Below are positions 1 to 64,000 of a DNA stretch of 64,000 bases, one piece after another. How positions within the stretch are numbered: the stretch's first letter is position 1; every line of letters starts with the position of its first letter. A program made the position numbers and the translations under genes. The notes beneath the pieces were generated by a model. It saw only the letters and a list, made by a program, of their open reading frames with translations, was not told where the DNA came from and made no database searches. Source of the DNA: Flavonifractor sp. An112 (lineage in GTDB: Bacteria > Bacillota > Clostridia > Oscillospirales > Oscillospiraceae); assembly GCF_002161085.1 (NCBI RefSeq), contig NZ_NFLU01000009.1:1-64000 (forward strand), given 5' to 3'.

Positions 1-87
1 GGGTAAGCCCGAGAAAGAAATGCAGTCGGCAAACCTTTCGGGGCCCCTTAAGGGGCTTCGTCCGTATCAGGCCCTTTTAGGGCCTAC

Positions 88-435
88 TCAAGCCTCCGGC
101 TTAGCCGGAGGTTTTGACTCAATCAAACCCAGGTGTGCCAATTTTGCCTCAATTGCGCCCCGGCTTCTTCCGTGCTCTCTGGCAATGGCGGAGAGTTTCA
201 TTCCAGAATAAAACTCATCAACCAATTTATCTTGTTCTGCCTGAGGCCAGGACTTTCCTGCGTTTGGCGTGTTCGCCCCTTTTTTGGCGTCCTGAGTCAA
301 GGAGAGGATATGGTGCAGCGCGCGGATGATATCCGGATGATTGCAAATATGGTTTGGTGGAAAGAGTTCACCAGTAAACGGGTCCATACCGTCCGCCAAG
401 GCGGACAACAGTTCTTTTGCGCGAATAGTATCCAT
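88..435 (-). CDS. Conserved small protein with C-terminal HTH-like region
   Basis: This 115-residue protein starts at an ATG preceded by AAGGAGGC. Residues 1-45 carry a conserved-looking N-terminal segment (DGMDPFTGE, NHPDIIRALH), followed by a linker and, at about 63-105, a short helical region (SWPQAEQDKLVDEFYSG...AIAREHGRSRGAIEAKLAHLG) that resembles the SANT/HTH-type repeat of many small clostridial proteins of this build. DNA binding is therefore inferred, and no pathway can be named. It is transcribed away from padR from its own promoter (487-515). Its last residues are encoded by the hairpin at 93-111. Confidence 0.7.
   Translation of the reverse strand: MDTIRAKELLSALADGMDPFTGELFPPNHICNHPDIIRALHHILSLTQDAKKGANTPNAGKSWPQAEQDKLVDEFYSGMKLSAIAREHGRSRGAIEAKLAHLGLIESKPPAKPEA
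93..115 (+). terminator. Hairpin with T-run at window edge
   Basis: CCTCCGGC (93-100) and GCCGGAGG (104-111) form an 8-bp stem followed by TTTT, which fits an intrinsic terminator for a rightward gene lying left of the window. It overlaps the 3' end of the leftward gene at 88-435. Two other palindromes precede it, GCCCCTTAAGGGGC at 43-56 and AGGCCCT/AGGGCCT at 69-85. Bases 1-87 hold nothing else that I can support. Confidence 0.5.
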
Positions 436-486
436 AGAGCCAGCCTCCTTCCTTTCCGTGCGAAACAGTTCCCTGATGCTGTATTC

Positions 487-515
487 AGTATACTTGGATT
501 ACCAAGATACGGCAA
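487..515 (-). promoter_or_regulatory. Promoter for the 115-residue protein
   Basis: On the minus strand TTGCCG (515-510) and TATACT (492-487) are 17 bp apart, a standard vegetative promoter arrangement about 50 bp upstream of the start codon at 435. Confidence 0.5.
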
Positions 516-536
516 GTAGAGCTGTGCAGTTTTGCA

Positions 537-581
537 TTGACTGAAACACAAGTCCTGCTCTATAATATCTCTATTAGATAT
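537..581 (+). promoter_or_regulatory. padR promoter and candidate operator
   Basis: TTGACT (537-542) and TATAAT (561-566) are 18 bp apart. Overlapping and following the -10 is ATATCT-N5-AGATAT (565-581), an AT-rich inverted repeat ending just before the ribosome binding site. PadR proteins usually repress their own promoter through such repeats, so autoregulation is likely but not shown. Confidence 0.55.
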
Positions 582-594
582 ATTGGAGGGCGTT

Positions 595-1146
595 ATGGAA
601 TACCTGATTTTAGGGCTGCTGATTCTATCTCCCATGACGGGGTATGAGTTGCAGCAATTCATCAAGAAAAACCTGGCCCTGATCTGTTCCCATAGCGCGG
701 GCAGCGTGCAGACGGCTCTTGCCAAGCTGAAGAAAGAGGGCAAGGTGACAGCCTGTGAAGTGATCCAGGGCAAGCGCCGTAAAAAGCGCTTTTCCATCAC
801 GGAAACTGGCAGATCTGTTTTTTCTGCCTGGGTGGCTCAGCCCATGCAGGCGGACAGGGTGAAGAACATGGAGCTATCCCGTCTGTTCTTTGCGGGGCTG
901 GCACGGCCGGAGGAGCGCCTGGCCGCTATTCGGGACTACATCCGGCAGATGAAGGAGACCCGCGGGGTCCTCTGTGCCATTCAGCAGCAATTCCGTCAGA
1001 TGGACCCGCAGGAATTGCCGTCTGGGACCGATTGGTCCCAGATACTGCGCTTCCAGGGATACACCATTCAGTACGGTATCGCCGCCGCTGACTTTGAAAT
1101 TGGCTGGTACAGCCGTCTGCTTCACGAATTGGAGGAACAACCATGA
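595..1146 (+). CDS. PadR family transcriptional regulator
   Basis: This is a 183-residue winged-helix repressor. The start is the ATG at 595, which has GGAGG 5 bp upstream; an in-frame TTG at 583 is rejected because it lies inside that ribosome binding site. The N-terminal PadR wing (about 1-80: EYLILGLLILSPMTGYEL, then basic GKRRKKRFSITETG) is followed by the helical C-terminal dimerisation domain typical of the longer PadR subfamily (about 85-180). The stop overlaps the start of the next gene by 4 bp (ATGA), so the regulator and the flavoprotein are translated together and the latter is the probable target. Confidence 0.85.
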   Translation: MEYLILGLLILSPMTGYELQQFIKKNLALICSHSAGSVQTALAKLKKEGKVTACEVIQGKRRKKRFSITETGRSVFSAWVAQPMQADRVKNMELSRLFFAGLARPEERLAAIRDYIRQMKETRGVLCAIQQQFRQMDPQELPSGTDWSQILRFQGYTIQYGIAAADFEIGWYSRLLHELEEQP

Positions 1147-2516
1147 AAATTCTTGTTTTGAATGCCAGCCCCAAGGGCAAGAATTCCACCACGGTCCACA
1201 CCGCGCTGTATTTGCAGGCGCTGCACCCGGAGCATACCTTCACTGTCCTTCCGGTGGGCCAGCGCATCAAAAGCTATGAGAAAGATTTTGCTCCGCTGCG
1301 AGAGGAATTGGAGCAGGCAGATCTGCTGCTGTTCTGCTATCCGGTCTATACCTTTATTGCGCCCTATCAGCTTCACCGGCTCATCGAGCTCATCAAGGCA
1401 GATGGGGTGGATCTCTCCGGCAAGTTTGCCTCTCAGATCACCACATCCAAGCACTTCTATGATGTGACCGCCCACCGCTATGTGGAGGAAAACTGCTTTG
1501 ATTTGGGTATGAAGGTGGTGCGGGGGCTGTCCGCCGATATGGACGACCTGCTCACCCAGCAGGGGCAGCAGGAGGCACGGAGTTTTTTCGATCAGCTGAT
1601 GTTTTCCTGTGAGCACGGGCTGTTTGTCACACCGCCTGCCAGAGCGCCTCGGCGGGAGAAGCCGGTCTATCAGCCGGTACTGCCCGCTGTCTCCAAAAGC
1701 AAAGAGAAGGATGTTGTGATCGTTACCAACTGCGCCCCTGAGGATGAAAACCTCCGGAATATGATTGCTGATTTCCGTGCCGCGCTGCCCTTTGAGAGCC
1801 GGGTGGTAAATTTGAGGGAGTTTCCCTTTGCCGGTGGCTGCCTTGGATGTTTCGGCTGTGCCATCACAGGGAAATGTGTCTATACCGATGGATTTGACGC
1901 ATTTTTGCGCAATACCATCCAGACCGCCGACGCCTTTGTCTACGCCTTTACCATCTCCGACCATTATACCCACTCCAGCTTCAAATGCTTTGATGACCGG
2001 CAGTTCTGCAACGGCCACCGTACTGTTACCCACGGTACGCCCATTGCCTACCTGATCAGCGGCGACTATCAGTATGAGAGCAACCTGCGCATGATCGTGG
2101 AAGGCCGCAGTGAGGTGGGCGGCAACTATCTGTGTGGCGTGGCCACCGATGAGGGCAATACTGCTGCCGATGTGCAAAATCTGGCCGATGCTGTGGTATT
2201 TGCTATGGAGAAGAAGCTGTCCCGCCCGGCCAATTTCTACGGGGTGGGCGGCATGAAGATTTTCCGGGACCTCATTTATGTTATGAGAGGCATGATGAAA
2301 GCCGACCACAAGTTTTATAAAGAACACGGCATCTACGACTTCCCCCAGAAGCAGAAAAAGCGCATTCTGCAAATGAAGCTGGTAGGTGCCATGCTGGCGG
2401 TTCCCTCTGTGCAGAAGAAGATGAAGGGACAGATGAATCAATACATCATTGGGCCGTACCAAAAGGTGGTGGAGCAGGCAAGGGAAAGAACTGAGTCGAC
2501 AAGAGAATCTTATTGA
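1143..2516 (+). CDS. Tandem NAD(P)H-dependent flavin oxidoreductase / iron-sulfur flavoprotein-like
   Basis: This 457-residue protein holds two flavodoxin-like folds in a row. The first (about 1-165) opens with KILVLNASPKGKNSTT, an FMN phosphate-binding loop. The second (about 188-340) carries CLGCFGCAITGKC, a Cys-rich CxxCxxCxxxxxC patch like that of NADPH-dependent FMN reductases and iron-sulfur flavoproteins of anaerobes. The last 100 residues are basic and helical. It probably reduces quinones, nitro compounds or another electron acceptor in the cytoplasm; the substrate cannot be read from the sequence. It is coupled to padR and is followed by a strong terminator. Confidence 0.75.
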   Translation: MKILVLNASPKGKNSTTVHTALYLQALHPEHTFTVLPVGQRIKSYEKDFAPLREELEQADLLLFCYPVYTFIAPYQLHRLIELIKADGVDLSGKFASQITTSKHFYDVTAHRYVEENCFDLGMKVVRGLSADMDDLLTQQGQQEARSFFDQLMFSCEHGLFVTPPARAPRREKPVYQPVLPAVSKSKEKDVVIVTNCAPEDENLRNMIADFRAALPFESRVVNLREFPFAGGCLGCFGCAITGKCVYTDGFDAFLRNTIQTADAFVYAFTISDHYTHSSFKCFDDRQFCNGHRTVTHGTPIAYLISGDYQYESNLRMIVEGRSEVGGNYLCGVATDEGNTAADVQNLADAVVFAMEKKLSRPANFYGVGGMKIFRDLIYVMRGMMKADHKFYKEHGIYDFPQKQKKRILQMKLVGAMLAVPSVQKKMKGQMNQYIIGPYQKVVEQARERTESTRESY

Positions 2517-2549
2517 GATGTATCTACGCACGAATCATGAACTGACGAT

Positions 2550-2586
2550 AAAAGGGTGCTCCCCGCTGAGCGGAGAGCACCCTTTT
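2550..2586 (+). terminator. Intrinsic terminator after the padR-flavoprotein pair
   Basis: AAAGGGTGCTC (2551-2561) pairs with GAGCACCCTTT (2575-2585), with an inner CCGC/GCGG stem, followed by Ts. Confidence 0.85.
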
Positions 2587-2609
2587 CAGCAAAAATACAT
2601 GGGGCCTTC

Positions 2610-2639
2610 ATGACAATTTTAGCATTGCTGTGCTATACT
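2610..2639 (+). promoter_or_regulatory. Promoter of the eight-gene operon
   Basis: ATGACA (2610-2615) and TATACT (2634-2639, preceded by TGC) are 18 bp apart, immediately after the terminator and 25 bp before the first start codon. Confidence 0.6.
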
Positions 2640-2663
2640 GTAGCAAACAGAAAAAGAAGGGAT

Positions 2664-3242
2664 ATGGACGTGCGGATTTTGATGCTGGGCAACAGTTTTA
2701 CCTTTACCAATCATATGCCTCAGATGCTGGCTCAACTGACTGGGGCGGAAGTGGTCCACCACACCCGGGGCGGGGCGCGGCTGTCGGAGCACCTGAACCT
2801 CAAGACCAAGCTGGGTGCATTAACGCAGGAGGCGCTGGACAAGGAACATTGGGACTATGTGGTGCTCCAGGAGATGAGCCACGGGCCCATAACCGCTCCC
2901 GGCAGCTTCTTTGCCAGCGTGGAGCAGCTCTGCAACAAAATTTGGGAGAATGGGGCAGTCCCCATTCTCTACGCCACCTGGGCTTACCAGAGAGGCGGGG
3001 CCAAGCTGACAGCCAAGGGCTGGGATTATAGTGAGATGGCCCATAAGATGTCTGAAGCCTACCACAAAGCCGCCCGAGAGAACCACGCCCTCCTTGCTGA
3101 TGTAGGGCGGAAGTTTTATGAGTTGTCCGATACTCAGAACCTCTATGCCGCCGATGGCGTGCATCCCAGTGAACTGGGTTCCCGTATCGCGACGGAAACC
3201 ATTGCGGCGGTCATTCAGGAGCAAAAGGAGAAATTACGATGA
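2664..3242 (+). CDS. SGNH/GDSL-type hydrolase (DUF4886-like)
   Basis: This 192-residue cytoplasmic protein starts MDVRILMLGNSFT; the GNSFT block holds the nucleophilic serine of the SGNH fold. DYVVLQEMS supplies the middle block and YAADGVHPSELGS the C-terminal Asp-x-x-His pair. An upstream in-frame start at 2556 is rejected because it lies in the terminator and before the promoter. The family hydrolyses esters; the substrate is unknown. It is the first gene of a tightly packed operon and overlaps the next start by 4 bp. Confidence 0.75.
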   Translation: MDVRILMLGNSFTFTNHMPQMLAQLTGAEVVHHTRGGARLSEHLNLKTKLGALTQEALDKEHWDYVVLQEMSHGPITAPGSFFASVEQLCNKIWENGAVPILYATWAYQRGGAKLTAKGWDYSEMAHKMSEAYHKAARENHALLADVGRKFYELSDTQNLYAADGVHPSELGSRIATETIAAVIQEQKEKLR

Positions 3243-3649
3243 TTCGAGATATCTGCAAAGATGAGACGTTCCTGGCCCAAAAGGCGGTGCCTGCCACGCT
3301 GGGCGATGTTCAAGTGGCTGCCGACCTGCTGGAGACACTGGAGCACCACAAGGCCGGCTGCGTGGGTATGGCGGCCAATATGATTGGGATCAATAAGCGC
3401 ATCATTGCTTTCGATAACGAGGGCAGCTACATGGTCATGTTCAACCCGGAGATCGTTAAAAAGTCCGAGCCCTATGACACGGAGGAGGGCTGTCTCTCCC
3501 TGACCGGCGTCCGCCCGGCCAAGCGGTGGAAGACCATCAAGGTACGCTGGCAGAACGAGAAATTTCAGGAGCGGCTGAAAACCTTCACCGGCTGGACGGC
3601 TCAGATCATCCAGCATGAGATCGACCACTGTGAGGGCATCATCATATGA
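3239..3649 (+). CDS. Peptide deformylase-like metalloprotein
   Basis: This 136-residue protein has the three deformylase motifs: motif 1 as GMAANMIG (about 43-50), motif 2 EGCLS with the metal-binding Cys (about 82-86), and motif 3 HEIDH (about 126-130) with the two metal His and catalytic Glu. In motif 1 the usual catalytic Gln of GxGLAAxQ is Asn, so activity on formyl-Met peptides may be altered. The protein is a little shorter than the 150-190 residues of housekeeping Def. It overlaps both neighbours by 4 bp, which is an unusual context for an essential deformylase and suggests an accessory paralogue. Confidence 0.8.
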   Translation: MIRDICKDETFLAQKAVPATLGDVQVAADLLETLEHHKAGCVGMAANMIGINKRIIAFDNEGSYMVMFNPEIVKKSEPYDTEEGCLSLTGVRPAKRWKTIKVRWQNEKFQERLKTFTGWTAQIIQHEIDHCEGIII

Positions 3650-3960
3650 AAAAGTGCAGGATCACTGTCATGCGCATCACCCGATACGAGGACCTGATGG
3701 CCCAATATGAGAATCCCATCGCTCATGCCTGCGACATGGAGGTGGGCCAAGTCTTTATCGCCAATGGCTGGGAGAAGCCTGTGGGCTTTTGCCAAAGCGC
3801 CTGGGATACCCTCTCGCCCTTTGTGCTGGCCCTAAGCCACGGGGGTGAGAACTTCTACGACGGCTGGATGAAGAACCCCCAATCCGCCATGCTCTCCTGT
3901 AACGACGGGTTCCGGCCGGTGAGCTTTCTGGTGGAAACCCTGGATGAGGACGCGGACTGA
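3646..3960 (+). CDS. TIGR04076 family protein
   Basis: This 104-residue protein matches the small TIGR04076 family in build: a beta-rich start (KKCRITVMRI), a conserved CDMEVGQVFIANGWEKP-type segment and FCQSAWDTLSPFVLALSHGG in the middle, then a Cys near the C-terminus (SCNDGFRPV). The function of the family is unknown. Its start overlaps the deformylase-like stop by 4 bp, and 12 bp separate it from the SDR gene. Confidence 0.75.
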   Translation: MKKCRITVMRITRYEDLMAQYENPIAHACDMEVGQVFIANGWEKPVGFCQSAWDTLSPFVLALSHGGENFYDGWMKNPQSAMLSCNDGFRPVSFLVETLDEDAD

Positions 3961-3972
3961 GGAGGAAACGCC

Positions 3973-4689
3973 ATGTTTGAACATAAAGTTGCCGTGGTTA
4001 CCGGCGGAGCAAAGGGTATCGGCAAGGCGATTGCGGAGGAATTCCGGAAAGCAGGCGCCGAGGTATGCGCGATTGACCTACTTCCCAACGATTATTTTGT
4101 GGGTGATCTGGCCGACCAGACCGTTCTGGAGGATTTTGCCCGCAAGGTGATTGCCGACTATGGTCATGTGGACTTTTTGGTCAATAATGCCCTGCCCCTG
4201 ATGAAGGGCATTGACGCGTGCAGCTACGAGGAGTTCAACTACGCCCTGCGCGTGGGAGTGACCGCCCCCTTTTACCTTGCCAAGCTGTTTGCGCCCCACT
4301 TTGCTCCCGGCGGGGCCATCGTAAATATCTCCTCTTCCCGGGATCGTATGAGCCAGCCCCAGACCGAGAGCTACACGGCGGCCAAGGGTGGCATCTCCGC
4401 CCTGACCCATGCCTTGGCGGTGACTCTGGCCGGTAAGGTGCGGGTAAATTCCATCTCGCCTGGCTGGATCGACACCGACTATACCGTTTATGACGGCCCC
4501 GATGCTGTTCAGCAGCCCGCAGGCCGGGTTGGCAATCCCCTGGACATTGCCAATATGGTGCTCTATCTGTGCTCGGACAAGGCGGGCTTTCTTACGGGGG
4601 AGAACATCTGCATTGACGGCGGCATGACCCGCCAGATGATCTATCACAATGACTTTGGATGGACCCTGCAAGGAGGAAACGGGCTATGA
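3973..4689 (+). CDS. SDR family oxidoreductase
   Basis: This 238-residue classical short-chain dehydrogenase has the Rossmann motif TGGAKGIGKA (about 10-19), NNA at about 75-77, and a catalytic Ser then YTAAK (Tyr-x-x-x-Lys) at about 136-153, ending with the usual NICIDGGMT. It should catalyse NAD(P)-dependent oxidation or reduction of an alcohol/carbonyl in the cytoplasm. GAGGAGG precedes the ATG at 3973. The position beside a flavodoxin suggests a shared redox role, but the substrate is open. Confidence 0.85.
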   Translation: MFEHKVAVVTGGAKGIGKAIAEEFRKAGAEVCAIDLLPNDYFVGDLADQTVLEDFARKVIADYGHVDFLVNNALPLMKGIDACSYEEFNYALRVGVTAPFYLAKLFAPHFAPGGAIVNISSSRDRMSQPQTESYTAAKGGISALTHALAVTLAGKVRVNSISPGWIDTDYTVYDGPDAVQQPAGRVGNPLDIANMVLYLCSDKAGFLTGENICIDGGMTRQMIYHNDFGWTLQGGNGL

Positions 4690-5153
4690 AAACCGCCATC
4701 TGCTACTATTCCCGCCACCATGGGAACACGCTGAACGTTTTGAAGGCCATGGCGGGCGAGGGGGATGTGGACCTGATCGATGTTACCACGCGCCAGACCG
4801 TCCGGCTGGAGAAGTATGACTGTATCGGTTTTGCCTCCGGCATCTACGGTTTTGAATTCCAAAAGGCTGTGGTGGAGTTTGCCCGGCAGTACCTGCCCCA
4901 GGGCAAGCCGGTGTTCTTCGTCTATACCTATGGCGGCGCCAAGGGTAGTGGGGCCAAGGCTGTGGCGAAGATCGCGCAGGAGAAGAACTGCCGGATGCTG
5001 GGGGAGTTTTCCTGCAAGGGCTATGACACCTTTGGCCCCTTTAAGCTGGTAGGCGGTATTGCCAAGGGACATCCGGACGAGCGGGATCTGGAGAACGCCC
5101 GCAGCTTTTACCGGAATCTCAGCAAGACATACGACAGAGGTGGGCAGAAATGA
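4686..5153 (+). CDS. Flavodoxin family protein
   Basis: This 155-residue protein begins MKTAICYYSRHHGNTLNV, the FMN phosphate-binding loop of flavodoxins, with a second FMN-contacting region FVYTYGGAKGSGAKA at about 80-94. It is probably a small electron carrier. The ATG at 4686 overlaps the SDR stop by 4 bp and the C-terminus overlaps the phosphodiesterase start by 4 bp, so coupled translation with both is likely. Confidence 0.82.
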   Translation: MKTAICYYSRHHGNTLNVLKAMAGEGDVDLIDVTTRQTVRLEKYDCIGFASGIYGFEFQKAVVEFARQYLPQGKPVFFVYTYGGAKGSGAKAVAKIAQEKNCRMLGEFSCKGYDTFGPFKLVGGIAKGHPDERDLENARSFYRNLSKTYDRGGQK

Positions 5154-5608
5154 AACTAGCCATTCTCTCCGACACCCACGGCCTTCTGCGGCCGGAGGTG
5201 GTGGAGCAGCTGAAAACCGCCGACGCCATTCTCCACGGCGGCGACATCAATAAACAGAGCATTGTGGACCAGTTGAGGCAATACGCGCCTCTCTATGTGG
5301 TCCGGGGCAACAACGATAAGGAGTGGGCGGAAGACATCCCCCATGATCTTACCATCACCTTGGATGGTGTGACGTTCTATATGGTCCACAATAAGAAAGA
5401 ACTTCCCGCAACGCTTAACGGTGTGGATGTGGTGGTATTTGGCCACTCCCACAAGTATGTGCAGGAGGAGAAGAACGGTATTTTGTGGCTCAATCCCGGC
5501 TCCTGCGGCCCCCGGCGGTTCCATCAGGAGATTACCATGACGATGGCGGAACTGGCAGATGGGGAGATTCGGGTGGAGAAAATCTCCATTCCCCACGAGG
5601 TAAGGTGA
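5150..5608 (+). CDS. YfcE/MJ0936 family metallophosphodiesterase
   Basis: This 152-residue protein carries all calcineurin-like metal motifs in order: SDTHG (8-12), GGD (about 31-33), GNND (about 52-55), a single His in VHNK and GHSH (about 88-91). The family hydrolyses phosphodiester bonds with Mn or Ni. It is full length for the compact YfcE group. It shares a single base (TGATG) with the next gene. Confidence 0.85.
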   Translation: MKLAILSDTHGLLRPEVVEQLKTADAILHGGDINKQSIVDQLRQYAPLYVVRGNNDKEWAEDIPHDLTITLDGVTFYMVHNKKELPATLNGVDVVVFGHSHKYVQEEKNGILWLNPGSCGPRRFHQEITMTMAELADGEIRVEKISIPHEVR

Positions 5609-6153
5609 TGGAACTGGGACTGACTTTCCCCCTCAAGCGATTTTTGAAGATGAAAACGCCGGCCTACGGCACGCAGCCAGACCGGCGTTTCTGCTGGGAC
5701 CTCCATGTCATCGATCTGCGGGGGTGCAAGTGTCTGCTGGCTGTCCACTGTCACAGCCGGTATACCTTTGTACGCTATGATGTAACGCCCCTTCAGTGGG
5801 CGGACCTGCCAGGCCTGTTTCGGGAGGGGCTGAGGGAAAGCTTTATCGCCGCTGGGTTTACCGAAGATCAGGTGAAAACATATCTGCGGCAGGCGGGCGA
5901 GATCGCAATCACCCGCACCCACGGCCGCCGGGAGGTGGCCTTTCTCAACCGGGCCTGGGAGGATGTATTGGCGCTGGATCTGTGCCTGGATACGGATTGT
6001 CAGGCCCAGCCTCTGCTGGACCATGCCGTCAATACAAAGCCCAGCCGGTGCGTGGGCTTTGAGGGGCTTGGAACGAGCCTGGAGCGGGTGAATGCCATAT
6101 ATGAGCATGAGAGGAGACAGGAGTTTGAACAGGGAAGAATGTCTGATTTGTAA
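5608..6153 (+). CDS. DUF6933-like protein
   Basis: This 181-residue protein starts at the ATG at 5608, which overlaps the previous stop. It shows the build of the DUF6933 group: an N-terminal KRFLKM segment, a Trp-rich strand (CWDLHVIDL), a CLLAVHCHSRYT strand resembling the conserved 'sees a number, stores it' core of that family, and a later GEIAITRTHGRREVAFLNRA block. The family has no known function. Assignment is by motif pattern only, so moderate confidence. Confidence 0.6.
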   Translation: MELGLTFPLKRFLKMKTPAYGTQPDRRFCWDLHVIDLRGCKCLLAVHCHSRYTFVRYDVTPLQWADLPGLFREGLRESFIAAGFTEDQVKTYLRQAGEIAITRTHGRREVAFLNRAWEDVLALDLCLDTDCQAQPLLDHAVNTKPSRCVGFEGLGTSLERVNAIYEHERRQEFEQGRMSDL

Positions 6154-6880
6154 GGCGCCTTTGGAATATCTGACCCAGGATGAGGTCATGGAATGCGCCA
6201 TCTGCCATAAGAAGGAGTCCAGCAAAACCCGTTGTGTGGCGGGTCATTATGTCTGCAATGACTGCCATACCCAGGGTATGGACAGTATCTTTGGTCTGTG
6301 TCTCTCTGAGACTTCTGCCGATCCTGTGGCCATTCTCCGCCGGATGATGGAGCTACCATTCTGCCATATGCACGGTCCGGAGCACCATGTAATGGTGGGC
6401 GCGGCTCTGCTTACTGCCTATAAAAACGCCGGTGGTAACTTGGAGTTTGAGAAGTCGCTTCGGGAGATGTATAGCCGGGGCAAGGCGGTCCCCGGCGGAG
6501 CCTGCGGCTTTTGGGGAGCCTGCGGAGCGGGGATCGCCACAGGACAGTTCCTGGCCATTGTTACCCAGTCCACACCCCTGGCCCAGGAACCCTGGGGTTT
6601 GAGCAATCAGATGACCGCCCGGGCGCTGAAGAACATCGGCCGGGTGGGCGGCCCTCGATGTTGTAAGCGGGACTCCTTCCTGGCCATCCTGGCCGCCGTG
6701 GACTTTACCAAGGAGCATCTGGGGGTAGAGATGGAACGGACAATTCCTGTCTGCTCTTACAGTGGCCGGAACAACCAGTGCATTGGCAAGCGCTGTCCGT
6801 TCTCGGCGGCGAAAGCACTTGAAACGAAAGAGATTAAAACTGTTAAACGTGCAAAGCTGGTAAAACTATCTTTGAAATGA
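6125..6880 (+). CDS. DUF5714 domain-containing Cys-rich protein
   Basis: This protein of about 251 residues opens with two zinc-ribbon-like pairs (CLIC, CAIC), followed by CVAGHYVCNDC, and later a Gly/Cys-rich stretch (GGACGFWGACGAG), PRCCKRDSF and CIGKRCPF. This pattern is that of DUF5714 proteins, often found near methyl- or radical-SAM-related genes in anaerobes; a metal cluster is inferred. The start is chosen as TTG 6125 because GAGGAG lies 8 bp upstream; an ATG at 6092 with GGAG is also possible and would overlap DUF6933 by 62 bp. It is the last gene of the operon. Confidence 0.72.
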   Translation: MNREECLICKAPLEYLTQDEVMECAICHKKESSKTRCVAGHYVCNDCHTQGMDSIFGLCLSETSADPVAILRRMMELPFCHMHGPEHHVMVGAALLTAYKNAGGNLEFEKSLREMYSRGKAVPGGACGFWGACGAGIATGQFLAIVTQSTPLAQEPWGLSNQMTARALKNIGRVGGPRCCKRDSFLAILAAVDFTKEHLGVEMERTIPVCSYSGRNNQCIGKRCPFSAAKALETKEIKTVKRAKLVKLSLK

Positions 6881-6884
6881 ATAC

Positions 6885-6920
6885 AGCCCGGAACTTCTGG
6901 ATGATAAGAAGTTCCGGGCT
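6885..6920. terminator. Hairpin between convergent genes
   Basis: AGCCCGGAACTTCT (6885-6898) pairs with AGAAGTTCCGGGCT (6907-6920), a 14-bp stem between the convergent DUF5714 and 68-residue genes. There is no long T-run on either strand, so it may be a 3'-end stabiliser as much as a terminator. Confidence 0.6.
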
Positions 6921-6928
6921 CGTTGTTG

Positions 6929-7135
6929 TTATGCCTGTATTTGTTCCAGTTCCTTCTCAATCAGAGAAACAGCAATCGTAAAGGCCTGGATGCGGCGTCT
7001 GGCCAGTGTGATTTGAGATTTCAATCGGGCGGGATCTTCTTTCCCTTCCAGAGTCTTGACGGTTTCCCGCAGCTTATGCAGGGTAGAGTCGATCTGCCGT
7101 TTGGCCTCCACAAGTTCATCTTTGGTATAGGTCAT
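6929..7135 (-). CDS. Small conserved coiled-coil protein
   Basis: This 68-residue protein is almost entirely alpha-helical with heptad-like spacing (ELVEAKRQIDSTLHKLRETVKTLE, then IAVSLIEKELEQIQA), so a coiled-coil dimer is likely. GGAGGC precedes the ATG. No function can be assigned. It follows the VWA gene by 54 bp in the same direction. Confidence 0.6.
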   Translation of the reverse strand: MTYTKDELVEAKRQIDSTLHKLRETVKTLEGKEDPARLKSQITLARRRIQAFTIAVSLIEKELEQIQA

Positions 7136-7189
7136 GCTTTGCCTCCTAAAATGGACCTTACTTATCGTGGTGTTGCGGGAGAGTATCCT

Positions 7190-7846
7190 TTAGCGGCGGT
7201 TGCTCTTCCGCTTGCGAAAATCCTCCTCAATATCGTCTTTCCAGTGCTCATCCAGCGTAGCACAACACCGGACAGCGGTGACAGCCTGACTCACCACCTC
7301 GTAGTTGAGGCGAGTACCCTCGCTGTCACAGTGGTAGTTTACCGCCCGATCCGGGGCGATGCCCAGCGATCCCGCCGTTTCCACCGCGTCGATGTTGGCA
7401 CCCAAAAAGAGGAACTCCCAGCCGTACTTCTCCTTCTGGCGCTGGATCATGGTTTTGACCTGCTGAGAGGTATAGCGGCGGCTGGCATTCTCCATGCCGT
7501 CGGTGGTGATGACGAAGAGGGTGTGCTCCGGTACATCCTCACTCCGGGCGTATTTGTGAATGTTACCGATGTGATGGATGGCACCGCCGATTGCGTCCAG
7601 CAGGGCGGTGCAGCCCCGGACATAGTATTCTCTGTGGGTAATAGGCTCGACCGCTTCAATTTTTACCCGGTCATGGAGCACCTGGGTATGGTCGTTAAAG
7701 AGAATGGTGGAGACAAAAGCCTCGCCGGGCTCCTTTTTCTGCTTCTCCAGCATGGCGTTGAAGCCGCCGATGGTATCGACCTCCAGTCCCTGCATGGAGC
7801 CGCTGCGGTCCAGGATAAAGACCAGTTCCGTCAAATTCTTTTTCAT
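7190..7846 (-). CDS. VWA domain-containing protein (TerY-like)
   Basis: This 218-residue protein is a single von Willebrand A domain. The MIDAS metal site is seen as DRSGSM (about 10-15), the second-loop Thr in the GCTALLDAIG region (about 79-88) and TTDGMENAS (about 114-122). The start at 7846 has AGGGGG upstream; an in-frame extension to 7933 is rejected because it has no ribosome binding site and encodes a Pro/Arg-rich tail. Stand-alone cytoplasmic VWA proteins of this type scaffold protein complexes or stress (tellurite-type) systems. Here its neighbours are DUF2200 and a macro domain protein. Confidence 0.8.
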   Translation of the reverse strand: MKKNLTELVFILDRSGSMQGLEVDTIGGFNAMLEKQKKEPGEAFVSTILFNDHTQVLHDRVKIEAVEPITHREYYVRGCTALLDAIGGAIHHIGNIHKYARSEDVPEHTLFVITTDGMENASRRYTSQQVKTMIQRQKEKYGWEFLFLGANIDAVETAGSLGIAPDRAVNYHCDSEGTRLNYEVVSQAVTAVRCCATLDEHWKDDIEEDFRKRKSNRR

Positions 7847-7933
7847 AGAAAAATCCCCCTGTTCTGTGTTGTTTGGTTTACGAGCACAGTATAGAGGGAT
7901 TTTATGTTTGTTTGGTCGCCTGGCGGGCGACAA

Positions 7934-8284
7934 TTATGCTCTCAAAATTTGCGCCATGGGTTTGCCTTTGGCCAACTCATCCACTAGCTTATCCAGATAC
8001 CGGATTTCCCGCATCAACGGGTCCTCGATTGCTTCCACCTGAATGCCGCATACCTTGCCGGTGATGAGGGTTCGATTGGGATTCATGGCCGGGGCATTTC
8101 GGAAGAAGTCCCCATAGCTGGTATCAGACTGCTCCAGGCGGGCAATGTCCTCGACGCTATATCCGGTGAGCCAGGTGGTCACCTGGTCCACCTCTTCCCG
8201 GGTACGACCCTTTTTCACTGCCTTGTTGATTAGAAGCGGATAGAGCTTGGCAAAGGACATCTGTGTCACATCGGTACGGGGCAT
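7934..8284 (-). CDS. DUF2200 family protein
   Basis: This 116-residue protein shows the DUF2200 signature: MSFAKLYPLLINKAVKKGRT, EEVDQVTTWLTGY at about 30-42, then a GDFFRNAP / NPNRTLITGKVCG segment, and a final helix rich in basic and acidic residues (MREIRYLDKLVDELAKGK). The family has no established function. The correct start is the ATG at 8284 with GGGAGG upstream; upstream open frame to 8626 belongs to the shadow of the macro gene. It begins 4 bp after the macro gene stop, so the two are co-transcribed. Confidence 0.82.
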   Translation of the reverse strand: MPRTDVTQMSFAKLYPLLINKAVKKGRTREEVDQVTTWLTGYSVEDIARLEQSDTSYGDFFRNAPAMNPNRTLITGKVCGIQVEAIEDPLMREIRYLDKLVDELAKGKPMAQILRA

Positions 8285-8288
8285 GGTA

Positions 8289-9404
8289 TTAACCTCCCAG
8301 CAGGCTCTGATCAAAGGCGAAGAGAGCCTCGTTGATCTCAAAGATGTTGTAGTTTTGGTGGGCGATGAAATACTCCACGATGATGTCGAACTTACTGGCG
8401 TGGGAGAAGGCAAAGCCTGCCTTTCCCAGCATCTCACGGGCCTCCTGCAGAGGCAGCTCCAGGGCCACGGCGAAGGCCATAGCGGTGGGCTTAGAGGGCT
8501 TGTAGTGGACGTCCGAGCGGATCTTGGAGAAGAGTTTTCGGTCAATGTTGGCCTTTTTATAGCACTGGGCGTCGGTGAGACCACGCTCATCGATCTTCCG
8601 CAGCAGCATCTGAGAAAAGCTTTCATCCAGTTGACTGAGGGCCTCGTCCAGACTGATGGTCAACGATGTGGGGGGCAATGGTGCTGCTGTAGGGGTCAGT
8701 GGTGTTCCTGGAATAGACTCCCACATTGACGTTGTTAAAAAACGCTCATCCGGCTGGCTCAGGTTTTCGTCCGACCAATGCGCTGCCTTTGCAGGAGTCC
8801 ACGGTACTTCTGTCATGGAAGGGGCGTTAAAGCCCGCGGAACGGCGGCGCTGCTCTTCCAGACTGTCGGTATGTTCGGACACATAGTGGTCGTCGATATA
8901 GGCGGCAATATCGGCAAAGAGCTTTCCGCCGATGGTGTAGGTGGCTCGGTCGAAGATCACCAGATAGACGGTCATATCGTGGGAGAGCAGGAAGTCTCCG
9001 ATGGTGTCCACCGCCACCTTCAGAGCCTGGTCCTTGGGGTAGCCGTATGCCCCGGAGGAGATAAGGGGAAAGGCCACCGTTTCGCACTTGTTGGCGAAGG
9101 CCAGCTCCAGGGAGGAACGGTAGGCGGAAATGAGAAGCTCCCTCTCGCCGCAACTTCCACCCTGCCAGACAGGGCCGACGGTGTGGATTACAAACTTGGC
9201 GGGCAGGCGGTAACCCTTCGTGATCTTGGCCTGTCCTGTTTTGCAGCCGCCCAAGGTACGGCATTCCTTCAAAAGATCCGGCCCGGCGGCGCGGTGAATG
9301 GCGCCATCCACACCCCCGCCTCCCAGAAGGCTCTCTTTAGCGGCGTTGACGATGGCGTCCACCTTCATGGTGGTGATATCATTTCGAACGATGTGCAGGG
9401 GCAT
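8289..9404 (-). CDS. Macro domain protein with C-terminal helical domain
   Basis: This 371-residue protein starts with a macro domain (about 1-175): [26 protein letters not shown] is the ADP-ribose-binding loop and SSGAYGYPK the second loop, as in O-acetyl-ADP-ribose deacetylases. A proline/serine-rich linker (about 190-250) leads to a C-terminal domain (about 255-370: [29 protein letters not shown]), which looks like a conserved helix-turn-helix-like module often attached to such macro domains in Firmicutes. It likely removes or senses ADP-ribose; the role of the C-terminal domain is unknown. GGAGGTG precedes the ATG. It heads a leftward operon with DUF2200. Confidence 0.85.
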
Positions 9405-9431
9405 GAGAACACCTCCTCATTGATTGGTTTT

Positions 9432-9460
9432 ATGATACCATGAACTGGTCGTTCTGACAA
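9432..9460 (-). promoter_or_regulatory. Promoter of macro-DUF2200 operon
   Basis: On the minus strand TTGTCA (9460-9455) and TATCAT (9437-9432) are 17 bp apart, 28 bp upstream of the macro gene start. Confidence 0.55.
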
Positions 9461-9548
9461 GGAACGGACATTTGCCCGCCTAAAAACCTATTGGAAGTCT
9501 TAGCTATTTCGATTTGTAGAGAGACCGCAGCATCCGGCCCCAAAATAC

Positions 9549-9588
9549 TTGACAAAAGAGAATAAAACACTATAATGAACGATGTTCA
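9549..9588 (+). promoter_or_regulatory. tetR promoter with operator O1
   Basis: TTGACA (9549-9554) and TATAAT (9571-9576) are 16 bp apart. The palindrome TGAAC-GAT-GTTCA (9576-9588) begins in the last base of the -10 box and covers the transcription start, a classic repression position. The same TGAAC-N3-GTTCA half-sites recur at 10201-10213 after the tetR gene. Confidence 0.75.
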
Positions 9589-9603
9589 TATTGAGGTGAT
9601 AGG

Positions 9604-10161
9604 ATGAATACCGTAGTTACATCCAAAGAGGAGATCCTGAAGACCAGCCGTGAGCTCATCCAGCAAGCGGGGTGGTCTGCGGTCAATATTCGCTCAGTGG
9701 CGGCCGCCTGCGGTGTGTCGGTTGGTTCCATCTACAACTATTTTGATTCCAAAGCTGCTCTGATGGGTGCCACAGTGGAGAGCGTCTGGTGTGAGATCTT
9801 CCGCCGCCCGGAGGATGAGGCAGTATTTCAGGATACCCAAGCCTGCATTATCTGGCTGTACCAACGAATGAAGTACGGCTGTAAGCGGTATCCCGGATTT
9901 TTCAATCTTCACTCTCTGGGGTTCATGGGGGAGGACAAATCCGATGGAAAACGGCGGATGCAGCAGACCTGGCAGCATATTTTGGATAGCCTGCATTCTG
10001 TCTTGCTGCGGGATGCCAGAGTCCGGCTAGATGCCTTTACCGAAGCATTTACAGCGGAAAAATTTTCTGATCTCCTGTTTTCGCTGATGCTGTCTGCGTT
10101 GCTGCGGCGGGATTATGATCCCTCGGTTGTATTGGAGATCGTCCGCAGGACCCTCTATTAA
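9604..10161 (+). CDS. TetR/AcrR family transcriptional regulator
   Basis: This 185-residue repressor has the N-terminal TetR helix-turn-helix (about 8-54: LKTSRELIQQAGWSAVNIRSVAAA, then GVSVGSIYNYFDSK) and a divergent helical ligand domain. It starts at the ATG at 9604 with GAGGTGATAGG upstream. The matching palindromes before this gene and before the two downstream membrane-protein genes make it their probable repressor as well as its own. The inducing ligand is unknown. Confidence 0.88.
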   Translation: MNTVVTSKEEILKTSRELIQQAGWSAVNIRSVAAACGVSVGSIYNYFDSKAALMGATVESVWCEIFRRPEDEAVFQDTQACIIWLYQRMKYGCKRYPGFFNLHSLGFMGEDKSDGKRRMQQTWQHILDSLHSVLLRDARVRLDAFTEAFTAEKFSDLLFSLMLSALLRRDYDPSVVLEIVRRTLY

Positions 10162-10187
10162 AATTCCCACAACTCTGTGGGAATTTT
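10160..10187 (+). terminator. Terminator/attenuator after tetR
   Basis: AAAATTCCCACA (10160-10171) pairs with TGTGGGAATTTT (10176-10187), a perfect 12-bp stem with loop ACTC ending in Ts. It starts inside the tetR stop codon and lies only 40 bp before the next gene. Confidence 0.75.
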
Positions 10188-10200
10188 GTATCCCGGAAAT

Positions 10201-10213
10201 TGAACATTGTTCA
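10201..10213 (+). promoter_or_regulatory. TetR operator O2
   Basis: TGAAC-ATT-GTTCA, the same 13-bp palindrome as O1, lies between the tetR terminator and the ribosome binding site (GGAGGAGG at 10217-10224) of the membrane-protein gene. No clear -10/-35 pair fits in the 40 bp available, so it may act on a read-through transcript or a promoter I do not recognise. Confidence 0.65.
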
Positions 10214-10226
10214 TTAGGAGGAGGCA

Positions 10227-10718
10227 ATGATGAAAGTAAAACGGAATACGCTGCTGCTTCTGGCCTGTTTGGTGTGGAGCGCGGCGGGATTCAATATCCT
10301 TCGGATCGGCGTAATGGCCTATCCGACCTATGTTACGGTGCTGAACGCGCTGTTGTCGGTACTGGTGTTTGCCGTATTTCAGTATTTTATTTTTGGAAGG
10401 CTGGTCAAAAAGCACACTGCCCGGATTGCCGCCTATTTGGAGGAACGGCACTTTTTCCTCAAATTTTTTGACGGAAAAGCTTTTGTTATCATGGCGGTTA
10501 TGATGACCGGGGGCATTGGCCTCCGAGTGAGCGGGCTGGCGCCGGAGCGGTTTATTGCCGTATTTTATACGGGCCTGGGCGCTGCACTGCTACTGGCAGG
10601 ATTGCTGTTTGGCAGAAACTTTATCAAGGCGACCATTGCAGCAGGCGCCGTCCAAAACAAAATGGAACAAGAAGGAGAATATGAAACGGGAATGCAAATA
10701 AGGAGAGGAACTATATGA
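10227..10718 (+). CDS. Small integral membrane protein, unknown family
   Basis: This 163-residue protein has four probable membrane helices at about 8-29, 36-57, 85-104 and 108-130, with basic loops and a charged C-terminal tail. No catalytic motif is visible. Two adjacent ATGs (10227, 10230) follow GGAGGAGG. Its stop overlaps the DUF2871 start by 4 bp, and both lie behind the second TetR operator, so they are likely a TetR-controlled two-component membrane unit. I do not recognise the family. Confidence 0.7.
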   Translation: MMKVKRNTLLLLACLVWSAAGFNILRIGVMAYPTYVTVLNALLSVLVFAVFQYFIFGRLVKKHTARIAAYLEERHFFLKFFDGKAFVIMAVMMTGGIGLRVSGLAPERFIAVFYTGLGAALLLAGLLFGRNFIKATIAAGAVQNKMEQEGEYETGMQIRRGTI

Positions 10719-11125
10719 AACGCTATGCGAATACCGCGCTGCTGTACGCCATCCTGGCCATGGCGGGCGGCGTGTTTTATCGGGAGTTTACAAAATTCAA
10801 CGGCTTTACGGCTAAGACCACGCTCTCTGTGGTGCATACCCATTATTTTCTGCTGGGTATGGTGTTCTTCCTGTTGATTCTTGTGCTGGAAAAGGCTTTT
10901 TCCTTCACAGGCGCAAAGACCGGACGGGTGCTGGCACTCTATCATGTGGGCCTGAACCTGACCGCCGTGATGCTGGTGGCGCGGGGAGTGCCCCAGGTGC
11001 TGGGGACCTCGCTGTCCGCTGGTATGAATGCGGCTATCTCCGGTATAGCTGGAATTGGGCATATCCTGCTTGGAGTCAGTCTGATTTTGATGCTGCTGCA
11101 GATCAAGCGCAGCGTAACGAAATAA
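10715..11125 (+). CDS. DUF2871 family membrane protein
   Basis: This 136-residue protein has four membrane helices. The signature of DUF2871 is visible: AMAGGVFYREFTKFNGFT near the start, VVHTHYFLLGMVFF with conserved His residues (about 40-54), then LYHVGLNLT with another His (about 79-87) and GIGHILLG near the C-terminus. The conserved His pattern in membrane helices is reminiscent of haem- or metal-binding proteins, but no function has been assigned. It is translationally coupled to the preceding membrane protein. Confidence 0.8.
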   Translation: MKRYANTALLYAILAMAGGVFYREFTKFNGFTAKTTLSVVHTHYFLLGMVFFLLILVLEKAFSFTGAKTGRVLALYHVGLNLTAVMLVARGVPQVLGTSLSAGMNAAISGIAGIGHILLGVSLILMLLQIKRSVTK

Positions 11126-11127
11126 GA

Positions 11128-11176
11128 CAGAAGAACGGGGTTGGTACTGCATTGCAGTATCAACCCCGTTCTTCTG
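11128..11176. terminator. Long hairpin terminator
   Basis: CAGAAGAACGGGGTTG (11128-11143) pairs with CAACCCCGTTCTTCTG (11161-11176), and an inner TACTGC/GCAGTA stem makes it almost continuous. It ends in TTTAT. Confidence 0.85.
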
Positions 11177-11205
11177 TTTATCTTGGCGGACGATCATCCT
11201 GCCTA

Positions 11206-11246
11206 TTGACATGGAGTTACAATTGGCATACACTTAACGAAGTTAA
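11206..11246 (+). promoter_or_regulatory. marR promoter with operator
   Basis: TTGACA (11206-11211) and TACACT (11229-11234) are 17 bp apart. The palindrome TTAAC-GAA-GTTAA (11234-11246) directly follows the -10 box and covers the expected start of transcription, fitting autorepression by the MarR protein. Confidence 0.7.
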
Positions 11247-11268
11247 ATAAATGGGAGATTGTACGATT

Positions 11269-11715
11269 ATGGAATGGACAGATATGGTGCATTATCAGCA
11301 GCAGCTCCAAAAGGTCATGCGTTCGCTCCTTCCACTACGGAAATCCGTGCTTACCGCCAGCGAATGTGAACTTTTGGCTCATCTCTATCTGAAGCCGGAA
11401 CAGAACACGCCAGTTTTACTCAGCCAAAACAGCGGCATGAAAATTGAGGCGGTCAGCCGGTGTCTGAAATCGCTCCATGAGAAAAACTGCATACGCAAGC
11501 AGCGGAAGGAAACAGACGAGCGGAGTTATCAGATTTTTATCACGGAAACCGGTCTTGCAGAATTGAAAAGGGGATACGAGAGTATTCTGCAGCCCTTCTA
11601 TGATTTATGGCGCAGCTCCAGCCAGGATTTTGAGGCGTTTGTGTATTATGCGGACCGACTTGCCGTGCAGATTGAGAAAGGACAGGAAAAGCCCCATGAC
11701 CATGAAGTTTTATGA
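11269..11715 (+). CDS. MarR family transcriptional regulator
   Basis: This 148-residue winged-helix protein has the MarR core: ASECELLAHLYL, a recognition helix region (MKIEAVSRCLKSLHEKNCIRKQRKETDERS) with the basic wing DER, and ITETGLAELKRGYE. The start is the ATG at 11269; an ATG at 11251 lies only about 10 bp after the promoter start and has no ribosome binding site. Its stop overlaps the exporter start by 20 bp, so it probably represses its own operon until an aromatic or toxic ligand binds. Confidence 0.82.
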   Translation: MEWTDMVHYQQQLQKVMRSLLPLRKSVLTASECELLAHLYLKPEQNTPVLLSQNSGMKIEAVSRCLKSLHEKNCIRKQRKETDERSYQIFITETGLAELKRGYESILQPFYDLWRSSSQDFEAFVYYADRLAVQIEKGQEKPHDHEVL

Positions 11716-12766
11716 CGCGCTGCAGATGGACCCCTCCGTGCTGAAGCGGAAGATTGCAGCCTGTGAAGTAAAACGGGAGAAAACCTATTACTGGGTTGCG
11801 ATAGCGGTTCGGTCTGTTTTGATCGTGGCTTTTGCCATTGTGTTTATCAGTTTGCTATCCGCTGTGTTCGGAAGCGACAACACCCCTCTGGCAGTGGCAC
11901 TGTTCTGCATGATGCTTGGGATTCGCTTTGTCAATTTTGAATATTGCATCGGAGATTCTCTGATTACCCTGGCAGCGGTGCTGGCTATTCTGGTTCTGGT
12001 TCCCAGTGCGGCGGCGGTGGTTCCGCCGGTTCTGTTGATTCCGCTGCACTTTGCGGGCTTTTTTGCCATTCTCTGCATGACCACCCAACGGCCTGAAATG
12101 GGTAACGGCGGCCTGTACAGCTTTGCCTACATCTATCTGACAGGCAATCCCGTCGTGGGAGAGGCGCTGGTTCGCCGCGGACTGTTGGCCTTGGTGGGTT
12201 ATCTCATCTGCGGCGCCATCCTGTTTGCCAAGCACCGGGATCAGCATAAGACGACGCGTTTTCACCATGTCATGCGGAAGTTTGATCTTGCTGTGCCGGT
12301 TTATCTGTGGCAGTTTCGCATGGCCCTTGGCGTGAGTCTGGTGCTGACTGCGGGACAGGTGTTTGGCGCAGAGCGGTTCATGTGGATGGGATTTGCCTGT
12401 GCGTCGCTGCTATCGGAATATCCTTACTCCGGCAATACGGTTACCCGCTTCTGGCAGAGAATTGTGGGGGCTGTGGCGGGCTCCTGTGCGTTTTTTGTGG
12501 TTTATCTGGTGACGCCGGAAGCGCTTCACCCGTTAATGGGCCCCTTGGGAGGACTGTGTCTGGGCTTTTGCACCGATTATCGGTATAAAACGGCGATGAA
12601 CTGTTTTGGTGCGCTGATGTTGGGGACCGGGATCTACGGACTCCAGGGAGCGGTGATCCTTCGTATTGTAGGTACCATCTTGGGTGTGACCTTCGGCCTG
12701 GTATTTGCGTTTATCTTCCATCGCCTGGCGGCGGCAAGATTTCTGACAGTACCGGAAAGAGAATAA
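11696..12766 (+). CDS. FUSC family transporter (aromatic acid exporter-like)
   Basis: This 356-residue membrane protein has two blocks of about five to six helices separated by a hydrophilic middle (AKHRDQHKTTRFHHVMRKFDL). The second block, starting FRMALGVSLVLTAGQVFG and containing YPYSGNTVTRFWQRIVGAVAG, is the FUSC/YccS signature region. Such proteins export aromatic acids or fusaric-acid-like compounds. The ATG at 11696 has AGGA 8 bp upstream and lies within the 3' end of marR, a typical regulator-efflux pair. Confidence 0.8.
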   Translation: MTMKFYDALQMDPSVLKRKIAACEVKREKTYYWVAIAVRSVLIVAFAIVFISLLSAVFGSDNTPLAVALFCMMLGIRFVNFEYCIGDSLITLAAVLAILVLVPSAAAVVPPVLLIPLHFAGFFAILCMTTQRPEMGNGGLYSFAYIYLTGNPVVGEALVRRGLLALVGYLICGAILFAKHRDQHKTTRFHHVMRKFDLAVPVYLWQFRMALGVSLVLTAGQVFGAERFMWMGFACASLLSEYPYSGNTVTRFWQRIVGAVAGSCAFFVVYLVTPEALHPLMGPLGGLCLGFCTDYRYKTAMNCFGALMLGTGIYGLQGAVILRIVGTILGVTFGLVFAFIFHRLAAARFLTVPERE

Positions 12767-12971
12767 GAAAACAGAAAAGGGGGCGGGCGACTGAAAGCTT
12801 TTTCGGGTGCCTGCTCCTTTAGTCCGTTCAAGCGGATGTTGCAGATCAGTATGTGTAGAACGCATGACAACAATTTGTGTGCAGTTTTGTTGGGGAACGG
12901 CTTTTTCTGTTCCTTTTGCCGTGCTATACTGTTTATAGAAATCTTTGTATGGACGGAAGGGAGCGGATAAT

Positions 12972-14360
12972 ATGCCTATGCTGGGTGCAATCCTGACCCC
13001 ACATCCTCCGGTGCTGCTGCCTGAAGTGGGCAGGGGCCGGGAGTGTGAGATCAATGCCACCGGTCAGGCCATGCGTGCCGCCGCTGCAGAGGTGGCGCGG
13101 TGGAAGCCGGATGTGCTCATTGTAGCCTCACCACACACGGTTTTGTACGGAAATTATTTCCACATTGCCCCTGGAGCGGGTGCTGCGGGCGATATGTCTG
13201 CTTTTGGCGCCCCGCAGGTGCGCATTGAGGTAGAGTACGACGGGCCGCTGCGGGATGAAATTGTGCGTCGAGCCCGGGAAAAAGGTCTGGAGGCTGGCAC
13301 CCTGGGCCAGCGTAACCCCGCTCTGGACCATGGAGCATTGATTCCTCTTGTTTTTCTCCGCAAAGCGGGCGTGGATTGCCCCATCATACGGATGGGCCTT
13401 TCCGGCTTCTCTCCGCTGGAGCACTACCGACTGGGACAGTGCGTGGCCGAGGCGGCAGAGGCATTGGGCCGCCGGGCCGTGTTTGTGGCCAGCGGCGATC
13501 TCTCTCATAAACTGAAATCTAACGGCCCCTATGGATTTGCGCCGGAGGGACCGGTCTTTGACCGGCGGGTGACAGAGACTATGGCGTCGGGGGATTTTCT
13601 GCAATTTCTCACCATGGACGCAGATCTTTGCCAGCGGGCGGCTGAATGCGGCCTGCGTGCCTTCCAGATGATGTCTGGAGCCTTGGATGGGCTGGCGGTG
13701 GAGCCCCGGCTTTTGAGTCATGAGGGTACTTTCGGGGTGGGATACGCGGTGGCGTTGTTTCCGGTCACCGGACGGGACGATGGCCGCCGGTATGCGGCCG
13801 CTTTCCAGCAGGTCAGGCAGGCCCAGCTGGAGGAGAGACGTGCTAAAGAGGACCCCTGGGTAAGGCTGGCCAGGTTGTCGCTGGAGACTTATGTGCGGAC
13901 CGGGGATCCTCTGGGGCAGCTGCCTGCGGGATTGCCCCAGGAATTGACCAGTCAGGCGGCAGGAGCCTTTGTATCCCTCCATAAGGACGGACGGCTCCGT
14001 GGCTGCATCGGTACCATTGCGCCAACCCAGAGAAATGTGGCCTGGGAGATCATACAAAACGCCATTTCCGCCGGGATCCGAGATCCGCGGTTCCCGGCGG
14101 TGCGGGCCCGGGAGCTGGATGAGCTGGAGTACAGCGTGGATGTGTTGGGGGAGCCGGAAACTGTGGATTCCCCCGATCAGTTGGACCCCAGACAATATGG
14201 AGTCATTGTCAGCTGCGGGCAGCGGCGGGGACTGCTGCTGCCTGACCTGGAAGGTGTGGACACAGTGGCGCAGCAGCTGGATATTGCCCGGCAAAAGGGC
14301 GGGATCGGCGCGGAGGATCCGTATCAGATCCAGCGATTTCAGGTGGTGCGGCACCGATGA
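12972..14360 (+). CDS. amrA: AmmeMemoRadiSam protein: MEMO-like extradiol domain fused to AMMECR1
   Basis: This 462-residue protein joins two parts of the AmmeMemoRadiSam system. Residues about 1-265 are a class III extradiol dioxygenase/MEMO-like domain (GAILTPHPPVLLPEV, VIVASPHT, ASGDLSHKL, SHEGTFGVGYAVALF). Residues about 290-460 are the AMMECR1 domain (GAFVSLHKDGRLRGCIGTI, SAGIRDPRFPAV). GGGAG precedes the ATG. It overlaps the radical SAM gene by 4 bp. The system is widespread in anaerobes and thought to modify a small molecule or protein; its product is not settled. Confidence 0.88.
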   Translation: MPMLGAILTPHPPVLLPEVGRGRECEINATGQAMRAAAAEVARWKPDVLIVASPHTVLYGNYFHIAPGAGAAGDMSAFGAPQVRIEVEYDGPLRDEIVRRAREKGLEAGTLGQRNPALDHGALIPLVFLRKAGVDCPIIRMGLSGFSPLEHYRLGQCVAEAAEALGRRAVFVASGDLSHKLKSNGPYGFAPEGPVFDRRVTETMASGDFLQFLTMDADLCQRAAECGLRAFQMMSGALDGLAVEPRLLSHEGTFGVGYAVALFPVTGRDDGRRYAAAFQQVRQAQLEERRAKEDPWVRLARLSLETYVRTGDPLGQLPAGLPQELTSQAAGAFVSLHKDGRLRGCIGTIAPTQRNVAWEIIQNAISAGIRDPRFPAVRARELDELEYSVDVLGEPETVDSPDQLDPRQYGVIVSCGQRRGLLLPDLEGVDTVAQQLDIARQKGGIGAEDPYQIQRFQVVRHR

Positions 14361-15181
14361 GCATCTCGTGTGAATTGTGTTTTCACCGCTGCCAATTAGC
14401 GGAGGGACAGACCGGGCTGTGCAGGGCCAGAGGCAACCGGGGCGGACGGATTGTCCCGCTCAATTATGGCAAGCTGACTGCGCTGGCCCTGGACCCCATT
14501 GAGAAAAAGCCGCTGCGCCGGTTTCATCCAGGCAGTATGGTACTGTCGGTGGGCAGCTTTGGCTGTAATCTGAGCTGTTCCTTCTGTCAGAATATTGAGA
14601 TCGCTGGAGCAGGGGAGACATTCCCAACCAGGGATTGCACACCGGAAGAACTGGTACGGGAGGCTGTACGTTTGGCCAGCCGGGGCAATATCGGTGTGGC
14701 CTATACCTATAATGAGCCGCTGGTTGGCTATGAGTATGTGCGGGACTGCGCCGCGCTGGTACACCAGGCCGGGATGCTCAACGTGCTGGTGACCAATGGT
14801 ACCATTGCAGAGGACTGGTGGCGGAAGCTGCTGCCGCTGATCGACGCGGTAAACATTGATTTGAAGGGCTTTACCGAACGATGGTACCGTGCTCTGGGAG
14901 GAGATCTGGAGAGTGTGAAACGCTCCATCTCCCTGGCTGCCGGCCGCTGCCATTTGGAGGTCACCACGCTGATTGTGCCGGGAGAAAATGACACGGAGGA
15001 GGAGATCCGGGCCCTGTCCCGATGGCTCTCCTCGGTCGATTCCCACATTCCCCTGCACATCTCCCGCTTTTTCCCCCGCCATCGTATGGCGGACCGTCCA
15101 CCTACGCCGGTGGAGACGGTCTACCGCCTGGCAGATGTGGCACGGGAAGAACTGCATGATGTTTATACTGGCAACTGCTGA
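14357..15181 (+). CDS. amrS: AmmeMemoRadiSam radical SAM enzyme
   Basis: This 274-residue radical SAM enzyme carries the [4Fe-4S] motif CNLSCSFC (about 70-77, CxxxCxxC) and a preceding N-terminal Cys-rich stretch CELCFHRC (5-12) shared with the AmrS/pyruvate-formate-lyase-activase-like group. YTYNEPLVGYEY and NIDLKGFTERWY are further family blocks. It should cleave S-adenosylmethionine and act together with the AMMECR1-MEMO fusion encoded just upstream (4-bp overlap). Confidence 0.9.
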   Translation: MSISCELCFHRCQLAEGQTGLCRARGNRGGRIVPLNYGKLTALALDPIEKKPLRRFHPGSMVLSVGSFGCNLSCSFCQNIEIAGAGETFPTRDCTPEELVREAVRLASRGNIGVAYTYNEPLVGYEYVRDCAALVHQAGMLNVLVTNGTIAEDWWRKLLPLIDAVNIDLKGFTERWYRALGGDLESVKRSISLAAGRCHLEVTTLIVPGENDTEEEIRALSRWLSSVDSHIPLHISRFFPRHRMADRPPTPVETVYRLADVAREELHDVYTGNC

Positions 15182-15207
15182 AAATCATCAAACAGGAGGT
15201 ATCTTTT

Positions 15208-15768
15208 ATGCGTAAGAATTTTGGAGCAAAACCCTGGACCTACCCCCAGCCGGTCTTTATCCTGGCCACCTATGGCGAAGATGGCACGGCGGACGCCATG
15301 AATGCGGCCTGGGGCGGCATCAGCGAGGAGAAAGAATTGTCCATGTGTATCAGCGCCGGTCATAAGACCACCGCCAATATTCTGGCCCGGAAGGCTTTTA
15401 CGGTAAGCATGGCCACGGCAGAGCAGATGGTGGCCTGCGACTATGTGGGTATTGAGTCGGGCAATAACGTGGCCAATAAGCTGGAAAAAGCGGGCTGGCA
15501 TACCAGCAAAGCAGAATTTGTGGATGCGCCCCTCATTGATGAGCTGCCTATGGCTGTGGAGTGCCGCCTGGTCAGCTATGATCCGGAGAGCTGCCGTCTG
15601 GTAGGCGAGATCGTAAATGTCAGTGCTGATGAGTCGGTTTTGGGAGAGGACGGAAAGATCGATCCGGACAAGCTGCAGCCCATTATCTTTGACCCCATCC
15701 ACAATACCTACCGCAAGCTGGGTGAGAAGGTGGGCAACGCCTTCCGGGACGGGGCGCAGCTGAAGTAA
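15208..15768 (+). CDS. Flavin reductase family protein
   Basis: This 186-residue protein has the split-barrel FMN-binding fold of the flavin reductase/flavoredoxin family: FGAKPWTYPQPVFILATYGEDG, ADAMNAAWGG and AGHKTTANILARKAFTVSMAT, then a GNNVANKLEKAGWHTSKAEFVDAPLI block. It likely binds FMN and reduces it with NAD(P)H or carries electrons. CAGGAGGTAT lies 6-7 bp before the ATG. It sits 26 bp after the radical SAM gene and may be co-transcribed with it. Confidence 0.82.
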   Translation: MRKNFGAKPWTYPQPVFILATYGEDGTADAMNAAWGGISEEKELSMCISAGHKTTANILARKAFTVSMATAEQMVACDYVGIESGNNVANKLEKAGWHTSKAEFVDAPLIDELPMAVECRLVSYDPESCRLVGEIVNVSADESVLGEDGKIDPDKLQPIIFDPIHNTYRKLGEKVGNAFRDGAQLK

Positions 15769-15844
15769 TCGAAGGAGAATGATTGGCGCAACAGACCTGC
15801 AGTATCCTTGAATTTACAAACAAAGAAAGAACCAAGCAACAAAA

Positions 15845-15872
15845 TGGACGCCCGGCATCAGCCGGGCGTCCA
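15845..15872. terminator. Terminator between convergent genes
   Basis: TGGACGCCCGGC (15845-15856) and GCCGGGCGTCCA (15861-15872) form a 12-bp stem with loop ATCA. It serves the flavin reductase operon and the convergent lysR gene. Confidence 0.8.
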
Positions 15873-15874
15873 AG

Positions 15875-16771
15875 TTATTTGCTTACGTTTTGAGAAGAGG
15901 ACAGGTGATTCTGCAGTTGCTCCAGGAACAGTTCTGCCGCCTTGGAAAATGTCTGGGATTTTTTCCAGACCAGGTGCATCCCCAGCTCCAGCTTTGGCTT
16001 CAGGAGCCGGAAGCACAGGTTGCTGCCAGTGGTGTTTACCAGTTTGTCCAGGGTAAAGGCGTATCCCAGCCCCTCGTCCACCATTAACGAGGCGTTGTAG
16101 ATCAGATTATAGGTGGCCACGGTGTAGAGCTCCGAGGGTTCTTTTTTGAGCCAGCGGTACAGGCCGCTTTTATTATCCACCTGCCGGGAGAGGATCAGAG
16201 GCTTGTCCCACAGATCATGGGGAGAAACGGTGTCCTGCCGGGCAAGAGGACTGTCTCGCCGCATCAGTACCCCCCAGGTGTCCTTCATAGGCAGCTCCAT
16301 ATAGTGGTATCTTGTTTTGTCCATGTCCCCAAGAAGGACGCCAAAATCCAACAACCCCTTGTCCAGCCGCTCGCATACGTCCACAGCGTCGCCGCTGACG
16401 ATGTGGAAATGGATACCCGGGTAGCGCTCCCGCAGCTGTTTGGCAGCCCCAACGATTTGGCGCACGCCGTCTGTCTCACCGGTGCCGATATAGATATCCC
16501 CGTTGACGGTGTTGCCGGACTGCATAACCTCTTTCTCCGTCCGGTCCACCAACTCCAGAATCTCCTCCGCCCGTTTCCGCAGCAGCATACCGTCCTCGGT
16601 CAGCGTGATCTTCCGGTTGCCCCGGACCATCAGCTGCTTACCCAGCTCTTCCTCCAGCTCCTTGAGCTGCCTGGAGAGGGTGGGCTGTGTCAGGTGAAGG
16701 GATTGTGCCGCCGCTGAGATATTTTGCTCCCGTGCCACGGCCAGAAAATATTGAAGCACTCTTAACTCCAT
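15875..16771 (-). CDS. LysR family transcriptional regulator
   Basis: This 298-residue regulator has the N-terminal LysR helix-turn-helix (about 1-58: MELRVLQYFLAVAREQNISAAA, LHLTQPTLSRQLKELEEELG) and a periplasmic-binding-like ligand domain (about 88-290). The ATG at 16771 is chosen because GAGGTGA precedes it; the GTG at 16780 overlaps that site. It is divergent from the acetyltransferase-flavodoxin-CMD/cupin operon, which is its likely target. Confidence 0.87.
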   Translation of the reverse strand: MELRVLQYFLAVAREQNISAAAQSLHLTQPTLSRQLKELEEELGKQLMVRGNRKITLTEDGMLLRKRAEEILELVDRTEKEVMQSGNTVNGDIYIGTGETDGVRQIVGAAKQLRERYPGIHFHIVSGDAVDVCERLDKGLLDFGVLLGDMDKTRYHYMELPMKDTWGVLMRRDSPLARQDTVSPHDLWDKPLILSRQVDNKSGLYRWLKKEPSELYTVATYNLIYNASLMVDEGLGYAFTLDKLVNTTGSNLCFRLLKPKLELGMHLVWKKSQTFSKAAELFLEQLQNHLSSSQNVSK

Positions 16772-16847
16772 AGCGCTCACCTCTGTATAGATAATAGCAT
16801 GACTTAACTATAGGTTTCAAGCATAGTAAGATATTCTATATAGGTAT

Positions 16848-16876
16848 TTGTTATCTGAAAGCGCCGGTGATACAAT
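16848..16876 (+). promoter_or_regulatory. Promoter of acetyltransferase operon
   Basis: TTGTTA (16848-16853) and TACAAT (16871-16876) are 17 bp apart, in the 138-bp region shared with divergent lysR. The AT-rich stretch 16800-16847 just upstream of the -35 is where a LysR activator would be expected to bind. Confidence 0.55.
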
Positions 16877-16909
16877 GAAACCAAATACCTGAAGAATTGG
16901 GAGCGTAAC

Positions 16910-17491
16910 ATGGAGCTAGAAGAATTTTTGAATGAACTGAACAGCGGTAACGTGGTGCAGGGCGGAAGCGAGGTTCACCAATTCATGCACGGCGTCAGCC
17001 AGGAGGCCCTGCGGATTACCGCGGAGATCAACGGGAGCTATCATGAACCGGCGCAGCTGCGGGCCCTGTTTTCTCAGCTGATCGGCAAGCCGGTGGATGA
17101 GAGCTTCGGGCTTTTCCCGCCTTTCTACACGGACTGTGGAAAAAACATCCATATTGGAAAGAATGTGTTTATCAACGCGGGGTGCAAATTTCAGGATCAG
17201 GGCGGCATTTTTATCGAGGATGGTGCCCTCATCGGTCATAATGTGGTGCTGGCGACCCTTAACCACGTTGCCTCGCCAAAAGACCGAGGCAGCATGATCC
17301 CCGCACCGATCCGAATCGGGAAGAATGTGTGGATCGGCGCCAATGCTACCATTCTGCCTGGTGTGACCATCGGGGACGGCGCCATTGTGGCCGCCGGCGC
17401 GGTGGTGAACAGAGATGTGCCGGAGAATACCGTGGTAGGCGGCGTACCTGCAAAAGTCATACGGACCATCGGCGAGGAGGACGAAGCATGA
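16910..17491 (+). CDS. Sugar O-acetyltransferase-like left-handed beta-helix protein
   Basis: This 193-residue protein belongs to the maltose/galactoside acetyltransferase (MaaT/LacA) group. An N-terminal helical cap (about 1-65) is followed by hexapeptide repeats ([27 protein letters not shown] with the catalytic His, [33 protein letters not shown]) and the usual end [11 protein letters not shown]. It should transfer acetyl from acetyl-CoA to a sugar or similar hydroxyl acceptor. It overlaps the flavodoxin gene by 4 bp. Confidence 0.87.
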
Positions 17492-18030
17492 GCAAGAAAG
17501 TTTTGGTGATTTCTACCAGCCTGCGTCACAACAGCAATTCTGATCTGCTGGCCCGGCAGTTTGTCCAGGGTGCCCAGGAGGCCGGCCATCAGGTGGAGCT
17601 GCTCTCCCTACAGGGGAAGGAATTGCACTTTTGCAGGGGCTGTCTGGCCTGTCTGAAGCAGTCCCGGTGTGTGATTCAGGACGACGCCAACGCGATTGTG
17701 GAAAAGATGGCGGCGGCGGATGTGATTTGCTTTGCCACCCCGGTGTACTATTACGAGATGTCCGGCCAGATGAAAACCCTGCTGGACCGGGCCAATTCTC
17801 TGTACGCCGCCGACTACGCTTTCCGGGATATCTACTTACTCACCGCCTCCGCTGAGGAGGAGGACAGCGCCTCTGACGGCCCTGTCAACGGCCTGAATGG
17901 CTGGATCGCCTGTTTTGAAAAGGCTCGGCTGGCCGGTGTGGTACGGGGCGGCGGCGTCAATGACCCGGGCGATATGGCCTGTCTGACCGAAAAGCTGGCC
18001 GAGGCCTATAAGATGGGTAAGGGTGTATGA
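17488..18030 (+). CDS. NAD(P)H-dependent flavodoxin family oxidoreductase
   Basis: This 180-residue protein starts [21 protein letters not shown], the FMN phosphate loop of the iron-sulfur-flavoprotein/FMN-reductase family, and has the Cys motif [13 protein letters not shown] (about 43-55) followed by [19 protein letters not shown]. Electron transfer through FMN, possibly with a metal cluster on the Cys, is expected. Both ends overlap neighbours by 4 bp, so the operon is translationally coupled. Confidence 0.85.
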
Positions 18031-18491
18031 GAACCGCGGCAAAGTGGCTGTGTATGCTCCTTGCCCTATTGGGACTGTCGGCCTGCGGGGGCAGCGTTCC
18101 AGAAGAGACACAATCTGCGGAGACGGCATCCGGTCAGGAGGAAACGGCATTGAAGATCACAGTAGGCGATGAGGAACTGCTGGCTACCTTGGAGGACAAC
18201 AGCTCGGCCCGTGAATTCAAGGAGCTGCTGGCACAGGGGCCGGTGACCATCGAGATGGAGGATTACGGTGGCTTTGAAAAAGTGGGCCCGCTGGGTACCA
18301 CGCTGACCCGGAATGACCAGCAGATCACCACGGAGCCGGGGGATGTGATCCTCTATCAGGGCAATCAGATTACGATTTACTACGGTACGAATACCTGGAA
18401 CTTCACCCGGCTTGCAAAGATCGATGATCCCGCCGATTTGCAGGCGAAGCTGGGAGAGGGAAGGGTTCAGGTTACATTTTCTCTTGAGTAG
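18027..18491 (+). CDS. Cyclophilin-like fold lipoprotein
   Basis: This 154-residue protein has a lipoprotein signal peptide ([22 protein letters not shown]; lipobox LSAC, Cys at residue 20) and a Ser/Glu-rich spacer. The mature part (about 42-154: ITVGDEELLATLEDNSSAREFKELL, then PGDVILYQGNQITIYYGTNTWNFTRLAKI) is the cyclophilin-like (DUF369/Cyclophil_like) fold common in gut anaerobes beside flavodoxins. It would be anchored on the outside of the membrane. Its activity is unknown. Confidence 0.82.
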   Translation: MRTAAKWLCMLLALLGLSACGGSVPEETQSAETASGQEETALKITVGDEELLATLEDNSSAREFKELLAQGPVTIEMEDYGGFEKVGPLGTTLTRNDQQITTEPGDVILYQGNQITIYYGTNTWNFTRLAKIDDPADLQAKLGEGRVQVTFSLE

Positions 18492-18503
18492 GAGGTATTT
18501 GTT

Positions 18504-19256
18504 ATGGCAGTGAAGCAGACGGCGGGCAGAGATGCGCTGGGTGAGTTTGCTCCGAAATTTGCGGAGTTGAATGACGACGTATTGTTTGGACAGGTGTGGA
18601 GCCGGGAGGACAAACTCTCCCTGCGGGATCGTTCTCTGGTCACGGTTGTGGCTCTGATGGCTCAGGGGCTGGTGGACAGCTCCTTCCAGTATCACCTGAG
18701 CACTGCCAAGCAAAACGGTATTACCCGCCAGGAGATTGCGGAGATTTTGACTCATGCTGCCTTTTACGCAGGTTGGCCCAAGGCCTGGGCGGCCTTCCGT
18801 ATGGCCAAGGAAGTGTGGGCCGAGGATGCCGGCGATGATGGTAAGGCCATGCACCAGAAAGAAATGGTGTTTCCCATCGGGGTGCCCAACGACGGGTTCT
18901 CTCAGTACTTCGTGGGCCAGAGCTACCTGCAGCCCCTCTCTGTCAGCCAGGTGGGGGTATATAACGTGACCTTCGAGCCAGGCTGCCGAAACAACTGGCA
19001 CGTCCATCACGCTGACAAGGGCGGCGGGCAGATTTTGATTTGCGTAGCTGGCCGAGGCTGCTATCAGGAGTGGGGGAAGGAGGCCAGGGAGCTGCATCCC
19101 GGCGATGTGGTCAACATTCCCACCGGCGTCAAGCACTGGCATGGCGCCGTATCGGACAGCTGGTTTTCCCATCTTGCCCTGGAAGTGCCTGGTGAGAACT
19201 GCTCCAATGAGTGGCTGGAGGCAGTTTCCGAGACCGAGTACAGCAAACTGGGTTGA
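18504..19256 (+). CDS. Carboxymuconolactone decarboxylase-cupin fusion
   Basis: This 250-residue protein fuses an AhpD/CMD-like helical domain (about 8-105: LSLRDRSLVTVVALMAQG, LSTAKQNGITRQEIAEILTHAAFYAGWPKA) to a cupin (about 140-240) with the metal motif HVHHADKGGGQ and a later GDVVNIPTGVKHWH. The CMD part lacks an obvious CxxC peroxidase pair. It lies 12 bp after the lipoprotein gene with AGGAGG upstream and ends the operon. A role in detoxification or redox chemistry is inferred from its partners. Confidence 0.87.
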   Translation: MAVKQTAGRDALGEFAPKFAELNDDVLFGQVWSREDKLSLRDRSLVTVVALMAQGLVDSSFQYHLSTAKQNGITRQEIAEILTHAAFYAGWPKAWAAFRMAKEVWAEDAGDDGKAMHQKEMVFPIGVPNDGFSQYFVGQSYLQPLSVSQVGVYNVTFEPGCRNNWHVHHADKGGGQILICVAGRGCYQEWGKEARELHPGDVVNIPTGVKHWHGAVSDSWFSHLALEVPGENCSNEWLEAVSETEYSKLG

Positions 19257-19268
19257 TTTTTATCCTGC

Positions 19269-19303
19269 AAAAAGGCTCCCGCCAGACTGGCGGGAGCCTT
19301 TTT
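19269..19303 (+). terminator. Operon terminator
   Basis: AAAAAGGCTCCCGCCA (19269-19284) pairs with TGGCGGGAGCCTTTTT (19288-19303). Confidence 0.9.
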
Positions 19304-19485
19304 GTGCAGAAAACTCTGTAAAAACTTATGTATACTGCGTGGAACTATCTTGGGTGGAATAAAAGGAAAACAGCAAATATTATAAAATTTCCGTTCAAAA
19401 CTTGTCGAACAGCAGGATTTCTGTTATGCTATTATCAATCGCATCATCCAAGACAGAACAGAGTCCAACGCAGAAAGGAAAGTCC

Positions 19486-21039
19486 ATGGTTAGAAAGAAA
19501 GCAGTATCCGGGTTGCTGGCAGGCGCACTACTGGCAGCCATGATTCCTTTGTCCTTTGGCGGAACGGTCCAAGCAGCGGGGAGCAGCGGGTCCTTTACCG
19601 ACGTAGCCCCCGGCATATGGTATGCCGGCGCGGTATCCTATGTGTATGACAACGGTTTGATGAGCGGTATTTCCGGCAGTATGTTTGCGCCGGAATTGTC
19701 CATGAGCCGGGCCATGCTGGCCACGGTGCTCTACCGGATGGCGGGCAGTCCGGCAGTGAGTGGTAAGGACAATTTTACCGATACAGAGAATGATACCTGG
19801 TACTCCGACGCGGTGCTGTGGGCCCAGCAGAACGGCTATGTGACCGGGTACAGCAGCCAGACCTTTGGTACCAACGACCCTGTGACCCGGGAGCAGGTGG
19901 CCACCATTTTGTGGCGCTATGCAGGCAGCCCGGACGCCAGCGCCGGTACACCCTATGCCGATGCAGACGAGATCTCGTCCTGGGCGGTTCCCGCAGTGGA
20001 CTGGGCCCAGGCGGAGCAGGTCATCAGCGGTAAGCCGGGAAATTGTTTTGATCCCTCCGGCCAGGCAACCCGGGCGGAGACAGCGGTTATTCTGACCCGC
20101 TACGACCAGAACAGCCAGCCGGAGCCGGAGCCCACGCCTACCCCGACTCCAACTCCGACTCCAACTCCAACTCCAACTCCAACTCCAACGCCTACGCCTA
20201 CTCCTACACCTACTCCCACGCCTACTCCCACGCCAACACTTACACCGGAACCCACCCTCAGCGAAAGCCCGGATCCGGAACCTACTCCCAGTGAAACACC
20301 GGAGCCAACGCCTACGCCTACTCCAATGCCCATCCCATCCAACCCCTATGACAGCGAGGCGTTTTATGTCAATGAGGATGGCTTCCTCAGCTACAATGGA
20401 GATGCGGAGAGCCATGTGGGCATCGATGTCTCCTCCCACCAGGGCAAGATCGACTGGGACCTGGTGGCGGAATCCGGAGTGGAATTTGCCATCATTCGGG
20501 TAGGTTATCGAGGGTATACCGTGGGTAAGATCGTGCAGGACCCCTATTTTACCTATAACATAGAAAACGCCACCCGAGCGGGTATCGATGTGGGGGTTTA
20601 CTTCTTCTCCCAGGCGGTCAACGAGGAAGAAGCAATGGAGGAGGCCTATCAGACCCTGGAGTGGATCGAGGGATATGATGTGACCTATCCGGTGGTATTT
20701 GACTGGGAGTATGTCAGCGACAGCAGCAGCCGTACATACAACATGACCTACCAGGAGATCATTGACTGTACCAAGGCATTTAACCAGGTGATCCAGGATG
20801 AGGGATATCAGCCCATGGCCTACAGCAATCCCAATCTGGTAAACAAGGGGTTTGACCTCTCTCAGCTGCAGGACTATCCTTTCTGGCTGGCCCACTATAC
20901 CACCGGCTGGACACCCACCACATTCCCGTATTACTATGATATGTGGCAGTATTCCAGCAGCGGAACGGTAAGCGGGATCGAGGGTAAGGTGGATCTGAAC
21001 ATCTGCCTGGTGGATCTGAAGAAAAACAATCGAAAATAA
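19486..21039 (+). CDS. Secreted SLH-domain GH25 lysozyme
   Basis: This 517-residue exported protein begins with a signal peptide (about 1-29, cleavage near VQAAG), then three SLH domains (about 31-215: [40 protein letters not shown]) that bind secondary cell-wall polymer, a Thr-Pro linker (about 216-282), and a GH25 muramidase domain (about 310-515: [21 protein letters not shown] with the acidic catalytic residues, [12 protein letters not shown]). It should cleave the MurNAc-GlcNAc bond of peptidoglycan at the cell surface. The ATG at 19486 is preceded by AAAGGAA; an upstream frame to 19402 is not used. It is monocistronic. Confidence 0.88.
20133..20333 (+). repeat. Thr-Pro coding hexanucleotide repeats
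   Basis: This tract inside the SLH-GH25 gene is built from ACNCCN units (many identical CCAACT hexamers in 20150-20190, then CCTACG/CCTACT variants), interrupted by a short Glu/Ser-rich part at 20245-20310. It encodes the wall-spanning linker. Copy number can change by slippage without breaking the frame. Confidence 0.85.
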
Positions 21040-21040
21040 G

Positions 21041-21084
21041 AAAAGATTGGGGGTGCGGCAATCCGCTGCACCCCCATCTTTTTT
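21041..21084 (+). terminator. Terminator after GH25 gene
   Basis: AAAAGATTGGGGGTGC pairs with GCACCCCCATCTTTT across a short loop, followed by more Ts. Confidence 0.85.
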
Positions 21085-21093
21085 AGAATGATA

Positions 21094-21149
21094 TTGACAT
21101 ATGCCGGAAATAAGCGTATGATGATGCTATAATAATTGGCATATGCCGG
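21094..21149 (+). promoter_or_regulatory. Promoter with paired CATATGCCGG sites
   Basis: TTGACA (21094-21099) and TATGAT (21117-21122) are 17 bp apart. The sequence CATATGCCGG occurs at 21098-21107, inside the promoter, and again at 21140-21149, where it is part of the perfect palindrome GGCATATGCC (21138-21147). The 42-bp spacing is four helical turns, as expected for two sites bound by one regulator. No regulator gene is adjacent. Confidence 0.6.
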
Positions 21150-21167
21150 GAAAAGGAGCGACGAACC

Positions 21168-21557
21168 ATGAAGATCGCAGTTGCCAGCGTGGGAACAGAG
21201 GTAGGAGGCCACTTCGGCCATTGTGAACATTTCCGTATCTACACTGTGGAGGACGGCAAGATTCTGGGGGAGGAGCTGGTACCCAATCCGGAGCACAAGC
21301 CTGGATTCCTGCCCAATTTCCTGGGGGATATGGGGGTTGAGGTAGTCATTGCCGGAGGCATGGGTGCCCACGCCGTGTCTCTGTTCCAGCAGCGGAACAT
21401 CAAGACCATGATGGGGGTTCAGGGGGACGCCCGCACCGCCGTGGAGCAGTACCTGAAAGGGGAGCTGAAGTCCACCGATGCCGTCTGCCACCACCATGAT
21501 CACGAACACGAGCATCATCACGACCACAACTGCGGTGGTCATCATCACGACGCGTAA
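21168..21557 (+). CDS. NifB/NifX-type cofactor-carrier domain with His-rich tail
   Basis: This 129-residue protein has the dinitrogenase iron-molybdenum cofactor biosynthesis fold: MKIAVASVGTEVGGHFGHCEHFRIYTVEDG, then LGDMGVEVVIAGGMGAHAVSLFQQRNIK. The C-terminal 25 residues are dominated by His with two Cys (starts CHHHDHEHEHHH), a probable metal-binding tail. No nitrogenase genes are present, so, as with other orphan NifX-like proteins of anaerobes, it probably carries or senses a metal or Fe-S cluster. It is monocistronic. Confidence 0.85.
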   Translation: MKIAVASVGTEVGGHFGHCEHFRIYTVEDGKILGEELVPNPEHKPGFLPNFLGDMGVEVVIAGGMGAHAVSLFQQRNIKTMMGVQGDARTAVEQYLKGELKSTDAVCHHHDHEHEHHHDHNCGGHHHDA

Positions 21558-21566
21558 AAAATGGAC

Positions 21567-21604
21567 AAAAGGGGTCCCGCCGGTTTACCGGCGGGACCCC
21601 TTTT
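21567..21604. terminator. Bidirectional terminator
   Basis: AAAAGGGGTCCCGCCGG pairs with CCGGCGGGACCCCTTTT, with A- and T-runs on either side, between the convergent NifX-like gene and leuA. Confidence 0.9.
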
Positions 21605-21615
21605 GCGTTGTGAGA

Positions 21616-23307
21616 TTACAGCCCGTCGTGGTTGACGGCCCGGTTGATGGCGGACAGGATGCCCTTCAGGGGAGCCAGGTTGATGTTGTGGCTCATGCCC
21701 ACACCGAACCAGTCCCGGCCCTCCTCATCCTGGAGGTGGATGTAGGCCACAGCCTGGGAGTCGGAGCCCTGTTTGATGGCGTGCTCCTTGTAGTCGATGA
21801 AGGTGAAGCGGTCCATCTTCTGACCGTGGATGGCGTTGAAGAAGGCGTCAATGGGGCCGTTGCCCGAGCCCTGAACCTGGAATACCGTGTCGGTGTGGCG
21901 AAGGGTACCGGCAAAGGTGACGTGGGAGTGGCCCTCCTCATCGGTAAACTCAGCAAAGGAGTGGCGCACCATCTCGTAGGGCTTGACGGCGTCGATGTAG
22001 TGGGTCTTGAACAGGTCGTAAATGGCCTCCGGTTTGAGCTCCTTGCCCACCCGGTCGGTCTCCACCTGAACGATGTGGCCGAACTCGGGGTGCATGGCCT
22101 TGGGCAGATCGAAACCGAAGGAGTGTTGCATGACGAAGGCGGAGCCGCCCTTGCCCGACTGAGAGTTGATGCGGATGATGGGCTCATACTGCCGTCCCAC
22201 ATCGGCGGGGTCGATGGGCAGATAGGGCACCTCCCAGTACTCGGTGCCGCTCTCCTCCATGTAGCGGGTGCCCTTGTTGATGGCGTCCTGGTGGGAGCCG
22301 GAGAAGGCGGTGAACACCAGCTCACCCACATAGGGCTGCCGCTCGCCGATCTTCATCTTGGTGACCTTCTCGTACACGTCACGGATCTTATTGATGTTGG
22401 AGAAGTCCAGCTTGGGGTCCACGCCCTGAGTGTACAGGTTGAGAGCCAGGGTGACCATATCCACGTTGCCGGTGCGCTCACCGTTGCCGAAGAGGGTGGC
22501 CTCCACACGCTCGGCGCCTGCCAGCAGGCCCATCTCGGCGGTGGCTACGCCCTCGCCGCGGTCGTTGTGGGGATGGAGGGAGATGATGGCGCACTCCCGG
22601 CTGGGCAGCTTGTCGATGAAATACTCAATCTCATCGGCAAAGTAGTTGGGCATACAGTTTTCCACCGTAGTGGGCAGGTTGAGGATGATCTTGTGGTCGG
22701 GGGTGGCCCCAATGGCCTCGATGACCGCCTGGCAGATCTCCACGGCGGCGTCCATCTCGGTGCCCATGAAGGACTCGGGGGAATACTCGTACCGGAGATC
22801 CATACCGGCGTTGATGGCGGGCTGGCTCAGCTCCCGGATGAGCTGGGCGGCGTCCACGGCGATCTTGGTGACGCCGGCCACGTCGGTGTGGAACACCACC
22901 TTCCGCTGGAGGGTGGAGGTGGAGTTATAGAAATGGAAGATAACGTGCTTGGCTCCGTCTATGGCCTCAAAGGTCTTGCGGATCAGATGCTCTCTGGCCT
23001 GGACCAGCACCTGGATGGTCACGTCGTCGGGGATGTGGCCGCCCTCAATGAGGGTGCGGATGAACTCATACTCGGTCTCGGAGGCGGAGGGGAAGCCCAC
23101 CTCGATTTCCTTCACGCCGATGTCCACCAGCGTGTGGAACAGCTCCAGCTTCTCTTCCACGTTCATGGGATCGATAAGGGCCTGGTTGCCGTCCCGCAGG
23201 TCCACGGAGCACCAGACGGGGGGCGCTTTCAGCTCCTTGTCGGGCCAGGCGCGCTTTTCCATTTTCAGCGGGACGAAGGGAATGTACTTTTTCTGTGCGG
23301 GTTTCAT
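21616..23307 (-). CDS. leuA: 2-isopropylmalate synthase
   Basis: This 563-residue enzyme condenses acetyl-CoA with 2-oxoisovalerate in the first step of leucine synthesis. The HMGL-like catalytic barrel (about 30-320) shows SVDLRDGNQAL, VGFPSASETEYEF and the HPHNDRGEGVA metal site; the C-terminal LeuA allosteric domain follows (about 430-560: FAEFTDEEGHSHVTFAGTL). Length and motifs fit the long LeuA2 type. AAGGAGGA precedes the ATG. Transcription is controlled by a T-box leader just upstream. Confidence 0.95.
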   Translation of the reverse strand: MKPAQKKYIPFVPLKMEKRAWPDKELKAPPVWCSVDLRDGNQALIDPMNVEEKLELFHTLVDIGVKEIEVGFPSASETEYEFIRTLIEGGHIPDDVTIQVLVQAREHLIRKTFEAIDGAKHVIFHFYNSTSTLQRKVVFHTDVAGVTKIAVDAAQLIRELSQPAINAGMDLRYEYSPESFMGTEMDAAVEICQAVIEAIGATPDHKIILNLPTTVENCMPNYFADEIEYFIDKLPSRECAIISLHPHNDRGEGVATAEMGLLAGAERVEATLFGNGERTGNVDMVTLALNLYTQGVDPKLDFSNINKIRDVYEKVTKMKIGERQPYVGELVFTAFSGSHQDAINKGTRYMEESGTEYWEVPYLPIDPADVGRQYEPIIRINSQSGKGGSAFVMQHSFGFDLPKAMHPEFGHIVQVETDRVGKELKPEAIYDLFKTHYIDAVKPYEMVRHSFAEFTDEEGHSHVTFAGTLRHTDTVFQVQGSGNGPIDAFFNAIHGQKMDRFTFIDYKEHAIKQGSDSQAVAYIHLQDEEGRDWFGVGMSHNINLAPLKGILSAINRAVNHDGL

Positions 23308-23340
23308 AATAGCAGTTCCTCCTTGGGCCAGGGAATAAGA

Positions 23341-23610
23341 AAAACCCCTGACCAGATTATGGTCAGGGGCGTAAGATACGCGGTACCACCCTGCTTCCGC
23401 CCGCCGTCACCGGCGGACGCTCATGGCCTCCAACAAGGCCCCGGCCGATAACGTGGCCGTGACGGCCTGCCCTACAACAGCAGCTTCAGGCAGGCGGCTC
23501 CGGGATCAGTATCCGCACGCTTTCCTCCGCCGGTTCGCACCAACCACCGGTTCTCTGAGAAGGATGGGACGTGCCTTCTTCCCATCATTGCCTCTTCTGG
23601 GATTTGATTG
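23341..23610 (-). promoter_or_regulatory. T-box leader of leuA
   Basis: Reading the minus strand, the leader contains a Stem I with the AGAGA and GGTTGGTGCGAACC elements, then the T-box sequence AGGGTGGTACCGCG (23392-23379), and the intrinsic terminator CCCCTGACCA/TGGTCAGGGG (23369-23345) followed by TTTTT. The competing antiterminator uses the T-box and senses uncharged tRNA. The specifier loop lies between the GCACG/CGTGC helix and the lower GGG/CCC helix; the best candidate codon is CTG (23509-23507), followed by A, which is a leucine codon and fits leuA. Confidence 0.93.
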
Positions 23611-23616
23611 TTACCC

Positions 23617-23645
23617 ATTCTAGCCGAACCGTCCGGTTTTGTCAA
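23617..23645 (-). promoter_or_regulatory. leuA promoter
   Basis: TTGACA (23645-23640) and TAGAAT (23622-23617) on the minus strand are 17 bp apart and start the T-box leader near 23610. The -35 hexamer includes the TGA stop codon of the upstream gene. Confidence 0.75.
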
Positions 23646-25036
23646 GAGGCAGTTTCCGACCAGGAGAGCACATGGGAGGGGGAGTTGTTGGTATAGACAC
23701 CATAAAGTTTATACACATCTGCGGGCAGACTGAACTGATAGGTCCCCAGATAGGCCAGCCCGTCCCGATCGTATACAGACAGAAAGAACGAGGTGTTCTT
23801 TTCGTCCCCTGCGTAATAGGAGTCGGCAAAGATCAGCCGGTGGCTGTCATGGTCATAGAGGGAGGAGGTGGTGCTGTACCGGGCATACCCGGTCAGCTCA
23901 TCGGCTGACGGATAGTAGGTGGGGGTGTATTGGTTATGGAGGTCCCCGGTCAGATCCACCTTCCAGCCCCCCTGGCCGTCGGGAACCAGTACCGCGAAGG
24001 GGCCTTTGCCGGTGAAAACCACCAGATAGTCTCCATGCCATAGGGTACTGAGGATCTCCTGATCCTCTGTCCAGGGGAAGAGAGGCAGATGGACCACCAC
24101 CTGGCCGTTTTTGGGGTCCAGCTGGGTGAAAAACAGCGTGTTCTCTTCCAAAGTCAGCAGGTAGAGGCAGTCGTCTCCCTCCGGGCCGCCAAAGAGGCGG
24201 ACCACCTGCCCGCCATCGGGTATGGAGTAGAGGGTAGAGATGGCGGCGTCCTCTCCGCTGGTGCCGGTGAGGGCGTATACCCCCCAGCCGCCGGGGATGT
24301 GGCTGGTGTCCAGCAGGTCGACTTGGTCACCTCCGGGAATGAGAGCGAAATAGGTAATATAGTCCCGCATCACAGTCTGGGTAGATAGACTCAAGTCATA
24401 TTCCAGGTCAAAATCATAACCACAGAGCTGGCCGCTCTTCTCATCGGTCTCCAGAGAGATGATGGCATATGTGCTCTTGGACAGAGGAAAGAAAAAGTAG
24501 TCTTCCACCAACTGGATCAGCTGCTTGGATGTCAGTGGGTCGTGTATAAATTGGGTGAAAGAGCCGGAAACCTCCAGGGGATAGTGATCGGTATAGTCGG
24601 ACAGGTCCACCCGCTGTTGCGAAACGGCGACGTTGGGCCGGTTACTCTGGATCTGCTTTAAAAGAGCGAGCAGAGAAGGGGAGAGCTGCTTCTCTATAGA
24701 GGAATGACTGCTTATGCTATGTCTGAAGAGCTCGATATTAAAATAGGTTCCCCAGGAAAAGTTGTCCTCTGCGAAATGGGCAGCCTGAGAAAAGGTGCAG
24801 AGGGTCTCACCCTGCTCTGGGCTGTCCGCCGGAAAGGACTGGCGCCAGAAGAGGTGATTTTGATACTCAGTGTAGCTGGTGACCTGGACGTCGGCGACAG
24901 CTGCCGGGTCCCCTGCCAGGGTGGTGGAGGAGACGGTCACGTCTGTGCCCTGTTGCTGCAGCTGGGCATTGGTCCAGCCCAGCAGTCCGCTGAAGGCGAC
25001 CACCAGAGCCAGAAGCAGAGCAAGAGCGCTTTTCAT
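23642..25036 (-). CDS. Exported protein of unknown function, ABC-operon partner
   Basis: This 464-residue protein has an N-terminal membrane segment or signal peptide (about 1-24) with no lipobox Cys. The rest is soluble and beta-rich, with repeated Tyr/Trp/Asp strands in the second half (about 260-450) reminiscent of a propeller-like domain; this fold is a guess. I do not recognise a family. It is the last gene of a GntR/ABC operon and overlaps the ATPase gene by 4 bp (ATGA), so it probably works with that transporter outside the membrane. Confidence 0.75.
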   Translation of the reverse strand: MKSALALLLALVVAFSGLLGWTNAQLQQQGTDVTVSSTTLAGDPAAVADVQVTSYTEYQNHLFWRQSFPADSPEQGETLCTFSQAAHFAEDNFSWGTYFNIELFRHSISSHSSIEKQLSPSLLALLKQIQSNRPNVAVSQQRVDLSDYTDHYPLEVSGSFTQFIHDPLTSKQLIQLVEDYFFFPLSKSTYAIISLETDEKSGQLCGYDFDLEYDLSLSTQTVMRDYITYFALIPGGDQVDLLDTSHIPGGWGVYALTGTSGEDAAISTLYSIPDGGQVVRLFGGPEGDDCLYLLTLEENTLFFTQLDPKNGQVVVHLPLFPWTEDQEILSTLWHGDYLVVFTGKGPFAVLVPDGQGGWKVDLTGDLHNQYTPTYYPSADELTGYARYSTTSSLYDHDSHRLIFADSYYAGDEKNTSFFLSVYDRDGLAYLGTYQFSLPADVYKLYGVYTNNSPSHVLSWSETAS

Positions 25037-25779
25037 CCCTCTCCCTCCTCCTTGCCGGTGAGCTGATCCAGGGCCTGACTGACCCGGTCAGCCTTGTAGC
25101 GGTAGGTCTCTTTCACATAGTCCATGAGGCTCTTGCCCTGTTCCTCCAGATCCAGGGTGGAGGCGTCTCCCACCAGCTTGCCTTTTTGCAGCAGCACGGC
25201 CCGGCTGATGAAGTGCTGTACCTCCTCCAGCAGGTGGGTGGACAGCAGGATGGTTTCGTTGGGTTCCAGAATACCCAGCAGCACCTTGTAAAAGTCCTCC
25301 CGGTTGAAGATGTCGTTGCCGGCGAAGGGCTCATCCATCAGGATGTAGTCGGCGCCCTGACACAGGGCCAGGATCACCTCGAACTGGTTCTTCTGGCCGG
25401 TGGAAAACCGGCGGATGGCTTTGTGGGCAGGCAGCTCGAAGAAGTCCAGCAGAGCGTGGAAGCGTTTTTGACGGAAGGTAGGAAACTGGCTGGTGAGAAA
25501 AATTCTGTGCTCCTCTGCGGTCAGGTTGGGGAAGAAGGAGTGCTCGCAGGTGGCGAAGGACAGGCGGGCGATGTTGGCCCGGTTTACCGGAGCGCCGTCC
25601 AGGGTGATTTGGCCCTGATAGGACAGCAGACCTAGGATACACTTGAGCAGCGTGGTTTTGCCGGCGCCGTTCTCCCCAAATAGTCCTACGATTTCCCCAG
25701 GGCCTATGGTGAGGGACAGATCATCCACCGCTATGGTGGAGCCGAAGTATTTTTTACGAACCTGATGCAGTTCAAGCAT
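25033..25779 (-). CDS. ABC transporter ATP-binding protein
   Basis: This 248-residue ATPase has Walker A GENGAGKTT (about 35-43), a signature RFSTGQKNQFEV (about 128-139, in place of LSGGQ), Walker B YILMDEP (about 150-156) and the switch STHLLEEV. The ATG at 25779 has GGAGG upstream; an in-frame TTG at 25791 is less likely. Signature and order resemble the YtrB/CcmA-like exporters that accompany YtrA regulators. It pairs with the two membrane proteins encoded just upstream. Confidence 0.9.
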   Translation of the reverse strand: MLELHQVRKKYFGSTIAVDDLSLTIGPGEIVGLFGENGAGKTTLLKCILGLLSYQGQITLDGAPVNRANIARLSFATCEHSFFPNLTAEEHRIFLTSQFPTFRQKRFHALLDFFELPAHKAIRRFSTGQKNQFEVILALCQGADYILMDEPFAGNDIFNREDFYKVLLGILEPNETILLSTHLLEEVQHFISRAVLLQKGKLVGDASTLDLEEQGKSLMDYVKETYRYKADRVSQALDQLTGKEEGEG

Positions 25780-26299
25780 AGCAGCCTCCAATCCAGTAGA
25801 AGGGGAAGGAACCCCAACAGTTGGGGGGGAAGTGACCGTCCGGCGTCCCGTAGCGGTAGGTGAGGGCGCACAGCAGAAGCAGCAGGCCCCACAACAGCGC
25901 GCAGGCGGCCAGGCCTACCAGAGGGATAACGACCACCCGCCGCCACAGCTCCCAGCGGTTGGGGAGCAGCTTCATGCGGTAGATGCTGCGGCTGCCCAGC
26001 TTATGCCAGGCATAATGAAGAAAGAGGGAGACGATGAGGCAGAGGGCCACCAGAGTCAGCCCCAGCGATACCCCGCCCAGCAGGCGGGAGAATGGGGCAT
26101 TGACCGAACCCTCAATGAGTTTTGGGACCCACTTGCCGTCGATCCGGACGGACGTGTAGAGCTCATTTTTGGCGGAAGAAAAGGAGGCAAGAAACCGGAA
26201 ATAGCCAATGGCGAAGGCGACTCCCAGCCCGCCCAGTGTGAGCTGGAGGGCCTGCCTGCCGGGAAAACCCAGGGGATAAACGCGTTCAGGTGTCCACAT
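25772..26299 (-). CDS. ABC-operon membrane protein
   Basis: This 175-residue protein has three probable membrane helices (about 16-36, 74-95 and 119-145), with an extracytoplasmic Lys/Trp-containing loop between the first two. It is too small to be a full ABC-2 permease and may be half of one. It overlaps the ATPase start by 8 bp and the upstream membrane-protein stop by 14 bp. No family is recognised. Confidence 0.7.
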   Translation of the reverse strand: MWTPERVYPLGFPGRQALQLTLGGLGVAFAIGYFRFLASFSSAKNELYTSVRIDGKWVPKLIEGSVNAPFSRLLGGVSLGLTLVALCLIVSLFLHYAWHKLGSRSIYRMKLLPNRWELWRRVVVIPLVGLAACALLWGLLLLLCALTYRYGTPDGHFPPNCWGSFPFYWIGGCYA

Positions 26300-27056
26300 A
26301 GCGAGCCCTCCCTATCAGGTTGTAGGTGACGATGATCAGGGCCGTCACAAAGACGGCCAGCTGGAAGAGCGCCACCATGATATTATCTGGCACCTTAGCG
26401 TACACATTGGGCAGACTGGCAACAAAATCGCTGCCCGGTCCCGGTAAACCGAAGGCGCCGATGTCGGCAGGGAAGCTGAGACCGGCAAAAGCGGCCAGGG
26501 GCACGACGGTAAAGGGTTTATCGCCCCGCCGCCAGTGGTAGGAGCAGGTGGCTGCCGCCATGGCCAGGGCCGCCAGCATCACCACATTGCGGATGTAGAT
26601 GGGCCAGTCCAGGCCGGGCAGGATCCCGTGAAACCATCCGCTGTAATAAAACACCAGCATGGGAAAGGCGTCGTCTGAGAGGGCGCAGAAGCGCAGGGCA
26701 ATATACCATGCCGCTGCGATCTGCCCGCCCCAGTAGATCAGCAGGCAGAGAAAGTGGTGGAGCGCAAACACCAGGGTGGCTTTCTCCTCCCCGCAGGGCA
26801 GGCGGCGGAAGGTATAGCCCAGCTTGCTGCCGCCCCGCTCCATGCCGAAGGAGGCCAGCGACAGACAGACCAGCACCAGACCTGCGGTGAACAGCAGATG
26901 GAACAGGGAATTCTGCATAAAACCATATAGACTCATTTTGTTCAGCATGGAAATGGCCAGTGCCACCTGGGCGGCACTGGTGCCGGCGGTGATCAGGACT
27001 ACCTGCCACAGCCGGGAGCGGGCGGCTACCATCATCAGGCTCACATATTGTCTCAT
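26286..27056 (-). CDS. ABC-operon multi-pass membrane protein
   Basis: This 256-residue protein has about six membrane helices (for example about 17-37, 49-70, 88-115, 140-165, 180-195 and 225-248) and looks like an ABC-2-type permease subunit of the YtrC/D kind, though no diagnostic motif is visible. The start at 27056 overlaps the gntR stop by 4 bp; an upstream frame to 27209 is the shadow of gntR. It likely forms the channel with the 175-residue protein. Confidence 0.72.
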   Translation of the reverse strand: MRQYVSLMMVAARSRLWQVVLITAGTSAAQVALAISMLNKMSLYGFMQNSLFHLLFTAGLVLVCLSLASFGMERGGSKLGYTFRRLPCGEEKATLVFALHHFLCLLIYWGGQIAAAWYIALRFCALSDDAFPMLVFYYSGWFHGILPGLDWPIYIRNVVMLAALAMAAATCSYHWRRGDKPFTVVPLAAFAGLSFPADIGAFGLPGPGSDFVASLPNVYAKVPDNIMVALFQLAVFVTALIIVTYNLIGRARYVDT

Positions 27057-27448
27057 GCTTCCTCCTCCTTTCGGTCCCACAGCCGGTCGATCAGCTCCAG
27101 AGCGGCCTCTTTCTCCAGCCCGGACTGCCGCAGAGAGCGGACAAAACCGGCGATCTCCTGCTCCAGCAGCCGGGTGCGAAGGGCCGCAACCTGCTCCGGC
27201 GGGGCGCACACTTCACTTTTGGCCCCCGAGCGGGAGGTGATAAGCCCCTCCTCCTCCAGCAGGCGGTAGGCCTTCTGCACCGTGTTGGGGTTGACCCCCA
27301 GTTGGGCCGACAGCACCCGGCGGGAGGGAAGCTCTTCGCCGTCGGCAATGGTCCCAGCCGCCACGCCCCGTTCCACATAGCGCACAATCTGAAGGTAGAT
27401 GGGCAGACCGTCCGCCGGGACGAAGCCGCCAAAGTCACACATGGCCAT
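27053..27448 (-). CDS. GntR family regulator, YtrA type
   Basis: This 131-residue protein has only the GntR winged helix (about 10-78: PIYLQIVRYVERGVAAGTI, ELPSRRVLSAQLGVNPNTVQKAYRLLEEEGLI) plus a short helical dimerisation tail, the YtrA subfamily build without a ligand domain. AGGAGGTG lies 4 bp before the ATG at 27448 and 10 bp before an ATG at 27442. YtrA proteins repress ABC-exporter operons in response to cell-envelope stress; here it is the first gene of such an operon and two operators sit in its promoter. Confidence 0.88.
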   Translation of the reverse strand: MAMCDFGGFVPADGLPIYLQIVRYVERGVAAGTIADGEELPSRRVLSAQLGVNPNTVQKAYRLLEEEGLITSRSGAKSEVCAPPEQVAALRTRLLEQEIAGFVRSLRQSGLEKEAALELIDRLWDRKEEEA

Positions 27449-27458
27449 ACCACCTCCT

Positions 27459-27522
27459 AACTGTATTACTGAACTAGTACACTTTCTAACTGTATTATAT
27501 GAGTAATACGGTTGCCTGTCAA
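27459..27522 (-). promoter_or_regulatory. gntR promoter with twin operators
   Basis: On the minus strand TTGACA (27522-27517) and TATAAT (27499-27494) are 17 bp apart. AACTGTATTA-N6-TAATACGGTT (27488-27513) is an inverted repeat with 9 of 10 arm positions matching and covers the -10 and spacer. A second, weaker copy with the same left arm, AACTGTATTA-N6-TAGTACACTT, starts 29 bp away (27459-27484), downstream of the -10. This arrangement fits autorepression by the YtrA-type protein. Confidence 0.75.
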
Positions 27523-27595
27523 GTACCATGAGGCCTTTTCTTTTTCAGCCATTTCCGCTATACTATACAGGATATCGACAAAGCGAGGGAACAAT

Positions 27596-29383
27596 ATGCT
27601 GTTATCGGCGGAACAACTGACTAAGACCTACGGGACACGGAGTCTGCTGGACTCTGTCTCGTTTTATGTGGAGCCGGGGGATAAGGTGGGTATCATCGGC
27701 GTCAACGGATGCGGAAAATCCACCCTGCTGCGGCTGCTGGCCGGGGCGGAGGAGCCAGACGGGGGTGCCGTCCGTCCCGACCCCAATGTGCGCCTGGCCT
27801 ATCTGCCCCAGAACCCGGTATTTCCCGGGGAACATACCGTGCTGGAGCAGGTGCTGCTGGGGCTGGACGGGGACGACCGCGCCCTGGCGGAATATGAGGC
27901 CAAGACCATTCTAAACCAGCTGGGGGTACCCTGGTTCGACCAGAAGATGGAGGAACTGTCCGGCGGAGAGCGCCGCCGGGTGGCCCTGGCGGCGGTGCTG
28001 GCCCGGCCCTGCGATGTGCTGTTGCTGGACGAACCCACCAACCATCTGGACGACCGGATGGTTGGCTGGCTGGAGGACTATTTGAGAGGCTGGAAGGGCG
28101 CTCTGGTGATGGTCACCCACGACCGGTATTTTCTGGAGCGCATCGTCACGAAAATGGTGGAGGTGGAGGGCGGCAAGCTCTACACCTATGAGGGTAACTA
28201 TGACAAATATCTGGAGCGGAAGGCGGCCCGGCTGGAACGTGAAAAGGCCAGCGAGCGCAAGCGCCAGGCCATTCTCCGCCGGGAGTACCAGTGGGTGATG
28301 CAGGGCCCCACCGCCCGGGGCACCAAGAGCCGGGAACGGCTGGAGCGGTACGAGGCCCTGAAGGCCCAGACCGGCCCCACGGAAAAAAGTACCTTGGAAC
28401 TGTCCGCCCGTGCCAGCCGTCTGGGGAAAAAGACGGTGGAGCTTGCGGGGGTCACCAAGGCCTTTGGGGACCGGACCGTGGTCCGGGACTTTGACTGTAT
28501 GCTGCTGCGGGACGACCGTATCGGCATCGTGGGCTCCAACGGCAGCGGCAAATCCACCCTGCTCAACCTGATGGCGGGGACTCTGGCTCCCGATTCCGGC
28601 ACCGTGGAGGTGGGCGAGACGGTCCGCTTCGGCTACTTCCGCCAGGAGGTGCCCGACATGGACGGGGATACCCGGGTCATCGACTACGTGAAGGAGATTG
28701 GCAACAACATCGAGACGGCAGAGGGAATGCTCACCGCCTCTCAGCTGCTGGAGCAGTTCCTTTTCCCGGTGGAGGTGCAGTGGTCCCCCATCTGTAAGCT
28801 GTCCGGCGGGGAGAAGCGGAGACTCTACCTGCTTTCGGTGCTGGCAGCCGCTCCCAACGTACTGCTGTTGGATGAGCCCACCAACGACCTGGATATTCAG
28901 ACCCTGTCCATTCTGGAGGACTATCTGGACACCTTCCCCGGCGCGGTGATTGCCGTATCCCACGACCGCTATTTCCTGGACCGGGTGGTGCGGCGGGTGT
29001 TTGCCGTAGAGGGGGATGGCTCTGTGCGGGCCTATCCCGGCGGATATACCGAGTATCTGGACGCCAAGCGGGCAGAGGAGAAGGCCAAAGCCCCCAAAAT
29101 CTCCACCTCTGACAAGGGGAAAGAGCGCCCCGCCGCCCCCAAGAAGCTGAAATTCAGCTACAAGGAGCAGCGGGAGTTTGAGACCATCGACGACGACATC
29201 GCTGCCCTGGAGGAGCAGATTGCCCAGGTCCAGGCGGAGCAGGCTGCCAAGGCCACCGACTATGTGGCCCTCCAGGAGCTCCAGGAGAAGCAGAGCCAGC
29301 TGGAGGCCGCCCTGGAGGAGAAGATGGAGCGCTGGGTCTATCTCAATGACTTGGCGGAGCGGATTGCCGCCCAGGAGAAGTAG
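27596..29383 (+). CDS. ABC-F family ATPase, Uup-like
   Basis: This 595-residue soluble protein has two ABC domains and no membrane segment. Walker A motifs are GVNGCGKST and GSNGSGKST, signatures LSGGERRRV and LSGGEKRRL, and Walker B blocks LLLDEPTNHLD and LLLDEPTNDLD. Between them is the ABC-F linker (KASERKRQAILRREYQWV). The C-terminal 85 residues form a coiled coil (from KKLKFSYKEQREFETIDDDI), as in Uup, so a translation or ribosome/DNA-structure related role is more likely than transport. The start at 27596 is supported by the GAGGGA upstream; the frame to 27512 crosses the promoter region. Confidence 0.9.
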   Translation: MLLSAEQLTKTYGTRSLLDSVSFYVEPGDKVGIIGVNGCGKSTLLRLLAGAEEPDGGAVRPDPNVRLAYLPQNPVFPGEHTVLEQVLLGLDGDDRALAEYEAKTILNQLGVPWFDQKMEELSGGERRRVALAAVLARPCDVLLLDEPTNHLDDRMVGWLEDYLRGWKGALVMVTHDRYFLERIVTKMVEVEGGKLYTYEGNYDKYLERKAARLEREKASERKRQAILRREYQWVMQGPTARGTKSRERLERYEALKAQTGPTEKSTLELSARASRLGKKTVELAGVTKAFGDRTVVRDFDCMLLRDDRIGIVGSNGSGKSTLLNLMAGTLAPDSGTVEVGETVRFGYFRQEVPDMDGDTRVIDYVKEIGNNIETAEGMLTASQLLEQFLFPVEVQWSPICKLSGGEKRRLYLLSVLAAAPNVLLLDEPTNDLDIQTLSILEDYLDTFPGAVIAVSHDRYFLDRVVRRVFAVEGDGSVRAYPGGYTEYLDAKRAEEKAKAPKISTSDKGKERPAAPKKLKFSYKEQREFETIDDDIAALEEQIAQVQAEQAAKATDYVALQELQEKQSQLEAALEEKMERWVYLNDLAERIAAQEK

Positions 29384-29418
29384 CCCGCCGTCCTCAGAAC
29401 CAAAGCAAGGAGAATCCC

Positions 29419-31266
29419 ATGACAAGAGTATGGAAATTTGTGGTGGCCATTGTGCTGGTGTGCGCCCTGGCATTGGCAGGTATGGCCATCCGTACCCAGA
29501 CCAGCGCCGGGAAGAATGAAGTGAAGAATCCCGACCAATTCCGGGCGGTGTGGGTGAGCACGGTGTACCGGCTGGACTATCCCAGCAAGGCCACCACCGA
29601 CCCGGCGGTGCTGAAGGCGGACGCGGACAAGATCTTGCAGACCTGCGCCGATATGGGCATGACCGCCGTGATCTTACAGGTGCGGCCCTCCGCCGACGCC
29701 CTCTATCCCTCCAGTTACTATCCCTGGAGCGCCGATCTGACGGGCCGACAGGGTCAGGCCCCGGCAGATGGCTTTGATCCCCTGGCCTACTGGGTGGAGA
29801 AAGCCCATGAGATGGGGCTGGAGCTTCATGCCTGGATCAACCCCTTCCGAGTGACTAAGGGAGGCCAGTCCGAGTACGACAGCCTGACTGCCGACCATCC
29901 GGCCAAAGTCCACCCGGACTGGGTGGTGGAGTACGACGGCAAATACTATTTTGATCCCGGTCTGCCGGAGGTGCGGGAGTACATCATTCAGAGCGCCGAG
30001 GAGTTGGCCCGTAATTACGACATCGACGGCATCCACATGGACGACTACTTCTATCCCGGCGCAAACTTTGACGACGCCGACACCTATGCCCAGTACGGCA
30101 GCGGCTTCTCCGACATTGGGGATTGGCGTCGGGACAATGTGAACCAGCTGGTGAAGGAGATGGGGGAGCGGCTCCACGCCATTGATCCCGATTTGTCTTA
30201 CGGCATCAGCCCCTCCGGCGTGTGGGCCGACAAGAGCAGCCAGTCCCAGGGCTCCAATACCACCGGCGGCTTTGAGAGCTACTATGCCTCCTACGCCGAC
30301 AGCCGGAAGTGGGTGCAGGAGGAGTGGATTGACTACATCTGCCCCCAGGTCTACTGGTATATCGGTCATAAAAGTATGGACTATGAGACCGTCGTCAAGT
30401 GGTGGGCAGACACAGTAAGGGGTACAGATGTTTCCCTTTACATTGGTATGGCCGACTACCAGGCGGGCAACACTGATCCCAGCAGTCCCTGGTACGGTGT
30501 GGAGGCCATCCGGCAGCAGCTGGAGCTCAACGAGACCATTGCCCAGGTGGATGGTGAAGTTCACTTCCGATATCAGTTTTTGGCGCAGAATGGGGAATTG
30601 CAGAAGCTTTATAAGGAATTTTATGCGCCTCAGCCGGAAGCAGCTCTAAATACGGCGGACCATATGGCCTATGTACAGGGCAGCAATGGACAGTTCCACC
30701 CGGACAGCTCTCTGACCCGGGGAGAGGCGGTGACGATGCTGACCCGGCTGGCGGTGGATCGTAATGGGAAACCACTTTACAGTTATGAGGAGGGCACCGG
30801 CGGCTTTTCCGACGTGAGTCTGGGGGACTGGTACAGCTCCTATGTCCATTTTGCCCGGAAATACGGCATTGTCCAGGGCTATGAGGACGGAACCTTCCGT
30901 CCCACCCAGCCTGTCCGCCGGGCGGAGCTGGTGAAGATGGTGTGCGGCTTCTTTACTGTCACTGGCGGCAGCCACGCCTTTCCCGATGTGCCCGCCAGCT
31001 ATTGGGCAGCCAGGGAGATCGCCTTTGCCGCTGCCCAGGGGTGGATCTCCGGCGGTACCAATGGTACCTTCCAGCCGGGCCGCAATGTGACAAGAGCGGA
31101 GGCAGTAAAGATCCTCAACCGTGCCATGGACCGGCAGGCGGGTGAGCGGGACATAGCGGCCCCCTTCACCGATGTGCGCGTGGACCACTGGGCCTACCAT
31201 GAGATTCTGGAGGCCTCGGTGACCCACGACTATGAAAAGCACAGCCAGGGGGAGACCTGGCTGTAA
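29419..31266 (+). CDS. SLH-anchored glycosyl hydrolase-like 10 (GHL10) protein
   Basis: This 615-residue exported protein has an N-terminal membrane segment (about 6-24) acting as a signal, a GHL10/YngK-like domain (about 38-395: FRAVWVSTVYRLDYPSK, AVILQVRPSADALYPSSYYPWS, DGIHMDDYFYPG, CPQVYWYIGHKS) and three C-terminal SLH domains (about 415-600). The GHL10 family is a TIM barrel thought to act on cell-envelope glycans. SLH anchoring places it on the cell surface. It lies 36 bp after the ABC-F gene with AAGGAG upstream. Confidence 0.9.
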   Translation: MTRVWKFVVAIVLVCALALAGMAIRTQTSAGKNEVKNPDQFRAVWVSTVYRLDYPSKATTDPAVLKADADKILQTCADMGMTAVILQVRPSADALYPSSYYPWSADLTGRQGQAPADGFDPLAYWVEKAHEMGLELHAWINPFRVTKGGQSEYDSLTADHPAKVHPDWVVEYDGKYYFDPGLPEVREYIIQSAEELARNYDIDGIHMDDYFYPGANFDDADTYAQYGSGFSDIGDWRRDNVNQLVKEMGERLHAIDPDLSYGISPSGVWADKSSQSQGSNTTGGFESYYASYADSRKWVQEEWIDYICPQVYWYIGHKSMDYETVVKWWADTVRGTDVSLYIGMADYQAGNTDPSSPWYGVEAIRQQLELNETIAQVDGEVHFRYQFLAQNGELQKLYKEFYAPQPEAALNTADHMAYVQGSNGQFHPDSSLTRGEAVTMLTRLAVDRNGKPLYSYEEGTGGFSDVSLGDWYSSYVHFARKYGIVQGYEDGTFRPTQPVRRAELVKMVCGFFTVTGGSHAFPDVPASYWAAREIAFAAAQGWISGGTNGTFQPGRNVTRAEAVKILNRAMDRQAGERDIAAPFTDVRVDHWAYHEILEASVTHDYEKHSQGETWL

Positions 31267-31272
31267 AACAGG

Positions 31273-31303
31273 AAAGGCTCCCGGCGCTGCCGGGAGCCTT
31301 TTT
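31273..31303 (+). terminator. Terminator after GHL10 gene
   Basis: AAAGGCTCCCGGC (31273-31285) pairs with GCCGGGAGCCTTT (31289-31301), followed by Ts. It is close in sequence to the terminator at 19269-19303. Confidence 0.88.
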
Positions 31304-31449
31304 GGAAGTCAGAAGAAACTTTACAGTCTTTTACCAAAAGGTGATGGAAAGCGCGGGGCAGGCCAAGTACAATAGAGACACCGGATGTTTTCAGACAAGC
31401 CGGAACCGCCGGGGCAAGCACCCGGACAGAGCAGAAAGGGGTTTCCGCT

Positions 31450-31644
31450 ATGATTCCGTGTCAACAGACCTGTTCCAGTTACTGCGAAGGCTGTCACAAA
31501 AGCTGTGCCCAGTGGGCGAATTTTCAACAGCAGAAGAGCCGGGAGCGCCAGGCAAAAAAGGACTATCTCAAGTATTATAACGAGCTGTGCGGTGCGGTGG
31601 CACGGCAATTCAAGGCTATTGGCGCGGTGTATATGGCCCGTTGA
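31450..31644 (+). CDS. Small Cys-rich conserved protein
   Basis: This 64-residue protein has five Cys in its first 19 residues (MIPCQQTCSSYCEGCHKSC) followed by a basic helix (QQQKSRERQAKKDYLKYYNELC). AAAGGGG precedes the ATG. The spacing suggests a small zinc- or disulfide-bound knuckle joined to a helix. The type is familiar in Oscillospiraceae genomes but has no assigned function. It stands alone between two terminators. Confidence 0.65.
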   Translation: MIPCQQTCSSYCEGCHKSCAQWANFQQQKSRERQAKKDYLKYYNELCGAVARQFKAIGAVYMAR

Positions 31645-31663
31645 AGTACATATAGAGAAAAAG

Positions 31664-31697
31664 CAGCACGCCCTCCACATGGGAGGGCGTGCTGTTC
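31664..31697. terminator. Bidirectional terminator
   Basis: CAGCACGCCCTCC (31664-31676) pairs with GGAGGGCGTGCTG (31682-31694), between the Cys-rich gene and the convergent M20 gene, with A- and T-rich flanks. Confidence 0.85.
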
Positions 31698-31700
31698 TTT

Positions 31701-32882
31701 TTATTCCAATCCTACCAGGGCAGACTGGGCCAACAGGGCGGCGGCCAGAGGCAGGGCGTCGTCATCGGTGCGGAAGTGCTCGTTGTGCCAGCAGGGATTA
31801 AACTGGCCGGGGAAGCCGGAGCCCAGCCAGTAGAAGAAGGCGGGCACTTCCTGCCCAAAGACGGCGAAGTCCTCCGAACCCATGTCGGGGGCGGGGGAGA
31901 CCACATGAGCCTCATCCACCAGAGCCAGAGCCGCCTTTCGGGCCAGAGCGGTCATGGCGGGGGAGTTGACAGTGGCGGGCACACCGGGGTGGAACTCCAC
32001 CTCGGCGGTGCACCCGTAGGCGGCCGATACTCCCAGAGTCAGCTCACGCAGCCGCTCCTCGGCATGGCGGTGGGCGGCAGTTCCGTGGGCCCGGATGCTT
32101 CCTGTCATGGTAAGTACGTCGGGGACGAAATTGTCCGGGGTACCAGCGTGAATGGACAGCACGGAGCACACCAGGCTTTCCAGGGGATCGGTGTTGCGGC
32201 TCACCACCGTTTGAAGGGCGTTGACCACCGCCGCACCGGCTACGATCACGTCGGTACATTTGTGGGGGGAGCCGCCGTGGCCGGAGATACCATGGAGGGT
32301 GATAACAAAGTGGCTCTTGCCCGACATCACCGGCCCTTCCATCACGGCGATCTGCCCGGCGGGCAGCTCAGGCCGGTTGTGCAGGCCGAAGAGACAGTCA
32401 GGCTTGGCGGGCAGCTTGTCCCACAGCCCGTGGTCGATCATGGCCTGGGCCCCCTGGGTGACCTCCTCGGCGGGCTGGAAGAGAAAGACCACGTTGCCCG
32501 CCAGCTGATCCCGGCGCTGGGCCAGCAGGCAGGCTGCGCCATACAGTCCCACGGTGTGGAAATCGTGGCCGCAGCCATGCATCAGTCCGTCACACTGGGA
32601 CATGGCCCCGTCGTGGGCGGCTTCCTGCTGGGCGATAGCATCAATGTCGGCCCGGAGGGCCACAGTCTTACCGGGGTGGGCTCCCCGCAGCAGGGCTACC
32701 ACGCCGGTGTCCATGCCCAGGTCGATGAGTTCCAGCCCTAAGGCGGTCAGTTTTTCTTTTAAAATTCCAGTGGTGCGCACCTCCTGAAAGCTCAGTTCGG
32801 GGTGGCGGTGGAGATCGTCCTTCATGGCCCGCAGCTGAGGCTCCATGGCCTTGGCCTGCTCCAACAGTGTCAAAGAAATCAT
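31701..32882 (-). CDS. M20 family amidohydrolase
   Basis: This 393-residue metallopeptidase-like amidohydrolase matches the hippurate hydrolase/N-acyl-amino-acid deacylase (M20D) group: DLHRHPELSFQE (about 24-35), RADIDAIAQQE, CDGLMHGCGHDFHT with the metal-binding Cys-His region (about 96-109), FLFQPAEEV with the catalytic Glu, and GSEDFAVFGQEVPAFFYWLG near the end. It likely releases amino acids from N-acyl or amide conjugates in the cytoplasm. It is monocistronic. Confidence 0.9.
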   Translation of the reverse strand: MISLTLLEQAKAMEPQLRAMKDDLHRHPELSFQEVRTTGILKEKLTALGLELIDLGMDTGVVALLRGAHPGKTVALRADIDAIAQQEAAHDGAMSQCDGLMHGCGHDFHTVGLYGAACLLAQRRDQLAGNVVFLFQPAEEVTQGAQAMIDHGLWDKLPAKPDCLFGLHNRPELPAGQIAVMEGPVMSGKSHFVITLHGISGHGGSPHKCTDVIVAGAAVVNALQTVVSRNTDPLESLVCSVLSIHAGTPDNFVPDVLTMTGSIRAHGTAAHRHAEERLRELTLGVSAAYGCTAEVEFHPGVPATVNSPAMTALARKAALALVDEAHVVSPAPDMGSEDFAVFGQEVPAFFYWLGSGFPGQFNPCWHNEHFRTDDDALPLAAALLAQSALVGLE

Positions 32883-33058
32883 TTCCTTTCCGTTGCCTGT
32901 ACTTTAAAACGGTAGTATAATTAACTATTATGCATCCGTCGTATCCAAACGGCGGAGCCGGGGTTCCCTATAGGTATACCCCAAATTCATCCAAATTGCA
33001 AGAGAAGAGGTGACCGGCCACGCAAGCCCGGACCCAGAATGATTTTTCCAAGGGCAGT

Positions 33059-34369
33059 ATGGCCCGCAATATCGTCTATATGGCGGTGCCCATGACGGTG
33101 GCTCAGCTCATTAATATCCTGTACAACGTGGTGGACCGGATGTACCTGGGCCGTCTGCCGGGGCACCTGGCCCTGACGGGACTGGGGCTGTGTCTGCCCA
33201 TCATCTCCATCTTGATGGGTTTTGCCAACTTGTGCGGCATGGGTGGCTCCCCGCTGTGTTCCATCTGCCGGGGTAGGGGAGAGAATGAGGAAGCGGAGCA
33301 GATTATGGGCAATTCCTTCTCTCTGCTGCTTCTGTTCGGCACGGCCCTTACTGTTTTGTGTCTCATCTTCCGCCGGCCGATTCTCTATCTGTTCGGAGCC
33401 AGCGATGTCACCTTCCCCTATGCCAACGACTACCTGACGATTTACATTTTGGGCACCCTCTTCGTTATGATCAGCCTGGGTATGAACCCCTTCATTAACG
33501 CCCAGGGCTTCAGCCGTATGGGTATGATTACGGTAGCTGTGGGTGCGGTGGTCAACATCGTATTGGACCCTATCTTCATTTTCCTGCTGGACATGGGGGT
33601 AAAGGGGGCCGCGTTGGCCACGGTGATCTCCCAGGCCTGCTCGGCGCTGTGGGTGCTGAAATTTCTCACCGGGAAAAAGGCCATCCTCAAGCTGCGGCTG
33701 TCCGCCCTTCGACTCAAAGCGGAGCGGGTCAGACGTATTTTAAGCCTGGGTACCTCCGGGTTTGTCATGTCCATGACCAACAGTCTGGCCCAGGTGTTGT
33801 GCAACGCCAGCCTGGAGGCCTACAGCGGCGATCTGTATGTAGGCGTCATGACGGTGATCAACTCCATTCGGGAGATCATTACCATGCCGGTCCAGGGCAT
33901 TACCAACGGCTGCCAGCCGGTGCTGGGCTACAATTATGGGGCAGGCCAGTATCAACGGGTACGCCAGGGTATCCGTTTTACCACGGTGTTGACGGTAGTA
34001 TATTCAGTGGCGGTCTGGGCGGTGGTGATGCTGCTGCCCGAACCTCTGATCCGTATCTTCAACAATGAGCCGGATCTCATTGCCGCCGGTATCCCCGCCT
34101 TCCGCATCTACTTTGCCACCTTCTTCTTTATGTCCTTCCAGTTCATTGGCCAGTCGGTCTTTGTGGGGCTGGGCCGGTCCAAAAACGCCATCTTCTTTTC
34201 TTTGCTCCGCAAGGCATTCATTGTGGCTCCTCTGACCCTGATCCTGCCGGCGGTGGGCTTCGGGGCGGACGGCGTATTTCTGGCCGAGCCGATTTCCAAT
34301 GTGCTGGGGGGCTTGGCCTGCATCCTCACCATGTATTTCACGGTCTACCGGCGGCTGGACCGGGCATGA
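33059..34369 (+). CDS. MATE family efflux transporter, 5' end disturbed
   Basis: This 436-residue Na+ or H+ coupled multidrug exporter has about 12 helices in two MatE halves (PMTVAQLINILYNVVDRMYLG; QVLCNASLEAYSGDLYVGVMTV; LGYNYGAGQYQRVRQGI). The first in-frame ATG is at 33059, but the upstream codons in the same frame (33035-33058) read QNDFSKGS, the usual start of this MATE group, and have no start codon before the stop at 33011. A GTG at 33010 opens the other frame and would read MTGHASPDP. One extra base near 33031-33036 would explain this, either a real frameshift or a sequence error. The downstream protein looks complete. Confidence 0.85.
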   Translation: MARNIVYMAVPMTVAQLINILYNVVDRMYLGRLPGHLALTGLGLCLPIISILMGFANLCGMGGSPLCSICRGRGENEEAEQIMGNSFSLLLLFGTALTVLCLIFRRPILYLFGASDVTFPYANDYLTIYILGTLFVMISLGMNPFINAQGFSRMGMITVAVGAVVNIVLDPIFIFLLDMGVKGAALATVISQACSALWVLKFLTGKKAILKLRLSALRLKAERVRRILSLGTSGFVMSMTNSLAQVLCNASLEAYSGDLYVGVMTVINSIREIITMPVQGITNGCQPVLGYNYGAGQYQRVRQGIRFTTVLTVVYSVAVWAVVMLLPEPLIRIFNNEPDLIAAGIPAFRIYFATFFFMSFQFIGQSVFVGLGRSKNAIFFSLLRKAFIVAPLTLILPAVGFGADGVFLAEPISNVLGGLACILTMYFTVYRRLDRA

Positions 34370-34407
34370 ATTTTGGGGCGTCTGGATGACGCCCCAAAAT
34401 TTTTTTA
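34369..34407 (+). terminator. Terminator after MATE gene
   Basis: AATTTTGGGGCGTC (34369-34382) pairs with GACGCCCCAAAATT (34388-34401), followed by Ts. Confidence 0.9.
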
Positions 34408-34488
34408 TTCTCTGTGAGATTTTTTGCCCCTCCGGGGGGTATTCCTGATGAAAGGCCTTTCAAACCAACCCACAGAAAGGGAGTAGTC

Positions 34489-34995
34489 ATGACCGACGAG
34501 ACATTTGAACAGGCGGCCCGGACCTATGGCGATATGCTCTACCGGGTGGCCTACCACGCCCTGCGGAGCCGGGCGGACGCGGAGGACGTGGTGCAGACGG
34601 TGCTCCTCAAGCTCTACCAGCAGGATGGCTTTGAGAGCGAGGACCACCTGAAGCATTGGCTGCTACGGGTGGCGGTCAATGAGAGCCGGAAGGTGATGCG
34701 TTCCTTCTGGCGCCGCCGGGCGGTACCGCTGGAGGAGCGGGACGAGGCGCCCCTTCCGGCGGAGGACCGCCGGGAAGAGGTGTTTCAGGCGGTGATGGCG
34801 CTGGATGGAAAGTACCGCCTGACCATCTACCTCTACTACTACGAGGGCTGCTCCGTCAAGGAGACGGCGGCGGCCATGGGGGTCAATCCCTCCACCGTAC
34901 AGACCTGGCTCCAGCGGGCCCGGGCCCGGCTGCGCCGGACGCTTTCCGAAGAAGAGGAGGGGAACGACGATGTTCGACCACAACGCATACCGTGA
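34489..34995 (+). CDS. ECF-type RNA polymerase sigma factor
   Basis: This 168-residue sigma-70 family protein has region 2 (about 8-72: YGDMLYRVAYHALRSRADAEDVVQTVLLKLY, HLKHWLLRVAVNESR) and region 4 (about 105-155: LTIYLYYYEGCSVKETAAAMGVNPSTVQTWLQRARARLR). AAAGGGAG lies before the ATG at 34489; the frame up to 34414 has no ribosome binding site. A perfect palindrome TGAAAGGCCTTTCA lies just upstream (34449-34462). It overlaps the next gene by 26 bp, the expected sigma/anti-sigma arrangement. Confidence 0.87.
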   Translation: MTDETFEQAARTYGDMLYRVAYHALRSRADAEDVVQTVLLKLYQQDGFESEDHLKHWLLRVAVNESRKVMRSFWRRRAVPLEERDEAPLPAEDRREEVFQAVMALDGKYRLTIYLYYYEGCSVKETAAAMGVNPSTVQTWLQRARARLRRTLSEEEEGNDDVRPQRIP

Positions 34996-35521
34996 ACGAT
35001 GCTCGGAGCTTCACGTCTCCGAAGAAGCCCTACAGGAGGTCATTGAAATGGCAGAACAGAAACAGAAGAAGCCGGTCCGCCGCCCGCTGCGGGTGGGCCT
35101 GATCGCCGCCGTGGTAACGGTGGCTCTGATGGTGACCGTAAGCGCCGCCAACCCGGAGGCCCTGGAGTGGCTCTCCGCCACCATCCGCTCGTCCGCCTCT
35201 ATCGGAGATTACCGGGAAGAGATCGTGATGGATGACACCGGCGAGACCATCACCGCTTTGCGGCTGCCTGATACGGCGGTAGAGGAGAGAGACGGCCGCA
35301 TCATCCTTACCGTGGACGGGGAGGAGACGGACATCACCGAGGCCATGGAGCGGGACGGCAGCTACCTCTGGACCCGGGAGGATGAGGGAGCCAAGGTTTC
35401 CGTCCAGGTGACCCTGGATGAGGACGGAAAGCCTGTGGCTGTCTCCCATGTGACACTGCCCGACGGTACCGGACAGGACGCCAACATGGCTATGGTCACA
35501 GAGATCAGCGGAGTGGAATAA
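34970..35521 (+). CDS. Membrane protein coupled to ECF sigma, probable anti-sigma
   Basis: This 183-residue protein has a cytoplasmic N-terminus (about 1-42, ending in the basic KQKKPVRRPLR), one membrane helix (about 43-61, VGLIAAVVTVALMVTVSA) and an acidic extracytoplasmic domain of beta-type sequence. This is the build of the DUF4179-like proteins encoded next to clostridial sigma factors. Direct binding to the sigma factor is inferred from topology and the 26-bp gene overlap. No zinc-binding anti-sigma (ZAS) motif is seen. Confidence 0.72.
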   Translation: MFDHNAYRERCSELHVSEEALQEVIEMAEQKQKKPVRRPLRVGLIAAVVTVALMVTVSAANPEALEWLSATIRSSASIGDYREEIVMDDTGETITALRLPDTAVEERDGRIILTVDGEETDITEAMERDGSYLWTREDEGAKVSVQVTLDEDGKPVAVSHVTLPDGTGQDANMAMVTEISGVE

Positions 35522-35528
35522 GACGCAA

Positions 35529-35566
35529 AGGACCCGGACGGCAGCCGCCGCCCGGGTCCTGTTTTA
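35529..35566. terminator. Terminator between convergent genes
   Basis: AGGACCCGG (35529-35537) pairs with CCGGGTCCT (35552-35560), with an inner CGG/CCG stem, then TGTTTTATT; it touches the stop codon of the convergent patatin gene. Confidence 0.8.
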
Positions 35567-36418
35567 TTGTCCCGCCAGGAAGGAGCGTACCTCGTCCAGC
35601 CGGGCCATGCCCTCGTCGTAGCCGTCCTGCCACAGGGCCTGGATCTTGGCCACATCCCGCTCGGTGCGGCTGAAGCCCTGGGTGTTGTGGGGGGCAAAGA
35701 GGAGTACACGGCCCTCCTTTTCCAGCTGAAAGAGCTTTTCCCGGGCCTCGTTGTAGGTATCTGCCCGGCGGCGCATGGTGTCGCAGAAGTTGGGGTACTT
35801 CCGGTAAACCCGGTCAATGAGAGGCTGGAGCTTCTCTGGCTGCCGCCGGAAGTCCCGCTCCCGGGTGAGTACCACGATCAGCCGGTCGCAGCCCTTCTCA
35901 AAGGCACGGTCAAAGGGAATGGCGTCCGCCGCGCCGCCGTCCATGAATGGTTTGCCGTCAATGTGGAAAATAGGGAAGAGGAAGGGCAGAGCACAAGTGG
36001 CCTGGAGGATGGTAAAGCTCTTGTCGTTGTCGTCCACCGGCAAATATTCTGCCTTGCCGGTGTCAAGGTTGGTGACCGCTGCTTCCACTTCGCCGGGGAA
36101 TGCACGGTAGGTATCATAGTCAAAGGGGATTAGCTCGTTCGGAATGGTGTCATAGACGAACTTCAGACCGAAATATGCCTTGTTGTCCCGGCGGAGCAGG
36201 TTGCCCATGCTCATATACCGCTTATCATTGACGTAGTTTACCATAATATCAAGGTTGCGGCGGATCTGCCTGGACACATAACTGACACCATAAGCGATCC
36301 CAGCGGAAACGCCGATGACATAGTCCGTCATAATACCGCCGGTGAGCAGGGCGTCACACACACCGGAAGAAAAGATGGTACGAATGGCTCCACCCTCCAG
36401 TACGATCCCGGTCTTCAT
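35564..36418 (-). CDS. Patatin-like phospholipase
   Basis: This 284-residue protein has the patatin Ser-Asp dyad: oxyanion loop GIVLEGGAIRTIF (about 4-16), nucleophile elbow GVSAG (about 37-41) and DGGAADAIP (about 160-168). It should hydrolyse acyl esters of phospholipids or similar lipids and resembles the bacterial YjjU-like group (DUF6363-like C-terminus, RERDFRRQPEKLQ and EGRVLLFAP). The ATG at 36418 is chosen; the open frame further upstream lies in the MATE gene. It starts 17 bp after the MATE stop. Confidence 0.87.
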   Translation of the reverse strand: MKTGIVLEGGAIRTIFSSGVCDALLTGGIMTDYVIGVSAGIAYGVSYVSRQIRRNLDIMVNYVNDKRYMSMGNLLRRDNKAYFGLKFVYDTIPNELIPFDYDTYRAFPGEVEAAVTNLDTGKAEYLPVDDNDKSFTILQATCALPFLFPIFHIDGKPFMDGGAADAIPFDRAFEKGCDRLIVVLTRERDFRRQPEKLQPLIDRVYRKYPNFCDTMRRRADTYNEAREKLFQLEKEGRVLLFAPHNTQGFSRTERDVAKIQALWQDGYDEGMARLDEVRSFLAGQ

Positions 36419-36435
36419 GGACAACACATCCTTTC

Positions 36436-37788
36436 TTACATGGACAGTACATTTTTGCGGCACCAGGCCCGGCTGCGCCACCGCAGCAGGAAGAGCACCG
36501 CCCGCAGGCACTCGTCGCAGGCCATGGCAATCCACAACCCCGCCAGCCCCAGGCCCAGGGGCACGGCCAGCAGGAAACCGCCTACTACAGCGGTAAGCCA
36601 GGCGCTGAAAATGCAGATGGTGATGGGGAAGCGAATATCTCCGCAGGCCTGAAGAGCCCGGCACATGACCATGTTCACCGCACGGCCCAGTTCCAGGGGG
36701 ATCTCGATGATCATAATGATGCGGAAGAGTTCCAGCACCTGGGGATCCTTGGTAAACAGGCCCAGCAGGGGCTGACAGAACACCAGTAGTATCACCGCCA
36801 TCAGACCGGAGATAGCCAGGGAGGCCAGCAAGGTGCGTTTTACCAGCCGCTCCACGTCGGGAACACGGTCGGCACCCATCAGGTGGGCCACCATGACCTG
36901 GGCAGCCTGGGAGATGGCGGAGCCAAACATATAGGTGAGCATGGCGAACATATTGGCGTATACCCGGGTATTGATGACGAAGATGGCGAACAGGTTGCAG
37001 ATGGACTGGATGGCCACCTGGGACAGATTATAGGAGATGGACTCTCCGCCGGCGGGGATGCCGATGCGCAGCAGACGGCGCAGCTGGTCGGTGGGGAAGG
37101 GGCGGAGCAGCTTGAGGGAGAGCACAGGGCCAAACTTCCGGCGGAACAGGAAAGCGATAAGGATGACGCCCACCACACGGGAGATATCGCTGGACAGAGC
37201 GGCGCCTGCCACGCCCAGGGCAGGCAGGCCGAAGGTACCACCGATGAGCACCGCGTTGCCGCCGATGTTGAGCAGATTCATGATCACAGCCACGATCATG
37301 CTCTCCTTCATCATCTGGTTGGAACGGAAAAAAGCGGTAAAGGTGAGATAGACCGCCTGGAACACCATGCCCCCGCCAATAATCCGCAGGTACAGGCAGC
37401 TGCGGTCCAGGATCTCCGTCGGCACCTGCATCAGCGTAAAGATGGGGCCGCACAGGGCGATGAGAATGACGCCCACCACCAGACCGAAGATAGCGTTGAC
37501 CAGCAGGGAGAGGGTATAGGTCTCATTAACCCGCCGTTTGTCCTCAGCGCCCAGGTAACGGGAGATGAGGATGGTGGAGGCGGTGGAAATAACGGAAAAG
37601 ACCAGAAGTACCAGATTGGTGATCTGGTTGGCGTTGCCGATGGCGCCTACGCCGTTGGGGTCAAAGTGCCCCACCATGACCTGGTCGGCGTTGCCCACCA
37701 GCATCTGAAGAAGCAGTTCGATGAAGATGGGCCAGGTGAGGGACAGAATGCCCGGCTCGCGCCGGCGGAGAACGGTAGCTTGTTCCAT
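36436..37788 (-). CDS. MATE family efflux transporter
   Basis: This 450-residue exporter has 12 predicted helices and typical MatE blocks (QMLVGNADQVMVGHF, ILISRYLGAEDKRRVNETY, GIPAGGESISYNLSQVAIQ, QAAQVMVAHLMGADR). The GAEDKRRVNETY pattern fits the DinF/NorM-like clostridial branch and differs from the MATE proteins at 33 and 53 kb, so the three are not recent duplicates. GGAAG lies before the ATG. Its promoter now appears separated from the gene by a 250-bp insert (37844-38095). Confidence 0.88.
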   Translation of the reverse strand: MEQATVLRRREPGILSLTWPIFIELLLQMLVGNADQVMVGHFDPNGVGAIGNANQITNLVLLVFSVISTASTILISRYLGAEDKRRVNETYTLSLLVNAIFGLVVGVILIALCGPIFTLMQVPTEILDRSCLYLRIIGGGMVFQAVYLTFTAFFRSNQMMKESMIVAVIMNLLNIGGNAVLIGGTFGLPALGVAGAALSSDISRVVGVILIAFLFRRKFGPVLSLKLLRPFPTDQLRRLLRIGIPAGGESISYNLSQVAIQSICNLFAIFVINTRVYANMFAMLTYMFGSAISQAAQVMVAHLMGADRVPDVERLVKRTLLASLAISGLMAVILLVFCQPLLGLFTKDPQVLELFRIIMIIEIPLELGRAVNMVMCRALQACGDIRFPITICIFSAWLTAVVGGFLLAVPLGLGLAGLWIAMACDECLRAVLFLLRWRSRAWCRKNVLSM

Positions 37789-37843
37789 GGAGGGGCTTCC
37801 TTTCGGTACAGAAATGGGAAATAGAAAGTACCGTATTAGTATA

Positions 37844-38095
37844 ATGCGTACTGAACAAAGCCGAATGCCTTGAAAGCACCAGCTTTCAAGGCCAGTTGGC
37901 TTTGTTCAAGTGCAAGGTTTTTGGACGAGATCGACCCAAAACCTTGCACCTTCTGCTGGTGCGCCTTAACGCACCAGCGGAAATACGCATTGTACCAATG
38001 GCTAAATTTCATAAAAACGGCCACTTCGAGCCGTTTTATGAAATTGGGCGGCTACTGCCGCACGAATAAACCGTATCACGGTTTATTCAGCAGAC
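37844..38095. mobile_element. Hairpin-rich non-autonomous element with direct-repeat flanks
   Basis: This roughly 250-bp stretch holds no convincing gene but six successive hairpins: TGAACAAAGCC/GGCTTTGTTCA (37852-37862, 37898-37908) enclosing GCCTTGAAAGC/GCTTTCAAGGC (37867-37892); GTGCAAGGTTTT/AAAACCTTGCAC (37910-37949); GCTGGTGCG/CGCACCAGC (37955-37978); AATTTCATAAAA-A-CGGC/GCCGTTTTATGAAATT (38005-38045); GCGGC/GCCGC (38048-38061); GAATAAACCGT/ACGGTTTATTC (38064-38088). The ends carry a short imperfect inverted repeat (CTGAACAAA, CTGAATAAA). ATTAGTATA flanks it on both sides (37835-37843 and 38096-38104; 11 of 12 bases match if extended), which looks like a target-site duplication. A structured 5' leader RNA is the main alternative. 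Confidence 0.6.
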
Positions 38096-38098
38096 ATT

Positions 38099-38126
38099 AG
38101 TATAGTGTCTCCATGCCAAAATGCAA
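38099..38126 (-). promoter_or_regulatory. Promoter of the MATE gene, split from it by the insert
   Basis: On the minus strand TTGCAT (38126-38121) and TATACT (38104-38099) are 16 bp apart. The -10 box is inside the flanking direct repeat, so the second copy of the repeat at 37835-37846 also carries TATACT but without a good -35. Confidence 0.55.
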
Positions 38127-38153
38127 GGGGGAAAAACGCCGTCTTTTTCCCCT
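38127..38153. terminator. Terminator of the AEC gene
   Basis: GGGGAAAAA (38129-38137) and CTTTTTCCCC flank a short loop between the leftward AEC gene and the MATE promoter. Confidence 0.6.
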
Positions 38154-38188
38154 GTTTCAGGGAGCCCATCCGTTAATTTTTGTCAAAG

Positions 38189-39136
38189 TCAGATGAGGGC
38201 CAGGGTTTTCAGCACATAGAGCCACAGCGTCAGGGTAAAGGCGCTGAAGGCGGTGGTCAGCATGACGGTGCTGGAGGTCAGGGTGCCCTCGTGGCCCATA
38301 TTGCGGGCCATGACAAAGCAGCTGACAGTGGTGGGGCTGCCCAGCATGGTGAGAGCGGCCACCAGCTTGTCGTCCCGGAAGCCCATAGCCACGGCAATGG
38401 GCAGGAAGATGCCCACAAAGACCACCAGCTTGAGGGCGGTGGCGGAGAGGGCGGGCTTGATGCGGCCGATAGCTTTCTTCCAATCAAAGGAGGCGCCCAG
38501 GGCCATGAGTCCCAGAGGGGTACCGGTGGCGGAGATGCTGTTCACGGTTTTGGTGAGGATGGTAGGCTGGGGAATGCGCAGCAGGGTCCAGGCCAGGCCA
38601 ACGATAATACCCAGAATGATGGGATTGGTGATGATTCCTTTGGCCACCTTCTTCACAGCGCCTTTGGACAGCCCCTTCTGGCTGGGACTGGTAATGGAGA
38701 GCACCGTCACCGCCGCCGCGTTATAGAGGGGGACCGCGCCAATGATGATCAGGCTGGCGGCCCCGGCGCTGCCGTAGAGGTTCTCCAGGAAGGCGGCGCC
38801 CAGCAGAGCCACGCTGCTGCGGTAGCCCACCTGAATAAATTCCCCTCGCAACGGGGGTTCTTTCAACATACGGCTGAGCAGGGCGGTGAGCAGGATGGAG
38901 GCCAGAGTGGCCAGAAAACAGAATACCACAAAGGAGGTGTCCCACACCTGGAAAAAGTCGGAGCCGGTCAGATCCTTGAACATCATGACGGGCAAGCCCA
39001 CTTTAAACACATAGCTGTTGAGCTTATCGGCAAAGGCCTGGCTGAAAAAGCCCATTTTACGGAATGCGACACCCAGCAGCATGAGCAAAAAAATGGGTAT
39101 AGTACCATTGAGACAATAGATCAGATTGTCCAGCAT
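38189..39136 (-). CDS. AEC family transporter
   Basis: This 315-residue membrane protein of the auxin efflux carrier family has about ten helices in two inverted halves (start LDNLIYCLNGTIPIFLLMLLGVAFRK; GLPVMMFKDLTGSDF; second half GIITNPIILGIIVGLAWTLL and SPTTVSCFVMARNMG). Bacterial members move malate, other dicarboxylates or similar organic anions. GGAGGAGAT precedes the ATG at 39136; the frame to 39160 overlaps that site. It is monocistronic. Confidence 0.87.
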   Translation of the reverse strand: MLDNLIYCLNGTIPIFLLMLLGVAFRKMGFFSQAFADKLNSYVFKVGLPVMMFKDLTGSDFFQVWDTSFVVFCFLATLASILLTALLSRMLKEPPLRGEFIQVGYRSSVALLGAAFLENLYGSAGAASLIIIGAVPLYNAAAVTVLSITSPSQKGLSKGAVKKVAKGIITNPIILGIIVGLAWTLLRIPQPTILTKTVNSISATGTPLGLMALGASFDWKKAIGRIKPALSATALKLVVFVGIFLPIAVAMGFRDDKLVAALTMLGSPTTVSCFVMARNMGHEGTLTSSTVMLTTAFSAFTLTLWLYVLKTLALI

Positions 39137-39267
39137 GACGATCTCCTCCAGAAATGACATCTATTTCATTATATCCCCTCCGCTATACAGGTGCAAGATT
39201 ACCAAATGGTAAGTGGAATGGGTCAACCTGGCCGGCGCATAGGGATATCAAAAAGGGGGATTGCGCT

Positions 39268-39537
39268 ATGGAGTGCCGGGGATCGGAGTTACGGGACAAG
39301 GAGATCATCAATATCAGCGACGGCAGCCGGATCGGCTATGTGGGGGATGTGATTATGGATCTGGAAGAGGGCAAAGTGAGTGCTCTGGTGGTGCCTGGGC
39401 GGCTGCGCCTGTTTGGCCTGTTGGGGCGGGAACCGGACACGCTTTTTCCCTGGACAGCGGTGCGCCGCTTCGGTGCGGACACCATTTTGGTGGAGGGGAC
39501 GCAGGTCAGACAGAGAGAGCGGAGGGAACGAGCCTAA
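39268..39537 (+). CDS. ylmC: YlmC/YmxH family PRC-barrel protein
   Basis: This 89-residue protein is a single PRC barrel: GSELRDKEIINISDGSRIGYVGDVIMD, then VSALVVPGRLRLFGLLGREPDTLFPW. It matches the YlmC/YmxH group linked to endospore formation in Firmicutes, so the host is a potential spore former. AAAAGGGGGA lies before the ATG at 39268. A palindrome TTACCAAATGGTAA lies upstream (39199-39212). Confidence 0.85.
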   Translation: MECRGSELRDKEIINISDGSRIGYVGDVIMDLEEGKVSALVVPGRLRLFGLLGREPDTLFPWTAVRRFGADTILVEGTQVRQRERRERA

Positions 39538-39554
39538 TTTCGGGTGTTCTGCCA

Positions 39555-39583
39555 TTGTTTTGCCAGCTTTTCCGTGCTATAAT
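39555..39583 (+). promoter_or_regulatory. glmS promoter
   Basis: TTGTTT (39555-39560) and TATAAT (39578-39583, preceded by TGC) are 17 bp apart. Only about 45 bp remain before the glmS start, so there is no room for a glmS ribozyme. Confidence 0.7.
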
Positions 39584-39635
39584 TCTATTTTAAAGCACCA
39601 TATATCAAACACGTCAAATACGCAGGAGGATCGCC

Positions 39636-41468
39636 ATGTGCGGGATTGTTGGATATGTTGGAAGGGAGGAGGCTGCGCCAATTTTGTTGGACGGCCTGTC
39701 CAGGCTGGAGTACCGGGGGTATGATTCCGCCGGTGTAGCGGTATACGGAGCAGAAGAAGGAATGCAGGTGGCCAAGGCCAAAGGGCGGCTTCAGGTGCTA
39801 AACGACCTGGTTAAGGGCGGAAGCACCCTTCACGGCACCATTGGCGTGGGCCATACCCGGTGGGCTACCCACGGGGCCCCGTCGGACGTCAATTCCCACC
39901 CCCAGGTCAGCGAGAATGGCCGGTTCGCCGTAGTCCACAACGGTATCATCGAAAACTACGCTGAGCTGCGGGAATTCCTCCAGTCCGAGGGAGTGCAGTT
40001 CGTGTCGGATACCGATACCGAAGTGGCGGCCCAGCTGCTGGAGTATTACTATCAGGGCGACCTGCTGGACGCAGTGGTGCGTACCCTCCACACCATCCGG
40101 GGCGCCTACGCCTTGGGCATCCTGTGCGCCGACTGCCCTGACCGGCTCATTGCTGCCCGAAAGGACAGCCCGCTGATTCTGGGTTTCGGCGACGGCGCTC
40201 ACTATCTGGCCAGCGACGTCACTGCTCTCATCAAGTACACCAGAGAGGTGTGCTTTCTGGATGACGGTGAGATTGCGGAACTGACTGCCGACCACCTGTG
40301 GGTGTACGATTCCTACCTGCGCCCAGTGGAGAAGGAGCGCCGCCATGTGGACTGGGAGATCTCTGCGGCGGAGAAGGGCGGCTACGAGCACTTTATGATC
40401 AAGGAGATCATGGAGCAGCCCGAAGCAATCCGCAAGACCATCTCCCCCCGCATCAAGGACGGCCGTATTGTGCTGGATGACTGGCGGCTCACCGCCCGTG
40501 AGCTGGAGGAGATGGACCGGCTGTATATCATTGCCTGCGGCTCCTCCTACCATGTGGGTGTGGCGGCCAAATATATCCTGGAAAAACTGCTGCGAAAGCC
40601 GGTGGAGGTGACCTTGGCCTCCGAGTTCCGCTACTGCGATCCCATTGTGTCGGAGCGTACTCTGGCCCTGGTCATCAGCCAGTCCGGTGAGACCATCGAT
40701 ACCCTGGCTGCCATGCGGGAGGCCAAACGGCTGGGCGCCAAGGTGGTGTCCATTGTCAACGTGGTGGGCTCCACCATTGCCCGGGAGAGCGACAGCGTGC
40801 TCTACACCTGGGCCGGACCGGAAATCGCCGTGGCCACCACCAAGGCCTATTCCACCCAGTTGGCGGTGATTTACCTCATCGGCCTGTACTGCGCCGACCT
40901 GCTGGGCACCTTGGACCGGGCGAACTATGATGCCATTCTGGCAGAGCTCCAGCGCATTCCGGACAAGCTGCAGGAGATCCTGGAAAATCGGGAGGACATC
41001 CAGTATTTTGCCTCCCTGTACTTCAACCGGCCTTCCATGTTCTTCATCGGCCGCAATCTGGACTATGCGGTGGGTCTGGAGGGCTCGCTGAAGCTGAAAG
41101 AGATTTCCTATATCCACTCGGAGGCCTACGCTGCCGGAGAGCTCAAGCACGGCACCATCTCCCTCATTGAGCCGGGCACCCTGGTGGTGGCCCTGGCCGG
41201 GTGCGGGCCCCTGTTTGAAAAGACAGTGAGCAACGCGGTGGAGGTCAAGAGCCGGGGAGCCGACGTACTGGGTCTTACCACCCGGGACCGGGCGGCCGAT
41301 CTCAGCCGTACGGCGGACCATGTGATTGCCATTCCTGAGACCCATCCCATGCTGCTGCCTTCCCTGGCAGTGGTGCCTATGCAGCTGTTCGCCTATTATA
41401 CGGCGCTGCAGCGGGGTTGTGATATTGATAAACCCCGGAACCTGGCCAAGTCTGTAACAGTGGAATAA
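39636..41468 (+). CDS. glmS: Glutamine-fructose-6-phosphate aminotransferase (isomerizing)
   Basis: This 610-residue enzyme makes glucosamine-6-phosphate from fructose-6-phosphate and glutamine, the entry to peptidoglycan amino sugars. The N-terminal glutaminase domain begins MCGIVGYVG with catalytic Cys2, followed by VGHTRWATHG and HNGIIENY; two SIS domains follow (about 290-420 and 460-600: SQSGETIDTLAAMREAK, EAYAAGELKHGTISLIE), and the protein ends with the typical PRNLAKSVTVE. Length is normal. AGGAGG precedes the ATG. The ABC gene starts 18 bp downstream. Confidence 0.96.
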   Translation: MCGIVGYVGREEAAPILLDGLSRLEYRGYDSAGVAVYGAEEGMQVAKAKGRLQVLNDLVKGGSTLHGTIGVGHTRWATHGAPSDVNSHPQVSENGRFAVVHNGIIENYAELREFLQSEGVQFVSDTDTEVAAQLLEYYYQGDLLDAVVRTLHTIRGAYALGILCADCPDRLIAARKDSPLILGFGDGAHYLASDVTALIKYTREVCFLDDGEIAELTADHLWVYDSYLRPVEKERRHVDWEISAAEKGGYEHFMIKEIMEQPEAIRKTISPRIKDGRIVLDDWRLTARELEEMDRLYIIACGSSYHVGVAAKYILEKLLRKPVEVTLASEFRYCDPIVSERTLALVISQSGETIDTLAAMREAKRLGAKVVSIVNVVGSTIARESDSVLYTWAGPEIAVATTKAYSTQLAVIYLIGLYCADLLGTLDRANYDAILAELQRIPDKLQEILENREDIQYFASLYFNRPSMFFIGRNLDYAVGLEGSLKLKEISYIHSEAYAAGELKHGTISLIEPGTLVVALAGCGPLFEKTVSNAVEVKSRGADVLGLTTRDRAADLSRTADHVIAIPETHPMLLPSLAVVPMQLFAYYTALQRGCDIDKPRNLAKSVTVE

Positions 41469-41486
41469 AAAAGACGGAGGAACGAC

Positions 41487-43061
41487 ATGAAACGACTGAT
41501 CGCATTACTGATGGCAGCCGTTCTGGCCCTGGGGCTGACGGCCTGCGGCGGAGAGAAAGAGACCGCAGAGCAGGTCACGGTGCGCTATGGCCTGTCCAAT
41601 GCCTGGGACTCCCTGATGCCCTATAACAGTCCTTCGGGCAGCAATTATACCCGTATTGTCTGTGATAAGATCTATGACCGGCTGGCCTATGTCCACGCTG
41701 ACGGTACCCTGGATCCCCGAGGCGCTAAAAGCTGGGAGAGTACCGACGACGGTATGGCGGTGCTCTTCCACCTGGATGAAAAGGCTGCCTTCCACGACGG
41801 CACTCCGGTGACCGCCCAGCACTGGGCGGATACCATTGCCCTCATTACCAACCCGGACTGTCCGGCCCTGGGCCGTGGTACCTTCTCCGTGCTGGCAGGC
41901 ACCGACAGCAACGGCTGCGCCGTGGCGGGGGAGCAGCTGGGGGCGGAGGCAGTGGATGAGTACACCCTGAAGCTCACCTTCAAGAGCGCTATCACCCCGG
42001 AGGACTTCCTGCTGGACAAAAACCGGGAGCTCTATGTGCTGCCCACCCATCTGCTGGCGGATACCGAACCGGCGGACATTATGGAGCTTGACCTGTGGGA
42101 CGCACCTGTAGGTTCCGGCCCCTGCAAGTTTGTGGAGGAGATCCCGGGCAGCCAGCTGGTGCTGGACATCAACAAGGACTATCAGCTGGGCTGTCCCGAC
42201 TTTGATCAGCTGGTGGTGACGGTGATCGATAAGTCCAACCTGTTGTCCTCCCTCATTTCCGGCGATCTGGATTACTATGCCTTTGGTGGCAACCTGTCCA
42301 TGGATGATGCTGAAACCGCCAAAGCGGGAGGCATTGAGGTGCTGGAGGGCGAGGTCCCCAACACCTTCTATGAACTGATGCTCAACTGCGAGACCATCCC
42401 CAGTGCAGAGGTGCGCCGGGCCATCGATCTGGCCCTGGATAAGGAGGCACTGTGCCTTCAGTCCACCCATGGTTTGGGTGAGCCCACTGCCACCGACGTG
42501 ACTCCGGGTACGGAGTACACCTGCTCCCTGACCTGGCAGCGGGACGTGGAGGGAGCCAAGACGCTGCTGGAGCAGGGAGGCTACGACGGGCGGACCTATA
42601 CCCTGGCCTGTACCTCCAACCGCTCCGGTCTGGCTGCCCTCATGCAGCAGGAACTGGCCGAGGTGGGTATGAATGTGACCATCGAGACGGTGGACTCCGC
42701 CGCCCTCTTCTCCGGTATGGCTGACGGCAAGTACGACATGGCCATTGCCAGCCATACCCCCGGCGCGCTGCCTCTGTGGTTTACGGAGAGCCGCCTCAGT
42801 GAGAGCAACAACATCTTCCACATTGCCGATCTGGAGCCCTACACTTACTATATTGACCAGATCAAGAGTTCCTCGGGCTGGGAGACTCGCCAGGTCATGC
42901 TGGATAAGCTGCAGGAGCTGCTGGCTGATCAGCGGCCCTTTATCCCCCTGTGGTTTGGCCGTACCCTCCATGCCCAGTCTCCCACAGTGGACAACATCGA
43001 CTACCCCTCGTCCAGTTTCTCCAATGAGAACATCTGGGCGTGGCGCATGAAGGAGGCCTGA
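41487..43061 (+). CDS. Peptide/nickel-type ABC transporter substrate-binding lipoprotein
   Basis: This 524-residue protein has a lipoprotein signal (MKRLIALLMAAVLALGLTACGG; Cys near residue 20) and the family 5 solute-binding fold: YDRLAYVHADGTLDPRGAKSWE, AAFHDGTPVTAQHWADTI and AIDLALDKEALC. It should bind a peptide or similar ligand outside the membrane and hand it to the permeases encoded next. It is 18 bp downstream of glmS, so read-through from the glmS promoter is likely. Confidence 0.87.
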   Translation: MKRLIALLMAAVLALGLTACGGEKETAEQVTVRYGLSNAWDSLMPYNSPSGSNYTRIVCDKIYDRLAYVHADGTLDPRGAKSWESTDDGMAVLFHLDEKAAFHDGTPVTAQHWADTIALITNPDCPALGRGTFSVLAGTDSNGCAVAGEQLGAEAVDEYTLKLTFKSAITPEDFLLDKNRELYVLPTHLLADTEPADIMELDLWDAPVGSGPCKFVEEIPGSQLVLDINKDYQLGCPDFDQLVVTVIDKSNLLSSLISGDLDYYAFGGNLSMDDAETAKAGGIEVLEGEVPNTFYELMLNCETIPSAEVRRAIDLALDKEALCLQSTHGLGEPTATDVTPGTEYTCSLTWQRDVEGAKTLLEQGGYDGRTYTLACTSNRSGLAALMQQELAEVGMNVTIETVDSAALFSGMADGKYDMAIASHTPGALPLWFTESRLSESNNIFHIADLEPYTYYIDQIKSSSGWETRQVMLDKLQELLADQRPFIPLWFGRTLHAQSPTVDNIDYPSSSFSNENIWAWRMKEA

Positions 43062-43095
43062 AAGGCCCCTTCTCAAAACTAGAAAGACCTCCGTA

Positions 43096-43117
43096 GGGCC
43101 GCCGCCCATAGCGGCCC
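43096..43117 (+). other. Intercistronic hairpin
   Basis: GGGCCGC (43096-43102) and GCGGCCC (43111-43117) form a GC-rich stem between the binding-protein and permease genes. There is no T-run, so it more likely limits decay or read-through than ends transcription, allowing more binding protein than permease. Confidence 0.5.
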
Positions 43118-43160
43118 GTGCCCCTGATTGGGGCCGGAAGTGCAGGAGGAAGCGAAAACT

Positions 43161-44120
43161 ATGGGACGATATTTCCGCCGTCGTCTGCTGACGGCTATTC
43201 CGGTCTTTTTCGGAATTACGATTCTGGTATTTTGTATGCTTAATCTGGCCCAGGGCTCCATCCTGGACCTGATGGGGGAGGGAAGTGGCGCCACCGACGC
43301 CGACCGCTCCGCTCTGGCTGCCTCTCTGGGGCTGGACCAGCCCCTGCCGCAGCGGTATCTCTCCTGGCTGGGCGGATTGCTCCGGGGAGACCTGGGCAAT
43401 TCCTACACCAACGGGAAACCGGTGGCTGGGCTCATTGCCCAGCGGGTAGGACCCTCCCTGCTGCTCACCGGCACCGGTGTGGTGCTGGCGATAGCCATCG
43501 CTTTACCCCTGGGGGTGTTGGCTGCCTGGAAGCCACGGTCTGGCTGGGACCGGGTGGCCTCTGCCCTTAGCTTGGTCAGTTTCGGTGTGCCTGGCTTTTT
43601 CCTCTGCCTGGCCGGCATCTTTGTCTTTTCCGTCACTCTGGGCTGGCTGCCCGCCAACGGGATGTATGCCGCCGGGCGGTTTACCAGCCTGGCTGACCTG
43701 CTCCGCCATCTGATCCTCCCGGCAGGGGTGGTGTGCCTGAGCAGTGTGGGCGAGCTGGTGAAGCAGACCAGGGCCGCCTGCCTGGAGACTTTGGGAGAGG
43801 ACTATATCCGCACTGCCTATGCCAAGGGACTCACTGAACGGGCGGTCATGGTACGCCATGCCTTCCGGGGCTCTATGATCCCGGTGCTTACCACCATTCT
43901 CAGCCACATTCCTCATATCCTGGGTGGCTCCGTGGTGGTGGAGCAGATCTTTGGCTGGCAGGGTATGGGCAGCCTCCTGTTTTCCGGTATCTCCGGCCGG
44001 GACTATCCCGTGGTGATGGGTGTCACGGTGGTCATCGCCCTGACGGTGCTCCTAACCAACCTGCTCCTGGATCTGGTCTACGGACTGGTGGACCCCAGGG
44101 TGCGCTATGGGAAGGGGTAG
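43161..44120 (+). CDS. Dipeptide-type ABC permease (DppB-like)
   Basis: This 319-residue protein has six helices and the DppB layout: FRRRLLTAIPVFFGITILVFCML at the start, GDLGNSYTNGKPV, the ABC-coupling EAA-like segment (ETLGEDYIRTAYAKGLTERAVMVRHAFRGSMIPVL, about 214-248) and the end LVDPRVRYG. The ATG at 43161 has AGGAGG upstream; the frame to 43128 lacks a site. It forms the channel with the DppC-like protein encoded 4 bp downstream. Confidence 0.9.
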   Translation: MGRYFRRRLLTAIPVFFGITILVFCMLNLAQGSILDLMGEGSGATDADRSALAASLGLDQPLPQRYLSWLGGLLRGDLGNSYTNGKPVAGLIAQRVGPSLLLTGTGVVLAIAIALPLGVLAAWKPRSGWDRVASALSLVSFGVPGFFLCLAGIFVFSVTLGWLPANGMYAAGRFTSLADLLRHLILPAGVVCLSSVGELVKQTRAACLETLGEDYIRTAYAKGLTERAVMVRHAFRGSMIPVLTTILSHIPHILGGSVVVEQIFGWQGMGSLLFSGISGRDYPVVMGVTVVIALTVLLTNLLLDLVYGLVDPRVRYGKG

Positions 44121-44124
44121 GGCT

Positions 44125-44991
44125 ATGGAGGAAAAACGGTTAGGCCGCAGCCCCTGGGACCGGTTTAGGGCGGACCGGAGGGCGATGGTATGTCTTTATA
44201 TACTCTGCCTGGAGATCCTTGCGGTATTGCTGCTGCCGCCGCTGCTGGGTCTGGAGCCCAATGCCAGCGATTTGGAGGCCGGCTTTTGGGCGCCGCCGTC
44301 GGCACAGCACCCCCTGGGTACCGACGATGTGGGCCGGGACCTGCTGGCCCGGCTGCTGAGCGGAGGGCAGGTATCCCTCTTCATTGGCCTGAGCTCTGCC
44401 GCCATCAGCACCGCTCTGGGCGTGCCTCTGGGCTTGCTGGCGGGTTACCGCCGGGGAGCCTGGGAGTTCTGGATCATGCGGTTGGCTGATATCTTTCAGA
44501 CCTTTCCCTCTATCGTGCTGGTGCTCTGCCTGGTGACGGTAGTGGGTCCGTCGGCCACCAATATCGTACTGGTGCTGGGCCTGCTGGGCTGGACGGGAAT
44601 TGCCCGGTTGGTGTACGGCAATACCCTGGCAGTGCGTGAGCGGGAATATGTGCTGGCAGCTAAGGGCCTTGGCGCCCGGACCGGGACCATCCTGCGGCGA
44701 AACGTACTGCCCAATGTGATCTCCCCCGTATGGTGCTCCATCCCCCTGCGGGCGGGGCGGGCCATCCTGTCGGAATCCAGCCTTAGTTTTCTGGGCTTCG
44801 GCATCCGGGCACCCCAGGCATCCTGGGGCAGTATGATCCAGTATGCCAGTAACCTGACGGTGCTCACCGCCCGGCCCTGGGTGTGGCTGCCGCCGGGCCT
44901 GTGCATTATTCTCACGGTGCTCTGTTTGGCGGGTATCGGAGACGGCCTGCGGGATGCGCTTGACCCCCGGTTCGACGGTCGGCGGTCCTGA
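44125..44991 (+). CDS. Dipeptide-type ABC permease (DppC-like)
   Basis: This 288-residue protein has six helices and the DppC layout: a cytoplasmic start, HPLGTDDVGRDLLARLLSGGQVSLFIGL (about 64-91), the EAA segment REREYVLAAKGLGARTGTILRRNVLPNV and the end GLRDALDPRF. GAAGGGG lies before the ATG at 44125. No DppD/DppF ATPases follow; the next gene is an unrelated antiporter behind a terminator, so the ATPases must be supplied from elsewhere. Confidence 0.9.
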   Translation: MEEKRLGRSPWDRFRADRRAMVCLYILCLEILAVLLLPPLLGLEPNASDLEAGFWAPPSAQHPLGTDDVGRDLLARLLSGGQVSLFIGLSSAAISTALGVPLGLLAGYRRGAWEFWIMRLADIFQTFPSIVLVLCLVTVVGPSATNIVLVLGLLGWTGIARLVYGNTLAVREREYVLAAKGLGARTGTILRRNVLPNVISPVWCSIPLRAGRAILSESSLSFLGFGIRAPQASWGSMIQYASNLTVLTARPWVWLPPGLCIILTVLCLAGIGDGLRDALDPRFDGRRS

Positions 44992-45020
44992 GAACAGCGG
45001 AATATCAGTTGGAGAACCTG

Positions 45021-45056
45021 AAACAGCTCCGACCTGGGAAGGACCGGAGCTGTTTT
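45021..45056 (+). terminator. Terminator of glmS/ABC transcription unit
   Basis: AAACAGCTCCG (45021-45031) pairs with CGGAGCTGTTT (45045-45055), followed by T and GC. Confidence 0.7.
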
Positions 45057-45076
45057 GCAGCAAAAGGAGGTAATAG

Positions 45077-46687
45077 ATGGTATATATGTTGATTTTATGC
45101 GGTGTGGTGCTGGTAGCCTGTATTTTGGCCAGCCGTTTCTCTCAGCGGGCCGGAGTGCCGGCGCTGCTGCTCTTTATGGCCCTGGGGATGCTGTTTGGCT
45201 CCGATGGGCTGCTGCGTATCCCCTTCGATGACTTCCGGGCGGCGGAGCAGATCTGTTCGGTGGCTCTGATCTTTATCATGTTTTACGGCGGATTCGGCAC
45301 CCGCTGGGAAGCCGCCAAACCGGCAGCGGCCAGGGCGGTGGTGTTGTCCACCCTGGGAGTGGCGATGACCGCTCTGCTTACCGCCCTCTTCTGCTATTTT
45401 GCATTGGGGTTTCCGCCTCTGACCAGCTTCCTCACCGGCTCGGTGATTAGCTCCACCGACGCGGCCTCGGTGTTCTCCATTCTGCGCTCCAAAAAACTGG
45501 GCCTGCGGTACCATACGGCCTCCCTGCTGGAGCTGGAAAGTGGCAGCAACGATCCCATGTCCTATATGCTGACCATGATTGCTCTCTCTCTGATGGGGGT
45601 GGGGGAGAGCGGCAATCTGATCTGGATGGTCTTTTCCCAGGTCGTATTTGGTGTTGCGCTGGGCCTGGCGGTGGCCGGCCTGTCGGTGCTCGTTCTGCGG
45701 CGGGTCCATCTGGCGGACGGCATGGACTCCATCTTTGTGCTGGCAGCCGCCTTGTTGGCCTATGCTCTGCCTGCTGCCGTGGGAGGCAACGGCTACCTGG
45801 GTACCTATCTGGCAGGGATCCTTCTTGGCAACGCCAAAATTCCTCATAAGCCCTCCCTGGTCCATTTTTTTGACGGCCTGACCGGTCTGGGCCAGATCAT
45901 CATTTTTTTCCTGCTGGGCTTGCTGTCCTACCCCACGCAGATGCCCGGCGTACTCCTTCCGGCAGTGGCCATCGCCCTGTTCCTGACACTGGTGGCCAGG
46001 CCGCTGGCGGTCTTTGTGCTGCTGGCTCCCTTCCGGTGCAAACTGCGTCAATGTTTGCTGGTGTCCTGGGCGGGACTGCGGGGCGCGGCCTCCATTGTGT
46101 TTGCCATTATGGCTCTGGCCGGGGGAGCGGAAACCGGCTATGATCTGTTCCATATTGTCTTTTGTATCTCCCTGCTGTCCGTGGCAGTTCAGGGTTCCCT
46201 GCTGCCCCTGGTGGCCCGCAAGCTGGATATGGTGGACACGGAGGACAACATTGGACGGACCTTCAACGACTATCAGGACCAGCAGCAGCTCCACCTGACC
46301 CGCTTCCGCATCCAGCAGGGACACCCCTGGGAGGGAAAGACGGTAGGGGAGTGCAATCTACCTGCCGATGCTCTGGTGGTCACCATCCGCCGGGGGGAAG
46401 AGAATCTGATCCCCAACGGCAGCACCGTGGTCCAGGCGGGGGACCTGCTGGTGGTGAGCACGCCCATCTATCAGGACGACGGCGGTGTCAGCCTGCGGGA
46501 GCTTCCGGTGGAGGAGCATAAGGAATGGATTGGCCGCACCATCCGGGAGCTGGATCTGCCGGCGGAGGTGCTCATTGTACTGGTCCGCCGGGCGGACGGT
46601 ACCACCGCTGTACCCAAAGGGGGAACGGTACTCTGCCAGGGAGATACCCTGGTGGTCAGCGAAGGGGAGAATATGCGTCCCGCGTAA
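45077..46687 (+). CDS. Potassium/proton (CPA1-type) antiporter with RCK_C domains
   Basis: This 536-residue antiporter has about 12 helices (about 1-380) with TGSVISSTDAASVFSILR and LELESGSNDPMSYML, the ion-binding region of the NhaP2/CvrA group, and LRGAASIVFAI. The C-terminus carries two TrkA_C (RCK_C) domains in tandem (about 410-460 and 480-535: PWEGKTVGECNLPADALVV; WIGRTIRELDLPAEVLIVLV) that bind regulatory ligands such as nucleotides. It should exchange K+ or Na+ for H+. AAAAGGAGG lies before the GTG/ATG start region at 45077. Confidence 0.88.
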   Translation: MVYMLILCGVVLVACILASRFSQRAGVPALLLFMALGMLFGSDGLLRIPFDDFRAAEQICSVALIFIMFYGGFGTRWEAAKPAAARAVVLSTLGVAMTALLTALFCYFALGFPPLTSFLTGSVISSTDAASVFSILRSKKLGLRYHTASLLELESGSNDPMSYMLTMIALSLMGVGESGNLIWMVFSQVVFGVALGLAVAGLSVLVLRRVHLADGMDSIFVLAAALLAYALPAAVGGNGYLGTYLAGILLGNAKIPHKPSLVHFFDGLTGLGQIIIFFLLGLLSYPTQMPGVLLPAVAIALFLTLVARPLAVFVLLAPFRCKLRQCLLVSWAGLRGAASIVFAIMALAGGAETGYDLFHIVFCISLLSVAVQGSLLPLVARKLDMVDTEDNIGRTFNDYQDQQQLHLTRFRIQQGHPWEGKTVGECNLPADALVVTIRRGEENLIPNGSTVVQAGDLLVVSTPIYQDDGGVSLRELPVEEHKEWIGRTIRELDLPAEVLIVLVRRADGTTAVPKGGTVLCQGDTLVVSEGENMRPA

Positions 46688-46720
46688 ATCAGAAAAAATG
46701 GATGGAGGGGCTAAAATCTC

Positions 46721-46757
46721 TTGCCATTACCAAACGGTAAGTGTTATCATGATAACA
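46721..46757 (+). promoter_or_regulatory. Promoter with two palindromes before the winged-helix gene
   Basis: TTGCCA (46721-46726) and TATCAT (46745-46750) are 18 bp apart. The -10 lies inside the perfect 16-bp palindrome TGTTATCATGATAACA (46742-46757), a strong candidate operator. A second palindrome TTACCAAACGGTAA fills the spacer (46727-46740) and is nearly identical to one upstream of ylmC. Confidence 0.6.
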
Positions 46758-46800
46758 AAGGATCATGTGAACCGGTTTCGTGGCAAAGGAGGCCCCACTG

Positions 46801-47355
46801 GTGGAGTATACGGTAGAACTGACGGAAAAAAAGCAACTGCGCGTGATGCTCAACCCGGTACGGCAGGAAATGATCCATCTGCTGCGCCTGGTGGCTCGGC
46901 CGCTGTCCGCGAATGAGGTGGCGGAGCGGATGCAGCTGTCTCCCAGTGCCGCCCATTCCCATTTGAACAAGCTGGTGAAAATAGGATTGGTGTCGGCCCG
47001 GGAGGGTACCCGGCGGGACGGGAGCAAGACGACTTACTATCAGATGCGGGATGTGAGACTGCGGCTGTGTCTGGGCCGGAAGGACGGCTTTCAGGGCGAG
47101 CGGGAGGCCCTGGCAGCAAATTTGGTGGACAGCACCTTCCGCAGTTTGCTGGATAACGTGTACCGCTATGAGGAACAGGAACTGAAAGACTACGGGGTGC
47201 TCCGCTTTGGGGCCCTCCATCTGGATACCGCCCAGCGTAAGGAGCTGATGGAGCTGGTGACGGATTATCTGGAGAAGCACGGAGCCCTCCGGCCGGAGGC
47301 AGAGGAGCACTGGGAATATGTGGTGCTTGCTTACCGGGCCGGGGAGGAATTGTAA
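46801..47355 (+). CDS. Winged-helix (ArsR-like) transcriptional regulator
   Basis: This 184-residue protein has an ArsR-like winged helix (about 9-75: QLRVMLNPVRQEMIHLLRLV, LSANEVAERMQLSPSAAHSHLNKLVKIGLVS) and a helical C-terminal domain (about 90-180) of unknown ligand specificity. The start is taken as GTG 46801, which has AAGGAGG 8 bp upstream; a GTG at 46780 lies before that site. The 16-bp palindrome in its promoter suggests autoregulation. It may also control the antiporter upstream. Confidence 0.75.
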   Translation: MEYTVELTEKKQLRVMLNPVRQEMIHLLRLVARPLSANEVAERMQLSPSAAHSHLNKLVKIGLVSAREGTRRDGSKTTYYQMRDVRLRLCLGRKDGFQGEREALAANLVDSTFRSLLDNVYRYEEQELKDYGVLRFGALHLDTAQRKELMELVTDYLEKHGALRPEAEEHWEYVVLAYRAGEEL

Positions 47356-47356
47356 T

Positions 47357-47394
47357 AAAAATCAGGGCCGGACAAAAGTCCGGCCCTGATTTTT
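47357..47394. terminator. Bidirectional terminator
   Basis: AAAAATCAGGGCCGGAC (47357-47373), loop AAAA, GTCCGGCCCTGATTTTT (47378-47394): a perfect 17-bp stem between convergent genes. Confidence 0.95.
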
Positions 47395-47890
47395 ACAGAT
47401 AGATAATATCCAATTCCAGCTCCTGCTTCATGGCATAGCTGATGGTATACATGGTGCCCCCCAGCATTCCATTGTAGATGGAGATAAGCCGGGCGGCATG
47501 ATCCACCAGATAGCGGTTGCGGCGGAGCATACAGCCCTTGTCATAGCGGCGCTGTACCATGGTCTCCCCATCGCAGGCTTCCACCAGTGCGTAATACCGG
47601 TCCCGGTCCCGCTCGCTCCAGCGGGCGGCCTGCTCCTCACAGGGAATAACCGCCTCCAGCGTGACATCGGGCATCTGTTCCCGCAGAGCAAGCACCGCCT
47701 CACAGAAGTAAAAGTCAGCGCCCCGGGCCATACCGCACAGAAAATGTCGGTATCCTGCTTCATAGGCCCGCACTACCGACGCGGCCAGCTTATCCTTGAT
47801 TTCCAGGCAAGAGGGGGCCTGCTCGTCCTCACCCCAGGGCAGCTTTTCCGGTCGATGCCCGGTAAAGCAGCAACTGATGTCCCGTCTCAT
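47393..47890 (-). CDS. SLOG family (DUF1273-like) protein
   Basis: This 165-residue protein has the SLOG Rossmann-like fold: CCFTGHRPEKLPWG (about 7-20), HFLCGMARGADFYFCEAVL (about 51-69), a VIPCEEQAARWSERDRDRY segment and ISIYNGMLGGTMYTISYA near the end, all typical of the YpsA/DUF1273 group. These domains are thought to bind nucleotide-derived ligands. The ATG at 47890 has AGAGGGG upstream; the frame to 47995 is intergenic. It is divergent from the ribU leader. Confidence 0.82.
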   Translation of the reverse strand: MRRDISCCFTGHRPEKLPWGEDEQAPSCLEIKDKLAASVVRAYEAGYRHFLCGMARGADFYFCEAVLALREQMPDVTLEAVIPCEEQAARWSERDRDRYYALVEACDGETMVQRRYDKGCMLRRNRYLVDHAARLISIYNGMLGGTMYTISYAMKQELELDIIYL

Positions 47891-47989
47891 AGCCAACCCC
47901 TCTCCGCAGTTTGATGCTGCCCATATTGTAAACGATTCCCTATTGGAAGTCAATAAAAATCGAACATTTGTTTTTGCCTTAGAAAGCAG

Positions 47990-48017
47990 TTGCAAATTGT
48001 GTTGGAATGTGTATAAT
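47990..48017 (+). promoter_or_regulatory. ribU promoter
   Basis: TTGCAA (47990-47995) and TATAAT (48012-48017) are 16 bp apart, about 20 bp before the FMN riboswitch. Confidence 0.75.
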
Positions 48018-48038
48018 AGGGGATGACAACTGAATGAC

Positions 48039-48161
48039 TGTCTTCAGGGCAGGGTGAAAATCCCGATCGGCGGTAAAGTCCGCGAGCCGTTTTGGCCGAC
48101 CCGGTGGAACTCCGGGACCGACAGTGACGCACAATGTGCGAAGTCTGGATGGAAGAAGACG
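48039..48161 (+). promoter_or_regulatory. FMN riboswitch (RFN element)
   Basis: The conserved RFN blocks are all present in order: TCTTCAGGGCAGGGTGAAA, TCCCGATCGGCGGTA, AGTCCGCGAGCC, CCGGTGGAACTCCGG, GACCGACAGT and AGTCTGGATGGAAGAAGA. It should bind FMN and switch off ribU when flavin is plentiful. No T-tailed terminator is visible between it and ribU, only a CTGAAC/GTTCAG stem near 48196-48215, so control at translation is more likely. Confidence 0.95.
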
Positions 48162-48245
48162 TGTGGTACATTGGCACGCTCCCATTGCATGGAACTCTGA
48201 ACGGCAGTTTGGTTCAGCAGATCCGGTAATGAGGAGTGTTTTGTT

Positions 48246-48851
48246 ATGACCAATTCTGTTTCCGCCCGGCGGCGGGTGGGCGCCCGCGCCGTTACGGTGA
48301 CGGCCATGTTTTCCGCCGTGGCCTTTGTGCTGATGTTCCTGGAGTTTTCTCTCCCCATCATCCCCAGCTTTGTAAAGATGGATGTGTCCGAGCTGCCCGC
48401 CCTGCTGGCTTCCTTCGGCCTGGGACCGGTGTACGGCGTGGTGGTGTGCCTGGTGAAGAACCTGCTCCACCTGCTTATTACCACCACCGGCGGCGCCGGT
48501 GAGCTGTGCAACTTCCTGCTGGGTGCCTGTTTTGTGTTCCCGGCGGGCCTGCTCTACCAGCTCCACAAGTCCCGCAAGACCGCTATCCTGGGCGCTCTGG
48601 TGGGCGCGATCATCATGGCCCTGCTGTCCATCCCCCTGAACTACTATATTACCTACCCCATTTACTCCAACTTTATGCCCATCGATACCATCATCGAGAT
48701 GTATCAGGCCATCCGTCCCTCCACCAACGGCCTGCTGGAGTGCCTTGTGGTGTTCAATGCCCCCTTCACCCTGCTGAAGGGCCTGTTGGACGCGGTGATC
48801 TGCTTCTTGATCTACAAGCCCCTGTCCCCCCTGATCCACGGAAAACGGTAA
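48246..48851 (+). CDS. ribU: Riboflavin ECF transporter S component
   Basis: This 201-residue membrane protein has about six helices and fits RibU: RVGARAVTVTAMFSAVAFVLMFLEFSLP, DVSELPALLASFGLGPVYGVVVCLVKNLLHLL (with the conserved riboflavin-contacting region), and ALVGAIIMALLSIPLNYYITYPIYS. It works with the shared EcfAAT module encoded elsewhere. Control by the FMN riboswitch just upstream strongly supports the assignment. GAGGAG lies before the ATG. Confidence 0.95.
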   Translation: MTNSVSARRRVGARAVTVTAMFSAVAFVLMFLEFSLPIIPSFVKMDVSELPALLASFGLGPVYGVVVCLVKNLLHLLITTTGGAGELCNFLLGACFVFPAGLLYQLHKSRKTAILGALVGAIIMALLSIPLNYYITYPIYSNFMPIDTIIEMYQAIRPSTNGLLECLVVFNAPFTLLKGLLDAVICFLIYKPLSPLIHGKR

Positions 48852-48855
48852 ATGC

Positions 48856-48886
48856 AAAAACGACCGCCGAAAGGCGGTCGTTTTTT
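48856..48886. terminator. Terminator between convergent genes
   Basis: AAAAACGACCGCC (48856-48868), loop GAAA, GGCGGTCGTTTTT (48873-48885). Confidence 0.92.
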
Positions 48887-48895
48887 GTATGGGAA

Positions 48896-49966
48896 CTAGG
48901 TCAGGGGAATGACCCAGTCCAGGTCCACCCACTGGCTTATCAGTCCCTCATCCATATCGTCATAGGCGTAATAGACGCGCTGGATGCGCACGGCGGTGAT
49001 AGGTCCTGTGTCCTGAGTGAGCAGAATCTCCTGGGGGTATCCCGCTCCATCCAAGCCGCCCGGACGGCGGGGAATCCCCTGATGGCAGGTGCCATCCTCC
49101 TCCATGAACTGAACCCCATAGATTGGGTCGGCCTGCAATTCTACCAGGGACTTCCACCACTCCTCCGACTTGGCCATCGTGCCGTAAAGGGACAGGCGGC
49201 GGCCGTCTGCCGAGACCAGGGCGGTGATCCGGACCTCGTCCACGGTGCGCTGTTCACAGATTGCCGCGATTTCCTCCGGAGGGGCCAGGGTCAGTTCCAC
49301 CTCCCGGACCTGGTCGGTCAGGTAGTCCTCCACCCGCAGGGTATAGCTGCCGTCCGGATTTGCCGCTTCATAGGTAAAGACGGCCTGGGCGTAGGTCTGA
49401 TAGCCCTCCCGCAGATAGCGCCAACCCAGATATTGATCCTCTTGCAGAGGGGAGAAGGAGACGCGCTTGCGGGTCAGGGCGGTATACTGTCCCGTGGAGT
49501 AGGAGCCATTGTCCGACAGGCTGAGGAAGGGATTGCTGCCGGCCAGGGCCTGCCCGTCCTGGCTGACCTCCATCTTGACATACAGATTTTGGTAGTTGCT
49601 GCCGTTGAGCCGCTCCTCCGAGCGGGAGACCACCTCCAGGGGGACAAAGAGAATGCCGTCCTGGGCATAGGCTCCGGAGATAAGATAGGTGCGGCCGCTG
49701 AGCTCGAATTCCAGCTCGCCCTCCTGGATGCGGAGATCCGCCCCTGTTTCTGCCGCTCCCACCCCGGAGAAATAGCGGATGAGGGTTTGTACCCCGGTGG
49801 CCAGGGCCTGGTAGTTGGTCAGGCACAGGATCAGGGCCAGACAGGCTGCCAGAGCCCCCAGCCGCCTCCAGGGAATGGGCCGTGCCGTCCTGGGGCTCAT
49901 AGCCTCCTCTGTCAGCTCCATAAGGTCCTCATCTTCCAATAGCTCATCCCAATGATAGGCTTTCAT
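48896..49966 (-). CDS. Membrane protein coupled to sigma factor, probable anti-sigma (DUF4179-like)
   Basis: This 356-residue protein has a cytoplasmic acidic start (MKAYHWDELLEDEDLMELTE), one membrane helix (about 36-54, LGALAACLALILCLTNYQA) and a large extracytoplasmic domain (about 60-355) rich in beta strands. AGGAGG precedes the ATG. The ATGA overlap with the sigma gene and the topology indicate an anti-sigma or sensor role; no specific family is certain. It is twice the size of the similar protein at 34970-35521. Confidence 0.7.
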   Translation of the reverse strand: MKAYHWDELLEDEDLMELTEEAMSPRTARPIPWRRLGALAACLALILCLTNYQALATGVQTLIRYFSGVGAAETGADLRIQEGELEFELSGRTYLISGAYAQDGILFVPLEVVSRSEERLNGSNYQNLYVKMEVSQDGQALAGSNPFLSLSDNGSYSTGQYTALTRKRVSFSPLQEDQYLGWRYLREGYQTYAQAVFTYEAANPDGSYTLRVEDYLTDQVREVELTLAPPEEIAAICEQRTVDEVRITALVSADGRRLSLYGTMAKSEEWWKSLVELQADPIYGVQFMEEDGTCHQGIPRRPGGLDGAGYPQEILLTQDTGPITAVRIQRVYYAYDDMDEGLISQWVDLDWVIPLT

Positions 49967-50502
49967 CTGGTATCCTCCTTTCCGGCCCAGCCCAGTCCCT
50001 GTTGGGCCAGCAGCCGCTTCAGCTTCTTGCGCAGGCGGGTCACCCGGGCGTCCACCCCGTTGGGGGACAGGCCCAGTGTTTTCCCAATCTCTGCGGAGGG
50101 CCATTGATAGAGAAAGCGCAGGGTGAAGAGCCGTCGCTCCTCCGCCCCCAGGGCCTCCAGGGCCCGGCGGAGGCCGTCCCGAAGGGCGGAGCGCTCGGCG
50201 TGGTCCTCTGCCCACAGGGTCCCCTGGTGTTCCTCCAGGGAGTCCTCCCGCCGGGCGGCCAGCCTGCGGCGGCGGTCCTTGGCCCGACTGCGGACCAGCA
50301 CGCAGAGATAGGTCTTTTCACTGCCCCTGGCCGGGTCCCACCTTTGAGCGCCGTCCACATAGGCCCATAGAGCGTCCTGGACGCACTCCTCGGCCTCCTC
50401 CGGGTATCCGGACAGCAGAGCGTCCGCCACCGTGCGCAGCAGTCTGCCGTATTGGTTCAGGATGCGCTGGGCCTCCTGGTCCCGGTCCATAGTGGTATCC
50501 AT
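49963..50502 (-). CDS. Sigma-70 family RNA polymerase sigma factor
   Basis: This 179-residue ECF-like sigma factor has region 2 (about 10-85: QYGRLLRTVADALLSGYPEEAEECVQDALWAYVDG, TYLCVLVRSRAKDRRRR) and region 4 (about 115-170: LRRALEALGAEERRLFTLRFLYQWPSAEIGKTLGLSPNGVDARVTRLRKKL). The ATG at 50502 has a purine-rich GGGGGGAAAGG upstream; 50520 is possible. It is the second sigma/membrane-protein pair in the window. Confidence 0.85.
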   Translation of the reverse strand: MDTTMDRDQEAQRILNQYGRLLRTVADALLSGYPEEAEECVQDALWAYVDGAQRWDPARGSEKTYLCVLVRSRAKDRRRRLAARREDSLEEHQGTLWAEDHAERSALRDGLRRALEALGAEERRLFTLRFLYQWPSAEIGKTLGLSPNGVDARVTRLRKKLKRLLAQQGLGWAGKEDTR

Positions 50503-50574
50503 GCCTTTCCCCCCTTTCATCCAACAGTACGATGGAACAGCGGAATACCTGACGATGTTCCCTTCGATTTTATC

Positions 50575-50636
50575 AAAAAAAGCCCCCGAACGGGGGCCGG
50601 AACCGGATAAACCGATTCCGGGCCCGTTCAGGGGCT
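50575..50636 (-). terminator. Terminator of clpB
   Basis: Read on the minus strand, AGCCCCTGAACGGG-CCCGGAATCGG pairs with CCGGTTCCGG-CCCCCGTTCGGGGGCT, a long imperfect stem followed by TTTTTTT. Confidence 0.85.
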
Positions 50637-50652
50637 GACAGGATCAACAGGA

Positions 50653-53286
50653 TCAGGCCTGGTCCACCACCTGGCCGGAGAGGACGCTCTTGGCCTCCAC
50701 GGTCAGTTCGCCATTGACACAGTCCACAGTGAGGGTGTCGCCGGGCTGGACCTGATCGGCAATGATCTTCCGGCTGATGAGGGTCTCCACCCCGTGCTGC
50801 ACAAAGCGGCGCAGGGGACGGGCGCCAAAGGCGGGATCATAGGCGCTGTCGATGATGAAGCGCTTGGCTGCGTCGGTGAGGACCACCTTCAGCTGCTTCT
50901 CCTCCAGACGGCGGTTGAGCTCGCCCACCAGCAGGTCGATGATGTGGGTGATGTTGTCCTTGGTGAGAGGCTTGTAGAACACGATCTCATCCAGACGGTT
51001 GAGGAACTCAGGCCGGAAGGAGTGGCGCAGCAGCTCCTGCACGGCGCTCTTGGCCTCCTCGGTGATCTCGCCATTGGCGTCAATGCCGTCCAGCAGATAC
51101 TGGGAGCCCAGGTTGGAGGTCAGGATGATGATGGTGTTCTTGAAGTCCACGGTGCGGCCCTGACTGTCGGTGATGCGGCCGTCGTCCAGCACCTGGAGCA
51201 GGATGTTGAACACATCAGGATGGGCCTTCTCCACCTCGTCGAAGAGGACCACAGAGTAGGGGTGACGGCGGACGGCTTCGGTGAGCTGACCGCCCTCCTC
51301 ATAGCCCACATATCCCGGAGGGGCGCCGATCAGACGGGACACAGAGAATTTCTCCATATACTCGCTCATGTCGATACGCACCATGTTTTTCTCGGAGTCA
51401 AACAAGGCTTCGGCCAGGGTCTTGGCCAGCTCGGTCTTGCCCACGCCGGTGGGGCCCAGGAACAGGAAGGAGCCGATGGGCCGGTTGGGGTCGGCGATAC
51501 CGGCACGGCTGCGCAGAATGGCCTCGCTGACCAGACGAACGGCCTCGTCCTGGCCCACCACACGCTGGTGGAGGATGTCCTCCAGATGGAGCAGTTTCTC
51601 ACGCTCACCCTCCATCAGCTTGGCCACGGGGATGCCGGTCCAGCGCTCGATGATGCGGGCAATCTCCTCCTCGGTGACCTTATCCCGCAGCAGGGAACGG
51701 GCTTTGCCTTCGTTGGCAATGGCTTCCTCCGCCTCCAGCTGCTTGCGCAGTTCGGGGATTCTGCCGTACTGCAGCTCGGCGGCCTTGTTCAGGTCGTACT
51801 CCCGCTGGGCCTTCTCCAGCTGGGCGTTGGCGGCCTCCAGGTCCTCCCGCAGCTTCTGGACCTTGCCGATGGCGTTCTTCTCGTTCTCCCACTGAGCCTT
51901 CTTGGCGTTGAACTCGTCCCGCATCTCGGCCAGCTCCTTCTGGATCTCGGCCAGGTGCTCACGGGACAGGGCGTCGTCCTCCTTCTTCAGGGCGGCCTCC
52001 TCAATCTCATGCTGGATGATCTTACGCTGGATGATGTCCAGCTCGGTGGGCATGGAGTCGATCTCGGTGCGGATCATGGCGCAGGCCTCATCGATCAGGT
52101 CGATGGCCTTATCGGGCAGGAAACGGTCGGTGATATAGCGGTCGGACAGAGTAGCGGCGGCGATGATGGCGCCGTCCTGGATCTTTACGCCGTGGAACAC
52201 CTCATAGCGCTCCTTCAGGCCACGGAGGATGGCAATGGTGTCCTCCACCGTAGGCTCGCAGACCTGTACGGGCTGGAACCGCCGCTCCAGAGCGGCGTCC
52301 TTCTCGATATACTGGCGGTACTCGTTGAGGGTGGTGGCGCCAATGCAGTGGAGCTCGCCACGGGCCAGCATGGGTTTCAGCAGGTTGCCGGCGTCCATGG
52401 CGCCCTCGGTCTTGCCGGCGCCCACGATGGTGTGCAGCTCGTCGATGAAGAGGATGATACGGCCCTCGGACTTCTTCACCTCGTTGAGGACGGCCTTCAG
52501 CCGCTCCTCAAACTCGCCCCGGTACTTGGCACCCGCAATGAGGGAACCCATATCCAGAGCGAAGATGGTCTTGTCCTTCAGGGAGCCGGGCACGTCGCCC
52601 TTGACAATTCGCTGGGCCAGGCCCTCGGCGATGGCGGTTTTGCCTACGCCGGGTTCACCGATGAGGACGGGGTTGTTTTTGCTCTTGCGGCTCAGAATAC
52701 GGATCACGTTGCGGATCTCGTCGTCACGACCGATCACCGGGTCCAGCTTGTTCTGCCGGGCCCGCTCCACCAGGTCGGAGCCATACTTCTTCAGGGCATT
52801 GTAGGTCTCCTCCGGGTTGTCGGAGGTGACCCGCTGATTGCCCCGGACGGCGGTCAGAGCCTGGAGCACTCCTTCCTTGGTGACGTTATAGGTACGGAAG
52901 AGTTCCTTCAGCTCCCGGTTGGCGGTATCGATCAGGGAGAGCAGCAGGTGCTCCACCGAGACATATTCGTCCTTCATGGAGGAGGCGATGGACTCAGCGG
53001 TATTCAGACATTTGTCTACGTCCTGAGCCACATAGATCTTGCCCTGCTCACGGCCGGAGCCGGAGACACGGGGCAGTTTCTCCACCTCGGCCTTGGTGGC
53101 AGCGGTGAAGGAGGGAACGGTGAGGCCCATGTTCCCCAACAGCTGGGGAATCAGGCCGGACTCGTCGCTGAGCAGTGCCAGCAGCAGGTGAGGCTGCTCG
53201 ATCTGCTGGTTACCATATTCCGTGGCCAGACTCTGGGCGGTCTGGACGGCCTCCAGAGACTTCTGGGTATATTTCTGTGCATTCAT
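50653..53286 (-). CDS. clpB: ATP-dependent chaperone ClpB
   Basis: This 877-residue AAA+ disaggregase has the Clp N-domain repeats (about 1-145), NBD1 with Walker [14 protein letters not shown] (about 200) and [13 protein letters not shown], the coiled-coil M domain (about 400-520, [22 protein letters not shown]) that distinguishes ClpB from ClpC, and NBD2 with [13 protein letters not shown] (about 600) and [14 protein letters not shown]. It rescues aggregated proteins with DnaK. The ATG at 53286 has AAAGGAGTG upstream. A perfect CIRCE element lies in its promoter region, so HrcA represses it. Confidence 0.97.
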
Positions 53287-53373
53287 AAAAAACACTCCTT
53301 TCAAGGGGCAGCTTTTTGTTTGTCCTCAGTATAGTCCCCTGCAAAACAAAAATCATGAACGGAGTGTGAATTT

Positions 53374-53400
53374 TTAGCACTCAATAATGGAGAGTGCTAA
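53374..53400 (-). promoter_or_regulatory. CIRCE element (HrcA operator)
   Basis: TTAGCACTC-N9-GAGTGCTAA (53374-53382, 53392-53400) is a perfect 9-9-9 CIRCE inverted repeat. It lies 88 bp upstream of the clpB start; a TATACT (53333-53328, minus strand) nearer to clpB may be a -10 box. hrcA itself is not in the window. Confidence 0.95.
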
Positions 53401-53440
53401 AACCTTCGGGGAATGGAGTGATTGGATGGGATAGCCCCCT

Positions 53441-53468
53441 TTACGAGCGCAGAAAAAAGAGGTATAAT
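53441..53468 (+). promoter_or_regulatory. Promoter of third MATE gene
   Basis: TTACGA (53441-53446) and TATAAT (53463-53468) are 16 bp apart, 29 bp before the start codon. Confidence 0.55.
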
Positions 53469-53496
53469 GCCGTGGACTGCCTGAAGGAGGAGCGAG

Positions 53497-54867
53497 ATGA
53501 AACGGACCAACGATTTGGGGCATGATCCAGTTTTTCGCCTGGTGTGCAAGCTGGCCATTCCCACCATGCTGGCCCAGCTGGTCAGTGTACTCTATAGCAT
53601 CGTAGACCGCATTTACATTGGAAACATTCCCCAGATCGGGGATCTGGCCCTGGCGGGAGTGGGCGTGTGCGGACCTATCGTCACCCTGCTCGGTTCCTTT
53701 GCCTCCCTGGTGGGATTGGGCGGCTCGCCTATCCTGGCCATGCGGATGGGGGAGGGGAACCGGAAGGAGGCCAGCCGGGTGCTGTCCAACAGCTTTTTTA
53801 TGCTGCTGGTGTTGTCGGTGGGACTGACGGGACTGTTTCTAGCCATGAAGGGGCTTCTGCTCCAGTGGTTTGGCGCCAGCCAGGCTACCTTCGGCTACGC
53901 CGATACCTACCTGACCATCTACACCGCCGGTACCTTCTTTGCCCTGATGGCCACCGGCATGAACAGCTTTTTGATCGCCCAAGGCTTTTCCGGCCTGGGT
54001 ATGGCCACCGTCATGCTGGGGGCGGTGCTCAATATTGTGCTGGACCCCATTTTTATCTTTGTTTTAAAGTTGGATGTGGCGGGTGCGGCTCTGGCTACGG
54101 TCATCTCCCAGATGGCCTCCTGCGCCTTCGTGCTCTGCTCTCTGCTGCGGAAAAAGATGCCGGTGCCCCTGCGATGGGGCGGCTTTGACCGGAAGATCAT
54201 GATGCGGATTGTCACATTTGGCTTGTCCCCCTTCCTGATCATTGCCACCGACAGCGTGCTGCTCATCGTCCTCAACACAGTGCTCCAGCACTACGGCGGC
54301 CCAGAGTTGGGCGACAAGCTGGTGGTCTGCGCCACCATTGTGCAGAGCTATCTGCTTCTCATCACCATGCCCATGGGTGGCCTGACCTTGGGTACTCAGC
54401 CGGTGATCAGCTTTAACTACGGGGCGGGCAACGTCGCCCGGATCAAGCGGGCCATGAAATCCATTGTGGGATTGTGCCTGACCTTCTGCGCCCTGATGAC
54501 TGTGGTGACCTACACCCTGTCTCCGGTGTTTGTCCGGCTCTTTACTCAGAATCCGGAACTGATTGACCGCTCAGTGGGCTATATCAAGGTGTTTACCGCT
54601 ATGATCCTGCCTCTGGCCGTCCAGTACCCTCTGGTAGATGAGACCACCGCCCTGGGTCATGTGCGGCTGGCGCTGTTCTGTTCTCTGTTCCGTAAGACGG
54701 TTTTTCTGGCCTGCTTGCTGCTGCTGCCCGCTCTGGTGTCGGCGGAGGCTACCTTCCTGTCTGAGCCCATTGCCGATGCCGTGGCGGCTACCGTTACCAC
54801 CATTCTGTTCCTTCGTTTCTTCCCCCGTATTCTGGCCGAGCGCAGCGGAACGCCTGCCTCGCAATAA
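53497..54867 (+). CDS. MATE family efflux transporter
   Basis: This 456-residue exporter has 12 predicted helices and MatE blocks (KLAIPTMLAQLVSVLYSIVDRIYIGNIP; GLGGSPILAMRMGEGNRKEA; NYGAGNVARIKRAMKSIVG). The sequence is closest in pattern to the MEPA-like clostridial branch and to the MATE protein at 33059. GGAGGAG lies before the ATG. It is monocistronic and ends at a strong terminator. Confidence 0.9.
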   Translation: MKRTNDLGHDPVFRLVCKLAIPTMLAQLVSVLYSIVDRIYIGNIPQIGDLALAGVGVCGPIVTLLGSFASLVGLGGSPILAMRMGEGNRKEASRVLSNSFFMLLVLSVGLTGLFLAMKGLLLQWFGASQATFGYADTYLTIYTAGTFFALMATGMNSFLIAQGFSGLGMATVMLGAVLNIVLDPIFIFVLKLDVAGAALATVISQMASCAFVLCSLLRKKMPVPLRWGGFDRKIMMRIVTFGLSPFLIIATDSVLLIVLNTVLQHYGGPELGDKLVVCATIVQSYLLLITMPMGGLTLGTQPVISFNYGAGNVARIKRAMKSIVGLCLTFCALMTVVTYTLSPVFVRLFTQNPELIDRSVGYIKVFTAMILPLAVQYPLVDETTALGHVRLALFCSLFRKTVFLACLLLLPALVSAEATFLSEPIADAVAATVTTILFLRFFPRILAERSGTPASQ

Positions 54868-54907
54868 AAAAGTCCGCCGCGAAGAATGCTTCGCGGCGGA
54901 CTTTTTT
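54865..54907. terminator. Terminator between convergent genes
   Basis: AAAAAAGTCCGCCGCGAAG, loop AATG, CTTCGCGGCGGACTTTTTT: a perfect stem of about 18 bp. Confidence 0.95.
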
Positions 54908-54921
54908 CATGTAAGCAGGAA

Positions 54922-55323
54922 TCAATGCTCCTTGCGCTGGCACTTCTTGGGGGTCACGCAGGTGCCCTCAGCAATGGCCACCACAATGGGCTCCTCCAGG
55001 AAATCAGCAGCAGAATCGCTGATGTCGGGGCGGGGGATAGCTACCTTGCGGGCCTCAAACCTCATCTTGCGGGAGGTGTTGCCGATGTGAGTGATCTCAC
55101 CATAGGCCTCGATGAAGTCGCCGGCATACACAGGCGCCTTGAACTCAATGTTGTTGTAAGCGCAGAACAGGCCCTCGTCGCCGTCACACTGGATCAGCAG
55201 CTCGGTAGCCACGTCGCCGAACAGATGCACCATATGGGCGCCATCCACCAGGTTTCCGCCGTAGTGGGCGTCCTTCGCAGACATCCGCAGACGGATCATC
55301 GAGGTGTACTTTTTCTCTTCCAT
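54922..55323 (-). CDS. kal: 3-aminobutyryl-CoA ammonia-lyase
   Basis: This 133-residue hot-dog fold protein matches Kal: [24 protein letters not shown] at the start, [40 protein letters not shown] and [13 protein letters not shown]. Kal removes ammonia from L-3-aminobutyryl-CoA to give crotonyl-CoA in the lysine fermentation pathway that ends in butyrate. The other pathway genes (kamA, kamDE, kdd, kce) are not in the window, so it stands apart here. It is monocistronic. Confidence 0.88.
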
Positions 55324-55469
55324 GTCGATTCCACTCCTTATTCATATTTGTGAAAAGAGAACAAAAGGGACAGGACACTAAGACCATTGTACGTCTCTTT
55401 AACAGTCTTGTCAACAGCGGAAATTTGTGGTATAATTTTCCCTTTTGCTTTAGCGAGAGAAAGAATGGC

Positions 55470-56840
55470 TCATTTTTGGAGAAGGGCCTCGCCGGCGGTA
55501 TAGATGTTGCCGGCACCTACGGTAAGGATCAGATCACCGGGTTGGGCCAACTCCTTCAGCTTGGCAGTTACATCCTCCAGGGTGGGGCAGTAAATGCTGC
55601 CGGGAATCTGGTCGGCCAGATCCTGCGAAGAGATGCCCAGATTGTTGGTTTCACGGGCGGCATAGATCTCGGCCAGCAGGGTGACATCGGGCTGACGCAG
55701 GACCTTAACAAAGTCGTCGAACAGGGCTTTGGTGCGGCTGTAGGTGTGGGGCTGGAAGGCACAGATAATCCGCTCATAACCCAGGGTACGGGCGGCGGCC
55801 AGCAGGGCCTGAAGCTCACCAGGATGATGGGCGTAGTCGTCGTACACCTCGGCGCCATTGTAAGTGCCCTTGTGCTCAAAGCGGCGGCCGGCGCCCCGGA
55901 ATGCGTTGAGACCTTCGCTTACCGCCTTGGGGGAGACAGCCAGGGCGATGGCAGCGGCTGCCGCAGCCAGGGCGTTTTTCACATTGTGCTCGCCGGGAAC
56001 CCGCAGGCCTACCCGGGTAAAGACTTCGCCACGATAGATGATGTCAAAGGTGGGCAGCCCCCGACTCCATGTCAGGTTAGCGGCGTGGACATCGCCTTCC
56101 TCCAGACCGAAGGTGAGAACAGGGCGGGTTTCGCCTTCCAACGTGTGCATGGTGTTGGCATCGTCGGCGTTGGCCACGATCAGGCCGTTTTCCGGCACCC
56201 GGTCGGCAAAGGCCCGGAAGGAGTGCTCCACATCGTCCAGGTCCTTGAAGAAGTCCAGGTGATCGGCCTCAATGTTGAGGATCACTGCCACAGTGGGGAA
56301 GAAGGAGAGAAAGGAGTTGCAGTATTCGCAGCTCTCCAGAATAATGGTGTCCCCGTGGCCCACCCGGTAACCGGCGCCCAGCAGGGGCAGGGTGCCGCCG
56401 ATCATGACAGTGGGGTCCATCTGAGCTGCCATGATGATGTGGGTGCACATAGAGGTGGTGGTAGTCTTGCCGTGGGTGCCCGAGATGCACAGAGCATTTT
56501 TATAGCCCCTCATAATGGAACCCCAGGCCTGAGCACGCTCAAAAACAGGGATGTTCAGCGCGTGGGCCTCCACAATCTCGGGGTTGTCATCATGAACGGC
56601 GGCGGTACGGATGATCAGGTCGGCGCCCCGTACATTTTCAGCCCGGTGGCCGATGGCCACGGGAATACCCAGGGAGCGGAGATGTTCCACTGTAGCACTG
56701 TCGCTCATGTCGGAGCCGGTGATCTGGATACCCGCCTTGTGAAGCACCTCGGCCAGAGGAGACATGGAAACGCCGCCGATGCCGATCAGGTGAGCCTTGC
56801 GGCCAGGCGTCAGATAGTCGTGAATGTTGGGATTGGTCAT
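55470..56840 (-). CDS. murC: UDP-N-acetylmuramate-L-alanine ligase
   Basis: This 456-residue Mur ligase adds L-alanine to UDP-MurNAc, the first step of the peptide stem of peptidoglycan. The N-terminal Rossmann domain shows HLIGIGGVSMSPLAEVL (about 17-33), the central ATPase domain SGTHGKTTTTSM (about 118-129) and the C-terminal domain DDYAHHPGE (about 333-341) and AFQPHTYSRT. The length is normal. It is monocistronic and divergent from cca. Confidence 0.96.
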   Translation of the reverse strand: MTNPNIHDYLTPGRKAHLIGIGGVSMSPLAEVLHKAGIQITGSDMSDSATVEHLRSLGIPVAIGHRAENVRGADLIIRTAAVHDDNPEIVEAHALNIPVFERAQAWGSIMRGYKNALCISGTHGKTTTTSMCTHIIMAAQMDPTVMIGGTLPLLGAGYRVGHGDTIILESCEYCNSFLSFFPTVAVILNIEADHLDFFKDLDDVEHSFRAFADRVPENGLIVANADDANTMHTLEGETRPVLTFGLEEGDVHAANLTWSRGLPTFDIIYRGEVFTRVGLRVPGEHNVKNALAAAAAAIALAVSPKAVSEGLNAFRGAGRRFEHKGTYNGAEVYDDYAHHPGELQALLAAARTLGYERIICAFQPHTYSRTKALFDDFVKVLRQPDVTLLAEIYAARETNNLGISSQDLADQIPGSIYCPTLEDVTAKLKELAQPGDLILTVGAGNIYTAGEALLQK

Positions 56841-56892
56841 GGGGTTTACACACCCTTTTCTACAGATTATAATGATAAAAGTTCAACACTAT

Positions 56893-56920
56893 ATTATAAT
56901 CCATTATAGGTAAATAGCAA
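56893..56920 (-). promoter_or_regulatory. murC promoter
   Basis: On the minus strand TTGCTA (56920-56915) and TATAAT (56898-56893) are 16 bp apart, about 53 bp before the murC start. Confidence 0.55.
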
Positions 56921-56948
56921 GCCAAACATACCGGGGGAGGTGGAGAAA

Positions 56949-57941
56949 ATGAAAAAGTGGCCGATTCCGGAAGGCGTGCAGCATTGCTTGGATATCCTGC
57001 GGAAGGCAGGCTGTGCTGCCCATCCGGTGGGTGGCTGCGTTCGGGATCTGCTGCTGGGCCGCACGCCGGGAGACTACGACGTGTGTACCTCCGCCTATCC
57101 GGAGCAGGTAATGGGGCTGTTTGAGCATACCGTCCCCACGGGGATACAGCATGGCACCGTCACCGTCCTGACGGAGGACGGCCCGGTGGAGGTGACCACC
57201 TTTCGCCGGGAGGGGGGATACGCCGACGGACGGCACCCCGACGGGGTAGCCTTTGACGTGGGGCTCACCCAGGATCTGGCCCGGCGGGATTTTACCATCA
57301 ACGCCATGGCCCTGGGCCCGGAAGGGGAGGTAGTGGACCCCTTTGACGGGAGGGATGATTTGAACGCCGGGATCATTCGGTGTGTGGGGGAGCCGGACCG
57401 GCGCTTTGCCGAGGATGCGCTGAGAATGCTGCGGGCGGTGCGTTTTGCCGCCCAGCTGGGCTTTGCCATCGCGCCGGAGACCGAGGAGGCCATCCGGCGC
57501 AATGCCGGGCGGATGGCCCGGGTGTCAGGGGAACGGATCAAGGCGGAGCTGGAGAAAATCCTCCTCTCACCTCACCCGGAGCGGGCGGGGGAGCTGCTCC
57601 GCTGGGGACTGCTGTCCCACCTGTGGCCGGTATGCAGCTGCCCTGATCTGTCCTGTCTGAGGGAGCTGCCTCCCCAACCCATCCCCCGGTGGCGGGGGTT
57701 CTGCGCCGCCACCGGATTTCCCATCGAATGTCTGCCGGTGGAGCGGGCCCTGCGCCGGGGGGTGCGCCACCCGGAGGAGGAGGTTCTGCGGCGGCTGGCC
57801 CTGTCCGGCGGGGAGCTGGCGGCCCTTGGTCTAAAGGGCAGGGAGATCGGCGCGGCCCAGCGGAAGCTGGCCCTCCATGTATTAGAACATCCCGAGGACA
57901 ACCGGTGTGACAAGCTTATGGAGCTGCTTAAATTGGACTAA
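56949..57941 (+). CDS. cca: CCA tRNA nucleotidyltransferase, short form
   Basis: This 330-residue class II nucleotidyltransferase has the head domain VGGCVRDLLLGRTPGDYDVCTS (GG...DxD catalytic carboxylates, about 30-50), TTFRREGGYADGRHP, RRDFTINAMALG and the RFAEDALRMLRAVRFAAQLGF template motif (about 154-175). It adds or repairs the 3' CCA of tRNAs. It is shorter than the 400-450 residues common in Firmicutes and lacks a C-terminal HD domain. The ATG at 56949 is preceded by GGAGGTGGAG; a GTG at 56940 is less likely. Confidence 0.9.
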   Translation: MKKWPIPEGVQHCLDILRKAGCAAHPVGGCVRDLLLGRTPGDYDVCTSAYPEQVMGLFEHTVPTGIQHGTVTVLTEDGPVEVTTFRREGGYADGRHPDGVAFDVGLTQDLARRDFTINAMALGPEGEVVDPFDGRDDLNAGIIRCVGEPDRRFAEDALRMLRAVRFAAQLGFAIAPETEEAIRRNAGRMARVSGERIKAELEKILLSPHPERAGELLRWGLLSHLWPVCSCPDLSCLRELPPQPIPRWRGFCAATGFPIECLPVERALRRGVRHPEEEVLRRLALSGGELAALGLKGREIGAAQRKLALHVLEHPEDNRCDKLMELLKLD

Positions 57942-58028
57942 ACGGTTTTGTGATTTGGCATATTGTACAAAATAACAGCGTATAAATTAAGCGCAAAGCT
58001 GAAATTGGGGAGTTTGACAAAAAGATGC

Positions 58029-58099
58029 TTGAAAATGGAAGCGGGAAGGAGTAAGATTCAATCACAGGGAGTTGGAAACGTTTCCATGAAACGTTTCCA
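58029..58099 (+). promoter_or_regulatory. Sugar-operon promoter with tandem LacI operators
   Basis: TTGAAA (58029-58034) and TAAGAT (58052-58057) are 17 bp apart. Just downstream are two LacI-family palindromes, TGGAAACGTTTCCA (58073-58086) and TGAAACGTTTCCA (58087-58099), whose centres are 13 bp apart. They cover the region right after the expected transcription start, so the LacI protein encoded at 61298 can block the operon. Confidence 0.8.
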
Positions 58100-58137
58100 G
58101 CCGAGACACGAATCAACTGTGACAGGAGGAACTTAGA

Positions 58138-59487
58138 ATGAAGAAACGTCTGTTTGCGCTTGCGTTGACCGGTACCATGGTGGCCGGTATGCTGGCCGGC
58201 TGCGGCGGCGGCGACACCACCCCCTCCGGCGACTCCTCCCCCAGCGGCGGCGGCGACGCCACCGGCGGCAAGGTCTATTACCTGAACTTCAAGCCTGAGC
58301 AGGACGCCCAGTGGCAGGAACTTGCCGAGCTCTACACCGCTGAGACCGGCGTGGAGGTCACCGTCCTCACCGCCGCCTCCGGCAACTACGAGACCACCCT
58401 GAAGTCCGAGATGGCCAAGACCGACGCCCCCACCCTGTTCCAGGTCAACGGCCCTGTGGGTCTGGCCGCCTGGAAGGATTACTGCTATGATCTGACCGGC
58501 TCCGCCGTGGCCGGCGAGCTGTCCAGCGACGAGTTCGCCCTGATGGACGGGGACAAGATGGCCGGCATCGGCTACGTCATCGAGACCTACGGCATCATCT
58601 ACAATAAGGCCCTGCTGGAGCAGGCCGGCTACACCGCCGATGACATCAAGAGCTTTGACGACCTGAAGAAGGTGGCCGAGGACATCACCGCCCGCAAGGA
58701 CGAGCTGGGCTTCTCCGCCTTCACCTCCGCCGGTATGGACGGCTCCTCCGACTGGCGCTTCAAGACCCACCTGGCCAACCTGCCCATCTACTATGAGTAC
58801 AAGGCCGACGGCATCGACAACACCGACGCCATCAAGGGTACCTACCTGGACAACTACCGCCAGATCTGGGATCTGTACATCAACAACGCCACCTGTGAGC
58901 CTGCGCTGCTGTCCACCAAGACCGGCGACGACGCCGTGGCCGAGTTTGTGACCGGTCAGGCCGTGTTCTATCAGAACGGCACCTGGGCTTACAACGACGT
59001 GGCCGAGCTGGGCGACGACAACCTGGGTATGCTGCCCATCTACATCGGTGTGGAAGGCGAAGAGAAGCAGGGCCTGTGTACCGGTACTGAGAACTACTGG
59101 TGCGTCAACGCCAAGGCCTCCGAGGCTGACATCCAGGCCACCCTGGACTTCATGTATTGGTGCGTCACCTCCGAGACCGGCACCAAGGCCATGTGCGGCG
59201 GCGAGGGCGCCATGCCCTCCGGCCAGGCCGGTATGGGCTTCGTGATCCCCTTCAAGGGCAACCTGGAGTCCACCAATCCCCTGGTCAACATCGGCAACCA
59301 GTATGTGGCCGACGGCTATGAGTCCGTGTCCTGGAACTTCTCCACCATGCCCTCCGAGGAGTGGAAGAACGGCGTGGGCTCCGCGCTGACCGCCTATGCC
59401 GCTGACCAGACCGATGCCAAGTGGGACGCCGTGGTATCCGCCTTCGTGGATGGCTGGGCCTCCGAGGCTGCCGCCGTCAACGGCTGA
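58138..59487 (+). CDS. Carbohydrate ABC transporter substrate-binding lipoprotein
   Basis: This 449-residue protein has a lipoprotein signal (MKKRLFALALTGTMVAGMLAGCGGG; Cys near 21), a Gly/Ser/Thr-rich spacer and a family 1 solute-binding fold (WQELAELYTAETGVEVTVLTAASGNYETTLKSEMA; DLTGSAVAGELSSDEFALMDG; QAVFYQNGTWAYNDV). Together with malQ downstream the substrate is likely an alpha-glucoside or maltodextrin, which is inference. CAGGAGG precedes the ATG. Codon use is strikingly uniform and C-ending, as expected for a very highly expressed gene. Confidence 0.9.
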   Translation: MKKRLFALALTGTMVAGMLAGCGGGDTTPSGDSSPSGGGDATGGKVYYLNFKPEQDAQWQELAELYTAETGVEVTVLTAASGNYETTLKSEMAKTDAPTLFQVNGPVGLAAWKDYCYDLTGSAVAGELSSDEFALMDGDKMAGIGYVIETYGIIYNKALLEQAGYTADDIKSFDDLKKVAEDITARKDELGFSAFTSAGMDGSSDWRFKTHLANLPIYYEYKADGIDNTDAIKGTYLDNYRQIWDLYINNATCEPALLSTKTGDDAVAEFVTGQAVFYQNGTWAYNDVAELGDDNLGMLPIYIGVEGEEKQGLCTGTENYWCVNAKASEADIQATLDFMYWCVTSETGTKAMCGGEGAMPSGQAGMGFVIPFKGNLESTNPLVNIGNQYVADGYESVSWNFSTMPSEEWKNGVGSALTAYAADQTDAKWDAVVSAFVDGWASEAAAVNG

Positions 59488-59516
59488 GACTGACCCCCAA
59501 AAATAACTGCTGAACC

Positions 59517-59549
59517 GGCAGCGGGCGGGCATTCTGTCCGCCCGCTGCC
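59517..59549 (+). other. Intercistronic hairpin after binding-protein gene
   Basis: GGCAGCGGGCGG (59517-59528) and CCGCCCGCTGCC (59538-59549) form a 12-bp GC stem without a T-run. Such stems after sugar-binding-protein genes stabilise the upstream mRNA so that more binding protein than permease is made. Confidence 0.7.
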
Positions 59550-59586
59550 TCTGCCTTTCTGAGCAATGAGAGAGGAGGTCGATCCT

Positions 59587-60429
59587 TTGGAAAAGGCAAT
59601 CAAGCGGTATTTTCCCATCTTTTTGCTGCCCACTCTGATCGCATTCACCATTGGCTTCATCGTGCCCTTCATTATGGGTATCTGGCTGTCCTTCTGTGAG
59701 TTCACCACTGTGACCGACGCCACCTTCGTGGGCCTGAGCAACTACATCAAGGCCTTCCAGGACCCCGTATTCCTCCATTCCTTTTGGTATACGGCCCTCT
59801 TCGCGGTGGTCTCCCTGGTGGTCATCAATGTAATCGCCTTTGCCATCGCCCTGGCCCTGACCCAGAAGCTGCGGGGCACCAATATCTTCCGCACCGTGTT
59901 CTTCATGCCCAATCTGATCGGCGGCATCGTGCTGGGCTACATCTGGCAGCTGATCTTCAACGGCCTGCTGGCCCCCTTTGCCACCGCCCTCAACCTCAAC
60001 GAGTGGTACGGCTTCTGGGGCCTCATTATCCTGGTGGCCTGGCAGCAGATCGGCTATATGATGATCATCTACATCGCCGGTCTCCAGTCCATCCCCGGCG
60101 ACGTGATGGAGGCCGCCGCCATTGACGGCGCCAGCGGTCCCCAGCGCCTCTTCAAGGTCACTATCCCCATGATGATGCCCTCCATCACCATCTGCACCTT
60201 CCTGTCGGTGGTCAACGGCTTCAAGCTCTTTGACCAGAACCTGTCCCTCACTGCCGGCGAACCCTCCAAGATGTCCGAGATGCTGGCGCTGAACATCTAC
60301 AATACCTTCTACGGCCGCACCGGCTGGGAGGGCGTGGGCCAGGCCAAAGCCGTGGTCTTCTTCATTCTGGTGGTGGCCATCGGCCTGATCCAGCTGAAAG
60401 CCACCCGTTCCAAGGAGGTGCAGCAGTAA
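59587..60429 (+). CDS. Sugar ABC transporter permease (MalF/UgpA-like)
   Basis: This 280-residue permease has six helices (FPIFLLPTLIAFTIGFIVPFIMGIWLS first) and the EAA loop EAAAIDGASGPQRLFKVTIPMM (about 183-204). The start is taken as TTG 59587 because AGGAGGT lies 7-8 bp upstream; the ATG at 59566 has no ribosome binding site. It pairs with the next permease, which it overlaps by one base. No cognate ATPase gene is in the operon, as is common for CUT1 importers that share MsmX. Confidence 0.88.
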   Translation: MEKAIKRYFPIFLLPTLIAFTIGFIVPFIMGIWLSFCEFTTVTDATFVGLSNYIKAFQDPVFLHSFWYTALFAVVSLVVINVIAFAIALALTQKLRGTNIFRTVFFMPNLIGGIVLGYIWQLIFNGLLAPFATALNLNEWYGFWGLIILVAWQQIGYMMIIYIAGLQSIPGDVMEAAAIDGASGPQRLFKVTIPMMMPSITICTFLSVVNGFKLFDQNLSLTAGEPSKMSEMLALNIYNTFYGRTGWEGVGQAKAVVFFILVVAIGLIQLKATRSKEVQQ

Positions 60430-61265
60430 TGATCCGGAAAAAGCGGCTGAACCGGCTGGGCACCGGCCTGTTTACCTTCATCAGTATTTTCTATGTACTG
60501 CCCGTTGTGGTGGTACTCTTCAACTCCTTCAAAAAGAAGTCCTACATCAATCTGGAGCCCTTCAAGCTGCCCAATGAGACCACCTTTACCGGTCTGGACA
60601 ACTATGCTACCGCCATCAACCAGTACGACTTCCTGAAAGCGGTGGGATGGACAGTGTTCATCACCGTGGGCTCGGTGCTCGTCATTCTGATCTGCACCTC
60701 CATGTGCGCCTGGTTTATCACCCGGGTGCGGACCAGGGTCACCAAGGCCATCTACATCCTGTGTGTGTTCTCCATGGTGGTTCCCTTCCAGATGGTCATG
60801 TTCACCCTGTCCCTGGTCACCGACCGGCTGGGCCTGGGTACCCCCTGGGGCCTCATCATCATCTACCTGGGCTTTGGCGCGGGACTGGCGGTATTCATGT
60901 TCTGCGGTTTCGTCAAGTCCATCCCCATTGAGATCGAGGAGGCCGCCATGATCGACGGCTGTTCCCCCATCCGTACCTTCTTCTCGGTGGTGCTCCCCAT
61001 CATGAAGCCCACCTACATCTCCGTGGGTATTCTGGAGACCATGTGGATCTGGAACGACTTCCTGCTGCCCTACCTGACCCTGGACATCAAGAAGTATAAG
61101 ACCATCTCCATTGTGATTCAGTACATGAAGGGCTCCTATGGCCGGGTGGATATGGGCGCCATTATGGCGGCCCTCATTATGGCCGTGATCCCGGTGGTTA
61201 TCTTCTATCTGTCCTGCCAGAAGCACATCATCAAGGGCGTGGCCGCCGGCGCGGTCAAGGGATAA
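60429..61265 (+). CDS. Sugar ABC transporter permease (MalG-like)
   Basis: This 278-residue permease has six helices and the EAA loop EEAAMIDGCSPIRTFFSVVLPIMKP (split here: EEAAMIDGCSPIR then TFFSVVLPIMKP, about 172-196), plus the WNDFLLP block typical of MalG proteins. Its ATG overlaps the previous stop (TAATG). It forms the heterodimeric channel with the MalF-like subunit. Confidence 0.88.
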   Translation: MIRKKRLNRLGTGLFTFISIFYVLPVVVVLFNSFKKKSYINLEPFKLPNETTFTGLDNYATAINQYDFLKAVGWTVFITVGSVLVILICTSMCAWFITRVRTRVTKAIYILCVFSMVVPFQMVMFTLSLVTDRLGLGTPWGLIIIYLGFGAGLAVFMFCGFVKSIPIEIEEAAMIDGCSPIRTFFSVVLPIMKPTYISVGILETMWIWNDFLLPYLTLDIKKYKTISIVIQYMKGSYGRVDMGAIMAALIMAVIPVVIFYLSCQKHIIKGVAAGAVKG

Positions 61266-61297
61266 AAAAGACGCAGACCGACAAGAGGTGAGTTTCT

Positions 61298-62305
61298 TTG
61301 ACCATCAAAGACATCGCCAAGCTGTCCGGCTATGCGGTGGGTACCGTCTCCCGGGTACTCAACAACCGCCCGGACGTATCCGAGGAGGCCCGCGCCAAGG
61401 TGATGGCGGTGGTGGAGGCCCACCATTTTACGCGCAACAGCAATGCCAAGCACCTCAAGCAGCAGGCCAGCAGCGGAGTGGCACTTATCGTCAAAGGCAC
61501 CCAGAATATGCTCTTTGCCGATTTGGTGGAGCGTATCCAGACCCGTATCCGGGACAGCGGATACCCCAGCTTGATTTACTACATCGATGAGGATGACGAT
61601 GAGATCGATCAGGCCATCCGGGTGTGCCGGGAGCGGCGGCCCATGGGCATCCTCTTCCTGGGCAGCAACCTGAGCCTGTTCCGGGCCGGCTTTCACAGTA
61701 TCACCATCCCATGCGTGCTGGTGACCAACTCGGCAGCCGGGCTGGACCAGCCCAATCTGTCCAGCGTCTCCACCGACGACACCGACGGCGCCCGCCGTGC
61801 GGTAGAGCGGCTCATGGAACTGGGCCACCGGACCATTGGTATCCTGGGCGGCCGGGCGGAGCAGTCCGACGCCGCCCAGGCCCGCCTGGAAGGGGTGCGG
61901 CAGGCCTTTGCCGACCGGGGACTGGTCCTGGACGAGGCGAGCCAATATGAGACCGCCCGCTTCGATCTGTCGGGAGGCTACGCCGCCATGGAGCGGCTGC
62001 TGGATAAGCTGCCCGGTATGACCGCCGTGTTTGCCATGTCCGACGTGCAGGCCTTGGGGGCCATGCGGGCCCTCCATGACCGGGGTCTGCGGGTGCCGGA
62101 GGATATCTCCATATTGGGCTATGACGGCATTGTGCTGGGGCGGTACGCGGTGCCCCGGCTCACCACCGTCCGCCAGGACGCCCAGCGGCTGGCGGAGCGG
62201 AGCGTGGATCTGCTGATCCACCAGATTCAGGACGGAGCGAAGCCCGCCCATGAATTGATCCCCTATACCTTTTTGGAAGGGGAGAGCGTGAAGGAAAGGA
62301 CGTGA
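61298..62305 (+). CDS. LacI family transcriptional regulator
   Basis: This 335-residue repressor has the LacI helix-turn-helix and hinge (TIKDIAKLSGYAVGTVSRVLNN, about 1-23) and a periplasmic-binding-like sugar domain (about 60-330). The start is TTG 61298 with AGAGGTGAG upstream. It is encoded in the middle of the sugar operon, and the tandem CGTTTCCA-type palindromes at 58073-58099 are its expected operators. Confidence 0.92.
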   Translation: MTIKDIAKLSGYAVGTVSRVLNNRPDVSEEARAKVMAVVEAHHFTRNSNAKHLKQQASSGVALIVKGTQNMLFADLVERIQTRIRDSGYPSLIYYIDEDDDEIDQAIRVCRERRPMGILFLGSNLSLFRAGFHSITIPCVLVTNSAAGLDQPNLSSVSTDDTDGARRAVERLMELGHRTIGILGGRAEQSDAAQARLEGVRQAFADRGLVLDEASQYETARFDLSGGYAAMERLLDKLPGMTAVFAMSDVQALGAMRALHDRGLRVPEDISILGYDGIVLGRYAVPRLTTVRQDAQRLAERSVDLLIHQIQDGAKPAHELIPYTFLEGESVKERT

Positions 62306-62309
62306 AACT

Positions 62310-63803
62310 ATGCGGACCGGCGGCATCCTGATGCACCTCACTTCGCTGCCATCCCCCTACGGCGTGGGCACCATGGGCGCCTGTGCCCGGCGGTTCGTGG
62401 ATTTCCTCCAGGCGGCGGGCCAGTCCCTGTGGCAGATTCTGCCCATCTGTCCCACCAGCTATGGAGATTCCCCCTATCAGAGCTTTTCCACCTTTGCCGG
62501 TAACCCCTACCTCATTGATCTGGACGACCTGGCGGCCGACGGCCTGCTGGACCGGGCGGATTATGAGGGACTGGACTGGGGGAGCGACCCACAGCGGGTG
62601 GATTACGGCAAGCTGTATCAGAACCGCTATCCGGTGCTGCGGAAGGCCTGCAAGGCGCTGCTGGCCGCACCCACCGCGGATTACTGGGCCTTCTGCGAGG
62701 AAAACTCCTTCTGGCTGGAGGACTACGCCCTCTTTATGGCTATGAAGGAGGCCAACGGCGGAGAGCCCTGGACCGACTGGGAACCGGCCATCCAGAACCG
62801 GGACCGGGTGGCCCTCAACCGGGTGCGGCGGGCCCTGGCCGCCGATCTGGCCTTCTGGCGGGGGGTGCAGTACCTCTTTTTCCGCCAGTGGAAGGCACTC
62901 AAGGAATACGCCAATGGGAAAGGCATCCGAATCATTGGGGACCTGCCGATCTATGTCTCCGCCGACAGCGTGGACGTGTGGGCCCACCCGGAGCAGTTCC
63001 AGCTGGACGAGCACCGGCGGCCCACCGAGGTGGCGGGCTGTCCCCCCGACGGCTTCTCCGCCGACGGCCAGCTGTGGGGCAACCCCCTCTTTGACTGGGA
63101 CTACATGGAGCGGGACAATTTCTCCTGGTGGGTGCGCCGCATCGCCTATCAGTGTGAGATCTACGATGTGCTGCGGATCGACCACTTCCGGGGCTTTGAC
63201 GCCTACTACGCCATCCCCTATGGGGAGCCCACCGCTCAGAACGGGCGGTGGCGGCAGGGACCGGGGATTAAACTGTTTCAGGCTGTGGAGCGGGCTCTGG
63301 GCAAAAAAGAGATCATCGCGGAGGATCTGGGCTTTTTGACCCCCTCGGTCCACCGGCTCCGGGATGAGACCGGATTTCCCGGCATGAAGGTGCTGGAGTT
63401 TGCCTTTGACAGCCGGGATAAGGAGGGACCGGCCTATCTGCCCCACAACTATCCGGTCAACTGTGTGGTCTATGTGGGCACTCACGACAACGAGCCCGCC
63501 ATGGGCTGGCTGGTGACTGCCCGGCCGGAGGATGTGGCCTATGCCCGGGAGTATCTCCACCTGGACCAGCAGGAGGGGGAGAACTGGGGCATGATGCGGA
63601 CGGTTTGGGCCAGTGTGGGCCGGTGCGCCGTGGTGCAGATCCAGGATGTGCTGGGCCTGGGTTCGGAGGCCCGGATGAATATCCCCTCCACCCTGGGCCA
63701 CAACTGGACCTGGCGGGCGGCGGAGGGCTTTGACAGCCCGGAACTGGCGGCCAAACTCCACCGGCAGATGGAACTGTATGGACGGTTGCCAAAAACAGAA
63801 TAA
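62310..63803 (+). CDS. malQ: 4-alpha-glucanotransferase
   Basis: This 497-residue GH77 amylomaltase shows RTGGILMHLTSLPSPYGVGTMG at the start (first block), QSLWQILPICPTSYGDSPYQ, FRQWKALKEYANGKGIRIIGDLPIYV, DGFSADGQLWGNPLFDW, LRIDHFRGFDAYY with the catalytic Asp, IIAEDLGFLTPSV with the acid/base Glu, and THDNEPAMGW. It rearranges alpha-1,4-glucan chains, which links the operon to maltodextrin use. It starts 4 bp after the LacI stop. Confidence 0.95.
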   Translation: MRTGGILMHLTSLPSPYGVGTMGACARRFVDFLQAAGQSLWQILPICPTSYGDSPYQSFSTFAGNPYLIDLDDLAADGLLDRADYEGLDWGSDPQRVDYGKLYQNRYPVLRKACKALLAAPTADYWAFCEENSFWLEDYALFMAMKEANGGEPWTDWEPAIQNRDRVALNRVRRALAADLAFWRGVQYLFFRQWKALKEYANGKGIRIIGDLPIYVSADSVDVWAHPEQFQLDEHRRPTEVAGCPPDGFSADGQLWGNPLFDWDYMERDNFSWWVRRIAYQCEIYDVLRIDHFRGFDAYYAIPYGEPTAQNGRWRQGPGIKLFQAVERALGKKEIIAEDLGFLTPSVHRLRDETGFPGMKVLEFAFDSRDKEGPAYLPHNYPVNCVVYVGTHDNEPAMGWLVTARPEDVAYAREYLHLDQQEGENWGMMRTVWASVGRCAVVQIQDVLGLGSEARMNIPSTLGHNWTWRAAEGFDSPELAAKLHRQMELYGRLPKTE

Positions 63804-63845
63804 AGGCAAGAAAAAAGTGCGCGTCAGCGCACTTTTTTCTTGCCT
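63804..63845. terminator. Bidirectional terminator
   Basis: AGGCAAGAAAAAAGTGCGC, loop GTCA, GCGCACTTTTTTCTTGCCT: a perfect 19-bp stem between malQ and the convergent SLH gene. Confidence 0.95.
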
Positions 63846-63853
63846 GTTTCATA

Positions 63854-64000
63854 TTACAGCATGGCGTACAGCAGCTTGGCCACCTCGCCCCGGGTGATGG
63901 AGTCGGAGGGGCGGATCAGATTGTTGTTGCCGCTGACTACGCCCTGGGTGACCAGAATCTGTGTGTAGGAGAGGGCCCAGGAGGGGACCTGACCGGCGTC
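63854..64000 (-). CDS. SLH domain protein, C-terminal fragment (runs off window)
   Basis: The last 48 codons of a leftward gene are visible. They encode the end of an SLH domain (VPSWALSYTQILVTQGVVSGN, then IRPSDSITRGEVAKLLYAML before the TAA). The gene continues past base 64000. It would be a third SLH-anchored surface protein in this window. Confidence 0.85.
   Translation of the reverse strand, partial: DAGQVPSWALSYTQILVTQGVVSGNNNLIRPSDSITRGEVAKLLYAML

Follow-up and report, generated by a model that had tools for sequence, protein, structure and literature searches.

The structured sequence upstream of the MATE gene belongs to a new family of IS5-group MITEs with unusual siting, which lies in the fit between target, element end and promoter -10 box and in the placement of copies before dnaA, hprK and other core genes. 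We infer that, very probably, an IS5-family transposase of the NF033578 type mobilises it in trans. The family shows the features by which MITEs are recognised: the copy described here is short and has no protein-coding capacity, and the family has terminal inverted repeats, is flanked by a target-site duplication, occurs in many dispersed copies, and has ends in common with an autonomous element, here an IS5-family element of Enterococcus lactis (right end, 0 of 17 mismatches). In the window, by which we mean the whole 64,000-nucleotide stretch of DNA that was analysed, the element and its surroundings comprise the following features.

37842..38099, minus strand: MITE, TAATGCG...GACATTA, 258 bp, delimited by family comparison and empty sites
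37842..37862, plus strand: left terminal inverted repeat, TAATGCGTACTGAACAAAGCC
38080..38099, minus strand: right terminal inverted repeat, TAATGTCTGCTGAATAAACC, inward reading
37839..37841, no strand: target-site duplication GTA, copy 1; outer TA at 37837-37838
38100..38102, no strand: target-site duplication GTA, copy 2; outer TA at 38103-38104
37844..37990, no strand: domain 1, ATGCGTA...TACGCAT closing stem, enclosing three hairpins
37991..37997, no strand: 7-nt spacer TGTACCA, between the CAT and ATG of domains 1 and 2
37998..38097, no strand: domain 2, ATGG...CAGACAT closing stem, enclosing three hairpins, of which the last is 38064-38088
38099..38104, minus strand: -10 hexamer TATACT; 38099 is the terminal element base and supplies the last T on the minus strand
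38121..38126, minus strand: -35 hexamer TTGCAT, spacer 16
36436..37788, minus strand: MATE family efflux transporter, the downstream gene, start codon at 37788 (TIGR00797 E 1.2e-62; PF01554 E 4.2e-50)

A preliminary description of this locus had proposed an element at 37835..38107; the element is confirmed, but its limits are 37842-38099. The imperfect inverted-repeat ends given there, CTGAACAAA and CTGAATAAA, hold as the inner portion of the longer, likewise imperfect terminal inverted repeats, TAATGCGTACTGAACAAAGCC and TAATGTCTGCTGAATAAACC. A flanking direct repeat had also been reported, and its 9-mer ATTAGTATA is real, but only GTA is duplicated target (3 bp, not 9-12). As described, the element contains no credible gene; the overlapping open reading frames in a set of at least 50 aa are just 50-76 aa long. 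The six consecutive hairpins were recovered as well: the family consensus fold has six hairpins, the first made of two stacked stems, and two outer stems that close two domains. The hairpins of domain 1 lie at about 37852-37908, 37910-37949 and 37951-37982. The stretch 37835-38107 has a minimum free energy of -140 kcal/mol, whereas its shuffled versions average -67.7 (sd 5; z -14.5), and none of 200 shuffles folded as low. The interdomain spacer reads TGTAACA in the family consensus and TGTACCA in the window copy, and both domains read ATG...CAT; the spacer may be the fossil target site of two fused elements. At gathering score, Rfam 15 placed no family over the element. Elsewhere in the window it found a T-box leader (RF00230, 23362-23597, minus strand, 105 bits) and an FMN riboswitch (RF00050, 48036-48164, plus strand, 101 bits).

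Copies, empty sites and target duplication

Relatives provide both occupied and empty sites, which together prove insertion. At the window locus, the promoter region was uninterrupted in eight of the nine relatives displayed (G006, G018, G016, G011, G002, G004, G009 and G005; four further matching genomes lay outside the display), and the ninth, G015, carries the same insertion with the element internally shortened. Conservation at this locus in all relatives, which the preliminary description had named among the observations that would speak against it, was thus not seen. The promoter that it had proposed, TTGCAT-N16-TATACT, is present on the minus strand (38126-38121 and 38104-38099) and runs uninterrupted in relatives such as G006. 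The empty sites that it had proposed as a check were also found beyond the window locus, since the joined flanks were uninterrupted in relatives at all six other loci tested (hprK, mtaB, GlmU-like, response regulator, dnaA and yedF), from mtaB as the best (98% identity over 320 bases in G006) to hprK as the weakest (75%). Within the loci already collected, 96 joined-flank queries returned no empty site. Genes behind copies were recognised above model cut-offs as MATE, hprK (TIGR00679), mtaB (TIGR01579), dnaA (TIGR00362) and yedF (TIGR03527), and below cut-offs as GlmU-like, a response regulator (OmpR/PhoB-type) and SpoIIGA-like. The dnaA insertion is common to four genomes (G000, G002, G015 and G018). 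In the genome of the window (G000), the left flank of that copy (L006), from the element to dnaA, contains another short hairpin, CTTGAAAGCC..GGCTTTCAAG; it is much like the inner stem of the element and is possibly a remnant of another copy.

Further copies, alike in their ends but with different flanking duplications, which the preliminary description had also proposed to look for, are numerous. The genome of the window has seven, at 69-100% identity, and the element occurs in 14 of 20 genus genomes, this one included; the 273-bp query found nothing in 40 genomes of other genera. The exact 20-base right-end pattern, searched in one genome per species over 84,980 species, returned 109 stretches. 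Their carriers are Flavonifractor, Pseudoflavonifractor, Intestinimonas, Galloscillospira, Limivicinus, Dysosmobacter, Oscillibacter and Enterenecus, all of which we take to be Oscillospiraceae, together with many Oscillospiraceae, Clostridiales and Clostridia bins. Searches of the 20 genus genomes with end patterns returned 54, 79 and 157 matches against 1, 0 and 10 for the reversed patterns, the last pair being that of the common end pattern TAATGNNTNCTGAAYAAANC at no more than two mismatches. The collected loci comprise 179 right ends, of which 101 have a left end and others stand without one; 95 of the 101 exceed 180 bp and are treated as full copies, and 73 of these measure 256-260 bp. 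Shorter forms extend down to one palindromic hairpin (L180, L193 and L176), and one locus (L096) has its left end doubled in tandem (TAATGCGTACTTAATGCGTACTTAACAAAGCC). Non-orthologous copies within one genome reach 96% identity (L002 and L003), which indicates that the spread was not all ancient. Among the plasmids and phages searched, the element itself was not matched. A short form with about 55 bp between both ends is present on a viral contig (L308, IMGVR_UViG_3300001919_000278), a possible vehicle for the element.

The duplication is 3 bp (NNN) within TA-NNN-TA, where the outer TA belongs to the target and the inner TA to the element. Of the 95 full copies, 76 have the same NNN on both sides, where shuffled pairings give 20.0, and only 10 have neither a 2- nor a 3-bp duplication (63.9 shuffled). 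A 2-bp duplication is no more frequent than chance (9 of 95 against 11.2), and a few copies resemble TA-NN-TA. The inner TA pairs, which adjoin the element, are more constant than the outer ones: of the 8 copies that lack TA as the left outer pair, 7 keep it as the right inner pair, and all 4 that lack it as the right outer pair have it as the left inner pair. This independence of inner from outer pairs defines the element as TAATG...CATTA and the duplication as NNN. A 7-bp duplication, TANNNTA, was considered and rejected on two grounds: the TA pairs outside and inside NNN do not copy one another, and the empty sites at dnaA and GlmU-like have CATTATA where the right copy has TATTATA.

Relationship to IS5-family elements

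In another genus, an end of this kind (L221) precedes an IS5-family transposase gene by about 120 bp, and the encoded protein matches NF033578 (E 1.6e-97) and PF05598; it was this protein that was scanned against NF033578, and the other transposases are its tblastn relatives annotated as IS5 family. Similar ends, with 1-4 of 17 mismatches, stand beside homologous transposase genes at L221, L231, L232 and L243, and plasmids hold 308 records of homologues of the L221 transposase, all below 60% identity. Our comparison set for NF033578 (transpos_IS5_1) consisted of the elements of E. lactis pY3-3, Tetragenococcus pHDC-I and R. albus pRUMAL02, together with ISLca3 and ISAcma17. All five are flanked by TA-N(2-3)-TA, like the MITE, and the closest two have ends close to TAATGTCTRCTGAAYAA, again like the MITE. 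The E. lactis element has TATTTA on both sides and the ends TAATGTCTACTGAATAATC and TAATGTCTGCTGAATAA, the latter identical to the first 17 bases of the right terminal inverted repeat of the MITE; the Tetragenococcus element has the end sequence TAATGCCTACTGA. The ends of the remaining three (R. albus, ISLca3 and ISAcma17) are different, but the target rule holds for them too. The rule was found at five of six plasmid IS loci, with flanks TATTTA, TATTTA, TAATTA, TAACTTA and TAGTTA, while L246 gave no clear end pair; at L244, L245 and L247 the end sequences differ from those of the MITE. The IS5-family elements carry a transposase gene of 467-527 codons, whereas the MITE is 258 bp long with six hairpins and no gene.

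A GTGCAAG...CTTGCAC hairpin that resembles the MITE hairpin at 37910-37949 precedes the transposase in the R. albus and Acaryochloris elements and is found at the IS end of G005. Both arms are present in two of six IS leaders (L244 and L247) and in that IS end, and one or both arms are missing from the other four leaders. G005 has eight ends reading TAATGTCTRCTGAAYAAC, seven of them at contig breaks, in the manner of a multi-copy IS broken at assembly gaps (contig ends L204-L210); its transposase was not found in the G005 contigs analysed, which show the IS ends alone. A weak match to an IS end in G014 (L215) was rejected, as the locus shows an apparently integrase-like ORF and no such transposase among the listed ORFs. 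No IS with both ends equal to both MITE ends was found, nor was an intact parent in the genus: the L221 transposase query matched one of 20 genomes, as a 44%-identity fragment in G004, and the family may therefore be stranded in most genus genomes. Together, the copies with different duplications, the empty sites and the IS5-like ends bear out the earlier reading of a non-autonomous element inserted at a promoter, and the dispersed copies, terminal inverted repeats and 3-bp duplication agree with the MITE-like family suggested there.

BOX elements are modular in build and differ from the present MITE in host and ends. They too are small interspersed MITE-like repeats, from Streptococcus pneumoniae, and are called currently dormant in the excerpts of PMC3049150 used here, which describe no -10 targeting by BOX. 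According to excerpts of PMC2229807, the Correia/NEMIS elements of Neisseria are MITEs with terminal inverted repeats that are foldable and transcribed with neighbouring genes; they carry putative promoters or create new ones, whereas the MITE described here keeps the host's own -10. The same excerpts give a precedent for assignment through common ends, by which the pneumococcal RUP was matched to its parent IS (IS630-Spn1); RUP, however, belongs to the IS630 family and has a TA target, in contrast to an IS5-family element with NNN duplicated between TA pairs. Among the open-licence PMC papers listed, titles and abstract beginnings showed none on this MITE family or on a MITE that targets -10 boxes.

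Siting at promoter -10 boxes

Insertions favour TATAATA, which in either direction accounts for 38 of 68 deduplicated NNN insertions against 16 of 107 intergenic TANNNTA sites (odds 7.2, Fisher 1.6e-8). The intergenic background rests on a crude ORF mask, with ORFs of at least 100 aa covering 811,812 of the 870,562 bases of the loci; insertion points lie inside ORFs of at least 150 aa in 44 of 68 cases, a count that is uninformative at such coverage. The -10 survives insertion because the terminal TA of the element replaces that of the target, and TA-NNN-T is rebuilt because the element base beside NNN is a T on the promoter strand. When the duplication reads as a minus-strand -10, a TTG at spacing 16-18 is present in the right flank at 49 of 89 sites and in the left flank at 5 of 49; for a plus-strand -10 the corresponding counts are 2 of 33 and 7 of 21, and for tied readings 10 of 32 and 0 of 15. 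The -35 thus tends to lie on the side predicted by the duplication (Fisher 3e-7 right, 0.034 left), with 40 of 89 minus-type sites having no TTG at the right spacing. Furthermore, TTA duplications outnumber TAA by 30 to 8 (binomial 4.7e-4); by the -10 reading, transcription would enter mostly from the right end.

These patterns could also arise if the insertion machinery recognised the promoter complex, for instance an open -10 bubble, beyond the bases TANNNTA. The enrichment of TATAATA over intergenic TANNNTA and the -35 side that follows duplication polarity are what such recognition would produce. However, a TTG on either side accompanies 24 of 38 TATAATA insertions, which is not clearly above the background of 8 of 16, and on the promoter side 30 of 61 background TATAATA sites have one. 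Since background TATAATA sites carry a -35 TTG as often as insertions do, promoter targeting beyond the sequence TATAATA is not shown, and the loss of gene-harming insertions would likewise over-represent promoters; we regard recognition of the complex as unlikely. Far less probable still is mobilisation by another TA-targeting transposase, such as an IS630/Tc1-like enzyme. Most bacterial MITEs end in a TA motif, and RUP, whose assigned transposase is of the IS630 family, likewise inserts at TA (excerpts of PMC2229807), but the bases duplicated here are NNN, not TA, and it is among IS5-family elements of the NF033578 group that matching ends are found.

Hairpin stems and consequences for host genes

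We analysed the stems in 81 of 89 copies (rows more than 97% alike removed) over 255 of 350 alignment columns; RNAalifold gave a poor consensus on the full alignment, and the stems were taken instead from folding the consensus sequence. Watson-Crick pairs fill 7188 of 8135 stem cells, two-sided compensatory cells number 608 against 171 (sd 10) in shuffles, and pairing drops to 25-33% when stem partners are slid. The covariation expected of a cis-regulatory structured RNA is therefore present, although alone it does not separate RNA from DNA palindromes. The strand-specific wobble signature of such an RNA was absent from the stems of these 81 copies, in which G-T (273) equals A-C (259). Split by promoter orientation, the G-T/A-C counts are 165/157 for minus, 53/60 for plus and 55/42 for ties, and do not follow the direction of the transcript. 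This equality leaves RNA selection unsupported, and with it the RNA-structured family that the preliminary description had offered as an alternative, though the compensatory changes that it predicted are present.

Orthologous copies differ by 36 two-sided Watson-Crick changes over nine pairs. Twenty belong to L019/L018; another pair, the dnaA copies L055 and L006, has five, spread over different hairpins. L018 and L019 (G017 and G019) have a common insertion site, flanks more than 80% alike and several hairpins with wholly different stem sequences; they may be independent or different insertions at one site, or a case of rapid hairpin replacement. Arm-to-arm template switching at quasipalindromes has been studied in E. 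coli (excerpts of PMC7202029), and would yield two-sided stem changes without RNA function.

A native, riboswitch-like leader RNA of the MATE gene, inherited vertically, would account for the very stable fold and for the covariation. It is refuted by the empty sites, among them the window locus in most displayed relatives, and by dispersed copies before genes as unrelated as MATE, hprK, mtaB, dnaA and yedF, and no Rfam family matches the element; we leave it next to no probability. A different matter is a domesticated regulator of host genes, a mobile element in which selection on the leader RNA would now maintain the hairpins. The excess of TTA over TAA duplications, the two-sided changes between orthologous dnaA copies and the dnaA insertion common to four genomes all speak for this. 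Selection on one RNA strand, however, should favour G-U over A-C, which the stem counts do not show in either promoter orientation, and template switching can produce the same two-sided changes. Domestication therefore appears rather improbable.

The reading that we prefer, a MITE mobilised in trans, would proceed as follows. An IS5-family transposase of the NF033578 type would act on the element ends and insert the element at TA-NNN-TA, favouring TATAATA and duplicating the 3-bp NNN. The outer TA, NNN and the T of the element would again read TANNNT, so that the host -10 would be kept. The host promoter would presumably still fire, with the transcript starting inside the element, and the MATE gene would receive a leader of roughly 300 nt by minus-strand transcription through the element. 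The hairpins would be kept as DNA palindromes, either because transposition favours them or because template switching during replication repairs arm from arm, and not as a strand-specific RNA fold.

Insertions into promoters usually kill or replace the promoter. Here the -10 still reads TANNNT with any middle bases, a property that could account for copies having settled before dnaA, hprK and other core genes. More tentatively, and at somewhat less than even chances, the element may in effect be a -10-box specialist, with TANNNTA as its recognised target, TATAATA as the preferred form and its own terminal base restoring the hexamer. Genes as central as dnaA would then retain their promoter and gain a transposable hairpin leader, with one direction prevailing (30 to 8); insertion would be nearly neutral, and the leader could be drafted into regulation. 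The stems pass a covariation test without the signature of an RNA strand, and covariation alone could thus mimic a new structured RNA family. If this view is true, such insertions would form a common and easily missed class of leaders in these gut bacteria, one that matters for transcript mapping and for the discovery of RNAs.
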